This document shows, piece after piece, positions 1 to 49,833 of a stretch of 49,833 nt of DNA. The number at the start of each line of letters is the position of its first letter. Positions within the stretch are counted from its first letter, which is position 1. Source of the DNA: Verrucomicrobiota bacterium (lineage in GTDB: Bacteria; Verrucomicrobiota; Verrucomicrobiia; Limisphaerales; SIBE01); the NCBI GenBank assembly GCA_016871535.1, contig VHCZ01000013.1, positions 1-49,833 on the forward strand, written 5' to 3'. Below the pieces are notes generated by a model. It was not told the DNA's origin. It saw only the letters and a list, made by a program, of their open reading frames with translations, and ran no database searches. The translations under genes were made by a program, and so were the position numbers.

Positions 1-1402
1 AACTGCCTTCGCGCAGCACGCCGCGCTCGCGGAGTTTGAAAGCAGTCGCGGGAAGCGAAGTCATTCGGCGGATCGCGTCCTCCAACCGCAGGACTTTCAG
101 CTCGCGAACGTAGCGCGAGAGGATGCGCGCGTTGTTTCCATAGCCGCGCGGATGCGGAACGCCCTCGTTAAATCGCCGGACGCCGCTATCGGAAGCAATC
201 ATCGTGTTTGGATGACTCAGAAACTTTCGAAGGTCGTCTTCGTTGATGCCGTGGAAGACGCCGGATGCGCCGCCGTTCTTGTGAATTTCCAGAATCAATT
301 CGATCTGGTCCTCCAGCGAATCGGAGCCGCGCGCGGATTGGGCGGCTTCGACGACACTTTTTCCATTCAGGCTCGTGTCCTTCTTGTAATTGGCGATGAC
401 GGCATAGGCGTAGTTTTCGCGCTGGCTTTTCCTCAGACTGTCCTTCATCTGTTGCACGATCTTCGCCTTCTGAGCGGGATCATTGAGGCGTTCCGTGAAC
501 TTTTCGTTGCCGCCTTCGCGCGCCTCGGACGGCACGAGTTGGCTGAGACCCGTGCTGGATGCCGTGTAAGCGTATTGGTCCTGCGTGATGTCCAGTCCCT
601 CCGCGCGCGCGCGCGCGATCGCGGCCAGCACTTTGTCTGCTTGTCCCCACGCGCTCGGACCGGAGAGCTTGATGTGAGAGACGTGGGCGCGGACGCCGGC
701 CTCCCGGGCGATTTGGAAGAGCTCGTTGAGCGCGTCGAAAATCCGCGGCCCTTCGTCACGCATGTGGCTGGCGTAAATTCCGTCGTAACGCGCCACGACT
801 TTGGCGAGTTCGACGAGTTCCTCCGTTTTGGCGAAGGTACCTGGCAGGTAAATCAAGCCGGTTGAAATCCCCAGCGCGCCTTCTGTCATCGCTTGCTCGA
901 CGGAGGTTTTCATTCTCGACAGCTCCTCGTCGTTGGGAGGACGCATGAAGGAACCGCCCATTGCCGCGGATCGAATTGTGCCGTGGCCGATTAGCGTTGC
1001 GACGTTCACGGAGGCGCCGGTCGATTCGATCTGACGCCACAACTCAGCGATGTCCCGCATGGACGAACCGCAATTGCCCAGCACCAGCGTGGTCACTCCC
1101 ATGCGCGCGAAATTCTCGGCCAACGGCATTTCACGGATGTCCTCCGCATGCGTGTGAACGTCGATGAATCCGGGCGCCACGATCAAGCCTGTGGCGTTGA
1201 TTTCCTTCTCCCCGGCGCCGAGATGTTTTCCCAGAGCCGCGATTCTCCCGTTCTTGATGCCGACATCCGCGAAGTAAGCCGGATTTCCCAGCCCGTCCAC
1301 GATTCGACCGTGGCGGATAACTAAGTCGAAGGTTTCAGACCTGGCGCGCGAACTGAAGAAGAGGAAAACGCAGAGGCAAAGCGTACGGTGGCTGACTCGC
1401 AT
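1..1402 (-). CDS. D-aminoacylase / N-acyl-D-amino-acid deacylase family amidohydrolase (C-terminus cut by window edge)
   Basis: I translated this frame by eye from the reverse complement. It starts at ATG 1402 and stays open to base 1, giving 467 codons with the C-terminus outside the window. The N-terminus (MRVSHRTLCLCVFLFF) looks like a signal peptide, so the enzyme is probably exported. Zinc-site features of the amidohydrolase superfamily are visible: H-T-H at residues 83-85, G-N-C-G near 110-112 (the Cys ligand typical of D-aminoacylases), then S-H-M-R-D-E, H-V-S-H-I-K and A-S-D-S-G-V further on. The family hydrolyses N-acyl-D-amino acids or related amides; the substrate here is unknown. 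It lies downstream of the broken kinase gene on the same strand, with about 175 nt between them. The ORF on the plus strand at 152-865 is a shadow of this gene. Confidence 0.85.
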   Translation of the reverse strand, partial: MRVSHRTLCLCVFLFFSSRARSETFDLVIRHGRIVDGLGNPAYFADVGIKNGRIAALGKHLGAGEKEINATGLIVAPGFIDVHTHAEDIREMPLAENFARMGVTTLVLGNCGSSMRDIAELWRQIESTGASVNVATLIGHGTIRSAAMGGSFMRPPNDEELSRMKTSVEQAMTEGALGISTGLIYLPGTFAKTEELVELAKVVARYDGIYASHMRDEGPRIFDALNELFQIAREAGVRAHVSHIKLSGPSAWGQADKVLAAIARARAEGLDITQDQYAYTASSTGLSQLVPSEAREGGNEKFTERLNDPAQKAKIVQQMKDSLRKSQRENYAYAVIANYKKDTSLNGKSVVEAAQSARGSDSLEDQIELILEIHKNGGASGVFHGINEDDLRKFLSHPNTMIASDSGVRRFNEGVPHPRGYGNNARILSRYVRELKVLRLEDAIRRMTSLPATAFKLRERGVLREGS

Positions 1403-1417
1403 CGGACGTTTCTAACG

Positions 1418-1441
1418 GGTGTCGCGAAAAAAGGCGACACC
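1418..1441. other. Perfect 8-bp hairpin upstream of the deacylase gene
   Basis: GGTGTCGC at 1418-1425 and GCGACACC at 1434-1441 are exact reverse complements separated by an 8-nt purine loop. The hairpin ends 16 nt upstream of the deacylase ATG, in its probable 5' leader. No T-run follows on either strand, so it is not an ordinary intrinsic terminator. A role as leader structure or operator is possible but unproven. The rest of 1403-1578 shows nothing recognisable. Confidence 0.4.
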
Positions 1442-1578
1442 GGACAAGAGATCAAAGAGATCAATCTTGCCTCATCGTACCGCGTGGCAGTTGGGCCAGC
1501 GCATGTAAATCGTACGAGCTGTCTGACAGAAGAATCAACAAGTCAAGAATCGACCCGTTCACAGCATGATTTGCTCAG

Positions 1579-3533
1579 TCATGCTCCTTGGCAGCTCACT
1601 TTCTTCTGCTCGCTCGTTCCCGAAGCCATTTCACATCCGGACTGTTCGCTATGAAGTATCGATCCTCGAAACGATTGCTCCGTGTCCCAAAAACCCACTC
1701 CCCCTTTGACGCAGTTGGCGTAGGTTTGTCCATCCGGAGAAAAAGCGCCGCTCTGCCATTGAGTGCCAAGCTGGATTTTTTTCACTTCCCGCCATGAGGC
1801 GGTTTCCCAAACGATGATCTCAGTGATGGCGTTGGCCGCCAGGAAGCGACCATCTGGCGAAAAGGACAGCGAACCCATGAACCGCTCGGTGGACCCGGAA
1901 AGTGTCGTGAGGAGTTCCTTCGAGGCCACATCCCAGATTTTGACGGTCAGATCGTGGCCGGCCGTGGCCAGGATTTTTCCATCCGCCGAGAATCGCCCAC
2001 ACGGTGCGTGTGACCGCGCCAGGTGAAGATTTCGTCGCCCTGGCAACGCTGCCACAGGTAGCGCCACTCAAACCCGCGCAGGTCGTCCTCGCCGGGCTTG
2101 GGGGAATGGTATTTTTTCAGCAAGCTCACCGCGCGGCCAAGGTGAGACTCGTCCAGGGCGACACTGGCCAGTTTCATGTCGGCGACATACAAGCTGAGGC
2201 GTAGCTCCCGCGCGTTCTGTTCAGCGCGCTGGAGGTTTTGATCGGCCCGCAACCTTTCGTCATATTCGGCTTTCCGGGCCTGGTCGATTTGAAACGCCGC
2301 GATGGGCGAGCCAATAGCGACGGCGAGGAGGAGGAGCGCCATGGCTGCACTGAGGCTTGCAACACGCGGATTGCGTCGGCACCAGCGCCAGGCGCGTTCA
2401 GTCTGGGTCACGCGACGCGCAAGAATTGGTTTGTCGGCGAGGAAACGGCCTAATTCCTCGGCCAGTTCTTGCGCGGTGGCGTAGCGTTTGGCCGGCTCCT
2501 TCTCCAGGCATTTGAGGCAGATCATTTCGAGGTCGATGGGCAAGGTGCGATTGAACAAATGAGGCAAGACCGGATCGCTCTCCAGCATCAGCCGCAACGT
2601 TTCTACTGCAGTCGGAGCTTGGAAAGGTGGGCGGCCCGTGAGCAACTCATAGAGCAGCGCGCCCAACCCATAAACGTCGCTCCAGGGACCGATCTGGGAT
2701 TTGTGATTTCTGATTTCTGATTTCTGATTTTCGCTCGACGTCGGCACGTTGACTGAACGGTGGCTTTCAGTCTGGACTCCGCGCTCCGCGTGCCACACTC
2801 CGCATTGCTCCGGCGGCATATAGCACGGTGAACCCATCGGCGCGCCTGATTGCGTAAGCTGAGAGTCGTCATGCACCAGCCGCGCCAGGCCGAAATCCAG
2901 CACGCGCGGTTGTTGTTCCGGCGTCAGGATCACGTTGGCGGGCTTGACATCCCGGTGCAGCACCCCTTGCTGATGCGCATAATGAATCGCCGACGCCACA
3001 GCCGCGGTGATCTCCGCCGCTTGCTTGGGCGAGAAGGGCCGCGTGCGCGCCAACTCGGCCAGGTTCGCCCCCGGCACATAGTCCATCGAGAAGTAATGCT
3101 GCCCATCCTGTTCGCCGATGTCGTGCACGCTGACGATGTTCGGATGTTGGAGCTTCGCCGCCGCGCGGGCTTCGCGTTGGAAGCGCTCCACATCCGTCGG
3201 CGTGGCCAACACGCCGGCGCGGATCAATTTCACCGCGACGATGGCATCAAGGCTCGTGTGGCGGGCTTTATAAACGATGCCCATGCCGCCGCGGGCGATC
3301 TCTTCCAGCAGTTCGTATTTGCCGAGTCGTCTCGGCGCGCTGGGCGGCAGGGCGGAATCTTCCGGGATAACGATGTGAAGCGTAGCTTTAGAGTCGGATT
3401 CGGTCGGAGTGACTAACGGAATCTCAGCGGCGGAGAGACCGCCGGCCACCAGACAGCTTGGGCAAAGGCCGGCAGGGGCGTCCGCGGGCACGGGTTGGCC
3501 GCATTGGGGGCAGGAAGCGATACTCTTGGTCAT
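1579..3533 (-). pseudogene. Frameshifted zinc-ribbon Ser/Thr protein kinase with WD40 repeats
   Basis: The kinase frame runs from ATG 3533 to a stop at 1947. It holds a zinc ribbon (C8-x2-C, C24-x2-C), a glycine loop ARGGMG near 80-85, VAVK (K102), HRDVKPAN (D195), DFG at 213-215 and one membrane segment near 385-410. The chain then reaches GHTHRV, the start of a WD40 blade, and leaves frame. The missing repeats (RFSADGK, DLTVKIWD, SFSPDGRFLA) continue in another frame to a stop at 1579. WD40 alignment suggests about 7 nt are lost near 2006. Only about three blades remain, fewer than usual for such proteins. The start is set by an ATGA overlap with the upstream zinc-ribbon gene. Known relatives are transmembrane signalling kinases paired with ECF sigma factors. 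A sequencing error could also explain the shift. Confidence 0.8.
2698..2812. repeat. Heptamer tandem-repeat locus inside the kinase gene (locus A)
   Basis: Five 7-bp units run from 2698 to 2732 (GATTTGT, three exact GATTTCT, GATTTTC). After a 42-nt spacer, units of the type GACTCCG, CGCTCCG, CACTCCG follow at 2775-2802. The right-hand units match those of the rpsK-rpsD spacer. Read in the kinase frame, the insert encodes about 38 residues (roughly residues 244-281) between CYMPPEQ and GPWSDVYGLG, two motifs that normally lie close together in these kinases. Confidence 0.75.
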
Positions 3534-3772
3534 GATTTGCTTGAAGTGGGGGCTGAAGGGGATGCCGGAGGCAAGGTGTTCAGCGGCGAGAGGGTGACGC
3601 CTGTGTGCTCCTCCTCCGGCGCCTGAGAGCGTGCTGCCATCGACTGCGTGGGTGGCGCTGGGATGACGATCAGGTGCTGGCACTTGGGGCAGAGAATCTG
3701 TCGGCCGGCGTGGCGTTCATCGACCCGCAACCGCTGCGCGCAATGCGGACAGGCGAACTTGAAATCGCTCAT
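3530..3772 (-). CDS. Small zinc-ribbon protein upstream of the kinase
   Basis: Eighty residues. The N-terminus MSDFKFACPHC followed by ILCPKCQ gives two C-x2-C pairs about 20 residues apart, a zinc-ribbon of the kind common in PVC bacteria ahead of membrane or kinase proteins. The rest is Pro/Ser/Ala-rich and probably unstructured. I prefer ATG 3772 over the in-frame ATG 3790, because GAAAGG lies 10 nt before it. The TGA (3532-3530) overlaps the kinase ATG (3533-3531) as ATGA, so the two are probably translationally coupled. Order on the strand is sigma factor, this gene, kinase. Function unknown beyond probable zinc binding. Confidence 0.7.
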   Translation of the reverse strand: MSDFKFACPHCAQRLRVDERHAGRQILCPKCQHLIVIPAPPTQSMAARSQAPEEEHTGVTLSPLNTLPPASPSAPTSSKS

Positions 3773-3874
3773 GACATTCGGACCTTTCACACCGGTTCTA
3801 TTGTGTTCAGGTCGAAAGGTTGCAAAGTTTTTGCCGTGTCGAGCAGCCCAGGAGCAATCGCGGTGAAGCGGCAG

Positions 3875-4666
3875 TTACGATGCGAGCACGCGGAACAGAT
3901 GCCGCAATTCGTCCTGAACTTCATCGGGACCGGAAACCGTCTGCGCCACTTCCTCGCGCAAAAGTTCCCGATAGCGTTGGCGGAGTCGGTGGACCCACGA
4001 TTTCACGGTTGATTCCGTCACGCCGAATCGAGGAGCAAGCGCGGCGTAGCCTTCACCGCTCGGTTCGCCCAGTAACGCGCCTTGGAGCGCCTCGAAGCGT
4101 TCGATCGTCCCGAGTTCCTCTTGCTCTGCCTGGAGCCGCGCAAGCACGCGATCCAGCAGCGTCAGCGCCCAGCGCCGCTCAAAGAGTTTGTCTGCGCGGG
4201 CGAGATCCGCCGGTTCCACTTTGTAGCGCCCTTCTGCCTCGAGCGCGTCGAGGGGAACGAGTTCGAGGCCCGCCCCTCGCTTGATCCGGTTGGACTTTTG
4301 CCATTCGTTGGCCAGGAAGTTTTGCATTCCGCAAAGCAGAAATGTGCGGAAGCGGCCTTTGGCCTGGTCCGCCCGGGTGATCCAGTCGCTCGCGAGCAGG
4401 CGATAAAAGAATTCTTGCGTGAGATCCCGCGCATCCTCTGGAGCGAAACCTCGCCGGCGCACAAAGGCATAAAGCGAATACCAATAAGCGCGGCAAAGTG
4501 CTTCGAGCGCTCCGCGAGATTGCGGCGAGATCTTGCGCCCGGCGGCTAACACCACACTCCAATGAGTCGTCCCGAAAACGGCGTCGCGGAGGTGAACATC
4601 GGAAGTTTCGGAGCGGCGCTGCACCGGGCCAGCATAAAACATATCTGCGTGGATATGCACGCCCAA
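3875..4666 (-). CDS. ECF-type RNA polymerase sigma factor, kinase-associated type
   Basis: 263 residues. The motif FGTTHWSVVLAA near residue 31 and LTQEFFYRLL near 82 are typical of the extracytoplasmic-function sigma factors found beside Hanks-type kinases in Planctomycetes and Verrucomicrobia. Region 2 spans about 55-120 and region 4, with helix-turn-helix FGVTESTVKSWVHRLRQRY, about 205-245. It would direct RNA polymerase to a regulon probably controlled by the kinase just downstream. The first ATG is at 4666; ATG 4642 (MFYAGP) is a possible alternative, and the conserved region starts only near residue 29. It is divergent from the aldolase gene at 4779. Since the kinase is frameshifted, this pathway may no longer be intact. 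Confidence 0.9.
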   Translation of the reverse strand: MGVHIHADMFYAGPVQRRSETSDVHLRDAVFGTTHWSVVLAAGRKISPQSRGALEALCRAYWYSLYAFVRRRGFAPEDARDLTQEFFYRLLASDWITRADQAKGRFRTFLLCGMQNFLANEWQKSNRIKRGAGLELVPLDALEAEGRYKVEPADLARADKLFERRWALTLLDRVLARLQAEQEELGTIERFEALQGALLGEPSGEGYAALAPRFGVTESTVKSWVHRLRQRYRELLREEVAQTVSGPDEVQDELRHLFRVLAS

Positions 4667-4778
4667 TGAACGATGGTGAAGAAGCGCGGAAGCGCGCCGC
4701 GCTCCGAGTGTTTGCTCTGAGGATTTCTTTCCTGTAGAAACGAAACCGCTAAAAGTTCAATCGTAATGCCTGTAATTT

Positions 4779-5675
4779 ATGCCGACACACTGGGAAGGGA
4801 TTTTTTGCGCGTTGTGGACCCCGACCGATGAAAACGGCGCGATCCTCGAAAAGACGCTGAAAACGAACCTTGAGTTCGTGACGAGCAAAGCCGTCCAGGG
4901 CTTGCTTGCGCTGGGAAGCACGGGCGAGTTTCTCCAACTGGAGGTGTCCGCTCGGAAAGATTTTCTGAAGAAAGTGCTGGCCTGGTCGGGCGGCTTGCCG
5001 GTCATCGCGAACATCAGCGACATCCGGCCCAGTGTGGTGGCCGAGTTGGGCCGAGTCGCCCGCGAGCACGGCGCGGCCGCGGTCGCGGTGTTGCCGCCAT
5101 ATTTCTTCCCGCTCGCCCAGGCTGATCTGGCAGAGTTTTTCGTCCGCGCCGGAGAAGCGGCGAAGCTTCCGCTGTTTCTCTATAATTTTCCCGAACGCAC
5201 TGGGAATCGGATTGCGCTGGAGACGGTCGCGGCAGTTGCGGATCGAATCCAACTTGCGGGAGTGAAGCAAAGCGGCGCTGAATTCGCGTATCATCAACCG
5301 CTGGTTGAATTGGGGCGCCGCAGGAGTTTCGTCGTGTTCACAGGCTCTGATACTCGTCTTCCGGAGGCCATGGCGATGGGCGTGAACGGATGCGTCAGCG
5401 GGCTTGCCAACGCTGTCCCGGAAGTGATGTTGGAGGTTTTCGCGGGCGCCCGGCGCGGACCTGGTTCGACGCAAAGCCGAGCAGCCGAGCGAATGCGTCA
5501 GCTTGGCGAGCTGGTCGATCGGCTGGAATTTCCACTGAACGTCGCGGCCGTCATCGAGGCGCGAAATCTTTCTCCGGGCCATCCGAAGTCCGTGGTTTCA
5601 ACAGAAACTGAGCAGCGGTACCAAAAACTGAAAAGCGAGGTGCGGCAACTTTTCCAGGAATGGAGGTTGATCTGA
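4779..5675 (+). CDS. DapA / N-acetylneuraminate lyase family aldolase
   Basis: 298 residues, usual for the class I aldolases that condense or cleave pyruvate through a lysine Schiff base in a TIM barrel. Visible motifs: GSTGEF at 46-51 (pyruvate carboxylate loop), YNFPERTGN with Tyr135 and Arg140, and the Schiff-base lysine K163 in GVKQSG. These match the geometry of dihydrodipicolinate synthase, but GSTGE is nearer to N-acetylneuraminate lyase and sugar-acid aldolases, and no lysine-pathway genes are adjacent. The substrate is therefore left open. No clear Shine-Dalgarno precedes ATG 4779. The gene converges with mutY, 11 nt separating the two stop codons. Confidence 0.88.
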   Translation: MPTHWEGIFCALWTPTDENGAILEKTLKTNLEFVTSKAVQGLLALGSTGEFLQLEVSARKDFLKKVLAWSGGLPVIANISDIRPSVVAELGRVAREHGAAAVAVLPPYFFPLAQADLAEFFVRAGEAAKLPLFLYNFPERTGNRIALETVAAVADRIQLAGVKQSGAEFAYHQPLVELGRRRSFVVFTGSDTRLPEAMAMGVNGCVSGLANAVPEVMLEVFAGARRGPGSTQSRAAERMRQLGELVDRLEFPLNVAAVIEARNLSPGHPKSVVSTETEQRYQKLKSEVRQLFQEWRLI

Positions 5676-5686
5676 TGGATCGGCGT

Positions 5687-6787
5687 TCAGTGTGGTTTCC
5701 GAGGCCCGGCCTTTTCGCGCAGAGCCACGACGATTCGTTGATGGGCGCCGGGAAATGCGAGGTCACGCAATTGACGCGCGGTGCACCAGCGTGTTCTTGG
5801 GACCCTCTCCTGAAGCCGGACATCTGTGGTCGCGGTGAATACTTCCAACTGAATGCGGTAACGAGTGATCGTGTGATTGACGACGCAGAGCGCTTGAACG
5901 TCGCGGGCGCGGAAGCCGAGACATCGGCGAGCTTGGCTTTGAACGCTCTCAGCACGACCGTTTGTTTCCAGGTTGGGAAATTCCCAAAGATCGGCGTTGA
6001 CGCCGTCTGGCGGCCGCTGCCGGACCAGGAAACGCCCGCGATGACGAACTGCGAAAGCCACGAGCCGGCGCAGTGCAGTTTTGGGCCGGGACAACTTGAC
6101 GGGGTATTGCTCAACTCGACCTTCCCTAAAAGCGCGGCAGAATTGTCGGCAAGGACATCGCTCGCATTTCGGCTGACGCGGAGCGCAGACCGTAGCGCCA
6201 AGCTCCATGAGCGCTTGATTCAGATCGGCGCAGCTTCGTTGCTGGGGTTTCGGGTTCTCAGCGGCGAAACTCACCAGGGCCTGAGCCAGAGACCAGAGCC
6301 GGCGTTGGGTCCGGGATTTCGCGGGATGGGTTGCGATGCCGAAAATGCGTGTCAGGACGCGAGTGACGTTGCCGTCGAGGATGGGGGCTGGTTGGTTGAA
6401 TGCAATGCTGCAAATTGCGCCCGCCGTGTAACGTCCGATGCCGGGGAGCGTGATGATCTCGCCGAAAGTTCTCGGAAAGTTTCCGGCGTGGTTTGAAACG
6501 ATCAGGCAAGCGGCTCGCTGGAGATTCCGCGCTCGAGTGTAGTAACCGAGGCCCGCCCAACATCGCAGGACGTCGGAGACCTTGGCGCGGGCGAGCGCGC
6601 GGACGGTAGGGAATCGCCGCATCCACCATTCCCAGTACGGAATGACTGTTTTAACCTGAGTTTGTTGGAGCATGATTTCCGAGATCCAAATACCGTAAGG
6701 ATCAGAGGTCCGACGCCATGGGAGGTCGCGAGCATTTTGCCGGTACCAACCAAGCAAAGGACGGACAAGGCATTGGGGCGCGGACAT
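5687..6787 (-). CDS. mutY: A/G-specific adenine DNA glycosylase MutY
   Basis: 366 residues, normal for MutY, which removes adenine mispaired with 8-oxoguanine. Seen in order: SEIMLQQTQV with catalytic Glu37, the helix-hairpin-helix LPGIGRYTA at 114-122, catalytic Asp138 in ILDGNVTRV, and the iron-sulfur loop C201-x6-C208-x2-C211-x5-C217. A C-terminal NUDIX-like recognition domain follows (about 240-355, with RFLVRQRPPDGVNADLWEFPN). All key residues are present, so it should be active. It reads away from the repeat element that fills the space to rnhC. Confidence 0.96.
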   Translation of the reverse strand: MSAPQCLVRPLLGWYRQNARDLPWRRTSDPYGIWISEIMLQQTQVKTVIPYWEWWMRRFPTVRALARAKVSDVLRCWAGLGYYTRARNLQRAACLIVSNHAGNFPRTFGEIITLPGIGRYTAGAICSIAFNQPAPILDGNVTRVLTRIFGIATHPAKSRTQRRLWSLAQALVSFAAENPKPQQRSCADLNQALMELGATVCAPRQPKCERCPCRQFCRAFREGRVEQYPVKLSRPKTALRRLVAFAVRHRGRFLVRQRPPDGVNADLWEFPNLETNGRAESVQSQARRCLGFRARDVQALCVVNHTITRYRIQLEVFTATTDVRLQERVPRTRWCTARQLRDLAFPGAHQRIVVALREKAGPRKPH

Positions 6788-6848
6788 ACGGCTTTCAGTT
6801 TCGGGCTGGCGAATGGAAGGTTGCGCCGCCCATACCTGTCAACCGCAT

Positions 6849-7120
6849 TTACTGATCAGACCGTGGGATAGGATACACTTTGCCAGGAGGGATTTTGGCC
6901 AGCCGCGAGGAGCGCGCGAGGCGGTGGATCCTTGCGATCCACAACGAGCGAGCGACGAAGCGGCGGGCCAAAAGACCCCCGGCCCTGCGGGTTGCGCCGC
7001 ATTTGGGATCTGGCTTTGTTGCGCCTCAGTCGAAGATCCACCAGGGATATTCTCCTTCGTCGCGCCTGAGCCCAAATGCGACGCAACAAAGTGTATTCTA
7101 TCCCACGGTCTGATCAGTAA
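6849..7120 (+). mobile_element. Three-stem palindromic element, copy 1 (non-coding, MITE-like)
   Basis: 272 bp. The outer arms 6849-6882 and 7087-7120 (34 nt each) are inverted repeats with one mismatch. Inside lie two more inverted repeats. Stem P2 pairs GGGATTTTGGCC (6889-6900) with GGCCAAAAGACCC around 6966-6978 and itself encloses GTGGATC/GATCCAC. Stem P3 pairs TTGCGCCGCATTTGGG around 6992 with CCCAAATGCGACGCAA at 7071-7086. The whole could fold as a three-way junction. The core is shared with copies at 41307 and 49709. No transposase or credible ORF is present. Termini TTACTG...CAGTAA fit insertion at a TA dinucleotide. It occupies most of the 400-nt mutY-rnhC gap; the flanks 6788-6848 and 7121-7187 show nothing else. 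Confidence 0.8.
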
Positions 7121-7187
7121 GCACGAAGGCGTCTTAACAATCCGAAAGAGAATTGGCGGATGCTTCTGCGCCTCTTAAGATCGCGTT

Positions 7188-8144
7188 GTGAAACCGCTCA
7201 CGACTTACACCTGCAAACTGACCGACGCGCAATCGAAGGCTCTGCTGGCCTGGCTGCGCGCACAGGATTACGAGTTTCGGGACGTTCCGTATGCTGTATT
7301 CGCGGCCGCGAAAGAAGACGTGAACATCGTGGCCTACGAGAGTCGGAAACTCGTGGTCCAGGGAAAGGGAACACAGGACTTCGTCGAGTTCGTTCTTGAA
7401 CCCCAGATCCTGCGCGAGGCACGGCTGGGTTACGAAGCGATTTTGAATCCCGATCTGCTGCTCCCGCGCATAGGCGTGGACGAAAGCGGGAAAGGCGATT
7501 TCTTCGGGCCGCTGTGTGTCGCGGGAGTTTACGTCAATGCGCAAGCCATCAAATCCTGGGAAGGATCGGGCATCAGGGACTCGAAAAAGATCTCCAGCGA
7601 CAAAGCTATCGCGGACTTTGCGGATCTAATAAACCGGACGCCAGGGTGCATTACGCGAGTCGTTCCGATCGGAAACGAGGCGTACAATCGGCTCTTCAGA
7701 AGATTGCACAGCGTCAACACCATGCTGGCCTGGGGCCACGCGCGAGCGATCGAGAACCTGATGCTTCAGAAGCATCGGATGAATCCCCCGCCCGTTCGTG
7801 CGATTAGCGATCAGTTTGCGGCGAAGAAGGAGGTCGTGGCTGGGGCCCTGATGAGCTTGGGGCGCGAGATTGAGTTGATCCAACGCCATAAAGCGGAGGC
7901 CGACGTTGCGGTCGCCGCCGCCTCAATACTGGCCAGGCACGAGTTTTTGACTCGCCTGGCCGCCATGGGCAAGAAATGGGGCATGCATTTTCCGAAGGGA
8001 GCCTCTCAACTCGTGGAGTCGGCCGGAAAGGAGTTCGTTGCGAAACATGGGCCAGAAAGGCTTTCAGACGTGGCAAAGATGCACTTTCGGACCTCGGCTC
8101 GCGTGTTGGGAGTTGCGAACTCGAATTCAGAGAAGTCTGGGTAG
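7188..8144 (+). CDS. rnhC: Ribonuclease HIII
   Basis: 318 residues with a GTG start. It degrades the RNA strand of RNA-DNA hybrids (R-loops, primers) using metal ions. The N-terminal ~80 residues resemble the TBP-like substrate-binding domain that separates RNase HIII from HII. The catalytic domain opens with GVDESGKGDFFGPL (D98, E99), followed by RDSKKIS, an Asp in AISDQF near 207, and AASILARHEF. Length and domain order are normal. There is no obvious Shine-Dalgarno. The gene begins 67 nt after the palindromic element, whose right arm could lie in its promoter or leader. No terminator is visible between it and the tuf promoter. Confidence 0.93.
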   Translation: MKPLTTYTCKLTDAQSKALLAWLRAQDYEFRDVPYAVFAAAKEDVNIVAYESRKLVVQGKGTQDFVEFVLEPQILREARLGYEAILNPDLLLPRIGVDESGKGDFFGPLCVAGVYVNAQAIKSWEGSGIRDSKKISSDKAIADFADLINRTPGCITRVVPIGNEAYNRLFRRLHSVNTMLAWGHARAIENLMLQKHRMNPPPVRAISDQFAAKKEVVAGALMSLGREIELIQRHKAEADVAVAAASILARHEFLTRLAAMGKKWGMHFPKGASQLVESAGKEFVAKHGPERLSDVAKMHFRTSARVLGVANSNSEKSG

Positions 8145-8272
8145 CGTAGAGTGGTTAATCTGGGGCTATAATCGACTTGGCTAATGCGTCCGCCGAAACT
8201 AGGGCTAAGCTCCGACAATTGCGGAGGATGGAGAAACAGAGTAGTTTCGTGTGAAAATTATCTAAAAAACCA

Positions 8273-8300
8273 TTGACACTCGAACGGGCGCTTCTATATT
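8273..8300 (+). promoter_or_regulatory. Sigma-70-type promoter for tRNA-Thr / tuf
   Basis: TTGACA at 8273-8278 and TATATT at 8295-8300 with a 16-bp spacer, preceded by an A/T-rich stretch (8251-8270) resembling an UP element. It is the best promoter match I see in the window and fits a strong housekeeping promoter. Predicted transcription start is near 8307, giving a leader of about 125 nt before tRNA-Thr. Confidence 0.75.
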
Positions 8301-8334
8301 CCGTCGAAAATTAAAAACGCCGTCAGACAGTTAG

Positions 8335-8393
8335 AAAGCCATTAATCCCGGATGCTTTTCCTGAAGAGAAGTCGGGGTTAAGATAGGCTTTTT
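8335..8393 (+). terminator. Leader hairpin with T-run (possible attenuator) before tRNA-Thr
   Basis: AAAGCC at 8335-8340 pairs with GGCTTT at 8386-8391, and TTAATCCCGG pairs imperfectly with GGGGTTAA (8374-8381) inside it. The right side runs into TTTTT (8389-8393). It sits between promoter and tRNA, so it looks like an attenuator or processing structure rather than the end of a gene. The stem has internal loops, so strength is uncertain. Confidence 0.45.
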
Positions 8394-8430
8394 GTCCTTT
8401 TTCGGGGGTCAGGATGGAAAAGTTGACGTT

Positions 8431-8506
8431 GCCCATGTAGCTCAGCCGGCAGAGCGCGTCCTTGGTAAGGACGAGGTCATCAGTTCAATCCTGATCATGG
8501 GCTCCA
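8431..8506 (+). tRNA. tRNA-Thr (anticodon GGT)
   Basis: Full cloverleaf: acceptor GCCCATG (8431-8437) with CATGGGC (8496-8502), D-arm GCTC/GAGC, anticodon stem CGTCC/GGACG with loop TTGGTAA giving anticodon GGT, T-arm ATCAG-TTCAATC-CTGAT, and an encoded CCA end (TCCA 8503-8506). Its place just before tuf resembles the tRNA-tuf arrangement of many bacteria and suggests co-transcription and processing. Confidence 0.95.
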
Positions 8507-8556
8507 GTCTCTGACTCGAGAGCAAAAAGAACGATAAACAATACCAGGAACTCGCA

Positions 8557-9747
8557 ATGGCAAAAGAAGCATTTCAGAGAAACAAACCCCACGTAAACGT
8601 TGGGACCATCGGGCACATTGACCACGGGAAATCCACTTTGACGGCCGCTATCGTTCAAGTGCAGGCCCGCAAAAACATGGCCAAACTCATCTCCTACGCA
8701 GAAATTACCAAGGGCGGCACCGTGCGCGACGAAACAAAAACTGTCACAATCGCGGTCTCCCACACGGAGTATGAAAGCGACAAGCGGCATTATGCGCACG
8801 TCGATTGCCCCGGCCACGCCGACTACATCAAAAACATGATCACAGGCGCGGCGCAGATGGACGGAGCCATTCTGGTCGTGGACGCATCGGAGGGACCGAT
8901 GCCACAAACCCGGGAGCACATCCTCCTGGCTCGTCAAGTGGGCGTGCCGGCTATCGTCGTATTCCTAAACAAGGTGGATTTGGTCGATGATCCGGAACTT
9001 CTCGATCTGGTGGATATGGAAGTTCGCGATTTGTTGACGAAATATGGTTTCCCTGGGGACAAGACGCCCGTGATTCGAGGGAGTTCAAAAGCGGCTTTGG
9101 CAGGAACGCCGGAAGGCAACAAAGCCATTCAGGAGTTGCTGGACGCAGTTGATTCTTTCATTCCGCTTCCTGTTCGTGAAGTGGACAAGCCATTCCTGAT
9201 GTGCGTGGAAGACGTCTTCAATATTGAAGGTCGAGGAACCGTAGTCACCGGGAGAGTCGAACGCGGCACACTCAAACGGATGGAAGAAGTGGAAATCGTC
9301 GGGCTTCGAGAAACGCGCAAAACCGTCGCGACCGACATTGAAATGTTCCGCAAGTTACTGGACTCGGCCACGGCGGGCGACAACGTGGGTGTCTTACTTC
9401 GCGGTGTCAAGAAGGAGGAAGTCGAACGCGGCATGGTCCTGGCGAAACCGGCGAGCATCACGCCTCATACGCACTTTAAGGCCGAGGTATATGTGTTGTC
9501 GAAGGATGAAGGTGGTCGCCACACGCCATTCTTCTCAAACTACCGGCCCCAATTCTACTTCCGAACCACTGACGTAACCGGGACGGTTGCGCTCCCTCAA
9601 GGTGTTGAGATGGTGATGCCCGGGGATAACGTCTCGGTGGTCGTGAAGGTGATTGCACCGGTGGCGATGGAAAAGGGCCAGCGCTTTGCTATCCGCGAGG
9701 GTGGGCGGACCATTGGCGCGGGAAGAATTACCGAGGTCATCGAGTAA
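8557..9747 (+). CDS. tuf: Elongation factor Tu
   Basis: 396 residues; carries aminoacyl-tRNA to the ribosome as a GTP complex. GTPase motifs are G1 GHIDHGKS (19-26), G3 DCPGH (83-87) and G4 NKVD; domains 2 and 3 follow with the usual ending near [13 protein letters not shown] lies 7 nt before the ATG. Switch I is unusual: where most bacterial EF-Tu have A-R-G-I-T-I-N-T, this protein has T-K-T-V-T-I-A-V (60-67), and G1 has Ser-Thr rather than Thr-Thr. The threonine that coordinates magnesium appears kept as T64. No second tuf follows fusA here, so this may be the only copy in the region. It lies between tRNA-Thr and tRNA-Trp. Confidence 0.97.
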
Positions 9748-9813
9748 CAAACTTAACCCAAGCAGAAAAACAATCAGGGTAAGATCATTCTCCCGAAAAC
9801 CGTATGTATTTTA

Positions 9814-9889
9814 GGGCGGTAGCTCAATTGGTAGAGTAGCGGTCTCCAAAACCGTTGGTTGGGGGTTCGAGTCCCTCCCGCCCTGCCAA
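9814..9889 (+). tRNA. tRNA-Trp (anticodon CCA)
   Basis: Acceptor AGGGCGG (9814-9820) pairs with CCGCCCT (9879-9885); D-arm GCTC/GAGT; anticodon stem GCGGT/ACCGT (one G-T pair) with loop CTCCAAA, anticodon CCA; T-arm loop TTCGAGT; discriminator G and encoded CCA. In many bacteria tRNA-Trp lies just before secE-nusG, as here. Confidence 0.95.
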
Positions 9890-9899
9890 TGAAAAAGCC

Positions 9900-9989
9900 G
9901 GAGGGGTGGCAGAGTGGTCTATCGCGACGGTCTTGAAAACCGTTAAGGTGTAACAGCCTTCGGGGGTTCGAATCCCTCCCCCTCCGCCA
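9900..9989 (+). tRNA. tRNA-Ser (anticodon TGA)
   Basis: A 90-nt class II tRNA with a long variable arm (TAAGGTGTAACAGCCTT). The anticodon loop CTTGAAA reads TGA. The acceptor 3' side CCCCTCC (9979-9985) is followed by discriminator G and encoded CCA (9987-9989). The secE GTG start is only 10 nt downstream, so tRNA 3' processing and secE translation initiation share this junction. Confidence 0.93.
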
Positions 9990-9999
9990 AGAAAAACCT

Positions 10000-10260
10000 G
10001 TGAAAGATTATATCGGATTACTGATTTGGGCGGTCATCATCGGAGGCGTTTTTGCCTTCGCGTGGCGCAAAGGGCTTTTGCTTCGGATGGCGAATTACGT
10101 CATGGAGACGCGAGAAGAATTGAGAAAATGCACTTGGCCAACATATGACGAACTCAAAGGGTCAACCATCGTTGTCCTTGTTGCGACCGCCATCCTTGGC
10201 GCCTTCACTATCGGAGCTGATGCGGTCATTTCTCAGGTGATCGGCCTGGTCATGAGGTAG
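10000..10260 (+). CDS. secE: Preprotein translocase subunit SecE
   Basis: 86 residues with a GTG start. SecE clamps SecY in the inner-membrane translocon. Two hydrophobic segments are visible (about 4-22 and 58-84) around the conserved cytoplasmic helix ETREELRKCTWPTYDEL, the SecE signature. Most bacterial SecE have one membrane segment, so the N-terminal one is an extra but common variant. It heads secE-nusG-rplK. No rpmG (L33) lies ahead of it. Confidence 0.95.
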   Translation: MKDYIGLLIWAVIIGGVFAFAWRKGLLLRMANYVMETREELRKCTWPTYDELKGSTIVVLVATAILGAFTIGADAVISQVIGLVMR

Positions 10261-10279
10261 TCGCTTCTGCCGCAAGCCT

Positions 10280-10828
10280 ATGCAAACTCAGTGGTTCGTC
10301 ATCCATACCTTGTCGGGACAGGAGCACAAGGTCAAAGAGAGCATCGAAAAGCGCGTCAAGACCGAGGAAATGGGTGACTACATCAAAGAAGTCCTGGTGC
10401 CCATGGAAAAGGTTGCCGAAGTTCGGAGTGGACGCAAAACCGTTACGACGCGCAAGCTTTATCCAGGCTACGTTTTCGTTGAAATGGTCTTGCTGGATGA
10501 CAACAAGCGCGTAATCGAGAAACCCTGGTATTTCATTCGAGAAACTCAAGGGATCATCGGTTTCGTCGGCGGAGATCGCCCGACCCCCACGTCTCGAGAA
10601 GAGATCGAGTCGATAAAAGCCCAAATCTCTGACTCGGAGGATCGGGAACGCCCGAAAGTCACCTTTGAAGTGGGCGAGACGGTGAAGATTAATGACGGTC
10701 CGTTTTTGAACTTCAGCGGAGTTATAGAGGAAATTGAACCGGATCGTGGCAAACTGAAAGTGACCGTGAATATCTTCGGCCGGAATACCCCGGTCGAGTT
10801 GGAATACTGGCAAGTGGAGAAGGCGTAA
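10280..10828 (+). CDS. nusG: Transcription termination/antitermination factor NusG
   Basis: 182 residues. The N-terminal NGN domain starts with WFVIHTLSGQEHKVKESIEKR and has YPGYVFVEM; the C-terminal KOW domain begins near VGETVKINDGPFLNFSG. NusG binds RNA polymerase and links it to Rho or to the ribosome through S10. The stop lies 3 nt before the rplK ATG, so the two are likely co-translated. Confidence 0.98.
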   Translation: MQTQWFVIHTLSGQEHKVKESIEKRVKTEEMGDYIKEVLVPMEKVAEVRSGRKTVTTRKLYPGYVFVEMVLLDDNKRVIEKPWYFIRETQGIIGFVGGDRPTPTSREEIESIKAQISDSEDRERPKVTFEVGETVKINDGPFLNFSGVIEEIEPDRGKLKVTVNIFGRNTPVELEYWQVEKA

Positions 10829-10831
10829 TTT

Positions 10832-11257
10832 ATGGCAAAGAAGATCGTTGGACAAATCAAGTTGCAGATTCCTGCCGGCCAGGCCAATCCGGCGCCGCCT
10901 GTGGGGCCGGCGCTTGGCCAGCAAGGCGTGAACATTATGGCCTTCTGCAAGGAATTCAACGCTGCGACCAAAGAACAAGCCGGCCTGGTTATTCCGGTTG
11001 TGATCACGGTCTATCAGGACAAGTCTTTCACCTTTATCACCAAGTCGCCGCCGGCTTCGATCCTTTTGAAGAAAGCAGCCGGCATCGCTTCAGGCTCAAA
11101 GGAGCCCAACAAGGAAAAAGTGGGCAAAGTCACGAGGCAACAAGTGATGGAAATCGTGAAACTCAAGTTGAAGGACCTCAATGCTTCAAACGAAGAAGCC
11201 GCTTTCCGGATCATCGCTGGAACAGCACGGAGTATGGGAATTGAGGTTCAAGGATAA
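10832..11257 (+). CDS. rplK: Ribosomal protein L11
   Basis: 141 residues, standard length. Opens with [28 protein letters not shown], the conserved N-terminal domain that binds the GTPase-associated region of 23S rRNA; the C-terminal domain ends in [10 protein letters not shown]. It forms the stalk base with L10 and L12, both encoded just downstream. Confidence 0.98.
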
Positions 11258-11303
11258 CCCAAACGCGGGAGAGCTTGCCGCTCGCTTGCACCGCAATCTC
11301 AAA

Positions 11304-12002
11304 ATGCCAAGCAAACGTTTCAAAAAAGCACTGGAATTAGTGGACTCAAACAAGACCTATCCACTCAAGTCGGCCGTGGAAGTTTTGGCCAAATTCCCCA
11401 AAGCCAAGTTCGACGAGACAGTCGAACTCGCTTTCCGGCTCGGGGTTGATCCCAAGCAATCAGACCAGATGGTCCGAGGCACAGTGCCGTTGCCCCACGG
11501 GACCGGAAAGAAAGTCAGAGTCTTGGTGTTTGCCAAGGCCGGGGCCGCCGCGGACGCCGCAAGGGCAGCCGGCGCTGATTTTGTGGGCTTTGAAGATCTC
11601 GTGAAGAAGTGCCAGGAAGGCTGGGCGGATTTCGACGTGGCTGTCGCCACACCGGACGCGATGGTCGAAGTCCGCAAGTTAGGCAAGGTGCTTGGACCAC
11701 GAGGATTGATGCCGAACCCCAAGACCGGCACCGTGACTGAGGATACAGCCAAGGCCGTCAAGGAAGTGAAGGCGGGGCGGGTGGAGTTCAAAATCGACAA
11801 AGCGGGCAACGTCCATGTCCCCATCGGTAAACTTTCTTTCAAGGCGGATCAGATTCTGGAAAACGCAAGGTCGGTCATCGAAGCGGTTCAAAAAGCGCGG
11901 CCTGCCAGCGTCAAAGGGCAGTTCATCGCAAGTTGCACGTTGACGGCGACCATGAGTCCGCCGGTGCGTCTAGATTTGCGGGAACTGCAAGCTGCTGCTT
12001 GA
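11304..12002 (+). CDS. rplA: Ribosomal protein L1
   Basis: 232 residues from ATG 11304 (MPSKRFKKALELVD). The frame is open further upstream, into rplK, but length and family start support 11304. The signature around LGPRGLMPNPKTGTV is present. L1 forms the mobile stalk that helps release deacylated tRNA, and in many bacteria it represses the L11-L1 mRNA; no clear L1-binding mimic was identified by eye. The 46-nt gap after rplK has no visible terminator. Confidence 0.97.
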   Translation: MPSKRFKKALELVDSNKTYPLKSAVEVLAKFPKAKFDETVELAFRLGVDPKQSDQMVRGTVPLPHGTGKKVRVLVFAKAGAAADAARAAGADFVGFEDLVKKCQEGWADFDVAVATPDAMVEVRKLGKVLGPRGLMPNPKTGTVTEDTAKAVKEVKAGRVEFKIDKAGNVHVPIGKLSFKADQILENARSVIEAVQKARPASVKGQFIASCTLTATMSPPVRLDLRELQAAA

Positions 12003-12029
12003 ACTAAAACTCTTTTCCCTCAAAAAACA

Positions 12030-12539
12030 ATGCGCCAAGAAAAACACTTTATCAGCAAAGAGTATCTGGGACGTCTGAATGGGTCGCCCTTCTTCATTGT
12101 GGTGGATTATCAGGGGCTCCGGGTTGCTCACTTCACCGAGCTCCGTAAGCGGCTGGCCAAGGTGGGAGCGGAGGTCCACGTGGTCAAGAATTCACTTTTC
12201 CGAGTCGCGGCCAAAGAAGCGGGCTTGGTCGATTTGGGAGGAGTGTTGACCGGCCAGCTCGCGGTCATCACAGGCCAGCGCGACATTTCATCCACGGCCA
12301 AGACCGTCAAAACATTTCGTTCGGAGTTCGATAGGCCCAAACTAAAGTTCGGATATCTCAACAGCCAGCGTCTGGAGGCGGCGGATCTGGTGTCCCTGGC
12401 GGACCTTCCCTCCATCGAAGTGCTCCGCAGCCAGCTTCTGGGAGTGCTCCAGGCGCCTGCGGCGAAGCTCGTTCGATTGCTGAATACTCCTGCGACTCAG
12501 TTGACGCGGGTGCTGCAAGCGAAAGCCGAGAAGGGCTGA
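12030..12539 (+). CDS. rplJ: Ribosomal protein L10
   Basis: 169 residues. Starts [30 protein letters not shown] and contains the rRNA-binding domain [15 protein letters not shown]; the C-terminal helix (about 130-169, [27 protein letters not shown]) anchors L7/L12 dimers. The helix is long enough for two or three dimers. It is followed by an unusually long, structured spacer before rplL. Confidence 0.97.
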
Positions 12540-12615
12540 AGTATTTTCAATCCTGAACCCGAACCACTTTGGTGCCGGACATCCTCCCACTTCTCGCAAC
12601 GGATTTGGTGAATTT

Positions 12616-12712
12616 CGTCGCCACAAATGTCAAGGCGACGGAACAAACAACACGAACAAAGTAAATCGTCGGCCCACGGGCTGTGGGCTCAAACCATCCG
12701 TAGCCTCGGATG
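12616..12712 (+). promoter_or_regulatory. Three consecutive hairpins in the rplJ-rplL spacer
   Basis: The 196-nt spacer holds three perfect short stems in a row: CGTCGCC/GGCGACG (12616-12622, 12634-12640), GCCCAC/GTGGGC (12672-12677, 12683-12688) and CATCCG/CGGATG (12695-12700, 12707-12712). None is followed by a T-run. They end 23 nt before the rplL ATG and may control L12 translation, which must exceed that of L10 four- to six-fold, or mark mRNA processing. No better promoter is visible. Confidence 0.45.
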
Positions 12713-12735
12713 ACGACGAAACTGAAAGGTCACAT

Positions 12736-13128
12736 ATGGCAGACATAGCCGGAATAATTGAACAGTTAAGCAAGTTGACGGTCATTGAGACCGCTGAGTT
12801 AGTGAAACAGCTCGAAACCACCTGGGGTGTCAGCGCCGCCGCGCCGGTAGCGGTCGCAGCGGCTGGAGCCGCTGCAGGTGGAGCGGCTGCCGCGCCTGCT
12901 GCGGAAGCCAAAACCGCTTTCGATGTCATCCTGGCCAGCGTGCCGGGCGACAAGAAGATCGCGGTCATCAAAGCCGTTCGGGAGGTCAAAGCCGGACTGG
13001 GGCTGGCGGAAGCGAAGAAACTGGTGGAAGAAGCGCCGAAACCTGTCCTGGAGGGGGCCAACAAGGCCGATGCCGAGGCCGCCAAGAAGAAGCTTGAGGA
13101 CGCAGGCGCGAAAGTTGAACTCAAGTAG
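12736..13128 (+). CDS. rplL: Ribosomal protein L7/L12
   Basis: 130 residues. The N-terminal dimerisation domain binds L10, then comes an Ala/Gly-rich hinge (about 35-60), then the C-terminal factor-binding domain with the signature [20 protein letters not shown] and ending GAKVELK. It recruits EF-Tu, EF-G and other GTPases. AAAGG lies about 7 nt ahead of the ATG. Confidence 0.98.
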
Positions 13129-13140
13129 AAATAGCTTATT

Positions 13141-13169
13141 GTGGGCGGTGGCCTTGTGCCACCGCCCAC
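13141..13169 (+). promoter_or_regulatory. Perfect 12-bp hairpin in the rplL-rpoB spacer
   Basis: GTGGGCGGTGGC (13141-13152) and GCCACCGCCCAC (13158-13169) are exact complements around a 5-nt loop. No T-run follows. In E. coli this same spacer contains a partial terminator and an RNase III site that set the ratio of ribosomal protein to polymerase mRNA; this stem is a plausible functional counterpart. The remaining 13170-13342 holds only weak short stems (CGCCTG/CAGGCG near 13260). Confidence 0.6.
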
Positions 13170-13342
13170 TCCTGATTGGTGCGAACGAGCCAAACTGATT
13201 CTTCGAAAGAAACGGCTCATCTTTGGGCCATGAAAAGGGATTTGCCGGCCAACCTTTCGCCTGGCGGCGGCAGGCGCCGGTATTGTGTTGTCGTCGGTAA
13301 CAACTGTCTGGTCCAGACCAGAAGAAAGCATTAGAGGTCACC

Positions 13343-17161
<3,819 letters not shown>

Positions 17162-17202
17162 GTTCGGCCGAATAACATCGATTCAACCGCTTTTTAACAA
17201 CC

Positions 17203-20200
17203 ATGAACACGAAAGAAACAGCCCGTGAATTGCTCGGCCTGGATAAGGTCAATTTGGTTGATTACGTCGCGATCTCGGTGGCCTCGCCGGAGGCGATTCG
17301 ATCCTGGTCGAAGGGAGAAGTGAAGAACCCGGAGACGATCAACTACCGCACCTTCAAACCGGAGAAAGGCGGTTTGTTTTGCGAGCGCATCTTCGGGCCG
17401 GTGAAGGATTGGGAATGTTCCTGCGGCAAGTATAAACGCATCAAACATCGCGGCGTCGTCTGCGACCGTTGCGGTGTCGAAGTCACCCTTTCGCGAGTGC
17501 GCCGCGAACGCATGGGCCATATTGAACTGGCTGTTCCTGTCTCGCACATCTGGTTCTTCAAGTGCATGCCGTCGCGGATCGGGTTGATGCTCGACATGAC
17601 GGCCCGAAATCTGGAGCGGGTCATTTACTACGAGGATTACCTGGTCATCGACCCCGGTTCGACTCCGCTGAAACAACACCAGTTGCTGAGCGAGTTGGAG
17701 TTTCGCGAAGCCAAAGAGACCTACGGGGCTGACGCGTTCGTCGCGAAGATGGGCGCCGAGGCCGTGCGCGAGGCACTCACGAAGGTCGATCTGGCGAAGC
17801 AGATCGACCAGTTGCAGATCGCAATGACCGAGACCAAGAGCAAGCAGATTCGGAAGAAGCTCGCCAAACGGATCAAACTCTTTCAAGGCTTCCTCAATTC
17901 CAGGAGCCGCCCGGAATGGATGATCCTGACCGTGCTCCCGGTGATTCCGCCCGACCTGCGTCCGCTCGTGCCGCTGGAAGGCGGGCGTTTCGCGACGTCG
18001 GATCTCAACGATTTGTACCGCCGCGTCATCAACCGGAATAACCGGCTGAAGAACCTCCTCCAACTCAAGACGCCGGAAGTCATCATTCGCAACGAAAAGC
18101 GCATGCTCCAAGAAGCCGTGGATGCGCTGTTTGACAACGGTCGGCACGGACGCGCCGTCACCGGCGCGGGCAACCGTCCGCTCAAATCGCTCAGCGACAT
18201 GCTCAAGGGCAAGAGCGGGCGTTTTCGCCAAAACCTGCTTGGGAAGCGCGTCGATTACTCGGGCCGATCAGTCATTGTCATCGGGCCGGAGTTGCGCCTC
18301 AACCAGTGCGGCCTGCCCAAGAAGATGGCGTTGGTGTTGTTCGAACCGTTCATTATCCGGCGCCTCAAGGAGCTCAATTACGTGCACACGGTCCGTTCCG
18401 CCAAGAAGATGATCGAACGCCAATCCCCGGAGGTCTGGGACATTTTGGAAGAAGTCACCAAGGGCCACCCGGTCCTGTTGAACCGCGCGCCGACGCTGCA
18501 CCGTTTGTCGATTCAAGCGTTCGAGCCGGCGTTGATCGAAGGCGAAGCCATTCGCATCCATCCGCTGGTTTGCACCGCGTACAATGCTGACTTCGACGGC
18601 GATCAAATGGCCGTCCACGTGCCGCTCTCGGTCGAAGCGCAGATGGAAGCGCGGCTGCTGATGATGGCGCCGAATAACATATTCAGTCCCTCCAGCGGCA
18701 AACCGATCATGACACCGACGCAGGACATCACGCTTGGTTGCTATTATTTGACAGCCAATCCGCGCGCGCTGGGTATGTCCGGTGCGTCGAGTCGTCCGAA
18801 GCTTTTTGGATCGAAGGACGAAGTCGTCTTCGCGCTCATGGACGGAGCGGTCCGCACTCATGAGAAAATTCAGTTGGCCAATCCCGATTTTGGACGAAAG
18901 ACGATCTACGGCGATGCCGAGAAGAAGGTCGTCGAAACGACGGTCGGTCGCGTCATTTTCAGCGAAATCTGGCCGCCTGAACTCGGATTCCCGAACAAAG
19001 TCATCGGCAAGTCCCAACTCGGGGAGTTGATCTGGAATTGCTACAAGAACTGCGGGCACGAGAAAACTGTCGCCACGCTCGATCGCCTGAAAGAGTTGGG
19101 CTTCTACGAGGCCACGCGCGCCGGCGTCTCCATCGGCATCGACGATATGATCATTCCCAAGGAGAAAACGCAGGAGATCGAGTCCGCTCAGAAACAAATC
19201 AGCGACGTCGAGAAACAGTACCGCAAGGGCCTGATCACTCCCGGCGAACGCTACAACAAAGTCATCGACATCTGGACGCATTGCACGGACCAGATCGCGA
19301 ACGTGATGCTGCGGACCTTGGAGCACAACCATGGCAAGCGCGAGTACAATCCCGTCTGGCTGATGGTGGATTCGGGCGCGCGCGGAAACCGCCAGCAAGT
19401 TCGCCAGCTTGCCGGTGTGCGCGGGCTGATGGCCAAGCCTTCCGGCGACATCATCGAAAAACCGATCCTTTCGAACTTCCGCGAAGGCCTGACGGTGCTG
19501 GAGTATTTCATTTCCACGCACGGCGCACGAAAGGGTTTGGCGGATACCGCGCTGAAGACCGCGGATTCAGGTTACATGACCCGGAAGCTCGTGGACGTCG
19601 CGCAGGATGTGATCATTCGGGAAGACGACTGCGGCACGACCAATGGCATCTGGGTGCAGGCGATCTACGAGGGCGAGGACGAAGTCGTCAAACTCAGCGA
19701 ACGCATCTTGGGCCGGTTCAGCGCCGATGACATTTTCGATCTGCGGGACTCGAAGAAGAAACTGATCAGCGCCAATGAGGAGATCGACGAAGTTAAAGCC
19801 AAGCGGACCGAAGTGTCGGGGGTGGAAAAGGTGCGCATCCGTTCGGTGCTGACTTGTGAGAGCAAGCACGGCCTTTGTGTCGCGTGCTACGGGCGCAACT
19901 TGGCCACGGGCGGATTAGTCAAGCTCGGCGAGGCCGTGGGAATCATCGCCGCGCAATCGATCGGTGAACCGGGCACGCAACTCACGATGCGGACGTTCCA
20001 CATCGGCGGCACGGCGTCCCAGGTGTTCAAGCAACCTCAGATCAAAGCCAAGCACGACGGTCTGGTGCGCTACAACGACCTGCGGCTCGTCGAGCTGGAT
20101 GACGGCAGCAACATCGTTCTGAACAAGAACGGTTCCATCTCCGTTTTGGCGGAAGACGGCCGCGAACTCGAAACACACAACGTTGTCATTGGCGCCGTGA

Positions 20201-21336
20201 TCTCCGTGCCGAACGGCGGCCCCGTCAAACGCGGCGAAACGTTCGTGCAGTGGGATCCGTACAACGTGCCGATTCTTTCCGAGAGAGCGGGCCGCGTGCA
20301 ATTCCACGACATCATCGAGGGCGTGACGATGAAACAGGAAGTGGATGAAACCACCGGCCAGGAGGCCAAAGTCATTATCGAACACAAGGAAGATTTGCAT
20401 CCGCAAATCATCATCAGCGACGACAAGGGCGAAGGCGTGGCAAACTATCCGATTCCTTCGGGCGCTCACATCGTGGTCAACGAAGGCGTCAAGATTGTGG
20501 CCGGAACGCTCATGGCCAAGACGCCGCGCAAAACTTCAAAAACCAAAGACATCACAGGCGGTTTGCCGCGTGTGGCCGAGCTCTTCGAAGCGCGGCGTCC
20601 GAAAGATGCGGCTGAGATTTCCAAGATCGACGGAATTGTGGATTTCGGTCCGAGCGTGCGCGGCAAACGCACGATCCTGATCAAGGACACTCAGACGGGC
20701 CTCGAAGAAGAGCATCTCATTCCCATCGGCAAACATGTCATCGTGTTCAAAGGCGACTTCGTGAAGAAAGGACAGCAGTTGACCGAAGGCCCGGTGGTTC
20801 CGCACGAGATTCTGGATGTGTGCGGTCCGCAGGAATTGCAGGAGCATCTGGTGAACGAAGTTCAGGAAGTGTACCGGTTGCAAGGCGTGACCATTAACGA
20901 CAAGCACATCGAGATCATCGTGCGGCAAATGCTGCGCAAGGTCCGAATTACTGAGCCGGGTGACACGACCTTCTTGTGGGGCGAGCAAGTGGACAAGCTC
21001 CACTTTGAAAACGAAAACTCGCGCGTGGAAAAAATGGGTGGCAAGCCCGCCGAGGCCCAACCGGTCCTGCTCGGTATCACCAAAGCCTCGCTGGAGACCG
21101 ACAGTTTCCTGAGCGCGGCTTCCTTCCAGGACACAACGCGCGTGCTCACCGAGGCCGCGACCATGGGTAAAGTTGATCGCCTCCGCGGCTTCAAGGAAAA
21201 CGTGATCATGGGGCACATTATTCCGGCTGGAACGGGTTTCACTTATCACCGAAAGGTCCAGCTCAAGCCGTTGGTCGAAGAGTTGCCGGTAGAGGAAGAA
21301 CCCGCTCCGGCGCCGGACGAAGCCATTGCGAGCTAA
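17203..21336 (+). CDS. rpoC: DNA-directed RNA polymerase subunit beta'
   Basis: 1377 residues. The N-terminal zinc-binding site [20 protein letters not shown] is near residue 65, the catalytic [12 protein letters not shown] near 460 carries the three metal-binding aspartates, and the C-terminal zinc site includes [13 protein letters not shown] near 885. Bridge- and trigger-loop sequences such as [15 protein letters not shown] follow. It is a complete, normal-length subunit. The C-terminus ends in a short acidic Pro/Ala tail ([10 protein letters not shown]). Confidence 0.99.
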
Positions 21337-21378
21337 ACCGGACGCGGGCAACGGGATCAAAAAAATCTCAAATACTTG

Positions 21379-21406
21379 TTGCAACGAAGAAGTCCTTTGT
21401 TAATAT
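21379..21406 (+). promoter_or_regulatory. Probable promoter of the rpsL operon
   Basis: TTGCAA at 21379-21384 and TAATAT at 21401-21406, 16-bp spacer, in the 147-nt rpoC-rpsL gap. The region is clearly A/T-richer than the surrounding genes. Predicted start near 21413 places the following hairpin at the 5' end of the transcript. Confidence 0.6.
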
Positions 21407-21416
21407 TCGCGCTCCG

Positions 21417-21438
21417 TTTTCCCAAGGGTCTGGGAAAA
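21417..21438 (+). promoter_or_regulatory. Perfect 8-bp leader hairpin upstream of rpsL
   Basis: TTTTCCCA (21417-21424) pairs exactly with TGGGAAAA (21431-21438) around a 6-nt loop. It would lie at the very start of the rpsL mRNA if the promoter just upstream is used, where 5' stems often stabilise mRNA. On the plus strand no T-run follows. Confidence 0.4.
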
Positions 21439-21483
21439 ATGGCCCAAAAACCGGCCAAATCTGGAACGATTTAGCAAATCTCG

Positions 21484-21897
21484 ATGCCGACGATCAATCA
21501 ACTCGTCCGAAAAGGACGAAACAAGTTGAAGTATAAGTCCAAGTCACCTGCCTTGGAAGGCGCGCCCTACCGCCGCGGCGTGTGTGTTCAGGTCATGACT
21601 CGGACGCCGAAGAAACCCAACTCAGCGATGCGCAAGGTCGCCAAGGTCCGCCTGACCAACGGCTACGAAGTGATCGCTTACATTCCGGATGAAGGCCACA
21701 ATCTCCAGGAGCACTCGATCGTGCTCGTGCGCGGCGGGCGCGTAAAGGATCTGCCGGGCGTGCGCTACCACATTGTGCGCGGCACGCTGGACGCAGCCGG
21801 AGTGGAAAAGCGGCGCGTCAGCCGGTCGAAGTACGGCGTGAAACGGCCCAAAGCGGGCAAGCCTGCGGCAGCCGCCGCACCCGCAGCCGCGAGTTAA
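21484..21897 (+). CDS. rpsL: Ribosomal protein S12
   Basis: 137 residues. Contains [19 protein letters not shown] and [12 protein letters not shown], the two decoding-centre loops where streptomycin-resistance changes occur; the residues shown are those of sensitive proteins. The C-terminus carries an Ala-rich tail after KRPKAGK. No strong Shine-Dalgarno is visible. First gene of rpsL-rpsG. Confidence 0.98.
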
Positions 21898-21906
21898 TTT
21901 TCTTAT

Positions 21907-22380
21907 ATGTCCAGAAGGCGTCGAGCAATCAAGAGACCCGCGGTGGAAGATCCCAAATACCACAGCACGCTGGTGTCTCGTTTGGTGAACGTGGTGATGC
22001 AACGCGGCAAAAAGAGCCTGGCGCAGCGCATCGTTTACGGCACGTTCGATCGGATCGTGGAAAAGAACCCAAACACGAACGCTTTGGAGATCTTGCAGCG
22101 AGCGGTGGACAACGCAAAGCCCAGGCTGGAAGTCAAGGCTCGTCGCGTCGGCGGCGCCACTTACCAGGTTCCGGTGGAAGTCGCACCGGACCGGCAGTTG
22201 GCCCTGGCGTTTCGGTGGCTGGTGGACCTGGCCGATGCGCGGAAGGGCGTTCCGATGAAAGACGCCCTGGCGGCGGAAATCATGGACGCCTATCAAGGCC
22301 AAGGCAACGCCATCCGCAAGCGCGATGAAGTTCATAAGATGGCCCAGGCGAACAAGGCCTTCGCCCATTTTCGCTGGTAG
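21907..22380 (+). CDS. rpsG: Ribosomal protein S7
   Basis: 157 residues. Starts MSRRRRAIKRP and has the conserved VNVVMQRGKKSLAQRIVYG and RVGGATYQVPVEV; ends in HKMAQANKAFAHFRW. S7 nucleates the 30S head near the E site. It follows rpsL by 9 nt, and is itself followed by an intrinsic terminator, separating it from fusA. Confidence 0.98.
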   Translation: MSRRRRAIKRPAVEDPKYHSTLVSRLVNVVMQRGKKSLAQRIVYGTFDRIVEKNPNTNALEILQRAVDNAKPRLEVKARRVGGATYQVPVEVAPDRQLALAFRWLVDLADARKGVPMKDALAAEIMDAYQGQGNAIRKRDEVHKMAQANKAFAHFRW

Positions 22381-22398
22381 CACTTTAGTTGCTGGAAT

Positions 22399-22433
22399 TG
22401 CCCCGACGGCTGGAATCAATCGGGGCATTTTTA
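22399..22433 (+). terminator. Rho-independent terminator between rpsG and fusA
   Basis: TGCCCCGA (22399-22406) and TCGGGGCA (22420-22427) form a perfect 8-bp GC-rich stem with a 13-nt loop, followed at once by TTTTTATT. This is the clearest intrinsic terminator in the window. It would end or attenuate rpsL-rpsG transcription before fusA. Confidence 0.8.
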
Positions 22434-22456
22434 TTCTCTGACAGATGGAAGTTGTA

Positions 22457-24622
22457 ATGGAAAAAACGAAATCGGTGAACTCGCCGAATCGAAAGTATTC
22501 GATGGAGCGCACGCGCAACATTGGCATCGCGGCGCACATCGACGCTGGGAAAACCACGACGACGGAGAGAATTCTGTTTTATACCGGCCTCATCCACAAG
22601 ATGGGTGACGTGGATGACGGCAACACCGTCACAGACTGGATGGAGCAGGAGCGCGAGCGCGGCATCACCATTACCTCGGCGGCCACGACATGTTATTGGA
22701 CGCAGAAAGAGGACGGGCTGCACAAGAGTTTCGTGGGAATTCCCCATCGCATCAACATCATCGATACCCCGGGCCACGTTGATTTCACCGCGGAAGTCGA
22801 GCGCTCCATGCGCGTGCTGGACGGAGCCGTGGCCGTGTTCTGCGGCGTGGCCGGAGTGCAGCCGCAGTCGGAGACCGTCTGGCGGCAGGCCACCAAATAC
22901 CGGGTTCCTCGAATCGCCTTCGTGAACAAGATGGATCGGACGGGCGCCAACTTTGAAAACGCCGTGTCCGAGATGCGCAAGAAACTCGGAGCTTACGCCT
23001 ACCCCATCGCCATCCCCATCGGTAAAGAAGAATCCTTCCGGGGGATCATCGACGTCGTGAGCCAGAAAGCGATCATTTATGATCCATCCGACGAAATGGG
23101 CCTCAAGTACCAGGTCACGGACATTCCCGAAGAAGACAAAGACCGGGCTCGATTTGCTCTGGCGGAACTGATCGACGGCGTGGCGAACAAAGATGACGAA
23201 ATCGCCGAATTGGTCATTGAGGACAAGCCGATCGATTCGTTTGTTTTGAAGCAAGCGATCCGGCGTTTGACCTGCAAGATTGAGCTCGTGCCCGTGATGT
23301 GCGGCTCCGCGTTCAAAAAGAAGGCCGTCCAACCGCTGGTTGATGCGGTGATCGATTACCTTCCGTCGCCCTTGGACATCCCGCCGGCCGTGGGACAAGA
23401 CGCGGACGATGCCCAAACCCGGATCGAAGTGACCCCCGATGACAGCGGGAAGTTTTGCTCGCTGGCCTTCAAACTCTGGAGTGATCCCTACGTCGGCAAA
23501 CTCGTCTTCTTCCGCGTGTACAGCGGCACGCTGAGAAAGGGCGACATGATTTACAATCCACGCACGCGCAGGCGCGACCGCGTAAGCCGCGTGATGATGA
23601 TTCAAGCGGACAAACGGATCGAAGTGGACACGGTTTACGCCGGAGATATCGCGGCCCTCGTGGGCCTCAAGAACATCACAACGGGCGATACACTCAGCGA
23701 CGAGGATTTCTCGATTCTGTTGGAGCCGCCGACCTTCCCCGAACCTGTGATCTCGATGGCGGTGGAACCGAAGACCAAGGCAGATCGCGACAAACTGAGC
23801 GAAGGGTTGCAGCGGCTGGCGGAAGAAGATCCGACATTCCGCTGTTTTACCGACGAGGAAACGAGCCAGTTAATCATTGCCGGCATGGGCGAGTTGCACC
23901 TGGAGATCATCCGCGACCGGCTCCTGCGCGAGTTCAAGGTCGATGCGACGGCCGGCGCTCCGCAGATCGCCTACCGCGAGACGATCACCAGGCCCGCCGA
24001 GGGCGAAGGCAAATTCATCCGCCAATCGGGCGGCCGCGGCCAATACGGGCACGCTATCATCACGGTCGAGCCGAACGAAGCCGGCAAGGGCGTTGAGATT
24101 GAAAACAAGGTGGTCGGCGGAACGATCCCGAAGGAGTACATCCCGGCGGTGATCGACGGTTTAGAGGAAGCGATTCAGGGCGGAGTCCTGGCGAACTATC
24201 CCATCGTGGACGTGAAGGTCAGCATTATCGAAGGCACGTTCCACGAGGTGGACTCCAGCGAACTGGCGTTCAAGATGGCCGGGATTTTTGCGTTCAAAGA
24301 TGCGGCGAAGAAGGCCAACCCCGTCCTTCTGGAACCGATCATGAAAGTCGAAGTGACCACGCCGGAGGAATATCAAGGCGATCTCCTGGGCGACCTGAAT
24401 CGGCGGCGGGGCAAGATTCAGACGATCGAAGTCAAAAGCGGCGCGGTCGTGCTTTACGCGGAAGTGCCGCTCGCCGAAATGTTTGGCTACGCGACCGCCA
24501 TTCGATCACTGTCCAAAGGGCGCGCGAATTATTCGATGGAACCGCTCCGATTCGAGCAGGTGCCTTCGGGAATCGCCGCGAGCATTTTAGACTTGGCAAA
24601 ACCAAAACCGGCACGCACATAA
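22457..24622 (+). CDS. fusA: Elongation factor G
   Basis: 721 residues from ATG 22457, chosen because GGAAG lies 5 nt upstream; an in-frame ATG at 22445 overlaps that site. EF-G drives translocation. G-domain motifs AHIDAGKTTTTERIL, RERGITITSA (normal switch I), DTPGHVDF and NKMDRTGA are present, then domains II-V ending in GIAASILDLAKPK. No tuf follows; rpsJ starts 30 nt downstream, so fusA probably leads into the S10 operon. The terminator just upstream implies a promoter or readthrough for fusA; none is obvious in the remaining 20 nt. Confidence 0.98.
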   Translation: MEKTKSVNSPNRKYSMERTRNIGIAAHIDAGKTTTTERILFYTGLIHKMGDVDDGNTVTDWMEQERERGITITSAATTCYWTQKEDGLHKSFVGIPHRINIIDTPGHVDFTAEVERSMRVLDGAVAVFCGVAGVQPQSETVWRQATKYRVPRIAFVNKMDRTGANFENAVSEMRKKLGAYAYPIAIPIGKEESFRGIIDVVSQKAIIYDPSDEMGLKYQVTDIPEEDKDRARFALAELIDGVANKDDEIAELVIEDKPIDSFVLKQAIRRLTCKIELVPVMCGSAFKKKAVQPLVDAVIDYLPSPLDIPPAVGQDADDAQTRIEVTPDDSGKFCSLAFKLWSDPYVGKLVFFRVYSGTLRKGDMIYNPRTRRRDRVSRVMMIQADKRIEVDTVYAGDIAALVGLKNITTGDTLSDEDFSILLEPPTFPEPVISMAVEPKTKADRDKLSEGLQRLAEEDPTFRCFTDEETSQLIIAGMGELHLEIIRDRLLREFKVDATAGAPQIAYRETITRPAEGEGKFIRQSGGRGQYGHAIITVEPNEAGKGVEIENKVVGGTIPKEYIPAVIDGLEEAIQGGVLANYPIVDVKVSIIEGTFHEVDSSELAFKMAGIFAFKDAAKKANPVLLEPIMKVEVTTPEEYQGDLLGDLNRRRGKIQTIEVKSGAVVLYAEVPLAEMFGYATAIRSLSKGRANYSMEPLRFEQVPSGIAASILDLAKPKPART

Positions 24623-24652
24623 ACGCGCTGCGCAAACTTACTGTTCTTTGTT

Positions 24653-24961
24653 ATGGCAGGCCAACGCATTCGTATCCGACTGAAAGCCTATGACCATCGG
24701 GTCATTGACCAGTCTGCACACGATATCGTGGAGACGGTCAAACGAACCGGAGCCCGAGTCGCAGGACCGATTCCCCTTCCGACGCGGATCGAACGATTCA
24801 CGGTTCAGCGTTCCCCTCACGCCGACAAGAAGTCGCAAGAGACTTTCGAGCAGCGCACCCACAAGCGCTTGTTGGATATCATCGATCCCACAGCGAAAAC
24901 CGTGGACGAACTCAAAAAACTGAATCTCCCGGCCGGCGTTGACATCACGATTAAGATCTAA
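24653..24961 (+). CDS. rpsJ: Ribosomal protein S10
   Basis: 102 residues, normal. [44 protein letters not shown] is the conserved fold; it ends ...[12 protein letters not shown]10 assembles the 30S head and also pairs with NusG. First gene of the S10 operon; the rplC start follows 4 nt after the stop. Confidence 0.98.
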
Positions 24962-24965
24962 GGCT

Positions 24966-25619
24966 ATGATCGGATTGCTCGGAAAGAAACTAGGGCAGAC
25001 GCAGGTTTACGATGCGGCCGGAAATGTCATTCCGGTCACGGTCATTCTGGCCGGGCCAAACCGCGTCCTGCAGTGCAAAACCGTGGAGACGGATGGCTAC
25101 AGCGCGGTTCAACTGGGATTCGACGATCAGAAGGAACATCGCACTGCCAAGCCGCTCAACGGCCATTTTCAAAAGTTCAAAACCACTCCCGTCAAGCGCA
25201 TCCGCGAGTTCCGGAATTTTTCTCTGAGCGTGAAGCCCGGCGACGTGATTGGCCCCGGCATTTTCGCGCAGGGCGACTTCGTCGATGCGATAGGCGTGAC
25301 CAAAGGCCGCGGGTTTGAAGGCGTGGTCAAGCGCCATCATTTTCGCGGCGGTGATTCCACACACGGCGCGAAGGGCTGGCATCGGCGTTCGGGCGCGATT
25401 GGGCAACGCTTGTTTCCCGGAACCGTTCGCCGCGGGATGCGCATGCCGGGACACATGGGCCACGCGCGCCGCACTGTCCAGAACCTCCAGGTCGTCCAGG
25501 TGCGCGAAAGCGAGAACATTCTCTTGATCAAAGGCGCCGTTCCTGGAGCAAAAGGCGACTACGTGGTCATTCGAGAATCCAAGAAACTGCCCAAGAAGGC
25601 CGCGGCGCCTGCAAAGTAA
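24966..25619 (+). CDS. rplC: Ribosomal protein L3
   Basis: 217 residues from ATG 24966 (MIGLLGKKLGQTQVYD), the family-typical start; the frame extends upstream into rpsJ but is not needed. The conserved FAQGDFVDAIGVTKGRGFEGVVKRHHFRGG and the loop with HRRSGAIGQ reach toward the peptidyl transferase centre. A short Lys/Ala tail ends the protein. Confidence 0.97.
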   Translation: MIGLLGKKLGQTQVYDAAGNVIPVTVILAGPNRVLQCKTVETDGYSAVQLGFDDQKEHRTAKPLNGHFQKFKTTPVKRIREFRNFSLSVKPGDVIGPGIFAQGDFVDAIGVTKGRGFEGVVKRHHFRGGDSTHGAKGWHRRSGAIGQRLFPGTVRRGMRMPGHMGHARRTVQNLQVVQVRESENILLIKGAVPGAKGDYVVIRESKKLPKKAAAPAK

Positions 25620-25630
25620 TTTGAAGTTCC

Positions 25631-26266
25631 ATGAAACTCGCTGTCAAAGATACACAAGGCAATCCGCAGGGTGAGTTGGAAGTGAAGTTTCCTGTCATCC
25701 AGGATGGCAAAGGAACCCAGGCGGTCCACGACGTGGTTGTGGCTTATCTGGCGGCGCAACGAAGCGGCACGGCCTGCACGAAGACCATGGGCGAGGTCGC
25801 TGGATCCGGCAAGAAGCCGTGGCGTCAGAAGGGCACCGGGCGCGCACGGGCCGGCTCATTCGCATCGCCTCTCTGGCGTGGCGGCGGAGTGGTCTTCGGC
25901 CCCAAGCCGCGGGATTGGCGCGTCAAAGTGACCAAAGCGACGCGGCGCCTCGCCTTTCAGAAGGCGCTGAGCGAGCGGCTGAAGGCCGGCGATGTCGTCA
26001 TCCTGAGCGACCTCAAATTGAATTCACCGAAGACCAAAGAATTCCTGGGCGTGCGGTCTGCGCTTCAGTTGGAAGGAACGACATTGATCGTGGCTCCGGA
26101 GGCAGATCGGAATCTGTTGCTGGCCTCGCGCAATGTGCCGGATGTCGAGGTGACCACGAGCGAGGATTTGAACACCTACCAGGTTCTGCGGTTCGCCAAA
26201 TTGGTGTTCACGCGGGACGCTTTTGAAAAGGTGGAACAGCGTCTTCAGAAGGACCAGCAGGCATGA
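25631..26266 (+). CDS. rplD: Ribosomal protein L4
   Basis: 211 residues. Contains the tunnel-lining loop GSGKKPWRQKGTGRARAGS and GGVVFGPKPRDW, as in L4 of other bacteria. In E. coli L4 represses the S10 operon; no S10-leader mimic is recognisable here. Its TGA overlaps the rplW ATG (ATGA at 26263), suggesting coupled translation. Confidence 0.97.
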   Translation: MKLAVKDTQGNPQGELEVKFPVIQDGKGTQAVHDVVVAYLAAQRSGTACTKTMGEVAGSGKKPWRQKGTGRARAGSFASPLWRGGGVVFGPKPRDWRVKVTKATRRLAFQKALSERLKAGDVVILSDLKLNSPKTKEFLGVRSALQLEGTTLIVAPEADRNLLLASRNVPDVEVTTSEDLNTYQVLRFAKLVFTRDAFEKVEQRLQKDQQA

Positions 26267-26544
26267 ATACTTTTGAGGTTATCAAAACGGTGCGCGTCAC
26301 CGAGAAGGGTTCGCTCCAGAGCGAGAAATTCAACCACTACACGGTGGTGGCGGACCGGCGCGCCAACAAGGTCCAGATTCGGCGGGCGGTTGAAGAGCTT
26401 TTCAAAGTGAAGGTCCTCGACGTGCGCACGATGAATGTCTCCGGCAAACTCCGGCGGCAGCGCACGATGCAGGCAGGCAAAGCGCCGGACTGGAAGAAAG
26501 CCATTCTGACTCTGAAGAAGGGAGACAAGATCACCCTGACGTAA
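26263..26544 (+). CDS. rplW: Ribosomal protein L23
   Basis: 93 residues. [15 protein letters not shown] and the loop with [13 protein letters not shown] are typical, ending in [10 protein letters not shown]23 lies at the tunnel exit and docks trigger factor and SRP. The start overlaps the rplD stop by ATGA. Confidence 0.97.
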
Positions 26545-26557
26545 CCGGATTTTCCTT

Positions 26558-27403
26558 ATGCCAGTCAAAACCTTTCGCCCGCTCACGCCATCGACGCGTT
26601 ATATCACGATCGCGTCGTTTGCTGAGATCACCAAGTCAAAGCCGGAAAAAAGCCTGGTGTTCATCCGCAAGAAGACCGGCGGGCGGAATTCCTACGGCCG
26701 TGTAACCAGCCGGGGGCGGGGCCAGGGTCACAAACAGAAAATCCGCGAAGTGGATTTCAAACGCAACAAGCGCGGAGTCGAAGCCAAAGTAGTCGCCATC
26801 GAGTACGACCCGATCCGCACGGCGCGGCTGGCGTTGCTCGAATACAAGGATGGAGAAAAGCGCTACATCATCGCCCCGGACGGTTTGAAGGTTGGCGCCA
26901 CTTTGATGAGCGGTTCCTCCGCTCCACCTGAAGTTGGCAATGCGCTTCCCCTCAAAACCATCCCGATCGGTTTGCCGATTCATAACCTCGAAATCACGCC
27001 GGGACGCGGCGGCCAGATGGTCCGGACCGCGGGCGCTTCAGCGATCCTGATGTCTCGCGACGAGGAATATGCCCAGGTGCGTTTGCCTTCTGGAGAAATC
27101 CGAAGGTTCAACCTCGACTGCACAGCCACGATTGGACAGGTCGGGAATGCGGAGCATGAGAACGTGGTCCTCGGAAAAGCCGGGAGAAGCCGGCACCGCG
27201 GCATTCGCCCCCTGAGCCGCGGCGTGGCCAAGAATCCGGTCGATCACCCGATGGGCGGAGGAGCGGGCAAGACTTCGGGCGGCGGGCACCCGGTGACGCC
27301 GTGGGGCGTGATCACCAAGGGTTACAAGACTCGAAAGCAATTCAAACATTCGAACCGTTTCATCGTGGTGCGCCGTGACGGGCGGCCGGTGAAACAGAAG
27401 TAA
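26558..27403 (+). CDS. rplB: Ribosomal protein L2
   Basis: 281 residues. Begins [17 protein letters not shown]; has [19 protein letters not shown] and the highly conserved [24 protein letters not shown], which contains the histidine close to the peptidyl transferase centre. Ends with a short basic tail. Normal length. Confidence 0.98.
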
Positions 27404-27415
27404 TCGCAGCGGCCT

Positions 27416-27697
27416 ATGGGACGATCCATTAAGAAAGGTCCGTTCGTGGACGGACATTTGTTGGAAAAAATCTCGAAGTTAAACGCGACGAACACGAAGA
27501 AGCCGATCAAGACGTGGTCGCGGCGCTCCATGATCACCCCGGAATTCGTCGGCCACACGTTCAACGTGCATAACGGCAAAGTGTTCAATCCGGTCTTTGT
27601 CACCGAGAACATGGTCGGGCATCGACTGGGCGAGTTCTCGTTGACGCGCACCTTCAAGAAACACGGCGCGCACACCGCCAAGGCCGAAGCCAAGTAA
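27416..27697 (+). CDS. rpsS: Ribosomal protein S19
   Basis: 93 residues. [19 protein letters not shown] and the signature [22 protein letters not shown] are clear, with [17 protein letters not shown] near the end. Binds 16S rRNA with S13 in the 30S head. Seven nt separate it from rplV. Confidence 0.98.
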
Positions 27698-27704
27698 TTC
27701 GTTT

Positions 27705-28058
27705 ATGGAAGTTCAAGCCATCACCCGGAATGTCCGGATGTCCGCGCAAAAGATGCGCGAGGTCGTTCGCCAGATTCAAGGCCTGCCCGCCCAGCAAGCG
27801 GTCGCCGTTCTGGCCGTCGTTCCCAGGAAATCCGCGCGGCTCGTGTCCAAAACGCTGAAATCCGCACTGGCCAATGCGGAGGACTTGAAAACTCACAAGA
27901 CGGAGTACAACAGCCTGGACACGGCGAATCTGGTTGTGAAGGAAGCGCTGGCTCAGACGGCCACAACCATGAAGCGGTTTATCCCCAAGGCGCGAGGCTC
28001 GGCCGGGCCGATCCTGAAGCGGAACTGCCACATCAAGATCGTTCTCTCGGATGACTAA
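27705..28058 (+). CDS. rplV: Ribosomal protein L22
   Basis: 117 residues. VQAITRNVRMSAQKMREVVRQIQG and the beta-hairpin FIPKARGSAGPILKRNCHIKIVL (the tunnel-narrowing loop) are as expected. Its stop is followed, after only 1 nt, by the ATG of a small open frame built on an octamer repeat, instead of by rpsC directly. Confidence 0.97.
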   Translation: MEVQAITRNVRMSAQKMREVVRQIQGLPAQQAVAVLAVVPRKSARLVSKTLKSALANAEDLKTHKTEYNSLDTANLVVKEALAQTATTMKRFIPKARGSAGPILKRNCHIKIVLSDD

Positions 28059-28059
28059 T

Positions 28060-28188
28060 ATGAAAAGCCAAAGGGTTCGAGTGTTGGAGTGTTGGAGTGT
28101 TGGAGTGCTTGAGCGTTCGATCGCGACGCTCCGACTGCGCTTTTTCCCGCCACTCCATGACTCCATCGCTCCATTACTCCAGTTCTGA
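28060..28188 (+). CDS. Possible 42-residue ORF formed by the repeat in the rplV-rpsC spacer
   Basis: ATG 28060 starts 1 nt after the rplV stop and the frame stays open through the whole repeat to TGA 28186-28188, 3 nt before the rpsC ATG. The peptide starts MKSQRVRVLECWSVGVLE and ends in LHDSIAPLLQF; it matches no family I know. Because 8 is not a multiple of 3, successive repeat units are read in changing frames. There is no strong Shine-Dalgarno beyond possible coupling to rplV. It may only keep ribosomes moving through the hairpin, or be chance. Confidence 0.3.
   Translation: MKSQRVRVLECWSVGVLERSIATLRLRFFPPLHDSIAPLLQF
28075..28184. repeat. Inverted octamer-repeat locus in the rplV-rpsC spacer (locus B)
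   Basis: Left half: octamers GTTCGAGT (28075), three exact GTTGGAGT (28083-28106), then GCTTGAGC. Right half: CTCCATGA, CTCCATCG, CTCCATTA, CTCCAGTT (28153-28184), the reverse-complement type. The constant core is TGGAG read one way and CTCCA the other. The two halves can pair into an imperfect hairpin; the middle holds a further GAGCG/CGCTC stem. Confidence 0.8.
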
Positions 28189-28191
28189 CGT

Positions 28192-28851
28192 ATGGGACAA
28201 AAGACAAATCCGGTCGGCCTGCGCGTTGCCGTCAACAAAGATTGGCGCTCCAAGTGGTTCGCCGAGAAACGAGACTTTGGCAAATTGTTGTCCGAGGACC
28301 GGAAGATTCGCGACATCCTGAAGAAGAAGCTCGAATCGGCGTCCGTGCCAAAGATTCAGATCGAACGCGCCGCGACGCGGTGCCGCATCACGATTTTCAC
28401 AGCCCGCCCCGGAGTGGTTATCGGCCGGAAAGGCGCGGAGATCGACAAGCTCAAGGAGGAGCTCAGCCGGATGACCGGCAAAGAGGTTTACGTGGACATT
28501 CAAGAGATCAAGACGCCCGAACTCGATGCGCAGCTCGTCGCGGAAAACATCGCCTTGCAACTCGAGCGCCGCATTTCTTTCCGGCGCGCCATGAAGAAGG
28601 CGGTGCAAACGGCCATGGACTTCGGCGCCGTCGGCATCAAGGTCCGTTGCGCTGGCCGGTTGGGCGGCGCGGAACTGGCGCGCGTCGAATCGTACCACGA
28701 GGGCAGCGTGCCGCTGCACACCTTGCGCGCGAATATTGAATACGGATTTGCCGAAGCCCACACGCTGTACGGCAAGCTCGGTATCAAGTGCTGGATTTGC
28801 AAGGGCGAGACCAAACCGGAAAAAGCGCTGCCGGCAGCCGCTTCTGTTTAG
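28192..28851 (+). CDS. rpsC: Ribosomal protein S3
   Basis: 219 residues. Begins [20 protein letters not shown] domain with [18 protein letters not shown]-terminal domain with [21 protein letters not shown]3 lines the mRNA entry channel with S4 and S5. It is separated from rplV by an inserted octamer repeat, an unusual interruption of this normally tight gene pair. Confidence 0.98.
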
Positions 28852-28869
28852 TTATCGAGAGGAATTGCT

Positions 28870-29289
28870 ATGCCATTGATGCCGGCCAGAGTGAAGTATC
28901 GGAAAATGCACCGCGGGAACCGTGCGGGATTGGCTTACCGCGGCGCCACGGTCGCGTTCGGCGAGTACGGATTGAAGGCGCTGGAGCGCTGCTGGCTCGA
29001 TACCAAGCAAATCGAAGCGGCGCGCGTGGCCCTGACCCGCTTTATGAAGCGGCGCGGCAAGATCTGGATTCGCATTTTTCCCGACAAATCGTTCACCAAA
29101 AAACCGCTCGAAACGCGCATGGGCAAGGGTAAAGGCCCCGTGGAATCCTGGGTGGCAGTCGTTCGCCCGGCCAACGTCTTGTTTGAGGTGGACGGCGTTC
29201 CGGAAGCGCTGGCGCGCGAAGCCATGCGCCTGGCCGCGGACAAGCTGCCCATCCGCACCAAGTTTGTTTCGCGCCACCACATGAGTTGA
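28870..29289 (+). CDS. rplP: Ribosomal protein L16
   Basis: 139 residues. [20 protein letters not shown], then [23 protein letters not shown] and [21 protein letters not shown], all conserved. It contacts the A-site tRNA elbow in the 50S subunit. GAGAGGAA lies just ahead of the ATG. Confidence 0.98.
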
Positions 29290-29302
29290 TTCGACCGGCT
29301 TT

Positions 29303-29500
29303 ATGAAGAGTTCTGAGATCAGAGATTTAACGTTCGCCGAGTTGCAGGCCAAAAGCCGCGACTTGCGGCAGGAGTTGTTCAATCTGCGGTTGCAGCAGGC
29401 GACCAGCCAACTGGAGAAGACCGGACGGCTCAGGATTCTGCGCCGCGATATCGCCCGGATTGAGACCCAACTCACGGTTCTGCGCAAGAAAGCCGCTTGA
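29303..29500 (+). CDS. rpmC: Ribosomal protein L29
   Basis: 65 residues. [43 protein letters not shown]... shows the two-helix fold with the [11 protein letters not shown] signature. It sits next to L23 at the tunnel exit. Starts 13 nt after rplP. Confidence 0.97.
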
Positions 29501-29511
29501 TTTCCGTTTTT

Positions 29512-29802
29512 ATGTCCGAGAATTCTACGATTAACCGAGGCCATCGCAAACAGCGGCTCGGCGAAGTCATTCCCAGCAAAATGGCCAAGACCATCGTCGT
29601 GCGGGTCGAACGCCGCTTTCAGCATCCCAAATTCAAAAAGGTCGTGACACGCTACCGGAAGTTTTACGCGCACGACGAAAAGGGCGAAGCGAAAGTAGGC
29701 GACCGTGTCCGAATCGAAGAAACGCGGCCGCTCTCCAAATTGAAATGCTGGCGGTTGGTTGAAGTGGTGTCCCGGAGCGCCGAAGCGCCCGCGGTGCATT
29801 AG
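29512..29802 (+). CDS. rpsQ: Ribosomal protein S17
   Basis: 96 residues from ATG 29512 ([17 protein letters not shown]). A TTG-initiated frame from 29497 would overlap the rpmC stop but adds nothing conserved. OB-fold with [19 protein letters not shown] and [19 protein letters not shown]. Slightly longer than average because of a C-terminal extension. Confidence 0.95.
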
Positions 29803-29816
29803 CCATCGGAGATCTT

Positions 29817-30182
29817 ATGTTGCAAGTTCGTTCCATATTGGATGTCGCCGATAACACCGGAGCCAAGCGGGCGGCGGCGATCGGCGTGCTGGGCCGCAAC
29901 CAGCGCTACGCCCGCGTGGGCGACATCATCAAGGCCCATATCAAAGAGGCGACGCCGGACGGGACCGTAAAGAAGGGCGAAGTCGTGGACGCGGTGGTGG
30001 TCCGGACCCGGCGGCCTATCCGCCGAAACGATGGTTCCTACCTTCGCTTCGATACGAATGCGATCGTGATCATCGACAAGGAAAACAACCCGCGCGGGAC
30101 GCGCATTTTCGGACCGGTCGCCCGCGAACTCCGCGACAAGAAATTCATGAAGATTATTTCGCTGGCTCCGGAGGTGATTTAG
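29817..30182 (+). CDS. rplN: Ribosomal protein L14
   Basis: 121 residues. [26 protein letters not shown] and the conserved [31 protein letters not shown] end. Lies at the subunit interface beside L19. Starts 14 nt after rpsQ; rplX follows after 2 nt. Confidence 0.98.
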
Positions 30183-30184
30183 GT

Positions 30185-30457
30185 ATGGCCAAAGCACACG
30201 TGAAGAAAGGCGACGAAGTGGTTGTGATTGCCGGCACGGAACGGGGCAAGCGCGGCAAGATCATCTCGGTGTTTCCGACGTCGCAGCGGGTCATCGTTGA
30301 GGGCGTGAAAATGATCAAGAAACACGTCCGCAAGAACCGGCAGAATCCGCAGGGCGCGATTATCGAGCGCGAAGGCACGATTCATCTTTCGAATGTCGTG
30401 CTGGCGTCGCGATTTGACGCGCGTGCCGCCAGACGCGGAGCGCCCCAGGCCAGCTAA
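30185..30457 (+). CDS. rplX: Ribosomal protein L24
   Basis: 90 residues. KOW motif VKKGDEVVVIAGTERGKRGKIISV, then NPQGAIIEREGTIHLSNVVL. An early assembly protein for 50S. It lacks the longer C-terminal domain of some homologues and ends in a short Ala/Arg tail. Confidence 0.97.
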   Translation: MAKAHVKKGDEVVVIAGTERGKRGKIISVFPTSQRVIVEGVKMIKKHVRKNRQNPQGAIIEREGTIHLSNVVLASRFDARAARRGAPQAS

Positions 30458-30470
30458 CCGTTGAAGCGCA

Positions 30471-31016
30471 ATGAAACCCAGGCTCTATCAGGCATACGTC
30501 GAGAAGGTTCGGCAAGCGCTGAAGGAAAAGCGCAATTACAGGAACGTCCACGAAGTTCCGAAGATCGAGAAAATCGTTTTGAACATGGGCGTCAGCGCCT
30601 CGCTGGAGAAGGTGGCGATCGACGACGCGGCGAAGGATCTCGGATTGATCACCGGACGCAAAGCGGTCGTCAGCAAATCGCGAAAGAGCGTTGCCAATTT
30701 CAAACTGCGGCAGGGCCAGCCGATCGGGTGTCACGTCACCTTGCGCCGGGAAGCGATGTATGAATTCCTGGATCGCCTGGTGGCGGCGGCGCTGCCTCGC
30801 ATCCGCGATTTCCGCGGCCTTTCCACGCGCTCGTTTGACGGACGGGGCAATTACTCGATGGGCATTGCCGACCAGACCATTTTTCCGGAGATCGATCTGG
30901 ACAAGATCAAGCGCCAGCAAGGCATGGACATTACGATTGTGACGACAGCGAAAACCGACGCGGAAGCCCTGGATCTGTTGAAGATGATGGGCATGCCGTT
31001 TGCCGAAGGACGATAA
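30471..31016 (+). CDS. rplE: Ribosomal protein L5
   Basis: 181 residues. Conserved [16 protein letters not shown], the loop [21 protein letters not shown], and [16 protein letters not shown] at the end. It anchors 5S rRNA and contacts P-site tRNA. Only 1 nt separates its stop from the rpsN ATG. Confidence 0.98.
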
Positions 31017-31017
31017 T

Positions 31018-31287
31018 ATGGCCAAGAAAGCATGGATTGAACGCGACAAGAAAAAGCGCCAGGTGGCGGCCAAGTACGCCGCGCTGCGCGCCGAGTTGAA
31101 AGCCAAACGCGATTACGCGGGACTGGCCAAGTTGCCGCGGAACGCGAGCCCCGTGCGCGCGGTCAACCGTTGCAAGATTTCCGGCCGCCGCCATGGCTAT
31201 TTGCGCAAGTTCGCCTGCTCGCGCCTGGTGTTTCGCGAATCGGCGCTGAGCGGACTGATCCCGGGCGTCGTCAAAGCAAGCTGGTAA
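31018..31287 (+). CDS. rpsN: Ribosomal protein S14
   Basis: 89 residues from ATG 31018 ([13 protein letters not shown]). This is the longer, zinc-free type: the segment [19 protein letters not shown] lacks the C-x2-C...C-x2-C set of the short form. The upstream in-frame ATG at 31000 lies inside rplE and is less likely. Confidence 0.97.
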
Positions 31288-31292
31288 CCGTT

Positions 31293-31679
31293 ATGACCGA
31301 TCCCATTTCTGACTTGCTCACACGTTTGCGCAACGCTCACCAGGCGCTGATGCCGGACGTCGTGATGGCGCATTCCAAACTGAAAGAGAGCATTGCCCAG
31401 CTCTTGAAGCGCGAGGGCTACATCGCCGATTGCAGCGTCGAAGGCAAGACCGCGAAGAAACTGAAACTCAAACTGAAGTATCAGGGACGGCAAAGCGTCA
31501 TCGCCGGCCTGCGGCGCGTCAGCACGCCCGGATTGCGCCGCTATGTCGGGGCGGATGAAATCCCGCGCGTGCTTGGCGGAATGGGCACGGCGATCATTTC
31601 CACCTCCAAAGGGGTGATGACGGGATCCGAGGCCCAAAAACAGAACGTGGGCGGCGAGTTGCTCTGTTTTGTTTGGTAG
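31293..31679 (+). CDS. rpsH: Ribosomal protein S8
   Basis: 128 residues from ATG 31293 (MTDPISDLLTRLRNAH). C-terminal signature PRVLGGMGTAIISTSKGVMTGSEAQ...GGELLCFVW. The frame extends upstream into rpsN but that part is not S8. S8 represses the spc operon in E. coli; no target structure was identified here. Confidence 0.97.
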   Translation: MTDPISDLLTRLRNAHQALMPDVVMAHSKLKESIAQLLKREGYIADCSVEGKTAKKLKLKLKYQGRQSVIAGLRRVSTPGLRRYVGADEIPRVLGGMGTAIISTSKGVMTGSEAQKQNVGGELLCFVW

Positions 31680-31695
31680 GCGCGGAAAGAATCAT

Positions 31696-32232
31696 ATGTC
31701 CAGAATTGGAAAAATACCGGTCCAGGTTCCTCCGAAGGTCAAAGTCGAAATCAAAGCCCGCAAGGTCTTTGTTGAAGGCCCCAAGGGCAAATTGGACTTC
31801 GAGTTGCCCCGGCGAACCTCCATCGCGCTGAACGGCGACAAGCTTGTGTTGAGCCGGGACGGCGACGACGCCCAGGCCAAGGCGCTGCACGGATTGAGCC
31901 GAGCCATCGTCAACAACATGGTCAAGGGTGTCACGGACGGCTTCGTTAAGAAGCTGGAAATTCAAGGCGTGGGTTTCAAAGCGGCCGTGCAAGGCAAGAA
32001 CGTCAATTTGATCCTGGGCTATTCCCACCCGATCAACTATCCCATCCCGGATCAGATCAAAGTCACCGTCGAGGAAAACACGAAACTGACGATCGAAGGG
32101 CCCAACAAGGAAGTTGTGGGCCGTGTCGCGGCGGAATTGCGCGGGTTTTATCCCCCCGAGCCGTATAAGGGCAAAGGCGTTCGCTATCTGGGCGAGAAGG
32201 TCAAACGCAAGGAGGGCAAGACCGTTCAATAA
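31696..32232 (+). CDS. rplF: Ribosomal protein L6
   Basis: 178 residues from ATG 31696 (MSRIGKIPVQVPPKV). Two repeated L6 domains, with the signature GPNKEVVGRVAAELRGFYPPEPYKGKGVRY near the end. Supports the sarcin-ricin loop region. A frame start at 31669 inside rpsH is rejected. A hairpin-bearing spacer follows. Confidence 0.98.
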   Translation: MSRIGKIPVQVPPKVKVEIKARKVFVEGPKGKLDFELPRRTSIALNGDKLVLSRDGDDAQAKALHGLSRAIVNNMVKGVTDGFVKKLEIQGVGFKAAVQGKNVNLILGYSHPINYPIPDQIKVTVEENTKLTIEGPNKEVVGRVAAELRGFYPPEPYKGKGVRYLGEKVKRKEGKTVQ

Positions 32233-32249
32233 TTGCCTCGCGGCATGAA

Positions 32250-32279
32250 TTGCGCGTCACGGCAAAATCCGTGGCGCAA
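32250..32279 (+). promoter_or_regulatory. Strong hairpin covering the rplR start region
   Basis: TTGCGC (32250-32255) pairs with GCGCAA (32274-32279) and CACGG (32258-32262) with CCGTG (32269-32273), with a 2-nt bulge and a 6-nt loop: 11 base pairs in 30 nt. It ends 5 nt before the rplR ATG, where a ribosome-binding site would be, and no Shine-Dalgarno is visible. It may gate L18 translation or be a small mobile hairpin. No T-run follows. Confidence 0.55.
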
Positions 32280-32284
32280 CCGAC

Positions 32285-32650
32285 ATGAGAACCGAAAAGA
32301 AAAATCAGCTCAGGCAACTGCGGCGCTGGCGCATCCGCAAGAAGGTCGCCGGCACGAGCGCGCGGCCCCGAATGAGCGTCTGTTTCACAGGCAAGAACAT
32401 TTACGTGCAGTTTATCGACGATACCGCCGGCAAGACGCTGGCTTCCACCTCGACACTGGACAAATCCATTCCGGACCGGGAGAAGCTCAAAGCCAACGTC
32501 ACGAGCGCAAAGCGGATCGGGCAAGCCGCAGCCGAAGCGGCCAAGAACAAAGGCATCCAGGCCGTCGTCTTTGACCGCCGCGGAGCGCGCTATCACGGAA
32601 AAGTCAAGGCGCTCGCCGATGCGGCCCGGGAAGCCGGCTTGAAATTCTAA
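32285..32650 (+). CDS. rplR: Ribosomal protein L18
   Basis: 121 residues. Basic N-terminus [32 protein letters not shown], then IYVQFIDD and [35 protein letters not shown], all L18 signatures. Binds 5S rRNA with L5. No Shine-Dalgarno is visible; the start is preceded immediately by a hairpin. Confidence 0.97.
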
Positions 32651-32672
32651 ATCGAACCAGGAGATCACTATC

Positions 32673-33320
32673 GTGGCGGAACAACCCAGAAGTAATTCGG
32701 AACCCGGCCGCGGCGGCGGACGCGGACCCGGCCGCGGCGGCCGGCGAATGCGCGGCGGAGCGGAAGGCACGGAACAGCAGGTTGAAGGAAAAGATTCGAC
32801 CGAGCTCAGCGAGAAAGTCGTCTTCATCAATCGCTCCTCCAAAGTCGTCAAAGGCGGACGCCGCTTCAGCTTCAGCGCGCTGGTGGTCGTCGGGGACAAA
32901 CAAGGACGCGTTGGCCTTGGCCTGGGGAAAGCGGGCGAGGTGGCCGATGCCATCCGCAAAGGCGGCGAGGAGGCGCGGCAGCGGATGTTGAAGGTCTCCT
33001 TGCGCAACGCGACGATCCCGCACGAGGTTATTTCCACGTTCGGAGGCGCGCGCGTGTTGTTGCGGCCTGCGTCGCCTGGGACTGGAATTATCGCGGGGAA
33101 AACGGTTCGTGCCGTCGTCGAGTCGGCCGGAGTGAAGGACATCTTGAGCAAGTCGCTGGGTTCCAAGAATGCCGCGAACGTGGCCAAAGCCACACTCGAG
33201 GCGCTCCGCACCTTGCGATTGCGCGACGAGATTTTCCGCAGCCGTGGTCTGTCGCTGAGAGTGGCGGCCCAGAGCGAACCGCCACCGCCACCGCCGGCTC
33301 CAGGTAACGTCTCCGCCTGA
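32673..33320 (+). CDS. rpsE: Ribosomal protein S5
   Basis: 215 residues, longer than the usual 160-170. A Gly/Arg-rich extension of about 40 residues precedes the S5 domain ([31 protein letters not shown]), and the end is Pro-rich (PPPPPPAPG). GTG 32673 is the start, with AGGAG 10 nt upstream. The signature around [20 protein letters not shown] is present. The extra N-terminus may bind rRNA. No rpmD (L30) lies between it and rplO. Confidence 0.96.
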
Positions 33321-33330
33321 ACTTCTCTTT

Positions 33331-33807
33331 ATGCGATTACACGATCTCAAACCTCGTCCGGGCGCCAAGCACCGCCGGAAGCGTCTCGGGCAGGGTGAAT
33401 CCAGCGGGCACGGAAAATCCAGCGGGCGTGGCGGGAAAGGCCAGACGGCCCGCTCCGGAAGCTCCATCCGGATCGGGTTTGAAGGCGGCCAGATGCCGCT
33501 CATCCGGAGGATGCCAAAGCGCGGTTTTAACAACGCCCGCCACACGGTGCGTTACATCCCGGTCAATCTGGAGGCTCTGAACCGGTTCGAGGATGGGGGC
33601 AGAGTGGACGAGGCGGTTCTGCGTTCCGCCGGGCTGGCCAGCGGGCGCGCGGACGGGATCAAGATTCTGGGCGGGGGTGAATTGACCCGGAAACTGACGG
33701 TCTGTGCGCATGCCTTCAGCGGCTCGGCGCGCGCCAAGATCGAGAAAGCCGGCGGCGTCTGCGAAACGGTGGGTTCCACCACGGCCGCTCCAGCCAAGAG
33801 CGCGTAA
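33331..33807 (+). CDS. rplO: Ribosomal protein L15
   Basis: 158 residues. MRLHDLKPRPGAKHRRKRLGQGESSGHGKSSGRGGKGQ is the conserved Gly/Arg-rich N-terminus; FEGGQMPLIRRMPKRGF follows, then a globular C-terminal domain. It starts 10 nt after rpsE, in the place where L30 usually intervenes. Confidence 0.97.
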   Translation: MRLHDLKPRPGAKHRRKRLGQGESSGHGKSSGRGGKGQTARSGSSIRIGFEGGQMPLIRRMPKRGFNNARHTVRYIPVNLEALNRFEDGGRVDEAVLRSAGLASGRADGIKILGGGELTRKLTVCAHAFSGSARAKIEKAGGVCETVGSTTAAPAKSA

Positions 33808-33826
33808 GTTTCGCTGAGGAATTCGC

Positions 33827-35212
33827 ATGTTCAAAACGATCTGGAATACGTTCGCCAATTGTTTCAAGATTCCGGAGCTGAAGTCCCGGATTGTTTTTAC
33901 CCTCCTGGTTTTGGCGATTTGCCGCATCATCGCGTGGGTTCCGACTCCGGGCCTCAATGCGACCGAACTGAGGGATTACCTGCAGAAGCCGGGTCAGATG
34001 GAGGGCAATTCCCTGCTCCAGATGTACAGCCTTTTCACGGGCGGCGCCTTGCAGAACTGCGCCATCGGCGCGCTCGGCATCATGCCCTACATCACGGCGA
34101 CGATTATCATCCAGCTTTTGACGGCCGTGGTGCCAACCCTGAGCAAATTGGCGCGCGAAGAGGGCGGTCGGGCGAAAATCATCCAGTATTCGCGCTACCT
34201 GACGGTCTTATTGTGCCTGGGCCACGGCACGCTTATGGCCATAGGGTGGGAAAACCCAGGCCAGATTTTCCCGGGATTCGAAGGGAAACTTGTCGTGGTG
34301 GACAATATCTGGTGGTACCGGATTCAGACAATTCTGGCGCTCACGACGGGGACGTTGTTGCTCATGTGGATGGGGGAGCAAATCACAGAGCGAGGGATAG
34401 GGAACGGGGTCTCGTTGATCATCACGATCGGCATTGTGGCGGATCTGCCGATCGCGGGGCAGCAGCTTTACTACATGTTCTTCCCGGAGGCTGCAGGGCT
34501 GGGAGACCGGAAATACAACGTGTTCCATGCGATTGCGCTCGTTCTGCTCTTAGCCGCCGTGGTGGCTGCCGTCGTTGCCGTAACACAGGCCCAGCGAAAA
34601 ATCCCCGTGCAATACGCCCAACGGGCCGTGGGACGCAAGGTGTACGCGGGGGGCAGCTCCTTCATGCCCTTGCGCGTGAATTATGCCGGGGTGATGCCCA
34701 TCATTTTTGCTCAGGCTGTTTTGGTCTTCCCGGCGATGGCCCTTTCGAAGCTGGGGGATATCTCCCACATCCAGTTCTTCAAGGATATTGGGAATGATTT
34801 GACCCGCGGCGAGTTGCTCTATTATTGCCTGTACACGGCGATGATCCTGTTTTTCTCCTACTTCTGGGTCGCGACCCAGTTCAATGAATTGCAGATTTCT
34901 GACGATCTGAAGAAATACGGCGGATACATCCCCGGCGTTCGGCCCGGCCCGGCCACCAGCGATTTTTTGCACCGAACCATGAGCCGGATCACTCTGGCGG
35001 GAGCAGTCTTTCTCACCGTCATTGCGGTCATCCCGATGCTCATGGCCGATCTCTTTGGGATCAACTACCGGGTCTCGCAGTTCTTCGGTGGCACCAGTAT
35101 GTTGATCACCGTAGGTGTGATGCTGGATACGATGAGGCAGATGGAGTCTCACTTGTTGATGCGGCACTATGACGGATTCCTGAAGAAGGGACGGATCCGA
35201 GGCCGTTTTTGA
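33827..35212 (+). CDS. secY: Preprotein translocase subunit SecY
   Basis: 461 residues. The pore subunit of the Sec translocon, with about ten membrane segments; visible signatures are GGALQNCAIGALGIMPYITATIIIQLL (plug and segment 2) and the cytoplasmic loop with YGGYIPGVRPGPAT. It partners with SecE encoded at 10000. AGGAATTC precedes the ATG. adk, which often follows secY, is absent; map begins 1 nt after the stop. Confidence 0.98.
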   Translation: MFKTIWNTFANCFKIPELKSRIVFTLLVLAICRIIAWVPTPGLNATELRDYLQKPGQMEGNSLLQMYSLFTGGALQNCAIGALGIMPYITATIIIQLLTAVVPTLSKLAREEGGRAKIIQYSRYLTVLLCLGHGTLMAIGWENPGQIFPGFEGKLVVVDNIWWYRIQTILALTTGTLLLMWMGEQITERGIGNGVSLIITIGIVADLPIAGQQLYYMFFPEAAGLGDRKYNVFHAIALVLLLAAVVAAVVAVTQAQRKIPVQYAQRAVGRKVYAGGSSFMPLRVNYAGVMPIIFAQAVLVFPAMALSKLGDISHIQFFKDIGNDLTRGELLYYCLYTAMILFFSYFWVATQFNELQISDDLKKYGGYIPGVRPGPATSDFLHRTMSRITLAGAVFLTVIAVIPMLMADLFGINYRVSQFFGGTSMLITVGVMLDTMRQMESHLLMRHYDGFLKKGRIRGRF

Positions 35213-35213
35213 C

Positions 35214-35990
35214 GTGATCATTCTGAAAAATGATCGGGATATCGAGGCAATGCGTGCGGCCGGGGCAGTGGCCAGCACGGTGCTCGACGAGATTTGTGCG
35301 TGGATCACACCGGGTGTCACGACTAAAGAGATTGATCAGTACGCGGCTGGCAGCATAAAGAGCCACGGCGCCAAGAGCGCCTTTTTGGGATATCGAAAAT
35401 ATCCATGCTACGTCTGCCTCTCTGTGAATGAGGAAGTTGTGCATGGATTGGCGAGTGACCGGCGCGTTCATTTTGGCGATATTGTCGGGATTGATGTCGG
35501 TGTTCTTTTCAAGGGCTACATTGGTGATACGGCGCGAACGGTCGCCGTGGGCGGATGCGACGTACTGGCCCAGAAACTGATTGATGTGACGGAAAAGGCG
35601 CTGTATGAAGGGATCGCACAAGCGCGGGCCGGGAAGCAAGTGTCGGATATCTCGCGTGCGATCCAGACCTACGTGGAACGCAATGGGTTCAGCATCGTGC
35701 GTGAATTTGTAGGGCATGGCGTGGGCCGCTCAATGCACGAAGATCCGCAGGTGCCGAATTACGTAGATGGCAAACCGTCGCCAAGATTGCGTCCGGGCAT
35801 GACGTTGGCGATTGAGCCGATGGTGAATGCGGGCGGTCCGGCGGTGCAGATTCTGCGCGACGGCTGGACGGTGGTCACGAAGGACGGCCAGCCTTCCGCC
35901 CATTTTGAACACACGGTTCTGATCACCGAGTCTGAGCCGGAGATTTTAACGTGGCCAGCGAAGCACCTATTGAAGCCGAAGGCAAGGTAG
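35214..35990 (+). CDS. map: Methionine aminopeptidase, type I
   Basis: 258 residues with GTG start 35214, 1 nt after the secY stop. Removes N-terminal Met from new proteins. Metal ligands of the pita-bread fold are visible: D in GIDVGVLFKGYIGD (two Asp), H in VGHGVGRSMHEDP, E in AIEPMV and E in FEHTVLITE. The C-terminus overlaps infA by 40 nt. A secY-map-infA-rpmJ order is common in bacteria. Confidence 0.97.
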   Translation: MIILKNDRDIEAMRAAGAVASTVLDEICAWITPGVTTKEIDQYAAGSIKSHGAKSAFLGYRKYPCYVCLSVNEEVVHGLASDRRVHFGDIVGIDVGVLFKGYIGDTARTVAVGGCDVLAQKLIDVTEKALYEGIAQARAGKQVSDISRAIQTYVERNGFSIVREFVGHGVGRSMHEDPQVPNYVDGKPSPRLRPGMTLAIEPMVNAGGPAVQILRDGWTVVTKDGQPSAHFEHTVLITESEPEILTWPAKHLLKPKAR

Positions 35991-36181
35991 TGGAAGTATT
36001 GCCGAACAGCCGGTACCGAGTGGAGTTGGCCAATGGCCATCGCCTGCTCGCTTATGTGTCCGGGAAGCTCCGGCTGGAATTCGTCCGATTTGCGCCGGGT
36101 GACGTGGTCACGGTGCAGATGTCGGCTTACGACTTGTCCCGGGGCTGCATCGCGTCTAAAGAAACGAGAGTCGATTTATGA
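35951..36181 (+). CDS. infA: Translation initiation factor IF-1
   Basis: 76 residues with GTG start. OB-fold: [35 protein letters not shown], then [21 protein letters not shown]. Differs from most IF-1, which have E-L-x-N-G-H-x-V-L-A-H-I-S-G-K-M, by L-A-Y-V-S-G-K-L, and it ends ASKETRVDL rather than in the usual I-x-Y-R. It overlaps map by 40 nt and its TGA overlaps the rpmJ ATG, so all three are likely coupled. Confidence 0.94.
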
Positions 36182-36291
36182 AAGTTCGAGCGTCTGTGAA
36201 AAAACTGTGCGAGCACTGCAAGATTGTGCGCCGCAAAGGCGTGATCCGCGTCATTTGCAGCAACTCGCGTCACAAGCAGCGGCAAGGTTAA
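36178..36291 (+). CDS. rpmJ: Ribosomal protein L36
   Basis: 37 residues: [20 protein letters not shown], then [17 protein letters not shown]. The zinc ligands C11, C14, C27 and H32 are all present, so this is the zinc-binding type. Its start overlaps the infA stop as ATGA (36178-36181). L36 organises 23S rRNA near the GTPase centre. Confidence 0.96.
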
Positions 36292-36309
36292 CCTGGATTG
36301 AATTGAATT

Positions 36310-36705
36310 ATGGCACGCGTACTTGGTGTGGACATTCCCGGTCAGAAGCGGATTGATATCGCGCTTCGCTTCATTTACGGCATCGGCCCGGCCAACTCGA
36401 AGTGGATTCTGGACAAAGCCAAGATCAATCCGGGCATCCGCGCCAAAGATCTGACGGAACAGCAATTGTCGCAGATCGTTCACGCCATTCAGGATGGCAA
36501 ATACGTCATCGAAGGCGATCTGCGGCGGGAGATCGGGTTGAACCTCAAGCGGCTCCAGAGCATCAAATGCTATCGAGGCGTCCGGCATCTTCGGAGTCTG
36601 CCCGTTCGCGGGCAGCGCACGCAAACCAATGCGCGCACACGAAAAGGCCCGCGGAAGACCGTCGGCGTTCAACGAAACCCGCAAGCAAAAGCTGGCATCC
36701 ACTAG
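36310..36705 (+). CDS. rpsM: Ribosomal protein S13
   Basis: 131 residues. [34 protein letters not shown] and [32 protein letters not shown] are diagnostic. It forms intersubunit bridges and contacts P-site tRNA through its basic C-terminal tail. It opens the alpha-operon part of the cluster. Confidence 0.98.
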
Positions 36706-36756
36706 GCTCAAATCGCGCGCTAATCACAAACCCCCAACTCCTGCAACGGATTCCGC

Positions 36757-37407
36757 ATGGCTGACGAACCTAAACCGAAAAAACCGGCTCCCAAAAAGGA
36801 GAGCAAACCCGCCCCTCCTGCCGCGGCCCGAGAACAGGCGGCTCCCAAAGGACTAGCTGACGAAGCCAAGCCTCCGAAGCCGGCAAAGAAAGCGTTGGCG
36901 GCAGAAGGCGCGGACGCCGCCAAGCCCGCGGAGAAACCCGCTGGAGGCGCTGCTCCGGCTGCTCCAGCAGTTCCCACTGCGGGCGTCGCTCCAACGGCCG
37001 CGGAACTCCTCGGGGACGACCAGGCCGCAAAGAAAATCATCAAGGCCAAAGGCGCCAAGAACATCTCGGTCGGCGTCGCGAATATCCTGGCCACCTTCAA
37101 CAATACCCTGGTGTCGATCACGGACATGCACGGCAACGTCATTGGCTGGTCTAGTTCCGGGAAGGTTGGATTCAAAGGTTCGCGCAAGAGCACGGCGTTT
37201 GCCGCTCAGCAAGTCGCGCAGGACGCTGCCCGCCAGGCCATGTCACACGGCATGAAAGAAGTTGAAATCCGCGTCCGAGGTCCGGGTTCAGGCCGGGAAT
37301 CGGCGATCCGAGCGCTTCAGGCAATTGGCCTGGAGATCAGCAGCATCAAGGATGTGACTCCCGTCCCGCACAACGGCTGCCGGCCCCGCAAGAAGCGCCG
37401 CGTTTGA
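36757..37407 (+). CDS. rpsK: Ribosomal protein S11 with long N-terminal extension
   Basis: 216 residues, against about 125-130 for typical bacterial S11. Residues 1 to about 90 are a low-complexity leader rich in Ala, Pro and Lys ([19 protein letters not shown], then repeated [10 protein letters not shown]). The normal S11 domain follows from [22 protein letters not shown] to the conserved end [12 protein letters not shown]. The in-frame codons just before the S11 domain offer no ATG, and ATG 36757 fits the operon spacing, so the extension seems genuine. It may be an unstructured rRNA-binding tail or interaction arm on the 30S platform. Confidence 0.93.
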
Positions 37408-37415
37408 GGTTTGAT

Positions 37416-37514
37416 ATGAGTTTCAAGTTTCAAGTTTCAAGTTTCGAGTTCCCAAAGGAAGCGCCGAAGGTTTGGGCGCAACTCCGCACTCCGCACTCCG
37501 CATTCCGCAATTAA
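37416..37514 (+). CDS. Possible 32-residue ORF formed by the repeat in the rpsK-rpsD spacer
   Basis: ATG 37416 lies 8 nt after the rpsK stop, and the frame stays open to TAA 37512-37514, 3 nt before the rpsD ATG. The peptide begins MSFKFQVSSFEFPKE and ends RTPHSAFRN. No family is recognised. The arrangement copies that of the rplV-rpsC spacer, with the stop at the same distance before the next gene. It could be chance in a low-stop repeat or serve translational coupling. Confidence 0.3.
   Translation: MSFKFQVSSFEFPKEAPKVWAQLRTPHSAFRN
37419..37508. repeat. Heptamer-repeat locus in the rpsK-rpsD spacer (locus C)
   Basis: Left half: AGTTTCA three times (37419-37439) then AGTTTCG (37440-37446). 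Right half: ACTCCGC three times (37481-37501) then ATTCCGC (37502-37508). The right units are shared with locus A inside the kinase gene. A short stem GCGCC/GGCGC lies in the spacer between. Confidence 0.8.
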
Positions 37515-37517
37515 CCT

Positions 37518-38126
37518 ATGGCTCGATATACTGGTCCTCGCGTTCGAATCAGCCGGCGATTTGGCATTCCGATCTACGGCGCTTCAAAGTACCTCGAACG
37601 GAAAAACTATGGTCCCGGCGTGCATGGCCCCAGGAGCCGGCGCAAGAGCACCGATTACGCGCTGGGGCTGATCGAGAAACAGAAGCTCCGATACTATTAT
37701 GGTCTGATGGAACGTCAGTTCAGGCGCGTTTACCAGAAGGCCCTCAAGCGGCGCGGCGTCACGGGTGAAACCATGCTTCAGATTCTCGAACTGCGCCTCG
37801 ACAATGTGGTTTATCACCTGGGCTTCGCCAATACCCGTGCCGCGGCCCGCCAGATGGTCACGCACGGCCATATCAAGGTCAATGGCCGGAAAGTGAACGT
37901 TCCGTCTTGCGGCCTGAAAGTGAATGACACCGTGGAAGTGAAGGACTCCAGCGTTTCCCGCCAGATGGGCACGCGCAACCTCGAATCGGCCACCAGCCGC
38001 GCCGTGCCAGACTGGCTTACCTTGAATCGCGACGCTTTCAAAGGAACGGTTCTGCGGGTTCCAACCCGCGATGAAATCCAGCCGATTGCCAACGAGCAGG
38101 CAGTGGTAGAATTTTATTCCCGCTAA
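37518..38126 (+). CDS. rpsD: Ribosomal protein S4
   Basis: 202 residues. MARYTGPRVRISRRFGIPIYG, then the S4 RNA-binding domain LELRLDNVVYHLGFANTRAAARQMVTHGHIKVNGRKV. It is the zinc-free type. S4 starts 30S assembly and, in E. coli, represses the alpha operon. It is flanked on both sides by repeat-containing spacers. Confidence 0.97.
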   Translation: MARYTGPRVRISRRFGIPIYGASKYLERKNYGPGVHGPRSRRKSTDYALGLIEKQKLRYYYGLMERQFRRVYQKALKRRGVTGETMLQILELRLDNVVYHLGFANTRAAARQMVTHGHIKVNGRKVNVPSCGLKVNDTVEVKDSSVSRQMGTRNLESATSRAVPDWLTLNRDAFKGTVLRVPTRDEIQPIANEQAVVEFYSR

Positions 38127-38136
38127 ACAACAAAGC

Positions 38137-38209
38137 GGATTATTGGATGTTTGGATGACCGGGTTATTTGGACAAGCTCCATTGATCCAGAAATCCACCG
38201 ATCCATTAA
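38137..38209. repeat. Inverted octamer-repeat locus in the rpsD-rpoA spacer (locus D)
   Basis: Left: GGATTATT, GGATGTTT, GGATGACC, GGGTTATT (38137-38168). Right: TCCATTGA, TCCAGAAA, TCCACCGA, TCCATTAA (38178-38209). Each unit has a constant core (TGGA, or TCCA in the other half) and four variable bases, so it is more degenerate than loci B and E but in perfect 8-bp register. Confidence 0.7.
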
Positions 38210-38280
38210 CCCAAAACAATTATACGGACGGCTTCGGTCGCGGGAATAAACAGCCGGGGCCGTCAGATCAAAATTGTTGA
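38155..38280 (+). CDS. Possible 41-residue ORF in the rpsD-rpoA spacer
   Basis: ATG 38155 lies inside the octamer repeat and the frame runs to TGA 38278-38280, 9 nt before the rpoA ATG. The peptide starts MTGLFGQAPLIQKSTDPLTQ. No family is recognised and no Shine-Dalgarno is evident. It is the third spacer ORF in this superoperon that spans a short repeat and ends just ahead of the next gene. Confidence 0.2.
   Translation: MTGLFGQAPLIQKSTDPLTQNNYTDGFGRGNKQPGPSDQNC
38217..38276 (+). promoter_or_regulatory. Structured leader immediately upstream of rpoA
   Basis: CAATT (38217-38221) can pair with AATTG (38272-38276), enclosing GACGGC (38227-38232) with GCCGTC (38259-38264). It ends 13 nt before the rpoA ATG. 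Since S4 is encoded just upstream and S4 controls the alpha operon elsewhere, a regulatory role is conceivable, but no S4-type pseudoknot was shown. Confidence 0.35.
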
Positions 38281-38289
38281 AAGAAGACT

Positions 38290-39303
38290 ATGCCAGTACG
38301 ACTCGGTCGTTTTGAAATGCCCAAACGGTTGGTCAAAGAAGACACAACCGCCACTGAAACCTACGCCAAGTTCATTGCCGAACCGTTTGAAACCGGTTAC
38401 GGCCACACCGTCGGGAACTCGCTCCGGCGGGTCCTGCTGTCCTCGTTGGAAGGCGCGGCCATTACCTCCATCAAGCTCGATGGCGCCATGCACGAATTCA
38501 CCACCATTGACGGCGTGGTGGAGGATGTCACCGACGTCATTCTGAATCTGAAAAAAGTGTTGTTCAAGGCCCGCAGCCGTGAGCCGCAGACTGTGATGAT
38601 CTCCGTGCAGAAGGAGGGGCCCGTCCTCGCCGGGGACATCAAGTTGACCCAGAATCTGGAACTGGTGAATCCCAAGCAGATCATCTGCACCCTCGACAAA
38701 AAGAAGAAGTTCGAGATGGAGATGGAGGTCAAGGTCGGGCGCGGCTTTTGCCCGGGGGACGAGAACAAGAAACCCGATCAGCCCATCGGCGTGATCGCAA
38801 TCGATTCGCTATTTTCGCCGGTTACCCGCGTCCGCTATTCCGTCGAGAGCGCGCGCGTCGGCCAGCGTACGGATTATGACCGGCTGGTTCTGGAGATCTG
38901 GACCGACGGACGTGTTTCTCCGGACGATGCGCTTACCCAGGCTTCAGCGATTCTACAGCATCACCTGGACGTTTTCGTGGGCTACGACAAGAATGCCGTC
39001 GAATTCGAGCAAGAGCCGGATAAGCAGGACGACGAGAAAGCCCGCCAGCGCAAGGTGCTCAACATGAGCGTCAATGAAATCGAACTCAGCGTGCGCGCGG
39101 CCAACTGCTTGAACAACGCGAACATCACCACCGTCGGCCAGCTCGCCATGAAGACCGAGGCGGAGATGCTCAAGTATCGCAACTTCGGCAAGAAATCTCT
39201 GAACGAAATCAAAGAGAAACTCGCGGCCCTGGGACTGGCGTTGGGAATGAACATCGACCCGTCCCTGCTCGAAGCGCCCAAGGAAGAACCCAAGACGGCC
39301 TAG
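38290..39303 (+). CDS. rpoA: DNA-directed RNA polymerase subunit alpha
   Basis: 337 residues. N-terminal assembly domain with EPFETGYGHTVGNSLRRVLLSSLEGAAITS, and C-terminal domain with VNEIELSVRAANCLNNANITTVGQLAMKTEAEMLKYRNFGKKSLNEIKEKL, which contacts UP elements and activators. Complete and normal length. GAAAGAAG precedes the ATG. Followed by rplQ, 12 nt away. Confidence 0.99.
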   Translation: MPVRLGRFEMPKRLVKEDTTATETYAKFIAEPFETGYGHTVGNSLRRVLLSSLEGAAITSIKLDGAMHEFTTIDGVVEDVTDVILNLKKVLFKARSREPQTVMISVQKEGPVLAGDIKLTQNLELVNPKQIICTLDKKKKFEMEMEVKVGRGFCPGDENKKPDQPIGVIAIDSLFSPVTRVRYSVESARVGQRTDYDRLVLEIWTDGRVSPDDALTQASAILQHHLDVFVGYDKNAVEFEQEPDKQDDEKARQRKVLNMSVNEIELSVRAANCLNNANITTVGQLAMKTEAEMLKYRNFGKKSLNEIKEKLAALGLALGMNIDPSLLEAPKEEPKTA

Positions 39304-39315
39304 AGAGGAATCCCC

Positions 39316-39819
39316 ATGCGACATCTCAAGAGAACGGCCAAACTGGGCCGCACCGGCGAGCATCGAAACGCGATGCTCGCCAATCTGGTTAGCAGCCTCA
39401 TCCTCCACAAACGGGTCACCACCACGCTGGCAAAAGCCAAGGCCGCCCGGCCCGTGGCCGAGAAGATGGTGACGCTGGGGAAAACCGGGTCCATTCATGC
39501 CCGGCGGCTGGCTGCGGCGCGGTTGAAATACAACCCGCGGCGGGCTCTCCCGAGCAAAGCGCTGCGCGCCAAAGCCCGCAAGAACGACATCGTCCATATT
39601 CTGTTCGATGAGATCGCCCCGGCGTTCAAGAATCGTAATGGCGGTTACACGCGCATCGTGAAGCTGAATCGCCGCCAGGGTGACGCTGCGGAACTTGCCA
39701 TCCTGGAATGGGTCGAGTTGCCAGCGGCGGCGCCGACAGAAGCCCCGAAACCCGAGGCCGCAGCGGCTTCGCAGGCTCCCGCTTCCACCGAGGCACCCGC
39801 AACTCCTGAACAGAGATAA
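39316..39819 (+). CDS. rplQ: Ribosomal protein L17 with C-terminal extension
   Basis: 167 residues. MRHLKRTAKLGRTGEHRNAMLANLVSSLILHKRVTTTLAKAKAARPVAEKMVTLGK is diagnostic. The core ends near residue 135 (ELAILEWVELP), and about 30 Ala/Pro/Glu-rich residues follow, similar in composition to the S11 leader. It is the last gene of the ribosomal superoperon. No convincing terminator follows. Confidence 0.97.
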   Translation: MRHLKRTAKLGRTGEHRNAMLANLVSSLILHKRVTTTLAKAKAARPVAEKMVTLGKTGSIHARRLAAARLKYNPRRALPSKALRAKARKNDIVHILFDEIAPAFKNRNGGYTRIVKLNRRQGDAAELAILEWVELPAAAPTEAPKPEAAAASQAPASTEAPATPEQR

Positions 39820-39868
39820 CCATCCGTCAGTTGTCGGCTTGTTGACTGCTCTTGCCTCGGTGAATTCA

Positions 39869-39940
39869 GGCGCGTCTTGGGGCGGCGGCGTTCCGGCTTG
39901 CAGGGACGGCATTAGTGCGTGGGGTGCCAAATGACGCGCC
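39869..39940. repeat. Spaced inverted repeat downstream of rplQ
   Basis: GGCGCGTC (39869-39876) and GACGCGCC (39933-39940) are exact complements 56 nt apart, with partly complementary flanks (TTGG, CCAA). It lies in the 162-nt gap between rplQ and the PQQ-type gene. It could be a degenerate interspersed palindrome. No T-run accompanies it. Confidence 0.35.
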
Positions 39941-39981
39941 AAGGATTGATATCTCTTGGGTTCCGCGATAGGAAGCTTCTC

Positions 39982-41310
39982 ATGAAAATACTTCTTCCGT
40001 TCCTGCTCTTGGCCTCGGTCACGGCGGGCGAAGCGCGCTGGCCGCAGTTTCGCGGTCCTGGAGCAATGGGCGTCGCCGAAGGGAAAAACCTTCCCGAGAC
40101 ATGGAGCAAGGATCAGAACGTGGCGTGGAAAACCGAAATTCCGGGCTATGGGTGGTCCTCACCCATCGTCTGGAACGACCGGATCTTTCTGACCTCGGTG
40201 ATCAAGGATGGCGAAGTCGAAACACCCAAGAAAGGACTCTATTTCGGCGGGGAACGGCCCACCCCCTCGAAGGATCTTCATCATTGGATGGTGTATTGTG
40301 TGGACAGCCGCACGGGCAAGATACTTTGGGAAAAGCAGGTTCATGAAAGCGCGCCGCCCAGTTCTATTCACGTCAAGAACACCTACGCGTCGGAAACGCC
40401 GGTCACGGACGGCGAGCGCGTGTATGCCTGCTTCGGCAATGTCGGCGTCTTCTGTCTGGACTACGCCGGGAACGAACTGTGGTCGCACAAGCTCCCGGCC
40501 CGCAAAGTCCGCAATGGCTGGGGGACGGCCGCGTCGCCGGTGTTGCACGGCGACAGGCTCTACCTCGTGAACGACAACGAAGAGCAATCGTTCCTGCTCG
40601 CGCTGGACAAGCGGACCGGAAAGGAAGTCTGGCGCGTCCCTCGCGACGAGAAGAGCAACTGGGCGACTCCTTATATCTGGGAGAACGAGAAACGAACCGA
40701 GATCGTCACGCCGGGACGCACCCGGGTTCGGTCCTATGATTTGGAGGGACAACTCCTGTGGGAGTTGGGCGGCATGTCCTCCATCGTGATTCCAACGCCG
40801 TTTTCTAAGTTCGGGCTCCTCTACGTCTGCTCCGGCTACGTGGGGGACAAGACGCGGCCTGTGTTCGCTATTCGGCCCGGCGCTTCCGGAGATATCTCTC
40901 TCAAACCGGGAGAGACCAGCAACGAGTTCATCGCCTGGTTCCAGCCCGTGGCGGCGCCGTATAATCCATCACCACTCCTTTACAACGATTATTTCTACGT
41001 GCTGTTCGATTTCGGTTTCCTCGCCTGCCACGACGCACGGACGGGCCGGGAGTTGTTCGGCAAACAGCGCATCAACACCACAGGAACCTCCGGCTTCACC
41101 GCCTCGCCTTGGGCCTACAATGGCCGCATCTTTTGCCTGAGCGAAGACGGTGACGCGTTCGTTTTCCAGGCAGGGCCAGACTACAAACTGCTCCGAAAAA
41201 ACAGCCTCGATGAAATGTGCATGGCCACACCGGCTATCGCCGCCGACAGCCTCATCATTCGGACGGCCCGACACCTTTACTGCATTCGCGATGCGGCGGC
41301 GGTTCGCTAG
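39982..41310 (+). CDS. Exported PQQ-like beta-propeller protein
   Basis: 442 residues from ATG 39982, which gives a good signal peptide (MKILLPFLLLASVTAGEA) and has GGAAG 7 nt upstream; an in-frame ATG at 39919 only adds unrelated residues. The mature protein starts RWPQFRGPGAMGVAEG, the usual opening of PVC PQQ-like propellers, followed by repeated blades such as VYCVDSRTGKILWEK, LLALDKRTGKEVW and FCLSEDGDAFVFQ. Such proteins are periplasmic or envelope-associated; binding of PQQ is not certain, as many lack the cofactor. The TAG stop (41308-41310) is contributed by the first bases of the palindromic element copy 2. Confidence 0.9.
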   Translation: MKILLPFLLLASVTAGEARWPQFRGPGAMGVAEGKNLPETWSKDQNVAWKTEIPGYGWSSPIVWNDRIFLTSVIKDGEVETPKKGLYFGGERPTPSKDLHHWMVYCVDSRTGKILWEKQVHESAPPSSIHVKNTYASETPVTDGERVYACFGNVGVFCLDYAGNELWSHKLPARKVRNGWGTAASPVLHGDRLYLVNDNEEQSFLLALDKRTGKEVWRVPRDEKSNWATPYIWENEKRTEIVTPGRTRVRSYDLEGQLLWELGGMSSIVIPTPFSKFGLLYVCSGYVGDKTRPVFAIRPGASGDISLKPGETSNEFIAWFQPVAAPYNPSPLLYNDYFYVLFDFGFLACHDARTGRELFGKQRINTTGTSGFTASPWAYNGRIFCLSEDGDAFVFQAGPDYKLLRKNSLDEMCMATPAIAADSLIIRTARHLYCIRDAAAVR

Positions 41311-41582
41311 TGATGTGTCTCACAAATGGCTGGAGTTATGCCGCAAGGGATTTTGGCCTCCCGCGAGGCGCGAGCGACGCGCATACCTCTCGTGGGTCTG
41401 TAAGGCGTGAGCAACGAAGCAGGAGGCCAAAAGACCTGTGGCCCGAAGGGTTGCGCCGAGAACGGTCTGGGGCTGCGTGCTCCTGGGTCGCAGAGCACTG
41501 GGGCTATGCTCCCTCGTCGCGCCTTGCCCCAGGCCGTTTTGGGCGCAACATAACTCCAGCCATTTGTGAGACACATCACTAG
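41307..41582 (+). mobile_element. Three-stem palindromic element, copy 2 (non-coding, MITE-like)
   Basis: 276 bp. The arms 41307-41340 and 41549-41582 are perfect 34-nt inverted repeats beginning CTAGTGATG and ending CATCACTAG. Inside, AGGGATTTTGGCC (from 41346) pairs with GGCCAAAAGACC (stem P2), and TTGCGCCGAGAACGG...CTGGGGC pairs with GCCCCAGGCC...GGGCGCAA (stem P3). GGGATTTTGGCC, GGCCAAAAGACC, GGGTTGCGCCG and CTCGTCGCGCC occur here and, in nearly the same form, in copy 1. No transposase ORF is present. The left end supplies the stop codon of the upstream gene and the right arm overlaps the open frame of the downstream gene. Confidence 0.85.
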
Positions 41583-41595
41583 TGCTGATCTCCTC

Positions 41596-43728
41596 ATGCG
41601 CAGTTCGACGGTAGAGAAAGTCGGATTAGCCGGTCCGGTGCGCCGGAGCCGCCTAAAGGCGGGATTACAAACCGGCGCACATTCATGGGAAGTTTCCACG
41701 GTTTCCGAACCGGTAGGGCGAGTCCGTCCCGGCGAGCCGCTCCACGTGCTCGGAACACGTCCGAATCGGCTCGCCCTACCCGAAGGTCCATGGAGGGTTG
41801 ACCGGGATTCCTGGCCGCAAGCCGCGATTGAAGCGACCCGGAAACTGGCCACGAGACTCGTATTAGTGCTTGCGCTGGCCGTGCCGATTTCCTCCTACGC
41901 GCAGCAACCCCCAGACGATTCCACAGCCAAGAAACCGTTTTATCTCCCGAAGAACCCGGTCGCCGCCGCTTACGTCCTCGGTCGCCTGTCGAACCAGGAC
42001 TTGATCGAAGCGCCCCGCAGTGAGTTCGTCTATGTCGCGCTGCTGCAACGCAAAAACCTGGACAGGAAGTACCGGTTGGAAGCCTTGGATGGACTGGCCA
42101 AAGCGCGAAACACAGACACCGTGACCGAGTTGATCTCGGCGTTGGGCGAACTGGACAAGAAGGGCGAAGAGTCCGAACCGGTCCTGCGGGAATTATCCGT
42201 TTTGTTGCTGTCTCGATCGCCCGAGGAGATCTCTTCCAAGCGGTCGGCCCTGGAAAACCTCTCAACTCAAGCGCAGGGCGCGCCAACGCGGCAGATCGCG
42301 TTCGCCGGAGTCATCACGGGCGACAAATCCTTGGAGCCTCTCTGGAAAAGCGCGGAGGCCGGCAGAGCGAAACTGACGGATGTTGTCCAGGCTGCCGCGC
42401 TGGTCCGCGACGCGGCGCTTCGCGCTCAGGCCGGCCCGAAGATCACGCCGCTCTTGGATACGACTGATCAACCTGAACTGCGTCGCGCCGCCATCGCGGC
42501 GGTGGCTGCGATTCCGGGACGTGAAGCGGAGATCTTCAAGAGACTCGCCGCGATGATCCAAGCCGGAGTCGAAGTGAAAGCCGCGCTGGCCAGCCTTCCG
42601 CGCATTCCCAAGAAGCTTTGGCCCGCGGACACAGTCCCGGCGCTCGCCGAAAGAGTGCTCCAGCACCTGGGAAACGTGCCGCCCCCGGAACGGACTCAGC
42701 CGGAGTTCATCAACGCCGTGCAGTTCGCGACGGATCTCGCGTCGCTGCTTCCGGCAGAGCAGGGGAAGGCCATGAACAAGGTGCTGCGCAGCCTCGGCGT
42801 GCGAGTGATCGTCATTCGCACGCTCCACGAACAGATGCTTTACGATAAGCAGTTGATCGTGGTCGAAGCGGGCAAGCCAGTGGAAATCCTGTTTGAGAAT
42901 GACGACACGATGCCCCACAACCTGGTAGTCGTCCTGCCTGGCGCCGTCGAGGAAATCGGCCTCGCCAGCGAAACGATGCCGCCGCTGCCAGACGCGCAAG
43001 GGCGGCTCTACCTCCCTGCGTCGTCCAAGGTTCTGCACGCCACGCGCCTCTTGCTGACAGGCGAAAAGGAAAAGCTCAGTTTCACTGCGCCGCAGCAACC
43101 CGCTGACTACTCCTACGTTTGCACGTTTCCAGGCCACTGGCGGCGCATGGTCGGCATCCTGAAAGTCGTGAAAGACCTGGAGGAATACCTGGCCACTCAC
43201 ACCGAACCGGTCGCGCCGCAAACGACGGAATGGAAAGTCAGCGACCTGGCGCCCGACCTCGAGAAACCGCGATCCGGACGAAATCTGGCGCAAGGAAAGC
43301 AATTGTTCACCGCGCTGGCCTGCGCTCAGTGCCACAAGCTTGGAACCCACGGATACGCATTCGGACCGGATTTGACCGAGGTGTTTCAACGCTGGAAAGG
43401 CGACCGCGCTGGCGTGCTGGGCGAACTGATCGAGCCTTCCAAAGTCATCAACGACCGCTATCGCAATTTCGAGTTCGAATTGAAAAACGGCGACAGCGTG
43501 ATCGGCCTGATCGTGAAGGAAGACACGGCCAGTGTGACGGTTCAAACCGGAGCGTCCGATGCTTTGATCCAGACTTTGCGCAAGGCGGACATCAAAGAGC
43601 GAAAACCCCAGGCATCGTCCCTGATGCCGATGGGCCTGCTCAACCAGAGTTCAAAAGATCAGATCCTCGATCTCCTGGCGTTTCTGGAATCCGGCGGCAA
43701 GACGGAATCATCCGAACACCGGCATTGA
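41596..43728 (+). CDS. Exported cupredoxin plus cytochrome c protein (PVC heme-binding type)
   Basis: Open frame from GTG 41566, inside the repeat element, through ATG 41596, to 43728. The true start is uncertain: residues 80-110 of the frame (ATRKLATRLVLVLALAVPISSYA) look like a signal peptide, and everything before it is repeat DNA. Counting from 41566, a helical HEAT-like region (about 125-400) is followed by a type 1 copper domain with ligands H451, C519, H524 and M528 (spacing C-x4-H-x3-M), then a heme site CAQCH at 586-590 with FGPDLTEVFQRWKGD after it. Copper and heme centres in one periplasmic protein suggest electron transfer. It resembles the Pirellula/Verrucomicrobium heme-binding family. 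Confidence 0.85.
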   Translation: MRSSTVEKVGLAGPVRRSRLKAGLQTGAHSWEVSTVSEPVGRVRPGEPLHVLGTRPNRLALPEGPWRVDRDSWPQAAIEATRKLATRLVLVLALAVPISSYAQQPPDDSTAKKPFYLPKNPVAAAYVLGRLSNQDLIEAPRSEFVYVALLQRKNLDRKYRLEALDGLAKARNTDTVTELISALGELDKKGEESEPVLRELSVLLLSRSPEEISSKRSALENLSTQAQGAPTRQIAFAGVITGDKSLEPLWKSAEAGRAKLTDVVQAAALVRDAALRAQAGPKITPLLDTTDQPELRRAAIAAVAAIPGREAEIFKRLAAMIQAGVEVKAALASLPRIPKKLWPADTVPALAERVLQHLGNVPPPERTQPEFINAVQFATDLASLLPAEQGKAMNKVLRSLGVRVIVIRTLHEQMLYDKQLIVVEAGKPVEILFENDDTMPHNLVVVLPGAVEEIGLASETMPPLPDAQGRLYLPASSKVLHATRLLLTGEKEKLSFTAPQQPADYSYVCTFPGHWRRMVGILKVVKDLEEYLATHTEPVAPQTTEWKVSDLAPDLEKPRSGRNLAQGKQLFTALACAQCHKLGTHGYAFGPDLTEVFQRWKGDRAGVLGELIEPSKVINDRYRNFEFELKNGDSVIGLIVKEDTASVTVQTGASDALIQTLRKADIKERKPQASSLMPMGLLNQSSKDQILDLLAFLESGGKTESSEHRH
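41712..41780. repeat. REP-like palindrome
   Basis: GGTAGGGCGAG (41712-41722) and CTCGCCCTACC (41770-41780) are exact inverted repeats, with an inner ACGTG/CACGT stem and GGCGAGCCG/CGGCTCG partial symmetry. A related half-site lies near 49663. It sits between the palindromic element and the signal peptide region of the cytochrome gene, in the open frame. Confidence 0.6.
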
Positions 43729-43736
43729 TACGGCGT

Positions 43737-43834
43737 GTCGGAGTGTCGGAGTGTCGGGGTAACGGAGTGGACCGCTCAGATTACTCCGACACCCCGACAC
43801 CCCGACACCCCGATACCTCGATACCTCGATACCC
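43737..43834. repeat. Inverted octamer-repeat locus between convergent genes (locus E)
   Basis: Left: GTCGGAGT twice, GTCGGGGT, AACGGAGT (43737-43768). Right: ACTCCGAC, ACCCCGAC twice, ACCCCGAT, ACCTCGAT twice (43783-43830), exact reverse-complement types in register. The halves can form a long GC-rich hairpin with a short loop. It fills the 122-nt gap between the stop codons of the cytochrome gene (plus) and the histidine kinase gene (minus), where a two-way terminator would lie. Confidence 0.85.
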
Positions 43835-43850
43835 TTATGCCCGAGGGCGT

Positions 43851-46067
43851 CTATGCGCTTTCACACTGTCCCGCGATGGGCAGCTCCAGCACGAACGTGG
43901 CGCCTCGGCCGAGTCCATCGCTCTGCACGCTCAGGCTGCCTCCCATTTCCTTCGCGGCGAGAGCCCCGCTGTGCAGGCCGAATCCGTGCCCGGTCTTGCG
44001 CGTGGTGAAGCCGTGTTGAAAGATGCGAGTCAGGTTTTCCGGAGCAATCCCGATCCCGTTGTCCGCAATCGAGATTTGCAGCGTCTGATCGGGGGAGTTG
44101 GCAATGCGGATTCGGATGATCTTACTCGCGGCTCCGCCCTCGACGAGCGCTTCCTTGGCATTGCGCAAGATGTTGACGAGGACTTGCAGCACCTTGTGCC
44201 GCTCGAGCAAGAGCGAGGGAAGCGTCTCGTAGTGGCGCTCCAGTTCGATGCCGTGGCGTTGGAAAGCGGCGGCGTTGATCTGCAGGGCGTCCTCCATCAA
44301 CTGGGAGACCGCCAGCCTTTCGCGGAGGCCGGAAACCTGGGCGTAGCTCTGCTGCATGGCCACGATTTCCTTGATGTGCTCGACGTGGCGCATGACGGAC
44401 TTCACTTCGTTGCGCACCCAGTCGTTCTCCTTGGCAAGATGTTCGGTCAACTGCGAAAGGAAGTTCGGAAAAGATTGGCCTCGGGGATCGGAAGCCAGAA
44501 AGCGAGGCAGGTCGGCCTCGTGCTCGCGGAGGAGTGCGAGCACTTGTTCCAAATCGCGCGCCCCGGAACGGCGCAGGCGATGATGGACGAGGGTGACGGA
44601 GACGTTCACGCTATTGAGCACGTTGCCGACGTTGTGGAGCACGCCGGTGGCCACTTCTGCCATCCCCGCCCGGCGGGAGATTTCCACCAGGTTTTGTTGT
44701 GCTTCCGCCAATGCGGCGTGAGCGCGTTCTTTGGCGGACATCTGCTCCTGCAACTCGCACGTGCGCTCCCGCACCCGCTGCTCCAGGGTTTGCTTGGCTT
44801 CCAGCAGCGCGTCCTGCGTGCGTTTCCGTTCGATGGCGGCCCTCAGCATGTCCGCGGCGGCCTTGAGGCTGTCGCGCTCCGCATCATTCCACTCCCGCTC
44901 CTGGTTCCATTGATCGTACCCGATTAGCCCCCACCAGGCGCCACCGATCATGATGGGCATCAGCATGAGCGACTTGACCTGCGGATCGATGACCGCGCGC
45001 TCCGCATCGCCCAACTCGCGCACGTGCGCGGACGCAAATTCGCCGCGTTGGAAGATGTCCGCCCAAGAGTCCAATCCGGCGGCGTGCCAGCTCAAGTTCC
45101 GCCACCGGGCCGGAGCCTGGCTGGGACCGCAGCCGGGGGCGATCCATGCGTAGCGTTGGCTGAAGTGCAGTGCGCCGTCCGGTCCAGGATGGTTTTCGAA
45201 GAGGTAGGCGCTGCCGACTTCTGCGGACTGCCCCAGTTTGGCCAGCACGTCGCGGATCACGGTGCGCCAGTCGTCCGTGCTCAACAGCGTCTGGGCGGCG
45301 AAACGGACACTTTCCAGAATTCGATCGCGGTGTTGCAGCGCGGCCGTCATGCGGTTGAAAGAGTGGGCCAGGCTTTCGATTTCATCGCCGCTCCGAACGT
45401 CTGCTCGCGCGAACAGGTGGCCCCGGGCGACCGCGCGAACGACTTCGTGCAAGCTGCCAATGGGCCGAACCAAGCGCCGGGCGTACCCGATGGAAGCGGC
45501 CGCGCTGATGGCCACGCAGATCATCGCAAGAACTGCGGTGCGAAAATAGACCTTCGCGATGCTGCCTTCGTACGAATCCAGGGAAAGGCCAATGTGAATC
45601 CAGCCCCACTCGATGCCGGAATAGTTGAAAGGGATCGAGTAATTGAAGACGCGCATTCCGAACATCGGCTTGAATTCGATTCCGCTCCGCTCACGGCGCT
45701 CGGCTGGACGCCAGGTTGTGTCCAGATTGCCCTGGCGCCAGCCGGAGTGGTCGCTGATGAGGGAGTACCCGTCCATGCGGACCAATACCAGGTAGCGCAG
45801 GGCCGGATCACCTTTGAGCAGTTGCAGGCAGTGATCCACCACTGTGCTGAAATCCTGAGTCACGAGCGCGCTAGCGGCCACGTCCTGCAACGAAACTGCG
45901 CTGCCGCGGCCTTTGGAATTGAGGTTTTCGATGAAAATGCGCTGCTGCTCAGGAATAATCGCCGCGACGAAGATCAGCAGGGCCAGGAGTGTGACGGACC
46001 ACGCCAGCAAGGCAATTTTCAGGCCGATGCCCATGCGCTTCCAAGGACGAGTCATTCCGGTCGCCAT
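43851..46067 (-). CDS. Membrane sensor histidine kinase (HAMP, GAF, HATPase)
   Basis: 738 residues. A membrane segment at about 15-38, an extracytoplasmic sensor domain (about 40-175, CACHE-like), a second membrane segment at 177-197, HAMP (197-250), GAF-like (255-412), a coiled coil (412-465), then the phospho-acceptor H478 in GVLHNVGNVLNSV. The ATPase domain shows the N-box NILRNAKEAL, DNGIGI and GHGFGLHSG. No receiver domain or response regulator gene is in the window. It overlaps the upstream binding-protein gene by 16 nt; ATG 46055 gives an ATGA overlap and is an alternative start. The pairing suggests the binding protein feeds the signal to the sensor, as in TtrS-type or PhnD-linked kinases. 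Confidence 0.92.
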   Translation of the reverse strand: MATGMTRPWKRMGIGLKIALLAWSVTLLALLIFVAAIIPEQQRIFIENLNSKGRGSAVSLQDVAASALVTQDFSTVVDHCLQLLKGDPALRYLVLVRMDGYSLISDHSGWRQGNLDTTWRPAERRERSGIEFKPMFGMRVFNYSIPFNYSGIEWGWIHIGLSLDSYEGSIAKVYFRTAVLAMICVAISAAASIGYARRLVRPIGSLHEVVRAVARGHLFARADVRSGDEIESLAHSFNRMTAALQHRDRILESVRFAAQTLLSTDDWRTVIRDVLAKLGQSAEVGSAYLFENHPGPDGALHFSQRYAWIAPGCGPSQAPARWRNLSWHAAGLDSWADIFQRGEFASAHVRELGDAERAVIDPQVKSLMLMPIMIGGAWWGLIGYDQWNQEREWNDAERDSLKAAADMLRAAIERKRTQDALLEAKQTLEQRVRERTCELQEQMSAKERAHAALAEAQQNLVEISRRAGMAEVATGVLHNVGNVLNSVNVSVTLVHHRLRRSGARDLEQVLALLREHEADLPRFLASDPRGQSFPNFLSQLTEHLAKENDWVRNEVKSVMRHVEHIKEIVAMQQSYAQVSGLRERLAVSQLMEDALQINAAAFQRHGIELERHYETLPSLLLERHKVLQVLVNILRNAKEALVEGGAASKIIRIRIANSPDQTLQISIADNGIGIAPENLTRIFQHGFTTRKTGHGFGLHSGALAAKEMGGSLSVQSDGLGRGATFVLELPIAGQCESA

Positions 46068-48031
46068 ACGCCGTCAAGGAGCGTCGTTGGAGTCGAGCGA
46101 GCCCCGGCACGGGGCGCTAAACCGGAAGCGGGGTTGAGTTCCCGATGGACCGCGATCAGACCGCGCGCCGTGTCCAATACCTGCGCGGGACATCGTTCGA
46201 TCCGGTCGGCTTGGAAGAGCGTCAGGATCTGCTTGCCCGAAGCGGTTAGGTGCATCTTGAGAACTTCCGCCACAATCTCATCCTGCGGTGCGCCGCGATA
46301 ATCGGGGCGCAAGAAGGTGAAGGCCGGCACTAATTCCATCGAAGCCGCCAGCGGTTTCAACTGCACCCGCAGTTGCGGGTTAAGTTCGCTCATCGTGTCG
46401 AACCCGCTCCGGGTGACGACGCAAGCGTCCTGCTGCCGGAAAAACACCGGCAACACTACCCCGGTCAGCTTCGGGGCGCTCCGGACCTGGCTGAAGTGTT
46501 GGGACGGCAAAGCCAGGCCTTGCTGCGCCAGGAGAACCTCCAGCCAGATGCCTGCCAGGGACGCGCGGACGTGGTCCAGTATCACAAGACTTCGCCCTTT
46601 CAGTTCGCCAGGACTTGAGATGCCGGATTTGACATGCACCAACAGCAGGTACTGCTCGGAGGTTTTTCCAGCGATGGAGGAGACGAGCAGGTTCGTGTTC
46701 TGAAGGTTCGGCTCCAATGCGAGATAGTCATCGGTCGTGAGCGAAACGCAATCCACTTGCTTGCTGCGGAGTGCTTCGACAATGGCGGCGCGGCTCGGAT
46801 GGATGATCGGCTGGCCGTCCAGGTTGATGTTGCGTTCTTTGGCGAGGCCTTGAGCCCAGCCCCGGACGGCCGCTTGCGCGTCGTTTTCGTTCACGCCGCT
46901 GAACATGCGCGCCGAGAAGGCGAAGCGGAACGGGGGCCGGTTCGTTTCATCGGCGGAACCGAAACATCTGGCGACGAGCGCCAGCATCACCATCAACCTC
47001 GCGATCATTTGCCTTCCTTTCCGGCGCTTCGCACTCGGCTCGGCCCGTTTTTCTTGAGCAGTTCGTCGTAAGTAATTCAATCGGAGCTTCCTCGCGCGAT
47101 CCAGGACCGATACCGGGTACGCGATCAATCGCTCGCCGCCTTGAAAAACCGTGAGAAGCTGCTGGCCTCGTGGTTGCTCGTGGAGCCGCTGAATGCCCTC
47201 CAGGGTCGTCGCTTTATCCGCCGGGTTCGCCATCGACCCAAAGCACAACACGGTGACGACAAACGCGGGGGACGCTGCGAGCACGCGCAGGTTTTTCCCG
47301 ACCTGCGGGTTCAGTTCCACCATCGTGTCGAAGCCGCGCCGCGTCACCAGGCAAGCCTGGGCGTTGCCGAAGAATACGGGCAACACCACCGTGGACAGTT
47401 TCCGTTCCAAGGTCACTTTGGCGAACAGACCTTCTGCGCTGGGCAGGCCCTGCTCCAGCAGCAGCACGTCGAGCCACATCCGCGCCAGGCTGGTGCGCAA
47501 ATTGTCGTATTCCGTCAGCAATCCCCCTCGCAACCCGGCCAGGTTCGTGACCGCGCTGCCCCGGTGAACCAGGAGCAGGAACTCCTCTCCGGGATCGGAC
47601 CGACCGGGTTCGTCGAACACATGCACGCTGGCCACCTCGTCGCTGATTCGCAGATACTCCTCCGTGGTCACGCTGGCGGCATCCAACTGGCCGTTGCGCA
47701 ATGCTTTTCCGACCTCCAGAACGTTGTCAAAAGTATCTATGGATTTCAGAACGATCCCCCGTTCTTTTCCGACCGATTCGATATAGACTTTCAAGGCGGC
47801 GCGACCGTCGTTCTCGTTGAGGCCTCTGAACATCCGCGTGGTCAACCCAAAACGAAGCAAGTTGCCGGTGTTTTCCCTGGGCACCTCCGCCGCCATTCCC
47901 GCCATGACCGCGGCGAAGAACATGCCTTGGAAACACCTTGTGACGGCTCGTGCTCGCCCTCGTCCTTCGTTCTCTTTCTCGCAAACCGCGTGAAATCGAG
48001 GACGATCGCATCGCTTTGTCTTCAAAACCAA
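46052..48031 (-). CDS. Tandem duplicated PhnD-like substrate-binding protein
   Basis: 659 residues made of two homologous halves. Half 1 contains RFGLTTRMFRGLNENDGRAA and half 2 FAFSARMFSGVNENDAQAA; both then have VLPVFF..ACVVTR(S/R)GFDTM(S/V)ELNPQ, a PhnD/type 2 periplasmic binding protein fold. Half 2 begins at residue 342 with its own signal-peptide-like start (MIARLMVMLALVARCFGSA), and ATG 47008 is preceded by AGGAAGG 5 nt upstream, so it may be translated separately. Either the stop of gene 1 was lost, or the frame carries both. The ligand is unknown. The start of half 1 is uncertain: ATG 48031 gives a long N-terminus, and MFFAAVMAG nearer the mature protein is an alternative. It is co-directional with the kinase downstream. 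Confidence 0.85.
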   Translation of the reverse strand: MVLKTKRCDRPRFHAVCEKENEGRGRARAVTRCFQGMFFAAVMAGMAAEVPRENTGNLLRFGLTTRMFRGLNENDGRAALKVYIESVGKERGIVLKSIDTFDNVLEVGKALRNGQLDAASVTTEEYLRISDEVASVHVFDEPGRSDPGEEFLLLVHRGSAVTNLAGLRGGLLTEYDNLRTSLARMWLDVLLLEQGLPSAEGLFAKVTLERKLSTVVLPVFFGNAQACLVTRRGFDTMVELNPQVGKNLRVLAASPAFVVTVLCFGSMANPADKATTLEGIQRLHEQPRGQQLLTVFQGGERLIAYPVSVLDRARKLRLNYLRRTAQEKRAEPSAKRRKGRQMIARLMVMLALVARCFGSADETNRPPFRFAFSARMFSGVNENDAQAAVRGWAQGLAKERNINLDGQPIIHPSRAAIVEALRSKQVDCVSLTTDDYLALEPNLQNTNLLVSSIAGKTSEQYLLLVHVKSGISSPGELKGRSLVILDHVRASLAGIWLEVLLAQQGLALPSQHFSQVRSAPKLTGVVLPVFFRQQDACVVTRSGFDTMSELNPQLRVQLKPLAASMELVPAFTFLRPDYRGAPQDEIVAEVLKMHLTASGKQILTLFQADRIERCPAQVLDTARGLIAVHRELNPASGLAPRAGARSTPTTLLDGVWRPE

Positions 48032-48051
48032 CGAGGCAGAATCACGCGCGA

Positions 48052-48197
48052 AAATCCGAAATCCGAAATCCGAAACAAAGCGAAAGCAAATCGAGAAAAC
48101 TCGAAACAGGAGCGCTCCGCCGCTCGTTTGGGGATTTGCCCGTTTTCCATATTGGAATTTGTTTCGTATTCGAGCTTCGGATTTCGGGTTTCCAGAG
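48052..48197. repeat. Heptamer-repeat locus upstream of the binding-protein gene (locus F)
   Basis: AAATCCG three times (48052-48072) followed by degenerate units (AAACAAA, GCGAAAG, and so on). From about 48158 the mirror image appears: ATTTGTTTCGTATTCGAGC, then TTCGGATTTCGGG TTTCC, whose reverse complement again contains AAATCCG and AAACCCG. Most of 48032-48264 is this A/C- and T/G-biased sequence, and no promoter stands out. It lies between the binding-protein gene and tolC-like gene, both on the minus strand. Confidence 0.65.
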
Positions 48198-48264
48198 TTG
48201 CCGAGCCTGCAGGGATTTCAGGTGACGGATAGACTGTTTAGGATTGTCCCGCGTTTCACATGCC

Positions 48265-49452
48265 TCAGCGCCGGCCCTCGATTCGTTTGATGAGTTCTGT
48301 GCCGACCAACAGCGTAATTTGGGATTGGAGGGCAAGGTGATCGTAACGCGTTTTGTAGTGGGTGGCCGACATCAACGCTTCCATGATCTGCGCGCGAATG
48401 ACTTTCTCGGTGTCCACCAGGTCATTCTGGTAGGCGCGTGTGTTGAGGTCGCGGCTCTCGATGGCGGCATTCATCGCTTCCCGCGTCGCGTCATGCCCTT
48501 TCTGCGCCGTGTTCAAGCTCAGGAACGCGTCCTTGATCTGGAGCGCAATGCCCTCTTTGAGGAGGAACTTGTCGGCCGGTTTGACGACGGCGTTCCAGGA
48601 CAAGCCGATCGTATTGGCCAGCGCCGCCTGCGCCATGGCCTCATTCTTTTCGAGCAAGGCCACCATGGAGCGCAGCGATTCCACCACGACTTTGGTCTCC
48701 AACCAGTCCGTCTTCTTCACGCGGCCGCTGCCTTCCTTGTACATCGTTTCCGTGAGATTGAGCGTGGCCTCCATTCGCGCCAGCGTTTCCTTGCCCACAT
48801 GGTGCACCTGGGCCGCAAGGACGGAGCCGTAGTAGAATCGTTTCACGCTGTCCGCGATTTCCAGATCCGTGCGGCGCGCTTCCTCCTTCCGCAAATCCAC
48901 CAAGCCTTTGCCTTGCTCCCGGTAGCCTTTCCGCATTCCTCCATCGTAGAGCAGCCACGTCGCGCCCAGCGAGCCGTAGGCGGAATCCCGATCCTGGAGA
49001 ATCACCTCTTGCGCGGGAACCGTTATGGTCTGTTCCGGGATTTGAAACGTGCTGAGTGGGATCGTCCCGATCCCGGGGATGGTAATCGGCAGCGAGCCGC
49101 CGAACGGAATGGTGAAGTTCTGCGCCGGGACGGGGAAAGCCCGGGCGGGGAAAATGAAATTGGGGCGCTCGTCCAATCGTTCGACCGCCGCCCGCAGCGT
49201 GATCTGGGGCCAATGCGCCGCGAGCGCCTGTCGATGCTGCGCCTCCGCCATCGCCACGGCGAAACGCGACGCGGGGCGGCGCCGGTTGTTTTGCAGAGCT
49301 TCGGCAAGACATTGATCCAGCGTCTTCTCCTGGCTGGACACTACGACGGGAGCCTGGGTGCTTTCGGCCGCGTGCGTTTGCAGGGACAGAACTGCAACCA
49401 GTGAAAGAAGCATTTTCGTTGGCAAGGTCGTCGGGCGTGCGGGAGGAATCAT
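48265..49452 (-). CDS. TolC-family outer membrane efflux protein
   Basis: 395 residues, ATG 49452 with GAAGGA 6 nt upstream. The N-terminus MIPPARPTTLPTKMLLSLVAVLSLQTHAAES is a signal peptide with a long basic n-region. The mature part begins KTLDQCLAEALQNNRR, the usual start of TolC/OEP repeats, then LRAAVERLDERPNF; two long coiled-coil halves follow (about 170-240 and 280-380, rich in Ala, Glu, Leu). A Pro/Ile-rich insertion (about 95-150, PITIPGIGTIPLSTFQIPEQ) lies where the beta-barrel strands should be and contains repeated IP motifs. No inner-membrane partner is visible in the window. Confidence 0.88.
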   Translation of the reverse strand: MIPPARPTTLPTKMLLSLVAVLSLQTHAAESTQAPVVVSSQEKTLDQCLAEALQNNRRRPASRFAVAMAEAQHRQALAAHWPQITLRAAVERLDERPNFIFPARAFPVPAQNFTIPFGGSLPITIPGIGTIPLSTFQIPEQTITVPAQEVILQDRDSAYGSLGATWLLYDGGMRKGYREQGKGLVDLRKEEARRTDLEIADSVKRFYYGSVLAAQVHHVGKETLARMEATLNLTETMYKEGSGRVKKTDWLETKVVVESLRSMVALLEKNEAMAQAALANTIGLSWNAVVKPADKFLLKEGIALQIKDAFLSLNTAQKGHDATREAMNAAIESRDLNTRAYQNDLVDTEKVIRAQIMEALMSATHYKTRYDHLALQSQITLLVGTELIKRIEGRR

Positions 49453-49662
49453 AGCGGGTCCTTCAGGGAAGCCTCTTGGGGCGCCGTGGATTCGATGTGC
49501 ATATTGCTCGCGCGTTGTTCAAGGTCACAAAGCCGCACCCAGGAGGATAGAAGGCTCAACGCTGTCGGAGGGCAACCGGGTTGCCTCATCCAGTCGCACT
49601 ATGTCGAGAGCGAGCGCCTGCCTCAAGTCTAAACGGGCGTCCTTTCAATCACGAACCGGCGC

Positions 49663-49686
49663 GGTGGGGCGAGGCTCCCGCCGAGC
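49663..49686. repeat. REP-like half-site
   Basis: GGTGGGGCGAGGCTCCCGCC followed by GAGCC resembles the GGTAGGGCGAGTCCGTCCC-GGCGAGCC left half of the palindrome at 41712. The complementary right half is not found nearby, so it is a partial or decayed copy. The stretch 49453-49662 also contains the short palindrome GGCAACCGGGTTGCC near 49571; nothing else is recognised in it. Confidence 0.4.
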
Positions 49687-49708
49687 CTTGCTTCCAGAGA
49701 TCCATTCC

Positions 49709-49833
49709 TTAGTGGTCCGTTTCGTAAATACGCTCACGTTCGTTGCGCCCAATTTGGCCTGGGGCAAGGCGCGACGAGCGAGCATCCCCCGCCAGTGGGG
49801 CTGTGACCGAGGAGCAACGCAGCCCCAGGCAAA
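49709..49833 (-). mobile_element. Three-stem palindromic element, copy 3 (cut by window edge, inverted orientation)
   Basis: The first 34 nt (49709-49742, starting TTAGTGGTCC) align as an outer arm. They lead into GTTGCGCCCAATTTGGCC, GGGGCAAGGCGCGACGAGCGAG, which on the minus strand reads CTCGTCGCGCCTTGCCCC and GGGCGCAAC, the P3 half of copy 2. The copy therefore runs on the minus strand. It continues past 49833, so its second arm and the P2 stem cannot be seen. Confidence 0.75.

Follow-up and report, generated by a model that had tools for sequence, protein, structure and literature searches.

Introduction

To our knowledge, known bacterial MITEs are each tied to one type of insertion sequence (IS), and MITEs are usually viewed as dead-end offshoots of that IS. 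The IS5- and IS630-derived MITEs (Correia/NEMIS, RUP and Nezha) are small and gene-less, carry IS-matching terminal repeats, are flanked by a short target duplication, reach high copy number and fold strongly. The elements described here are alike in all of these respects and differ in that one core serves many terminal-repeat types, belonging to two or more transposase families, and turns up in several phyla. A likeness of another kind is found in attC and REP hairpins, which fold in a strand-specific manner and conserve structure while their sequence changes. As in integron attC sites, the present elements seem to feature a folded single strand in which unpaired features are conserved over sequence; they differ in that no R'/R'' boxes (RYYYAAC/GTTRRRY) are found by eye, no integrase lies nearby, and terminal repeats and target duplications are present. 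Modular or mosaic non-autonomous organisation is familiar from BOX and SPRITE, and the same likeness extends to TIMEs. REPINs and REP sequences, mobilised by RAYT, share with our elements the arrangement of two inverted imperfect hairpins and a strand-specific structure, but are defined by a GTAG or CGTC tag, a RAYT partner and the lack of terminal inverted repeats, whereas the present elements have terminal repeats, DDE-type duplications, no recurrent adjoining gene and tandem GA loops in hairpins of ~75-105 nt, relative to the 20-40 nt of the GTAG/CGTC-tagged REP palindromes in a listing of bacterial MITEs (PMC3733652). In TIMEs, the Tn3-derived miniature elements (PMC4133298), the Tn3-type ends are constant and the cargo varies, whereas here it is the core that is constant and the ends that vary. 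Sequence comparison shows family-specific duplications on transposition, a common core, exchanged ends and strand-specific folding of that core, and we regard it as quite probable that these elements form a modular MITE superfamily with selection on the folded strand.

Copies in the window and in the genome

The window analysed here, the whole of contig C13 (49,833 bases), belongs to a genome of 6.67 Mb in 460 contigs. It holds two complete copies of the element (6849-7120 and 41307-41582); the contig end truncates a third, which begins at 49709 and has the opposite orientation. Exactly five hairpins are found in the window by the covariance model R1, all within these three copies (E 6e-9 to 1e-20). 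No gene lies inside the elements, which thus combine terminal inverted repeats (33-34/34 paired arm positions) with the lack of coding capacity typical of MITEs.

In copy 1 the left arm (P1, type F1; 6849..6882, +; TTACTGATCAGACCGTGGGATAGGATACACTTTG) pairs at 33/34 positions with the right arm (P1', 7087..7120, +), and TA is duplicated at 6850-6851 (+) and 7118-7119. Enclosed between the arms are hairpin P2 (6896..6970, with + as its GA strand; R1 40.1 bits, E 6e-9), a small hairpin CCCTGCGGG (6983..6991, +), and hairpin P3 (7005..7080), the GA strand of which is the - strand (R1 58.6 bits, E 4e-14). The same succession is seen in copy 2, where arms of type F2 (41307..41340 and 41549..41582, both +) pair at 34/34 positions and include the duplicated CTAG at 41307-41310 and 41579-41582, with P2 at 41354..41429 (+, R1 66.2 bits), the small hairpin CCCGAAGGG at 41442..41450 (+) and P3 at 41463..41536 (-, R1 78.9 bits); the small hairpin folds in nearly all representatives. 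The truncated copy 3 (type F3, TTA target) spans 49709..49833 (-), and its hairpin at 49755-49832 is assigned to the + strand in the R1 listing.

An earlier note on this DNA had reported copies at 6849, 41307 and 49709 with self-complementary 34-nt arms, and both claims hold, the first two copies being complete. Its three-stem plan gives way to a four-way layout, in which P1, P2 and P3 are accompanied by the small UUCG/GNA-type hairpin, and its single end signature flanked by TA stands for copy 1 as regards the TA but not for copy 2, where CTAG is found and the signature differs. The note knew of no named family with such a plan, and the searches agree: neither the window elements nor six other loci match Rfam 15 at the gathering score, which discards a known RNA family, and nothing equivalent was found in the papers searched. 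In the empty-site comparison that it suggested, the 41307 copy is missing at the orthologous locus of two genomes of the same genus (G309 and G310), the flanks of which are too diverged for a base-exact junction to be read.

The ORF upstream of copy 2 (39919-41310) ends in a TAG stop codon that lies within the duplicated CTAG and was brought by the 41307 insertion; its ortholog in G309 runs to a different end. A separate dispersed repeat (GGTAGGGCGAGTCCGTCCCGGCGAGCCG...) occupies positions 41712-41775 of the window; further matches to it, at 87-100%, are present in the rest of the genome as well as in genomes of the same genus and family.

By BLAST, 76 genomic matches are retrieved with the 6849 copy as query and 65 with the 41307 copy, and the motif GACYGAGGAGCAACGMAGCC occurs at 300 sites relative to none for its reversed control; these copy numbers rest on searches of the genome and show that the repetition of the element is not due to chance. 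Inverted-repeat analysis separates the arms into no fewer than nine types (F1-F9), all built to one plan in which P1 surrounds P2, a small CCC-UUCG/GNA-GGG hairpin and P3, in that order. As P2 is homologous to the reverse complement of P3, the element is an inverted dimer. Many contigs of the genome terminate in these elements.

A hairpin core with conserved tandem GA mismatches

The core comprises a pair of imperfect hairpins in inverted orientation, both with tandem GA/GA mismatches, together with the small hairpin. An initial alignment of 10 hairpin sequences (A1) has 90% of its cells paired, relative to 71% upon shuffling, and double changes in 14/22 pairs, with covariation confined to the segments between the GA/GA loops. 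In the cross-genome alignment (R1; 104 hairpins, 87 loci) 92.9% of cells are paired (68.5% shuffled) and covariation reaches 0.562, relative to 0.171 shuffled and at most 0.102 in slid controls, values that are to be read in light of the first 10 sequences having shaped R1 and of relatives not being independent, although most loci were supplied by a pattern scan that left the stems unconstrained. The hairpin features three consecutive GA/GA tandem mismatches, retained in 83-91 of the 104 sequences (about 80-88%). The lone base pair between two of these tandem mismatches is GC in 44 cases, CG in 35, AU in 11 and UG in 3, and the adjoining wobble is GU in 66 and GC in 27, the G-U form thus being kept in about two thirds of copies. 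Throughout the stems G-U outnumbers A-C by 170 to 24, which identifies the GA strand as the folded one. Over the full element, 21 copies from four genomes of the order have 97% of cells paired and double changes in 60/91 pairs (29/30 in P1). Within these dimers it is the GA-strand form that folds better, with P2 on one strand in 20/21 and P3 on the other in 17/21, an asymmetry in energy that is partly built into the energy model through its GA-pair bonus.

Clustering of the ORFs around 148 loci yields no recurrent neighbour gene, and orientations relative to the adjoining genes (23/19/16/15) are without clear bias, which sets aside both a gene-linked element and a cis-regulatory RNA of the adjoining genes. 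The medium in which the GA strand would be read is RNA or single-stranded DNA; the conserved G-U wobble and the purine-flanked GA loops lean to RNA, and an inverted pair of sites fits either. The core could be a structured RNA that the element gives rise to and that acts on mRNA or on the transposase, with the MITE as its vehicle, a reading that is compatible with a modular MITE superfamily and that we place just short of an even chance. It would account for the large excess of G-U over A-C on the GA strand and for the retained wobble, it suits tandem GA mismatches flanked by purines, which are less suited to DNA, and it agrees with a pattern for which the flanking genes do not account; it sits less well with the lack of an Rfam family and of orientation bias, and with the hairpins of the inverted dimer favouring opposite strands, which is awkward for a single transcript.

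A further reading compatible with a modular superfamily, and in our judgement possible if somewhat doubtful, is that a recombinase or replication factor recognises the hairpin as single-stranded DNA on one of the strands, much as attC or REP sites are read. Strand-specific folding and a structure that stays constant while the sequence changes are as expected from attC and REP hairpins, and the inverted pair provides each strand with one site, as in REPINs. However, the short family-specific target duplications indicate DDE transposition of double-stranded DNA, no recombinase gene recurs beside the elements, and terminal repeats are present wherever the ends can be read.

Indications of end exchange on a kept core

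Comparison between elements within the order shows that the outer ~17-20 bp have been replaced in both arms and that the inner stem and core have been retained. The elements G318_L329 and G313_L333 are 0.83 identical in the core and 0.86 in the inner arm but 0.40 in the outer 20 bp (TAAGGGTCCGTCAAGA vs CTAGTGTAGTGTCTCAC), and F3 and G313_L331 combine a core identity of 0.87 with 0.55 in the outer arm. The reverse combination is seen between F2 and G313_L331, where the outer arm is 0.90 identical, the core 0.76 and the inner arm 0.43; sphingomonad elements have cores that are 0.70-0.82 identical, with unlike ends. We conclude from these identities that the outer ~17-20 bp, on the one hand, and the inner stem with the core, on the other, behave as separable modules, so that a single core can apparently pass from one mobilising enzyme to another. 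Both arms would change together, either because the fold-back stem templates the second arm or through capture of the core between new IS ends.

The earlier note had remarked that the arms differ while their pairing is kept, and this is upheld across 21 elements from four genomes, with 386/420 cells paired in the outer 20 bp (shuffled mean 226) and 274/294 in the inner 14 bp (shuffled 149). The choice it left between structural constraint and arms homogenised within each copy is answered differently for the two parts: the outer ~20 bp are best read as exchangeable transposase ends, and structural constraint stands for the inner stem and hairpins, which we take to be a selected structure because the GA mismatches in them have been kept instead of being mended. 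A G-U excess in P1 (56 vs 30 across phyla) is reversed in the order-level set and is given no weight for that reason.

Target duplications are short and of fixed length within each family, as in MITEs, and differ between families. They measure 2 bp in F1 (TA, 9/9 copies), 4 bp in F2 (CTAG in 7/8 and CCAG in 1/8, a reading that rests on the C preceding and the G following in 8/8), and 3 bp in F3 (TWA, 12/12) and F4/F5 (TNA, 13/15). The TA expected of an IS630/Tc1-derived MITE is found in F1 only, while F2, F3 and F4/F5 depart from it, and a single IS630/Tc1 origin is ruled out by this dependence on family. Both features of IS5-type MITEs, identity of the terminal repeat and a 3-4 bp TNA/YTAR duplication, are found in F4/F5, the former with the IS L062 over the outer 20 bp, and F2 shares the duplication only.

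Transposase matches in the genome amount to four DDE_Tnp_1 and one DDE_3. L062 (C148:6321-9779) is an IS5-family element (NF033580, 227 bits) with an end matching F4 at 24/33 positions (shuffled maximum 21), and L065 (C148:2015-5410), ~4 kb away on the same contig, belongs to the IS630 family but is decayed (87 bits, where the cutoff is 100), and has an end matching F3 at 25/34 (shuffled maximum 21), both matches being strong only across the outer ~20 bp. The element is a MITE by definition but not one of a single parent IS, with IS5 ends resembling F4/F5 and IS630-like ends resembling F3. The TA-type target proposed in the earlier note is supported, as is a MITE nature, and the lack of an IS630/Tc1-like enzyme in the window is confirmed, all of the genome's matches lying on other contigs; the note's fit to one such transposase finds no support in view of three duplication lengths and of IS5 and IS630 ISs matching different arm types. 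No resident IS with ends matching F1 or F2 was found, the hairpin is absent from L062 and L065 under R1 and has one match among 30 transposase loci, an autonomous partner for most arm types was not found even in a finished genome with four paired copies, and DDE_Tnp_1 IS partners in other genomes gave no terminal-repeat match above background.

It is very unlikely, given these data, that we are dealing with ordinary MITEs of a single transposase lineage, in which the arms drift with the transposase and a functionless core is shared by descent. Such MITEs would display the observed MITE features and target duplications, and the gradual differences within the arm pairs F3/F7, F4/F5 and F8/F9 are what drift would produce, but they would not combine core identities of 0.83-0.87 with outer-arm identities of 0.40-0.55, as well as the reverse, nor three target-duplication lengths, and across phyla a neutral core would lose both its GA/GA mismatches and its compensated single pairs. 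Template-switch repair of palindromes (quasi-palindrome correction) acting without selection would explain the like arms within a copy, as in the matching arm variants per copy in G078, and the lack of G-U excess in dimer P1 arms (~7 G-U vs 13 A-C outside the duplication), and may explain the outer arms, but as a general account of the pairing it is highly improbable and is refuted for the hairpins, where correction would erase mismatches and yet the GA/GA loops persist and only the segments between them covary.

In Sphingomonas sp. CFBP 13720 (G289; L312 and L315), a multi-copy contig-end sequence with the end CTAGAGCGGTTTTCGATCAGTCTG shares ~18 bp with a MITE end, and it is likely the partner insertion sequence of the hairpin MITEs of that strain.

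Proposed mode of mobilisation

Under the modular superfamily that we favour, a first module consists of the outermost ~17-20 bp in both arms, which act as a terminal repeat that can be exchanged, fits an IS5-type or IS630-type transposase and sets the length of the target duplication, and a second of the inner ~14-17 bp stem with one hairpin, or two inverted ones, carrying the tandem GA/GA mismatches. Transposases encoded elsewhere would act on the element in trans, by cut and paste. The core would be retained because its GA strand folds in a single-stranded state, either RNA or ssDNA, in which a widespread factor, of the host or of transposition, would bind it and raise the success of the copy; in the dimer, one GA-form hairpin per strand would allow either strand to supply the GA form. 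Upon gaining new terminal repeats, the same core would switch transposase. That a factor reads the core and acts on mobilisation is put forward tentatively, at somewhat less than even confidence, and its identity is a guess.

Distribution across bacteria

The hairpin is found by R1 in 18/289 genomes of the phylum, including that of the window. Among the matches listed in a pattern scan of named genomes are Acidobacteria, Bryobacterales, Vicinamibacterales, Verrucomicrobia, Sphingomonas, Novosphingobium, Porphyrobacter, Myxococcales, Elusimicrobia, Gemmatimonadetes and Aminicenantes. The GA hairpin thus recurs in Acidobacteriota, sphingomonads, Myxococcota, Elusimicrobiota and other Verrucomicrobiota, within elements of many different ends; part of the matches in other phyla are MAG contigs that are possibly misbinned, and those from Sphingomonas, Novosphingobium, Porphyrobacter and Aureimonas are from isolate genomes. 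When 20 elements of other genomes were folded, the arms formed P1 and a GA hairpin was present in most of them, frequently accompanied by the small hairpin and P3. Acidobacterial elements are ~165-175 bp long with one hairpin, and sphingomonad ones mostly ~270 bp. Enclosing repeats, tested on generic flanks, were found at 38/87 loci and 30/257 controls, a weak test, and terminal repeats are claimed only for individually inspected elements. The hairpin pattern is absent from 2.9 million viral contigs, which discounts viral spread, and among plasmids the Novosphingobium element found no match.

A bolder extension, which we consider improbable as a whole, is that the folded single-strand module, probably RNA, serves as a domain-wide 'lure' that would recruit a conserved factor and exploit unrelated transposases, by analogy to Alu with LINE, swapping its ends upon the arrival of new insertion sequences.

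A core that outlasts changes of its ends across phyla would constitute a long-lived parasite lineage, and how MITEs outlive their parent transposons becomes a testable question in cultivable sphingomonads. The conserved tandem-GA hairpin is itself an unlisted nucleic-acid motif, the binding partner of which can be fished for directly.

The record RPSH01, 'Bacillus sp. 2B10' (L217, L228 and L234), contains elements of the sphingomonad type with the same ends, and is probably a mislabelled or contaminated assembly. Finally, related short elements of ~130-150 bp with an arm type of their own (CATTGGAATG / TTCAAGATGAG... side) are found in G327 (L343-L345), where they apparently enclose a single P2-like hairpin.

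Follow-up and report, generated by a model that had tools for sequence, protein, structure and literature searches.

Heptamer arrays scattered through intergenic regions make up the STRR repeats of cyanobacteria; to our knowledge, these are not known as paired octamers. REP and BIME elements are extragenic palindromes that form hairpins after stop codons, and the RAYTs are their associated transposases. Rickettsia palindromic elements share a conserved palindromic sequence and are inserted in frame in protein genes. Convergent inverted pairs of heptamer (GGGAATC) arrays were described by Rehm et al. 2015 (PMC4692102), with 70 and 75 pairs in two Xanthomonas genomes. The G-rich strand of those arrays was sense within 50 bp past stop codons and antisense within 50 bp before start codons. 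The dispersed arrays were mostly intergenic, and their singular or paired type was usually conserved in sister species. The GGGNATC units of Xanthomonas and Nostoc were able to form G-quadruplexes, and the authors left the function open. MacGregor 2015 (PMC4679880) reported TAACTGA heptamers just upstream of start codons, including that of rpsD, in Beggiatoaceae, Cyanobacteria, and Bacteroidetes; the available sections describe one dominant unit, a single inverted repeat, and no octamers.

The octamer pairs of the genome studied here resembled the Xanthomonas pairs in having one array per strand in a convergent arrangement, with the G-rich array left and the C-rich array right in 19/19 octamer pairs. 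When scored by the nearer gene boundary of either kind, most of the 29 intergenic arrays also had the G-rich strand sense after stops and antisense before starts. Given the convergent heptamer pairs of Rehm et al. 2015, the octamer pairs are a variant of a known layout. The sequence-only reading had not recognised paired inverted octamer loci from any known system; the paired inverted layout had, however, already been described by Rehm et al., and no description of its octamer form was found in the open-access literature searched. Unlike the 7-bp GGGNATC or GGGGAYT units of the Rehm type, the unit here is the 8-bp GGAGT-R-N-Y, and GGGNATC was absent among the heptamer classes listed for the surveyed 1.25 Mb. 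Also unlike that type, many unrelated heptamers occurred alongside the octamers, and 18/47 arrays were placed within predicted ORFs. The heptamer arrays were dispersed among genes as in cyanobacteria, a resemblance that the sequence-only reading had judged rightly. As with the TAACTGA repeats, some heptamer arrays lay directly upstream of starts, including that of rpsD, and the closely similar unit AACTGAC was seen once; against this likeness, the units of the 41 heptamer arrays were diverse, and 18 of all 47 arrays were inside ORFs. Beyond these reports, the present genome adds the octamer unit with its uneven occurrence in the order, the resemblance between the two arms of a locus, an in-frame insert, and the exchangeable content of the hairpins.

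The window, by which we mean the whole 49,833-nt stretch analysed, belongs to a 6.67-Mb assembly of 460 contigs from the order Limisphaerales, Verrucomicrobiota. The source is a groundwater bacterium, a relative of soil Verrucomicrobia, and its nearest relatives fall in Verrucomicrobia subdivision 3/Limisphaerales. The nearest named relative is the Verrucomicrobia isolate NC_groundwater_675 (L011); its spacers were identical to those of G001, and it was treated as this sister genome. The window contains the S10-spc-alpha ribosomal protein operons, in which rplV, rpsC, rpsK, rpsD, and rpoA were verified by Pfam. Genes were called with a home-made hexamer caller that set some starts too far downstream; that of rpsD, for example, was put at 37620 instead of 37518. 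Hairpin strength was expressed as an RNA folding z against shuffles. No array arm gave an Rfam gathering match.

All six arrays of the window (A-F) were present in the sequence, and the sequence-only reading had assigned their unit lengths correctly, namely 8 bp at B, D, and E and 7 bp at A, C, and F. The left arm of locus B (28079..28107, +) began 20 nt past the rplV stop and carried the octamer GTTGGAGT three times, together with decayed units, on the G-rich strand. Its right arm (28151..28181, +) had four units with the core CTCCA on the C-rich strand and ended 10 nt upstream of the rpsC ATG. Locus D lay past the rpsD stop, with degenerate octamers of core GGAT on the left (38137..38173, +) and of core ATCC on the right (38177..38212, +); TRF gave no report of this locus, and its arms were read by eye. 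Locus E was flanked by convergent genes. Its G-rich left arm (43731..43769, +) included three octamers GTGTCGGA, and its right arm (43786..43834, +) consisted of CCGACACC then CGATACCT. Within the right arm the left unit recurred as its exact reverse complement, as had been noticed from the letters, and the reverse-complement match of the two arms was 0.94 both ways. The folding z values of B, D, and E were -4.6, -3.1, and -7.2, respectively.

The heptamer loci were built differently. At locus C, an array of AGTTTCA (37419..37450, +), found in both L011 and L017, directly followed the stop of rpsK (S11), and an array of ACTCCGC (37481..37509, +) lay upstream of the rpsD (S4) ATG; the right array was not complementary to the left. 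Locus A (2691..2801, -) was an in-frame insert in a PknB-like kinase, comprising a heptamer array at 2698-2730 and the larger part of a decayed array of the ACTCCGC type that starts at about 2776. Its halves, GATTTCT and then ACTCCGC-like, were likewise not complementary. Neither A nor C folded (z +1.2 and +0.9, respectively). Locus F consisted of 3.4 copies of AAATCCG (48052..48075, +) between two minus-strand genes. About two decayed reverse-complement units (48175..48192, +) formed a weak partner about 100 nt off, just beyond the 100-nt partner test used below, and the locus gave a long fold with a z of -2.1. In short, octamer arrays form inverted pairs with a hairpin fold at B, D, and E, the two halves at A and C are unlike heptamers, and F is weak. 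The single design that had been read into all six loci therefore fits three of them: it held for B, D, and E and failed at A and C, whose halves are not complementary, and at F, whose partner is decayed.

The insert at A lengthened the catalytic domain of the kinase by about 32 residues and had a matched stretch on either side (kinase residues 216-254, compared with 191-197 in PDB 1mru). Like Rickettsia palindromic elements, it was inserted in frame in a protein gene. Unlike them, it showed no fold and no conserved element sequence, and most sites of the present arrays were intergenic. At L110 (G002:C220), an octamer pair appeared by eye to be inserted in frame in the gene of a second protein kinase.

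Arrays were surveyed with an ungapped detector for periods 4 to 15 in 61 stretches (the window and 60 pieces from the longest contigs; 1,249,105 bases), a non-random 19% of the 6.67 Mb. This gave 41 period-7 and 6 period-8 arrays, 47 in total, against 9 arrays for the remaining periods of that range taken together, in agreement with the earlier proposal that only periods 7 and 8 are used. One dinucleotide shuffle, the control, gave no array, and a chance origin of the arrays is ruled out (47 vs 0). The recurrent heptamer classes were ACTCCGC (6), AAAACGT (6), AATCGCC (5), AATCCGC (5), and AAATCCG (4). By the home-made gene calls, 29/47 arrays were intergenic and 18/47 within predicted ORFs. 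Loci around rpsD in relatives (1,227,488 bases) gave 12 period-7, 7 period-8, and 10 other-period arrays, so the array density is lower there than in the own genome.

A reverse-complement partner, defined as a match of at least 85% over two units within 100 nt, was found for 7/47 arrays, and the direct, reverse, and complement controls gave 1/47 each. Shuffled flanks gave 1.2%, and units swapped between arrays gave 4.5%. The excess was significant against the swap control (p = 0.005) and non-significant against the direct-unit control (p = 0.06). With a looser cut of 78%, 5/6 octamer arrays but just 6/41 heptamer arrays were paired. Inverted pairing is therefore mainly a property of the octamers, and the heptamers are mostly single. 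The sequence-only reading had proposed to look for reverse-complement units near other arrays and to regard the paired design as chance if most arrays were single; the octamers were mostly paired, and since most heptamer arrays were unpaired, its own reckoning makes the design chance for the heptamers.

The octamer family was followed over the whole genome. A search with GGAGTNNNGGAGTNNNGGAGT, allowing up to two mismatches, gave 236 matches in the own genome, and the pattern read backwards gave 4. The unit was GGAGT-R-N-Y: a purine followed GGAGT in 130/141 cases, then any base, then T or C in 132/141. Pairing was scored only in those clusters in which one match or more was exact (33 clusters), by a rule of at least two cores per arm. 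There were 19 G-left/C-right pairs, no C-left/G-right pair, 7 G-only clusters, and 7 C-only clusters. The loops of the 19 pairs measured 7-95 nt (median 19), and by eye loops, lengths, and ends varied among loci. The folding z was below -2 in 22/33 clusters. In two clusters scored as single-armed (L263, L279) a decayed second arm was visible by eye, and decayed arms of this kind in some of the 14 single-armed clusters mean that pairing is undercounted. In other genomes the plus-strand match came first in 8/8 pairs from six genomes (G009, G012, G024, G032, G054, G085), which were picked by eye. At least one exact octamer match occurred in 40/146 genomes of the order, and the numbers were very uneven (G012 203, G000 59, G002 44).

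The two arms of a locus resembled each other beyond the core. The linker triplets matched at 0.51 across the arms of one locus and at 0.52 within an arm, against 0.405 between loci (permutation p = 0.007, 20 loci). At locus D the cores were GGAT and ATCC in the window and in L011, and GGAG and CTCC in both arms of L017, and the outermost left unit stayed GGATTATT despite this core change. Both this resemblance between arms and the joint core change at D call for a common origin or for homogenisation of both arms. A constraint to keep the RNA hairpin could add to the likeness, yet about half of the linker positions were unmatched.

The strand polarity, which was missed in the sequence-only reading, was strict in the octamer pairs (19/19). 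Each of the 29 intergenic arrays was scored by its nearer boundary of either kind. Nearer the left gene, the G-rich strand was on plus in 12 arrays, the C-rich strand in 3, and 4 had no skew; nearer the right gene, 7 were C-rich, 1 was G-rich, and 2 had no skew (Fisher p = 0.006, 23 skewed arrays). The array at 37481 is a misfit because the caller starts rpsD late, so that the array was misplaced. Inside ORFs, the C-rich strand was the coding strand in 14/16 arrays with a clear skew (18 in total, with two of skew 1 or 2 omitted). Octamers and heptamers, complementary or otherwise, obey one rule: the G-rich strand is directed outward from the gene. Under this rule a spacer occupied at both ends gives an inverted pair. 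Intergenic octamer pairs lay between convergent genes in 7/16 cases, compared with 108/823 gene pairs (p = 0.003), and often started 10-26 nt past the stop codon. Intrinsic terminators were considered and rejected, as TTTT was present within 60 nt past the last exact match in just 5/33 clusters (plus strand only). The enrichment between convergent genes, the start after stops, and the rarity of U runs fit putative mRNA-end hairpins of the REP kind. Like REP and BIME elements, the octamer pairs are extragenic and palindromic, with a hairpin past stops.

Nine array loci were compared with the sister genome G001, in matching stretches of 79-90% identity. G001 had kept four of them: loci C and D, one octamer pair (L134:10401), and one heptamer array (L146:8315). 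Only a remnant of the right arm was present at B, and at the orthologous sites of E, L146:15747, L133:3800, and the heptamer array L146:7566 the array was absent. At E, L146:15747, and L133:3800, G001 had a different hairpin (z -2.6, -7.3, and -4.2, respectively). At L134:10401 both arms were present in G001, but they enclosed a long loop and folded weakly (z -0.9). The rplV-rpsC spacer that holds B measured 133 nt in the window and 28 nt, with two right-arm units, in G001. It was 1-32 nt in 48/49 public relatives measured (L012-L089), and L076 had 96 nt there without octamers. Relatives, almost all of which have just a few nt in this spacer, lack a hairpin position at B. C and D were common to the window, L011, and L017, and decayed octamer-like elements were seen by eye at the D position in L029, L033, L047, and L066. 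The stretch from the rpsD stop to the conserved rpoA leader had a z below -1.5 in 57/63 relatives with at least 20 nt there (median -3.0); this count is based on shuffled versions of short sequences taken from related genomes, so its 63 rows are not independent. The hairpin in these relatives was usually a simple GC-rich one. At several positions, the hairpin itself appears to be wanted and its content to be interchangeable. A different inverted repeat, of the type CCACGGAT...ATCCGTGG, was observed in the rpsD-rpoA spacer of L022 and L025 and at L317 of G001, where the window genome has octamer pairs.

The architecture, period, polarity, and arm likeness were observed directly, as were array turnover between orthologous sites, insertion in frame, and a hairpin at the D position in most relatives; slippage, template switching, and a role of the hairpins at mRNA ends are inferred. 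Our best explanation, which is tentative but could well be correct, is that the pairs are extragenic palindromes made from short tandem arrays by slippage and hairpin-templated copying, which fill hairpin positions at mRNA ends. An array at a gene boundary would lengthen through slippage by 7 or 8 bp at a time, with the G-rich strand away from the gene. If a spacer received octamer arrays at both ends, its arms would be reverse complements and a hairpin would form. Quasi-palindrome template switching during replication may then copy one arm off the other; together with slippage within an arm, it would keep the arms alike while the locus grows, shrinks, or changes its core. The RNA product would be a REP-like hairpin starting about 10-26 nt past the stop codon. 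At several positions, related genomes differ in what fills the same spacer, be it an octamer pair, a simple hairpin rich in GC, or a palindrome of another kind. Some results speak against this explanation. Slippage alone explains neither the recurrence of the octamer core in the genome and in 40/146 order genomes nor the strict polarity. An mRNA-end role makes no sense for the 18/47 arrays within predicted ORFs. The missing hairpin position at B in relatives and the weak fold of L134:10401 in G001 are further points against it.

The recurrence of the core would be accounted for by a mobile REP- or MITE-like element, whose palindromes are moved by a transposase such as a RAYT (Y1_Tnp) and of which the tandem units are merely the body. 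At B the insertion was clean, in a spacer of just a few nt, and at A it was in frame in the kinase; both agree with such an element, as do 13 Y1_Tnp matches in the genome. We nevertheless consider it somewhat unlikely, as an octamer array ran beside 1/13 Y1_Tnp loci and with one arm only, and RAYT transposition as the main reading is unsupported. Unlike the REP/RAYT system, the loci had no conserved palindrome sequence, and the loops, lengths, and ends varied as described. A duplicated edge, TATG, was seen at B and C by eye only and was absent at E. Alternatively, the arrays near starts might be cis-regulatory leaders, in which a C-rich, G-poor array offers evenly spaced sites for S1, a cold-shock protein, or a similar protein, a role already proposed for the TAACTGA heptamers, and the G-rich partner is secondary. 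The sense strand was C-rich near starts, the rpsK-rpsD spacer had 9% G and a lag-7 self-similarity z of 20 (73 related spacers), and TAACTGA heptamers precede S4 and other r-protein genes in a Beggiatoaceae genome (MacGregor 2015, PMC4679880). This reading is unlikely, because arrays also occurred inside ORFs and between convergent genes, the B array was missing from relatives, and leaders in general had little lag-7 signal. Heptameric 5' leaders as a genome-wide feature were rejected for the same small signal outside the rpsD leader.

G-quadruplex elements, as argued for the GGGNATC repeats of Xanthomonas and Nostoc, would share the polarity and boundary preference reported by Rehm et al. 2015 (PMC4692102), which equal those found here. 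The octamer core, however, has GG tracts and rarely GGG, and AGTTTCA, GATTTCT, and ACGTAAA have no G tracts. Judged by sequence, three-tetrad quadruplexes are therefore ruled out for most arrays, and we regard this explanation of the arrays as very improbable. Contingency loci with phase variation would fit the variable number of tandem units, but B, C, and D have an essential ribosomal-protein gene on either side, and decay has affected many of the units, so that this reading is hardly credible.

The polarity of Xanthomonas and Nostoc returns here in another phylum with another unit length and sequence, and it looks like a general, unexplained rule. It is conceivable, though doubtful, that the period-7 and period-8 arrays of unrelated phyla (Xanthomonas, cyanobacteria, Beggiatoaceae, Verrucomicrobiota) all belong to a single class of polar elements at gene boundaries. 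One shared process would then make or keep the G-rich strand outward, inverted pairs would arise automatically at doubly occupied spacers, and hairpins would fill conserved mRNA-end positions with their sequence freely exchanged among palindrome types. Paired arms that stay alike, and arrays whose gain or loss can be mapped on a tree, in some cases beside essential ribosomal genes, provide a clean test set. With it, direct tests could become possible of how bacterial 7-8 bp repeats originate and of whether the position of a hairpin persists when the sequence there is exchanged.

A structured, conserved RNA was observed directly upstream of rpoA (38216-38289, +), composed of ACAATTATACGG, a stem, GCGGGAATAA, a stem, and CAGATTAAAATTG. 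It was located in 79/80 spacers. In 49 aligned sequences, 90.7% of cells were paired, 13/18 pairs were changed on both sides, and the covariation score was 0.466 compared with 0.174 after shuffling. The window and three relatives' loci gave no Rfam gathering match and no meaningful weaker one for it. One copy each was present in 5/5 genomes of the order, and weak matches occurred in 2/34 other genomes of the class. The S4 leader candidates in the available part of PMC7247131 come from other phyla, with rpsD or rpsM first. This RNA is possibly a new ribosomal-operon leader.

Upstream of rpsD, the rpsK-rpsD spacer of relatives (L012-L090) was a short G-poor leader with heptamer periodicity across the order. 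The lag-7 value given above comes from 73 distinct spacers of related genomes, so the rows are not 73 independent events, and no such signal was seen in other leaders. This heptamer-periodic leader is a separate case from the octamer pairs. At L281 (G000:C235), a Y1_Tnp (RAYT-like) match had a C-strand octamer array about 100 nt off, the sole case of 13. Palindromic repeat families of about 135-180 bp were also observed at L150:3431-3566, L146:1515-1650, and L146:3526-3705, with matches on both strands and dozens of copies in G001 and G002.
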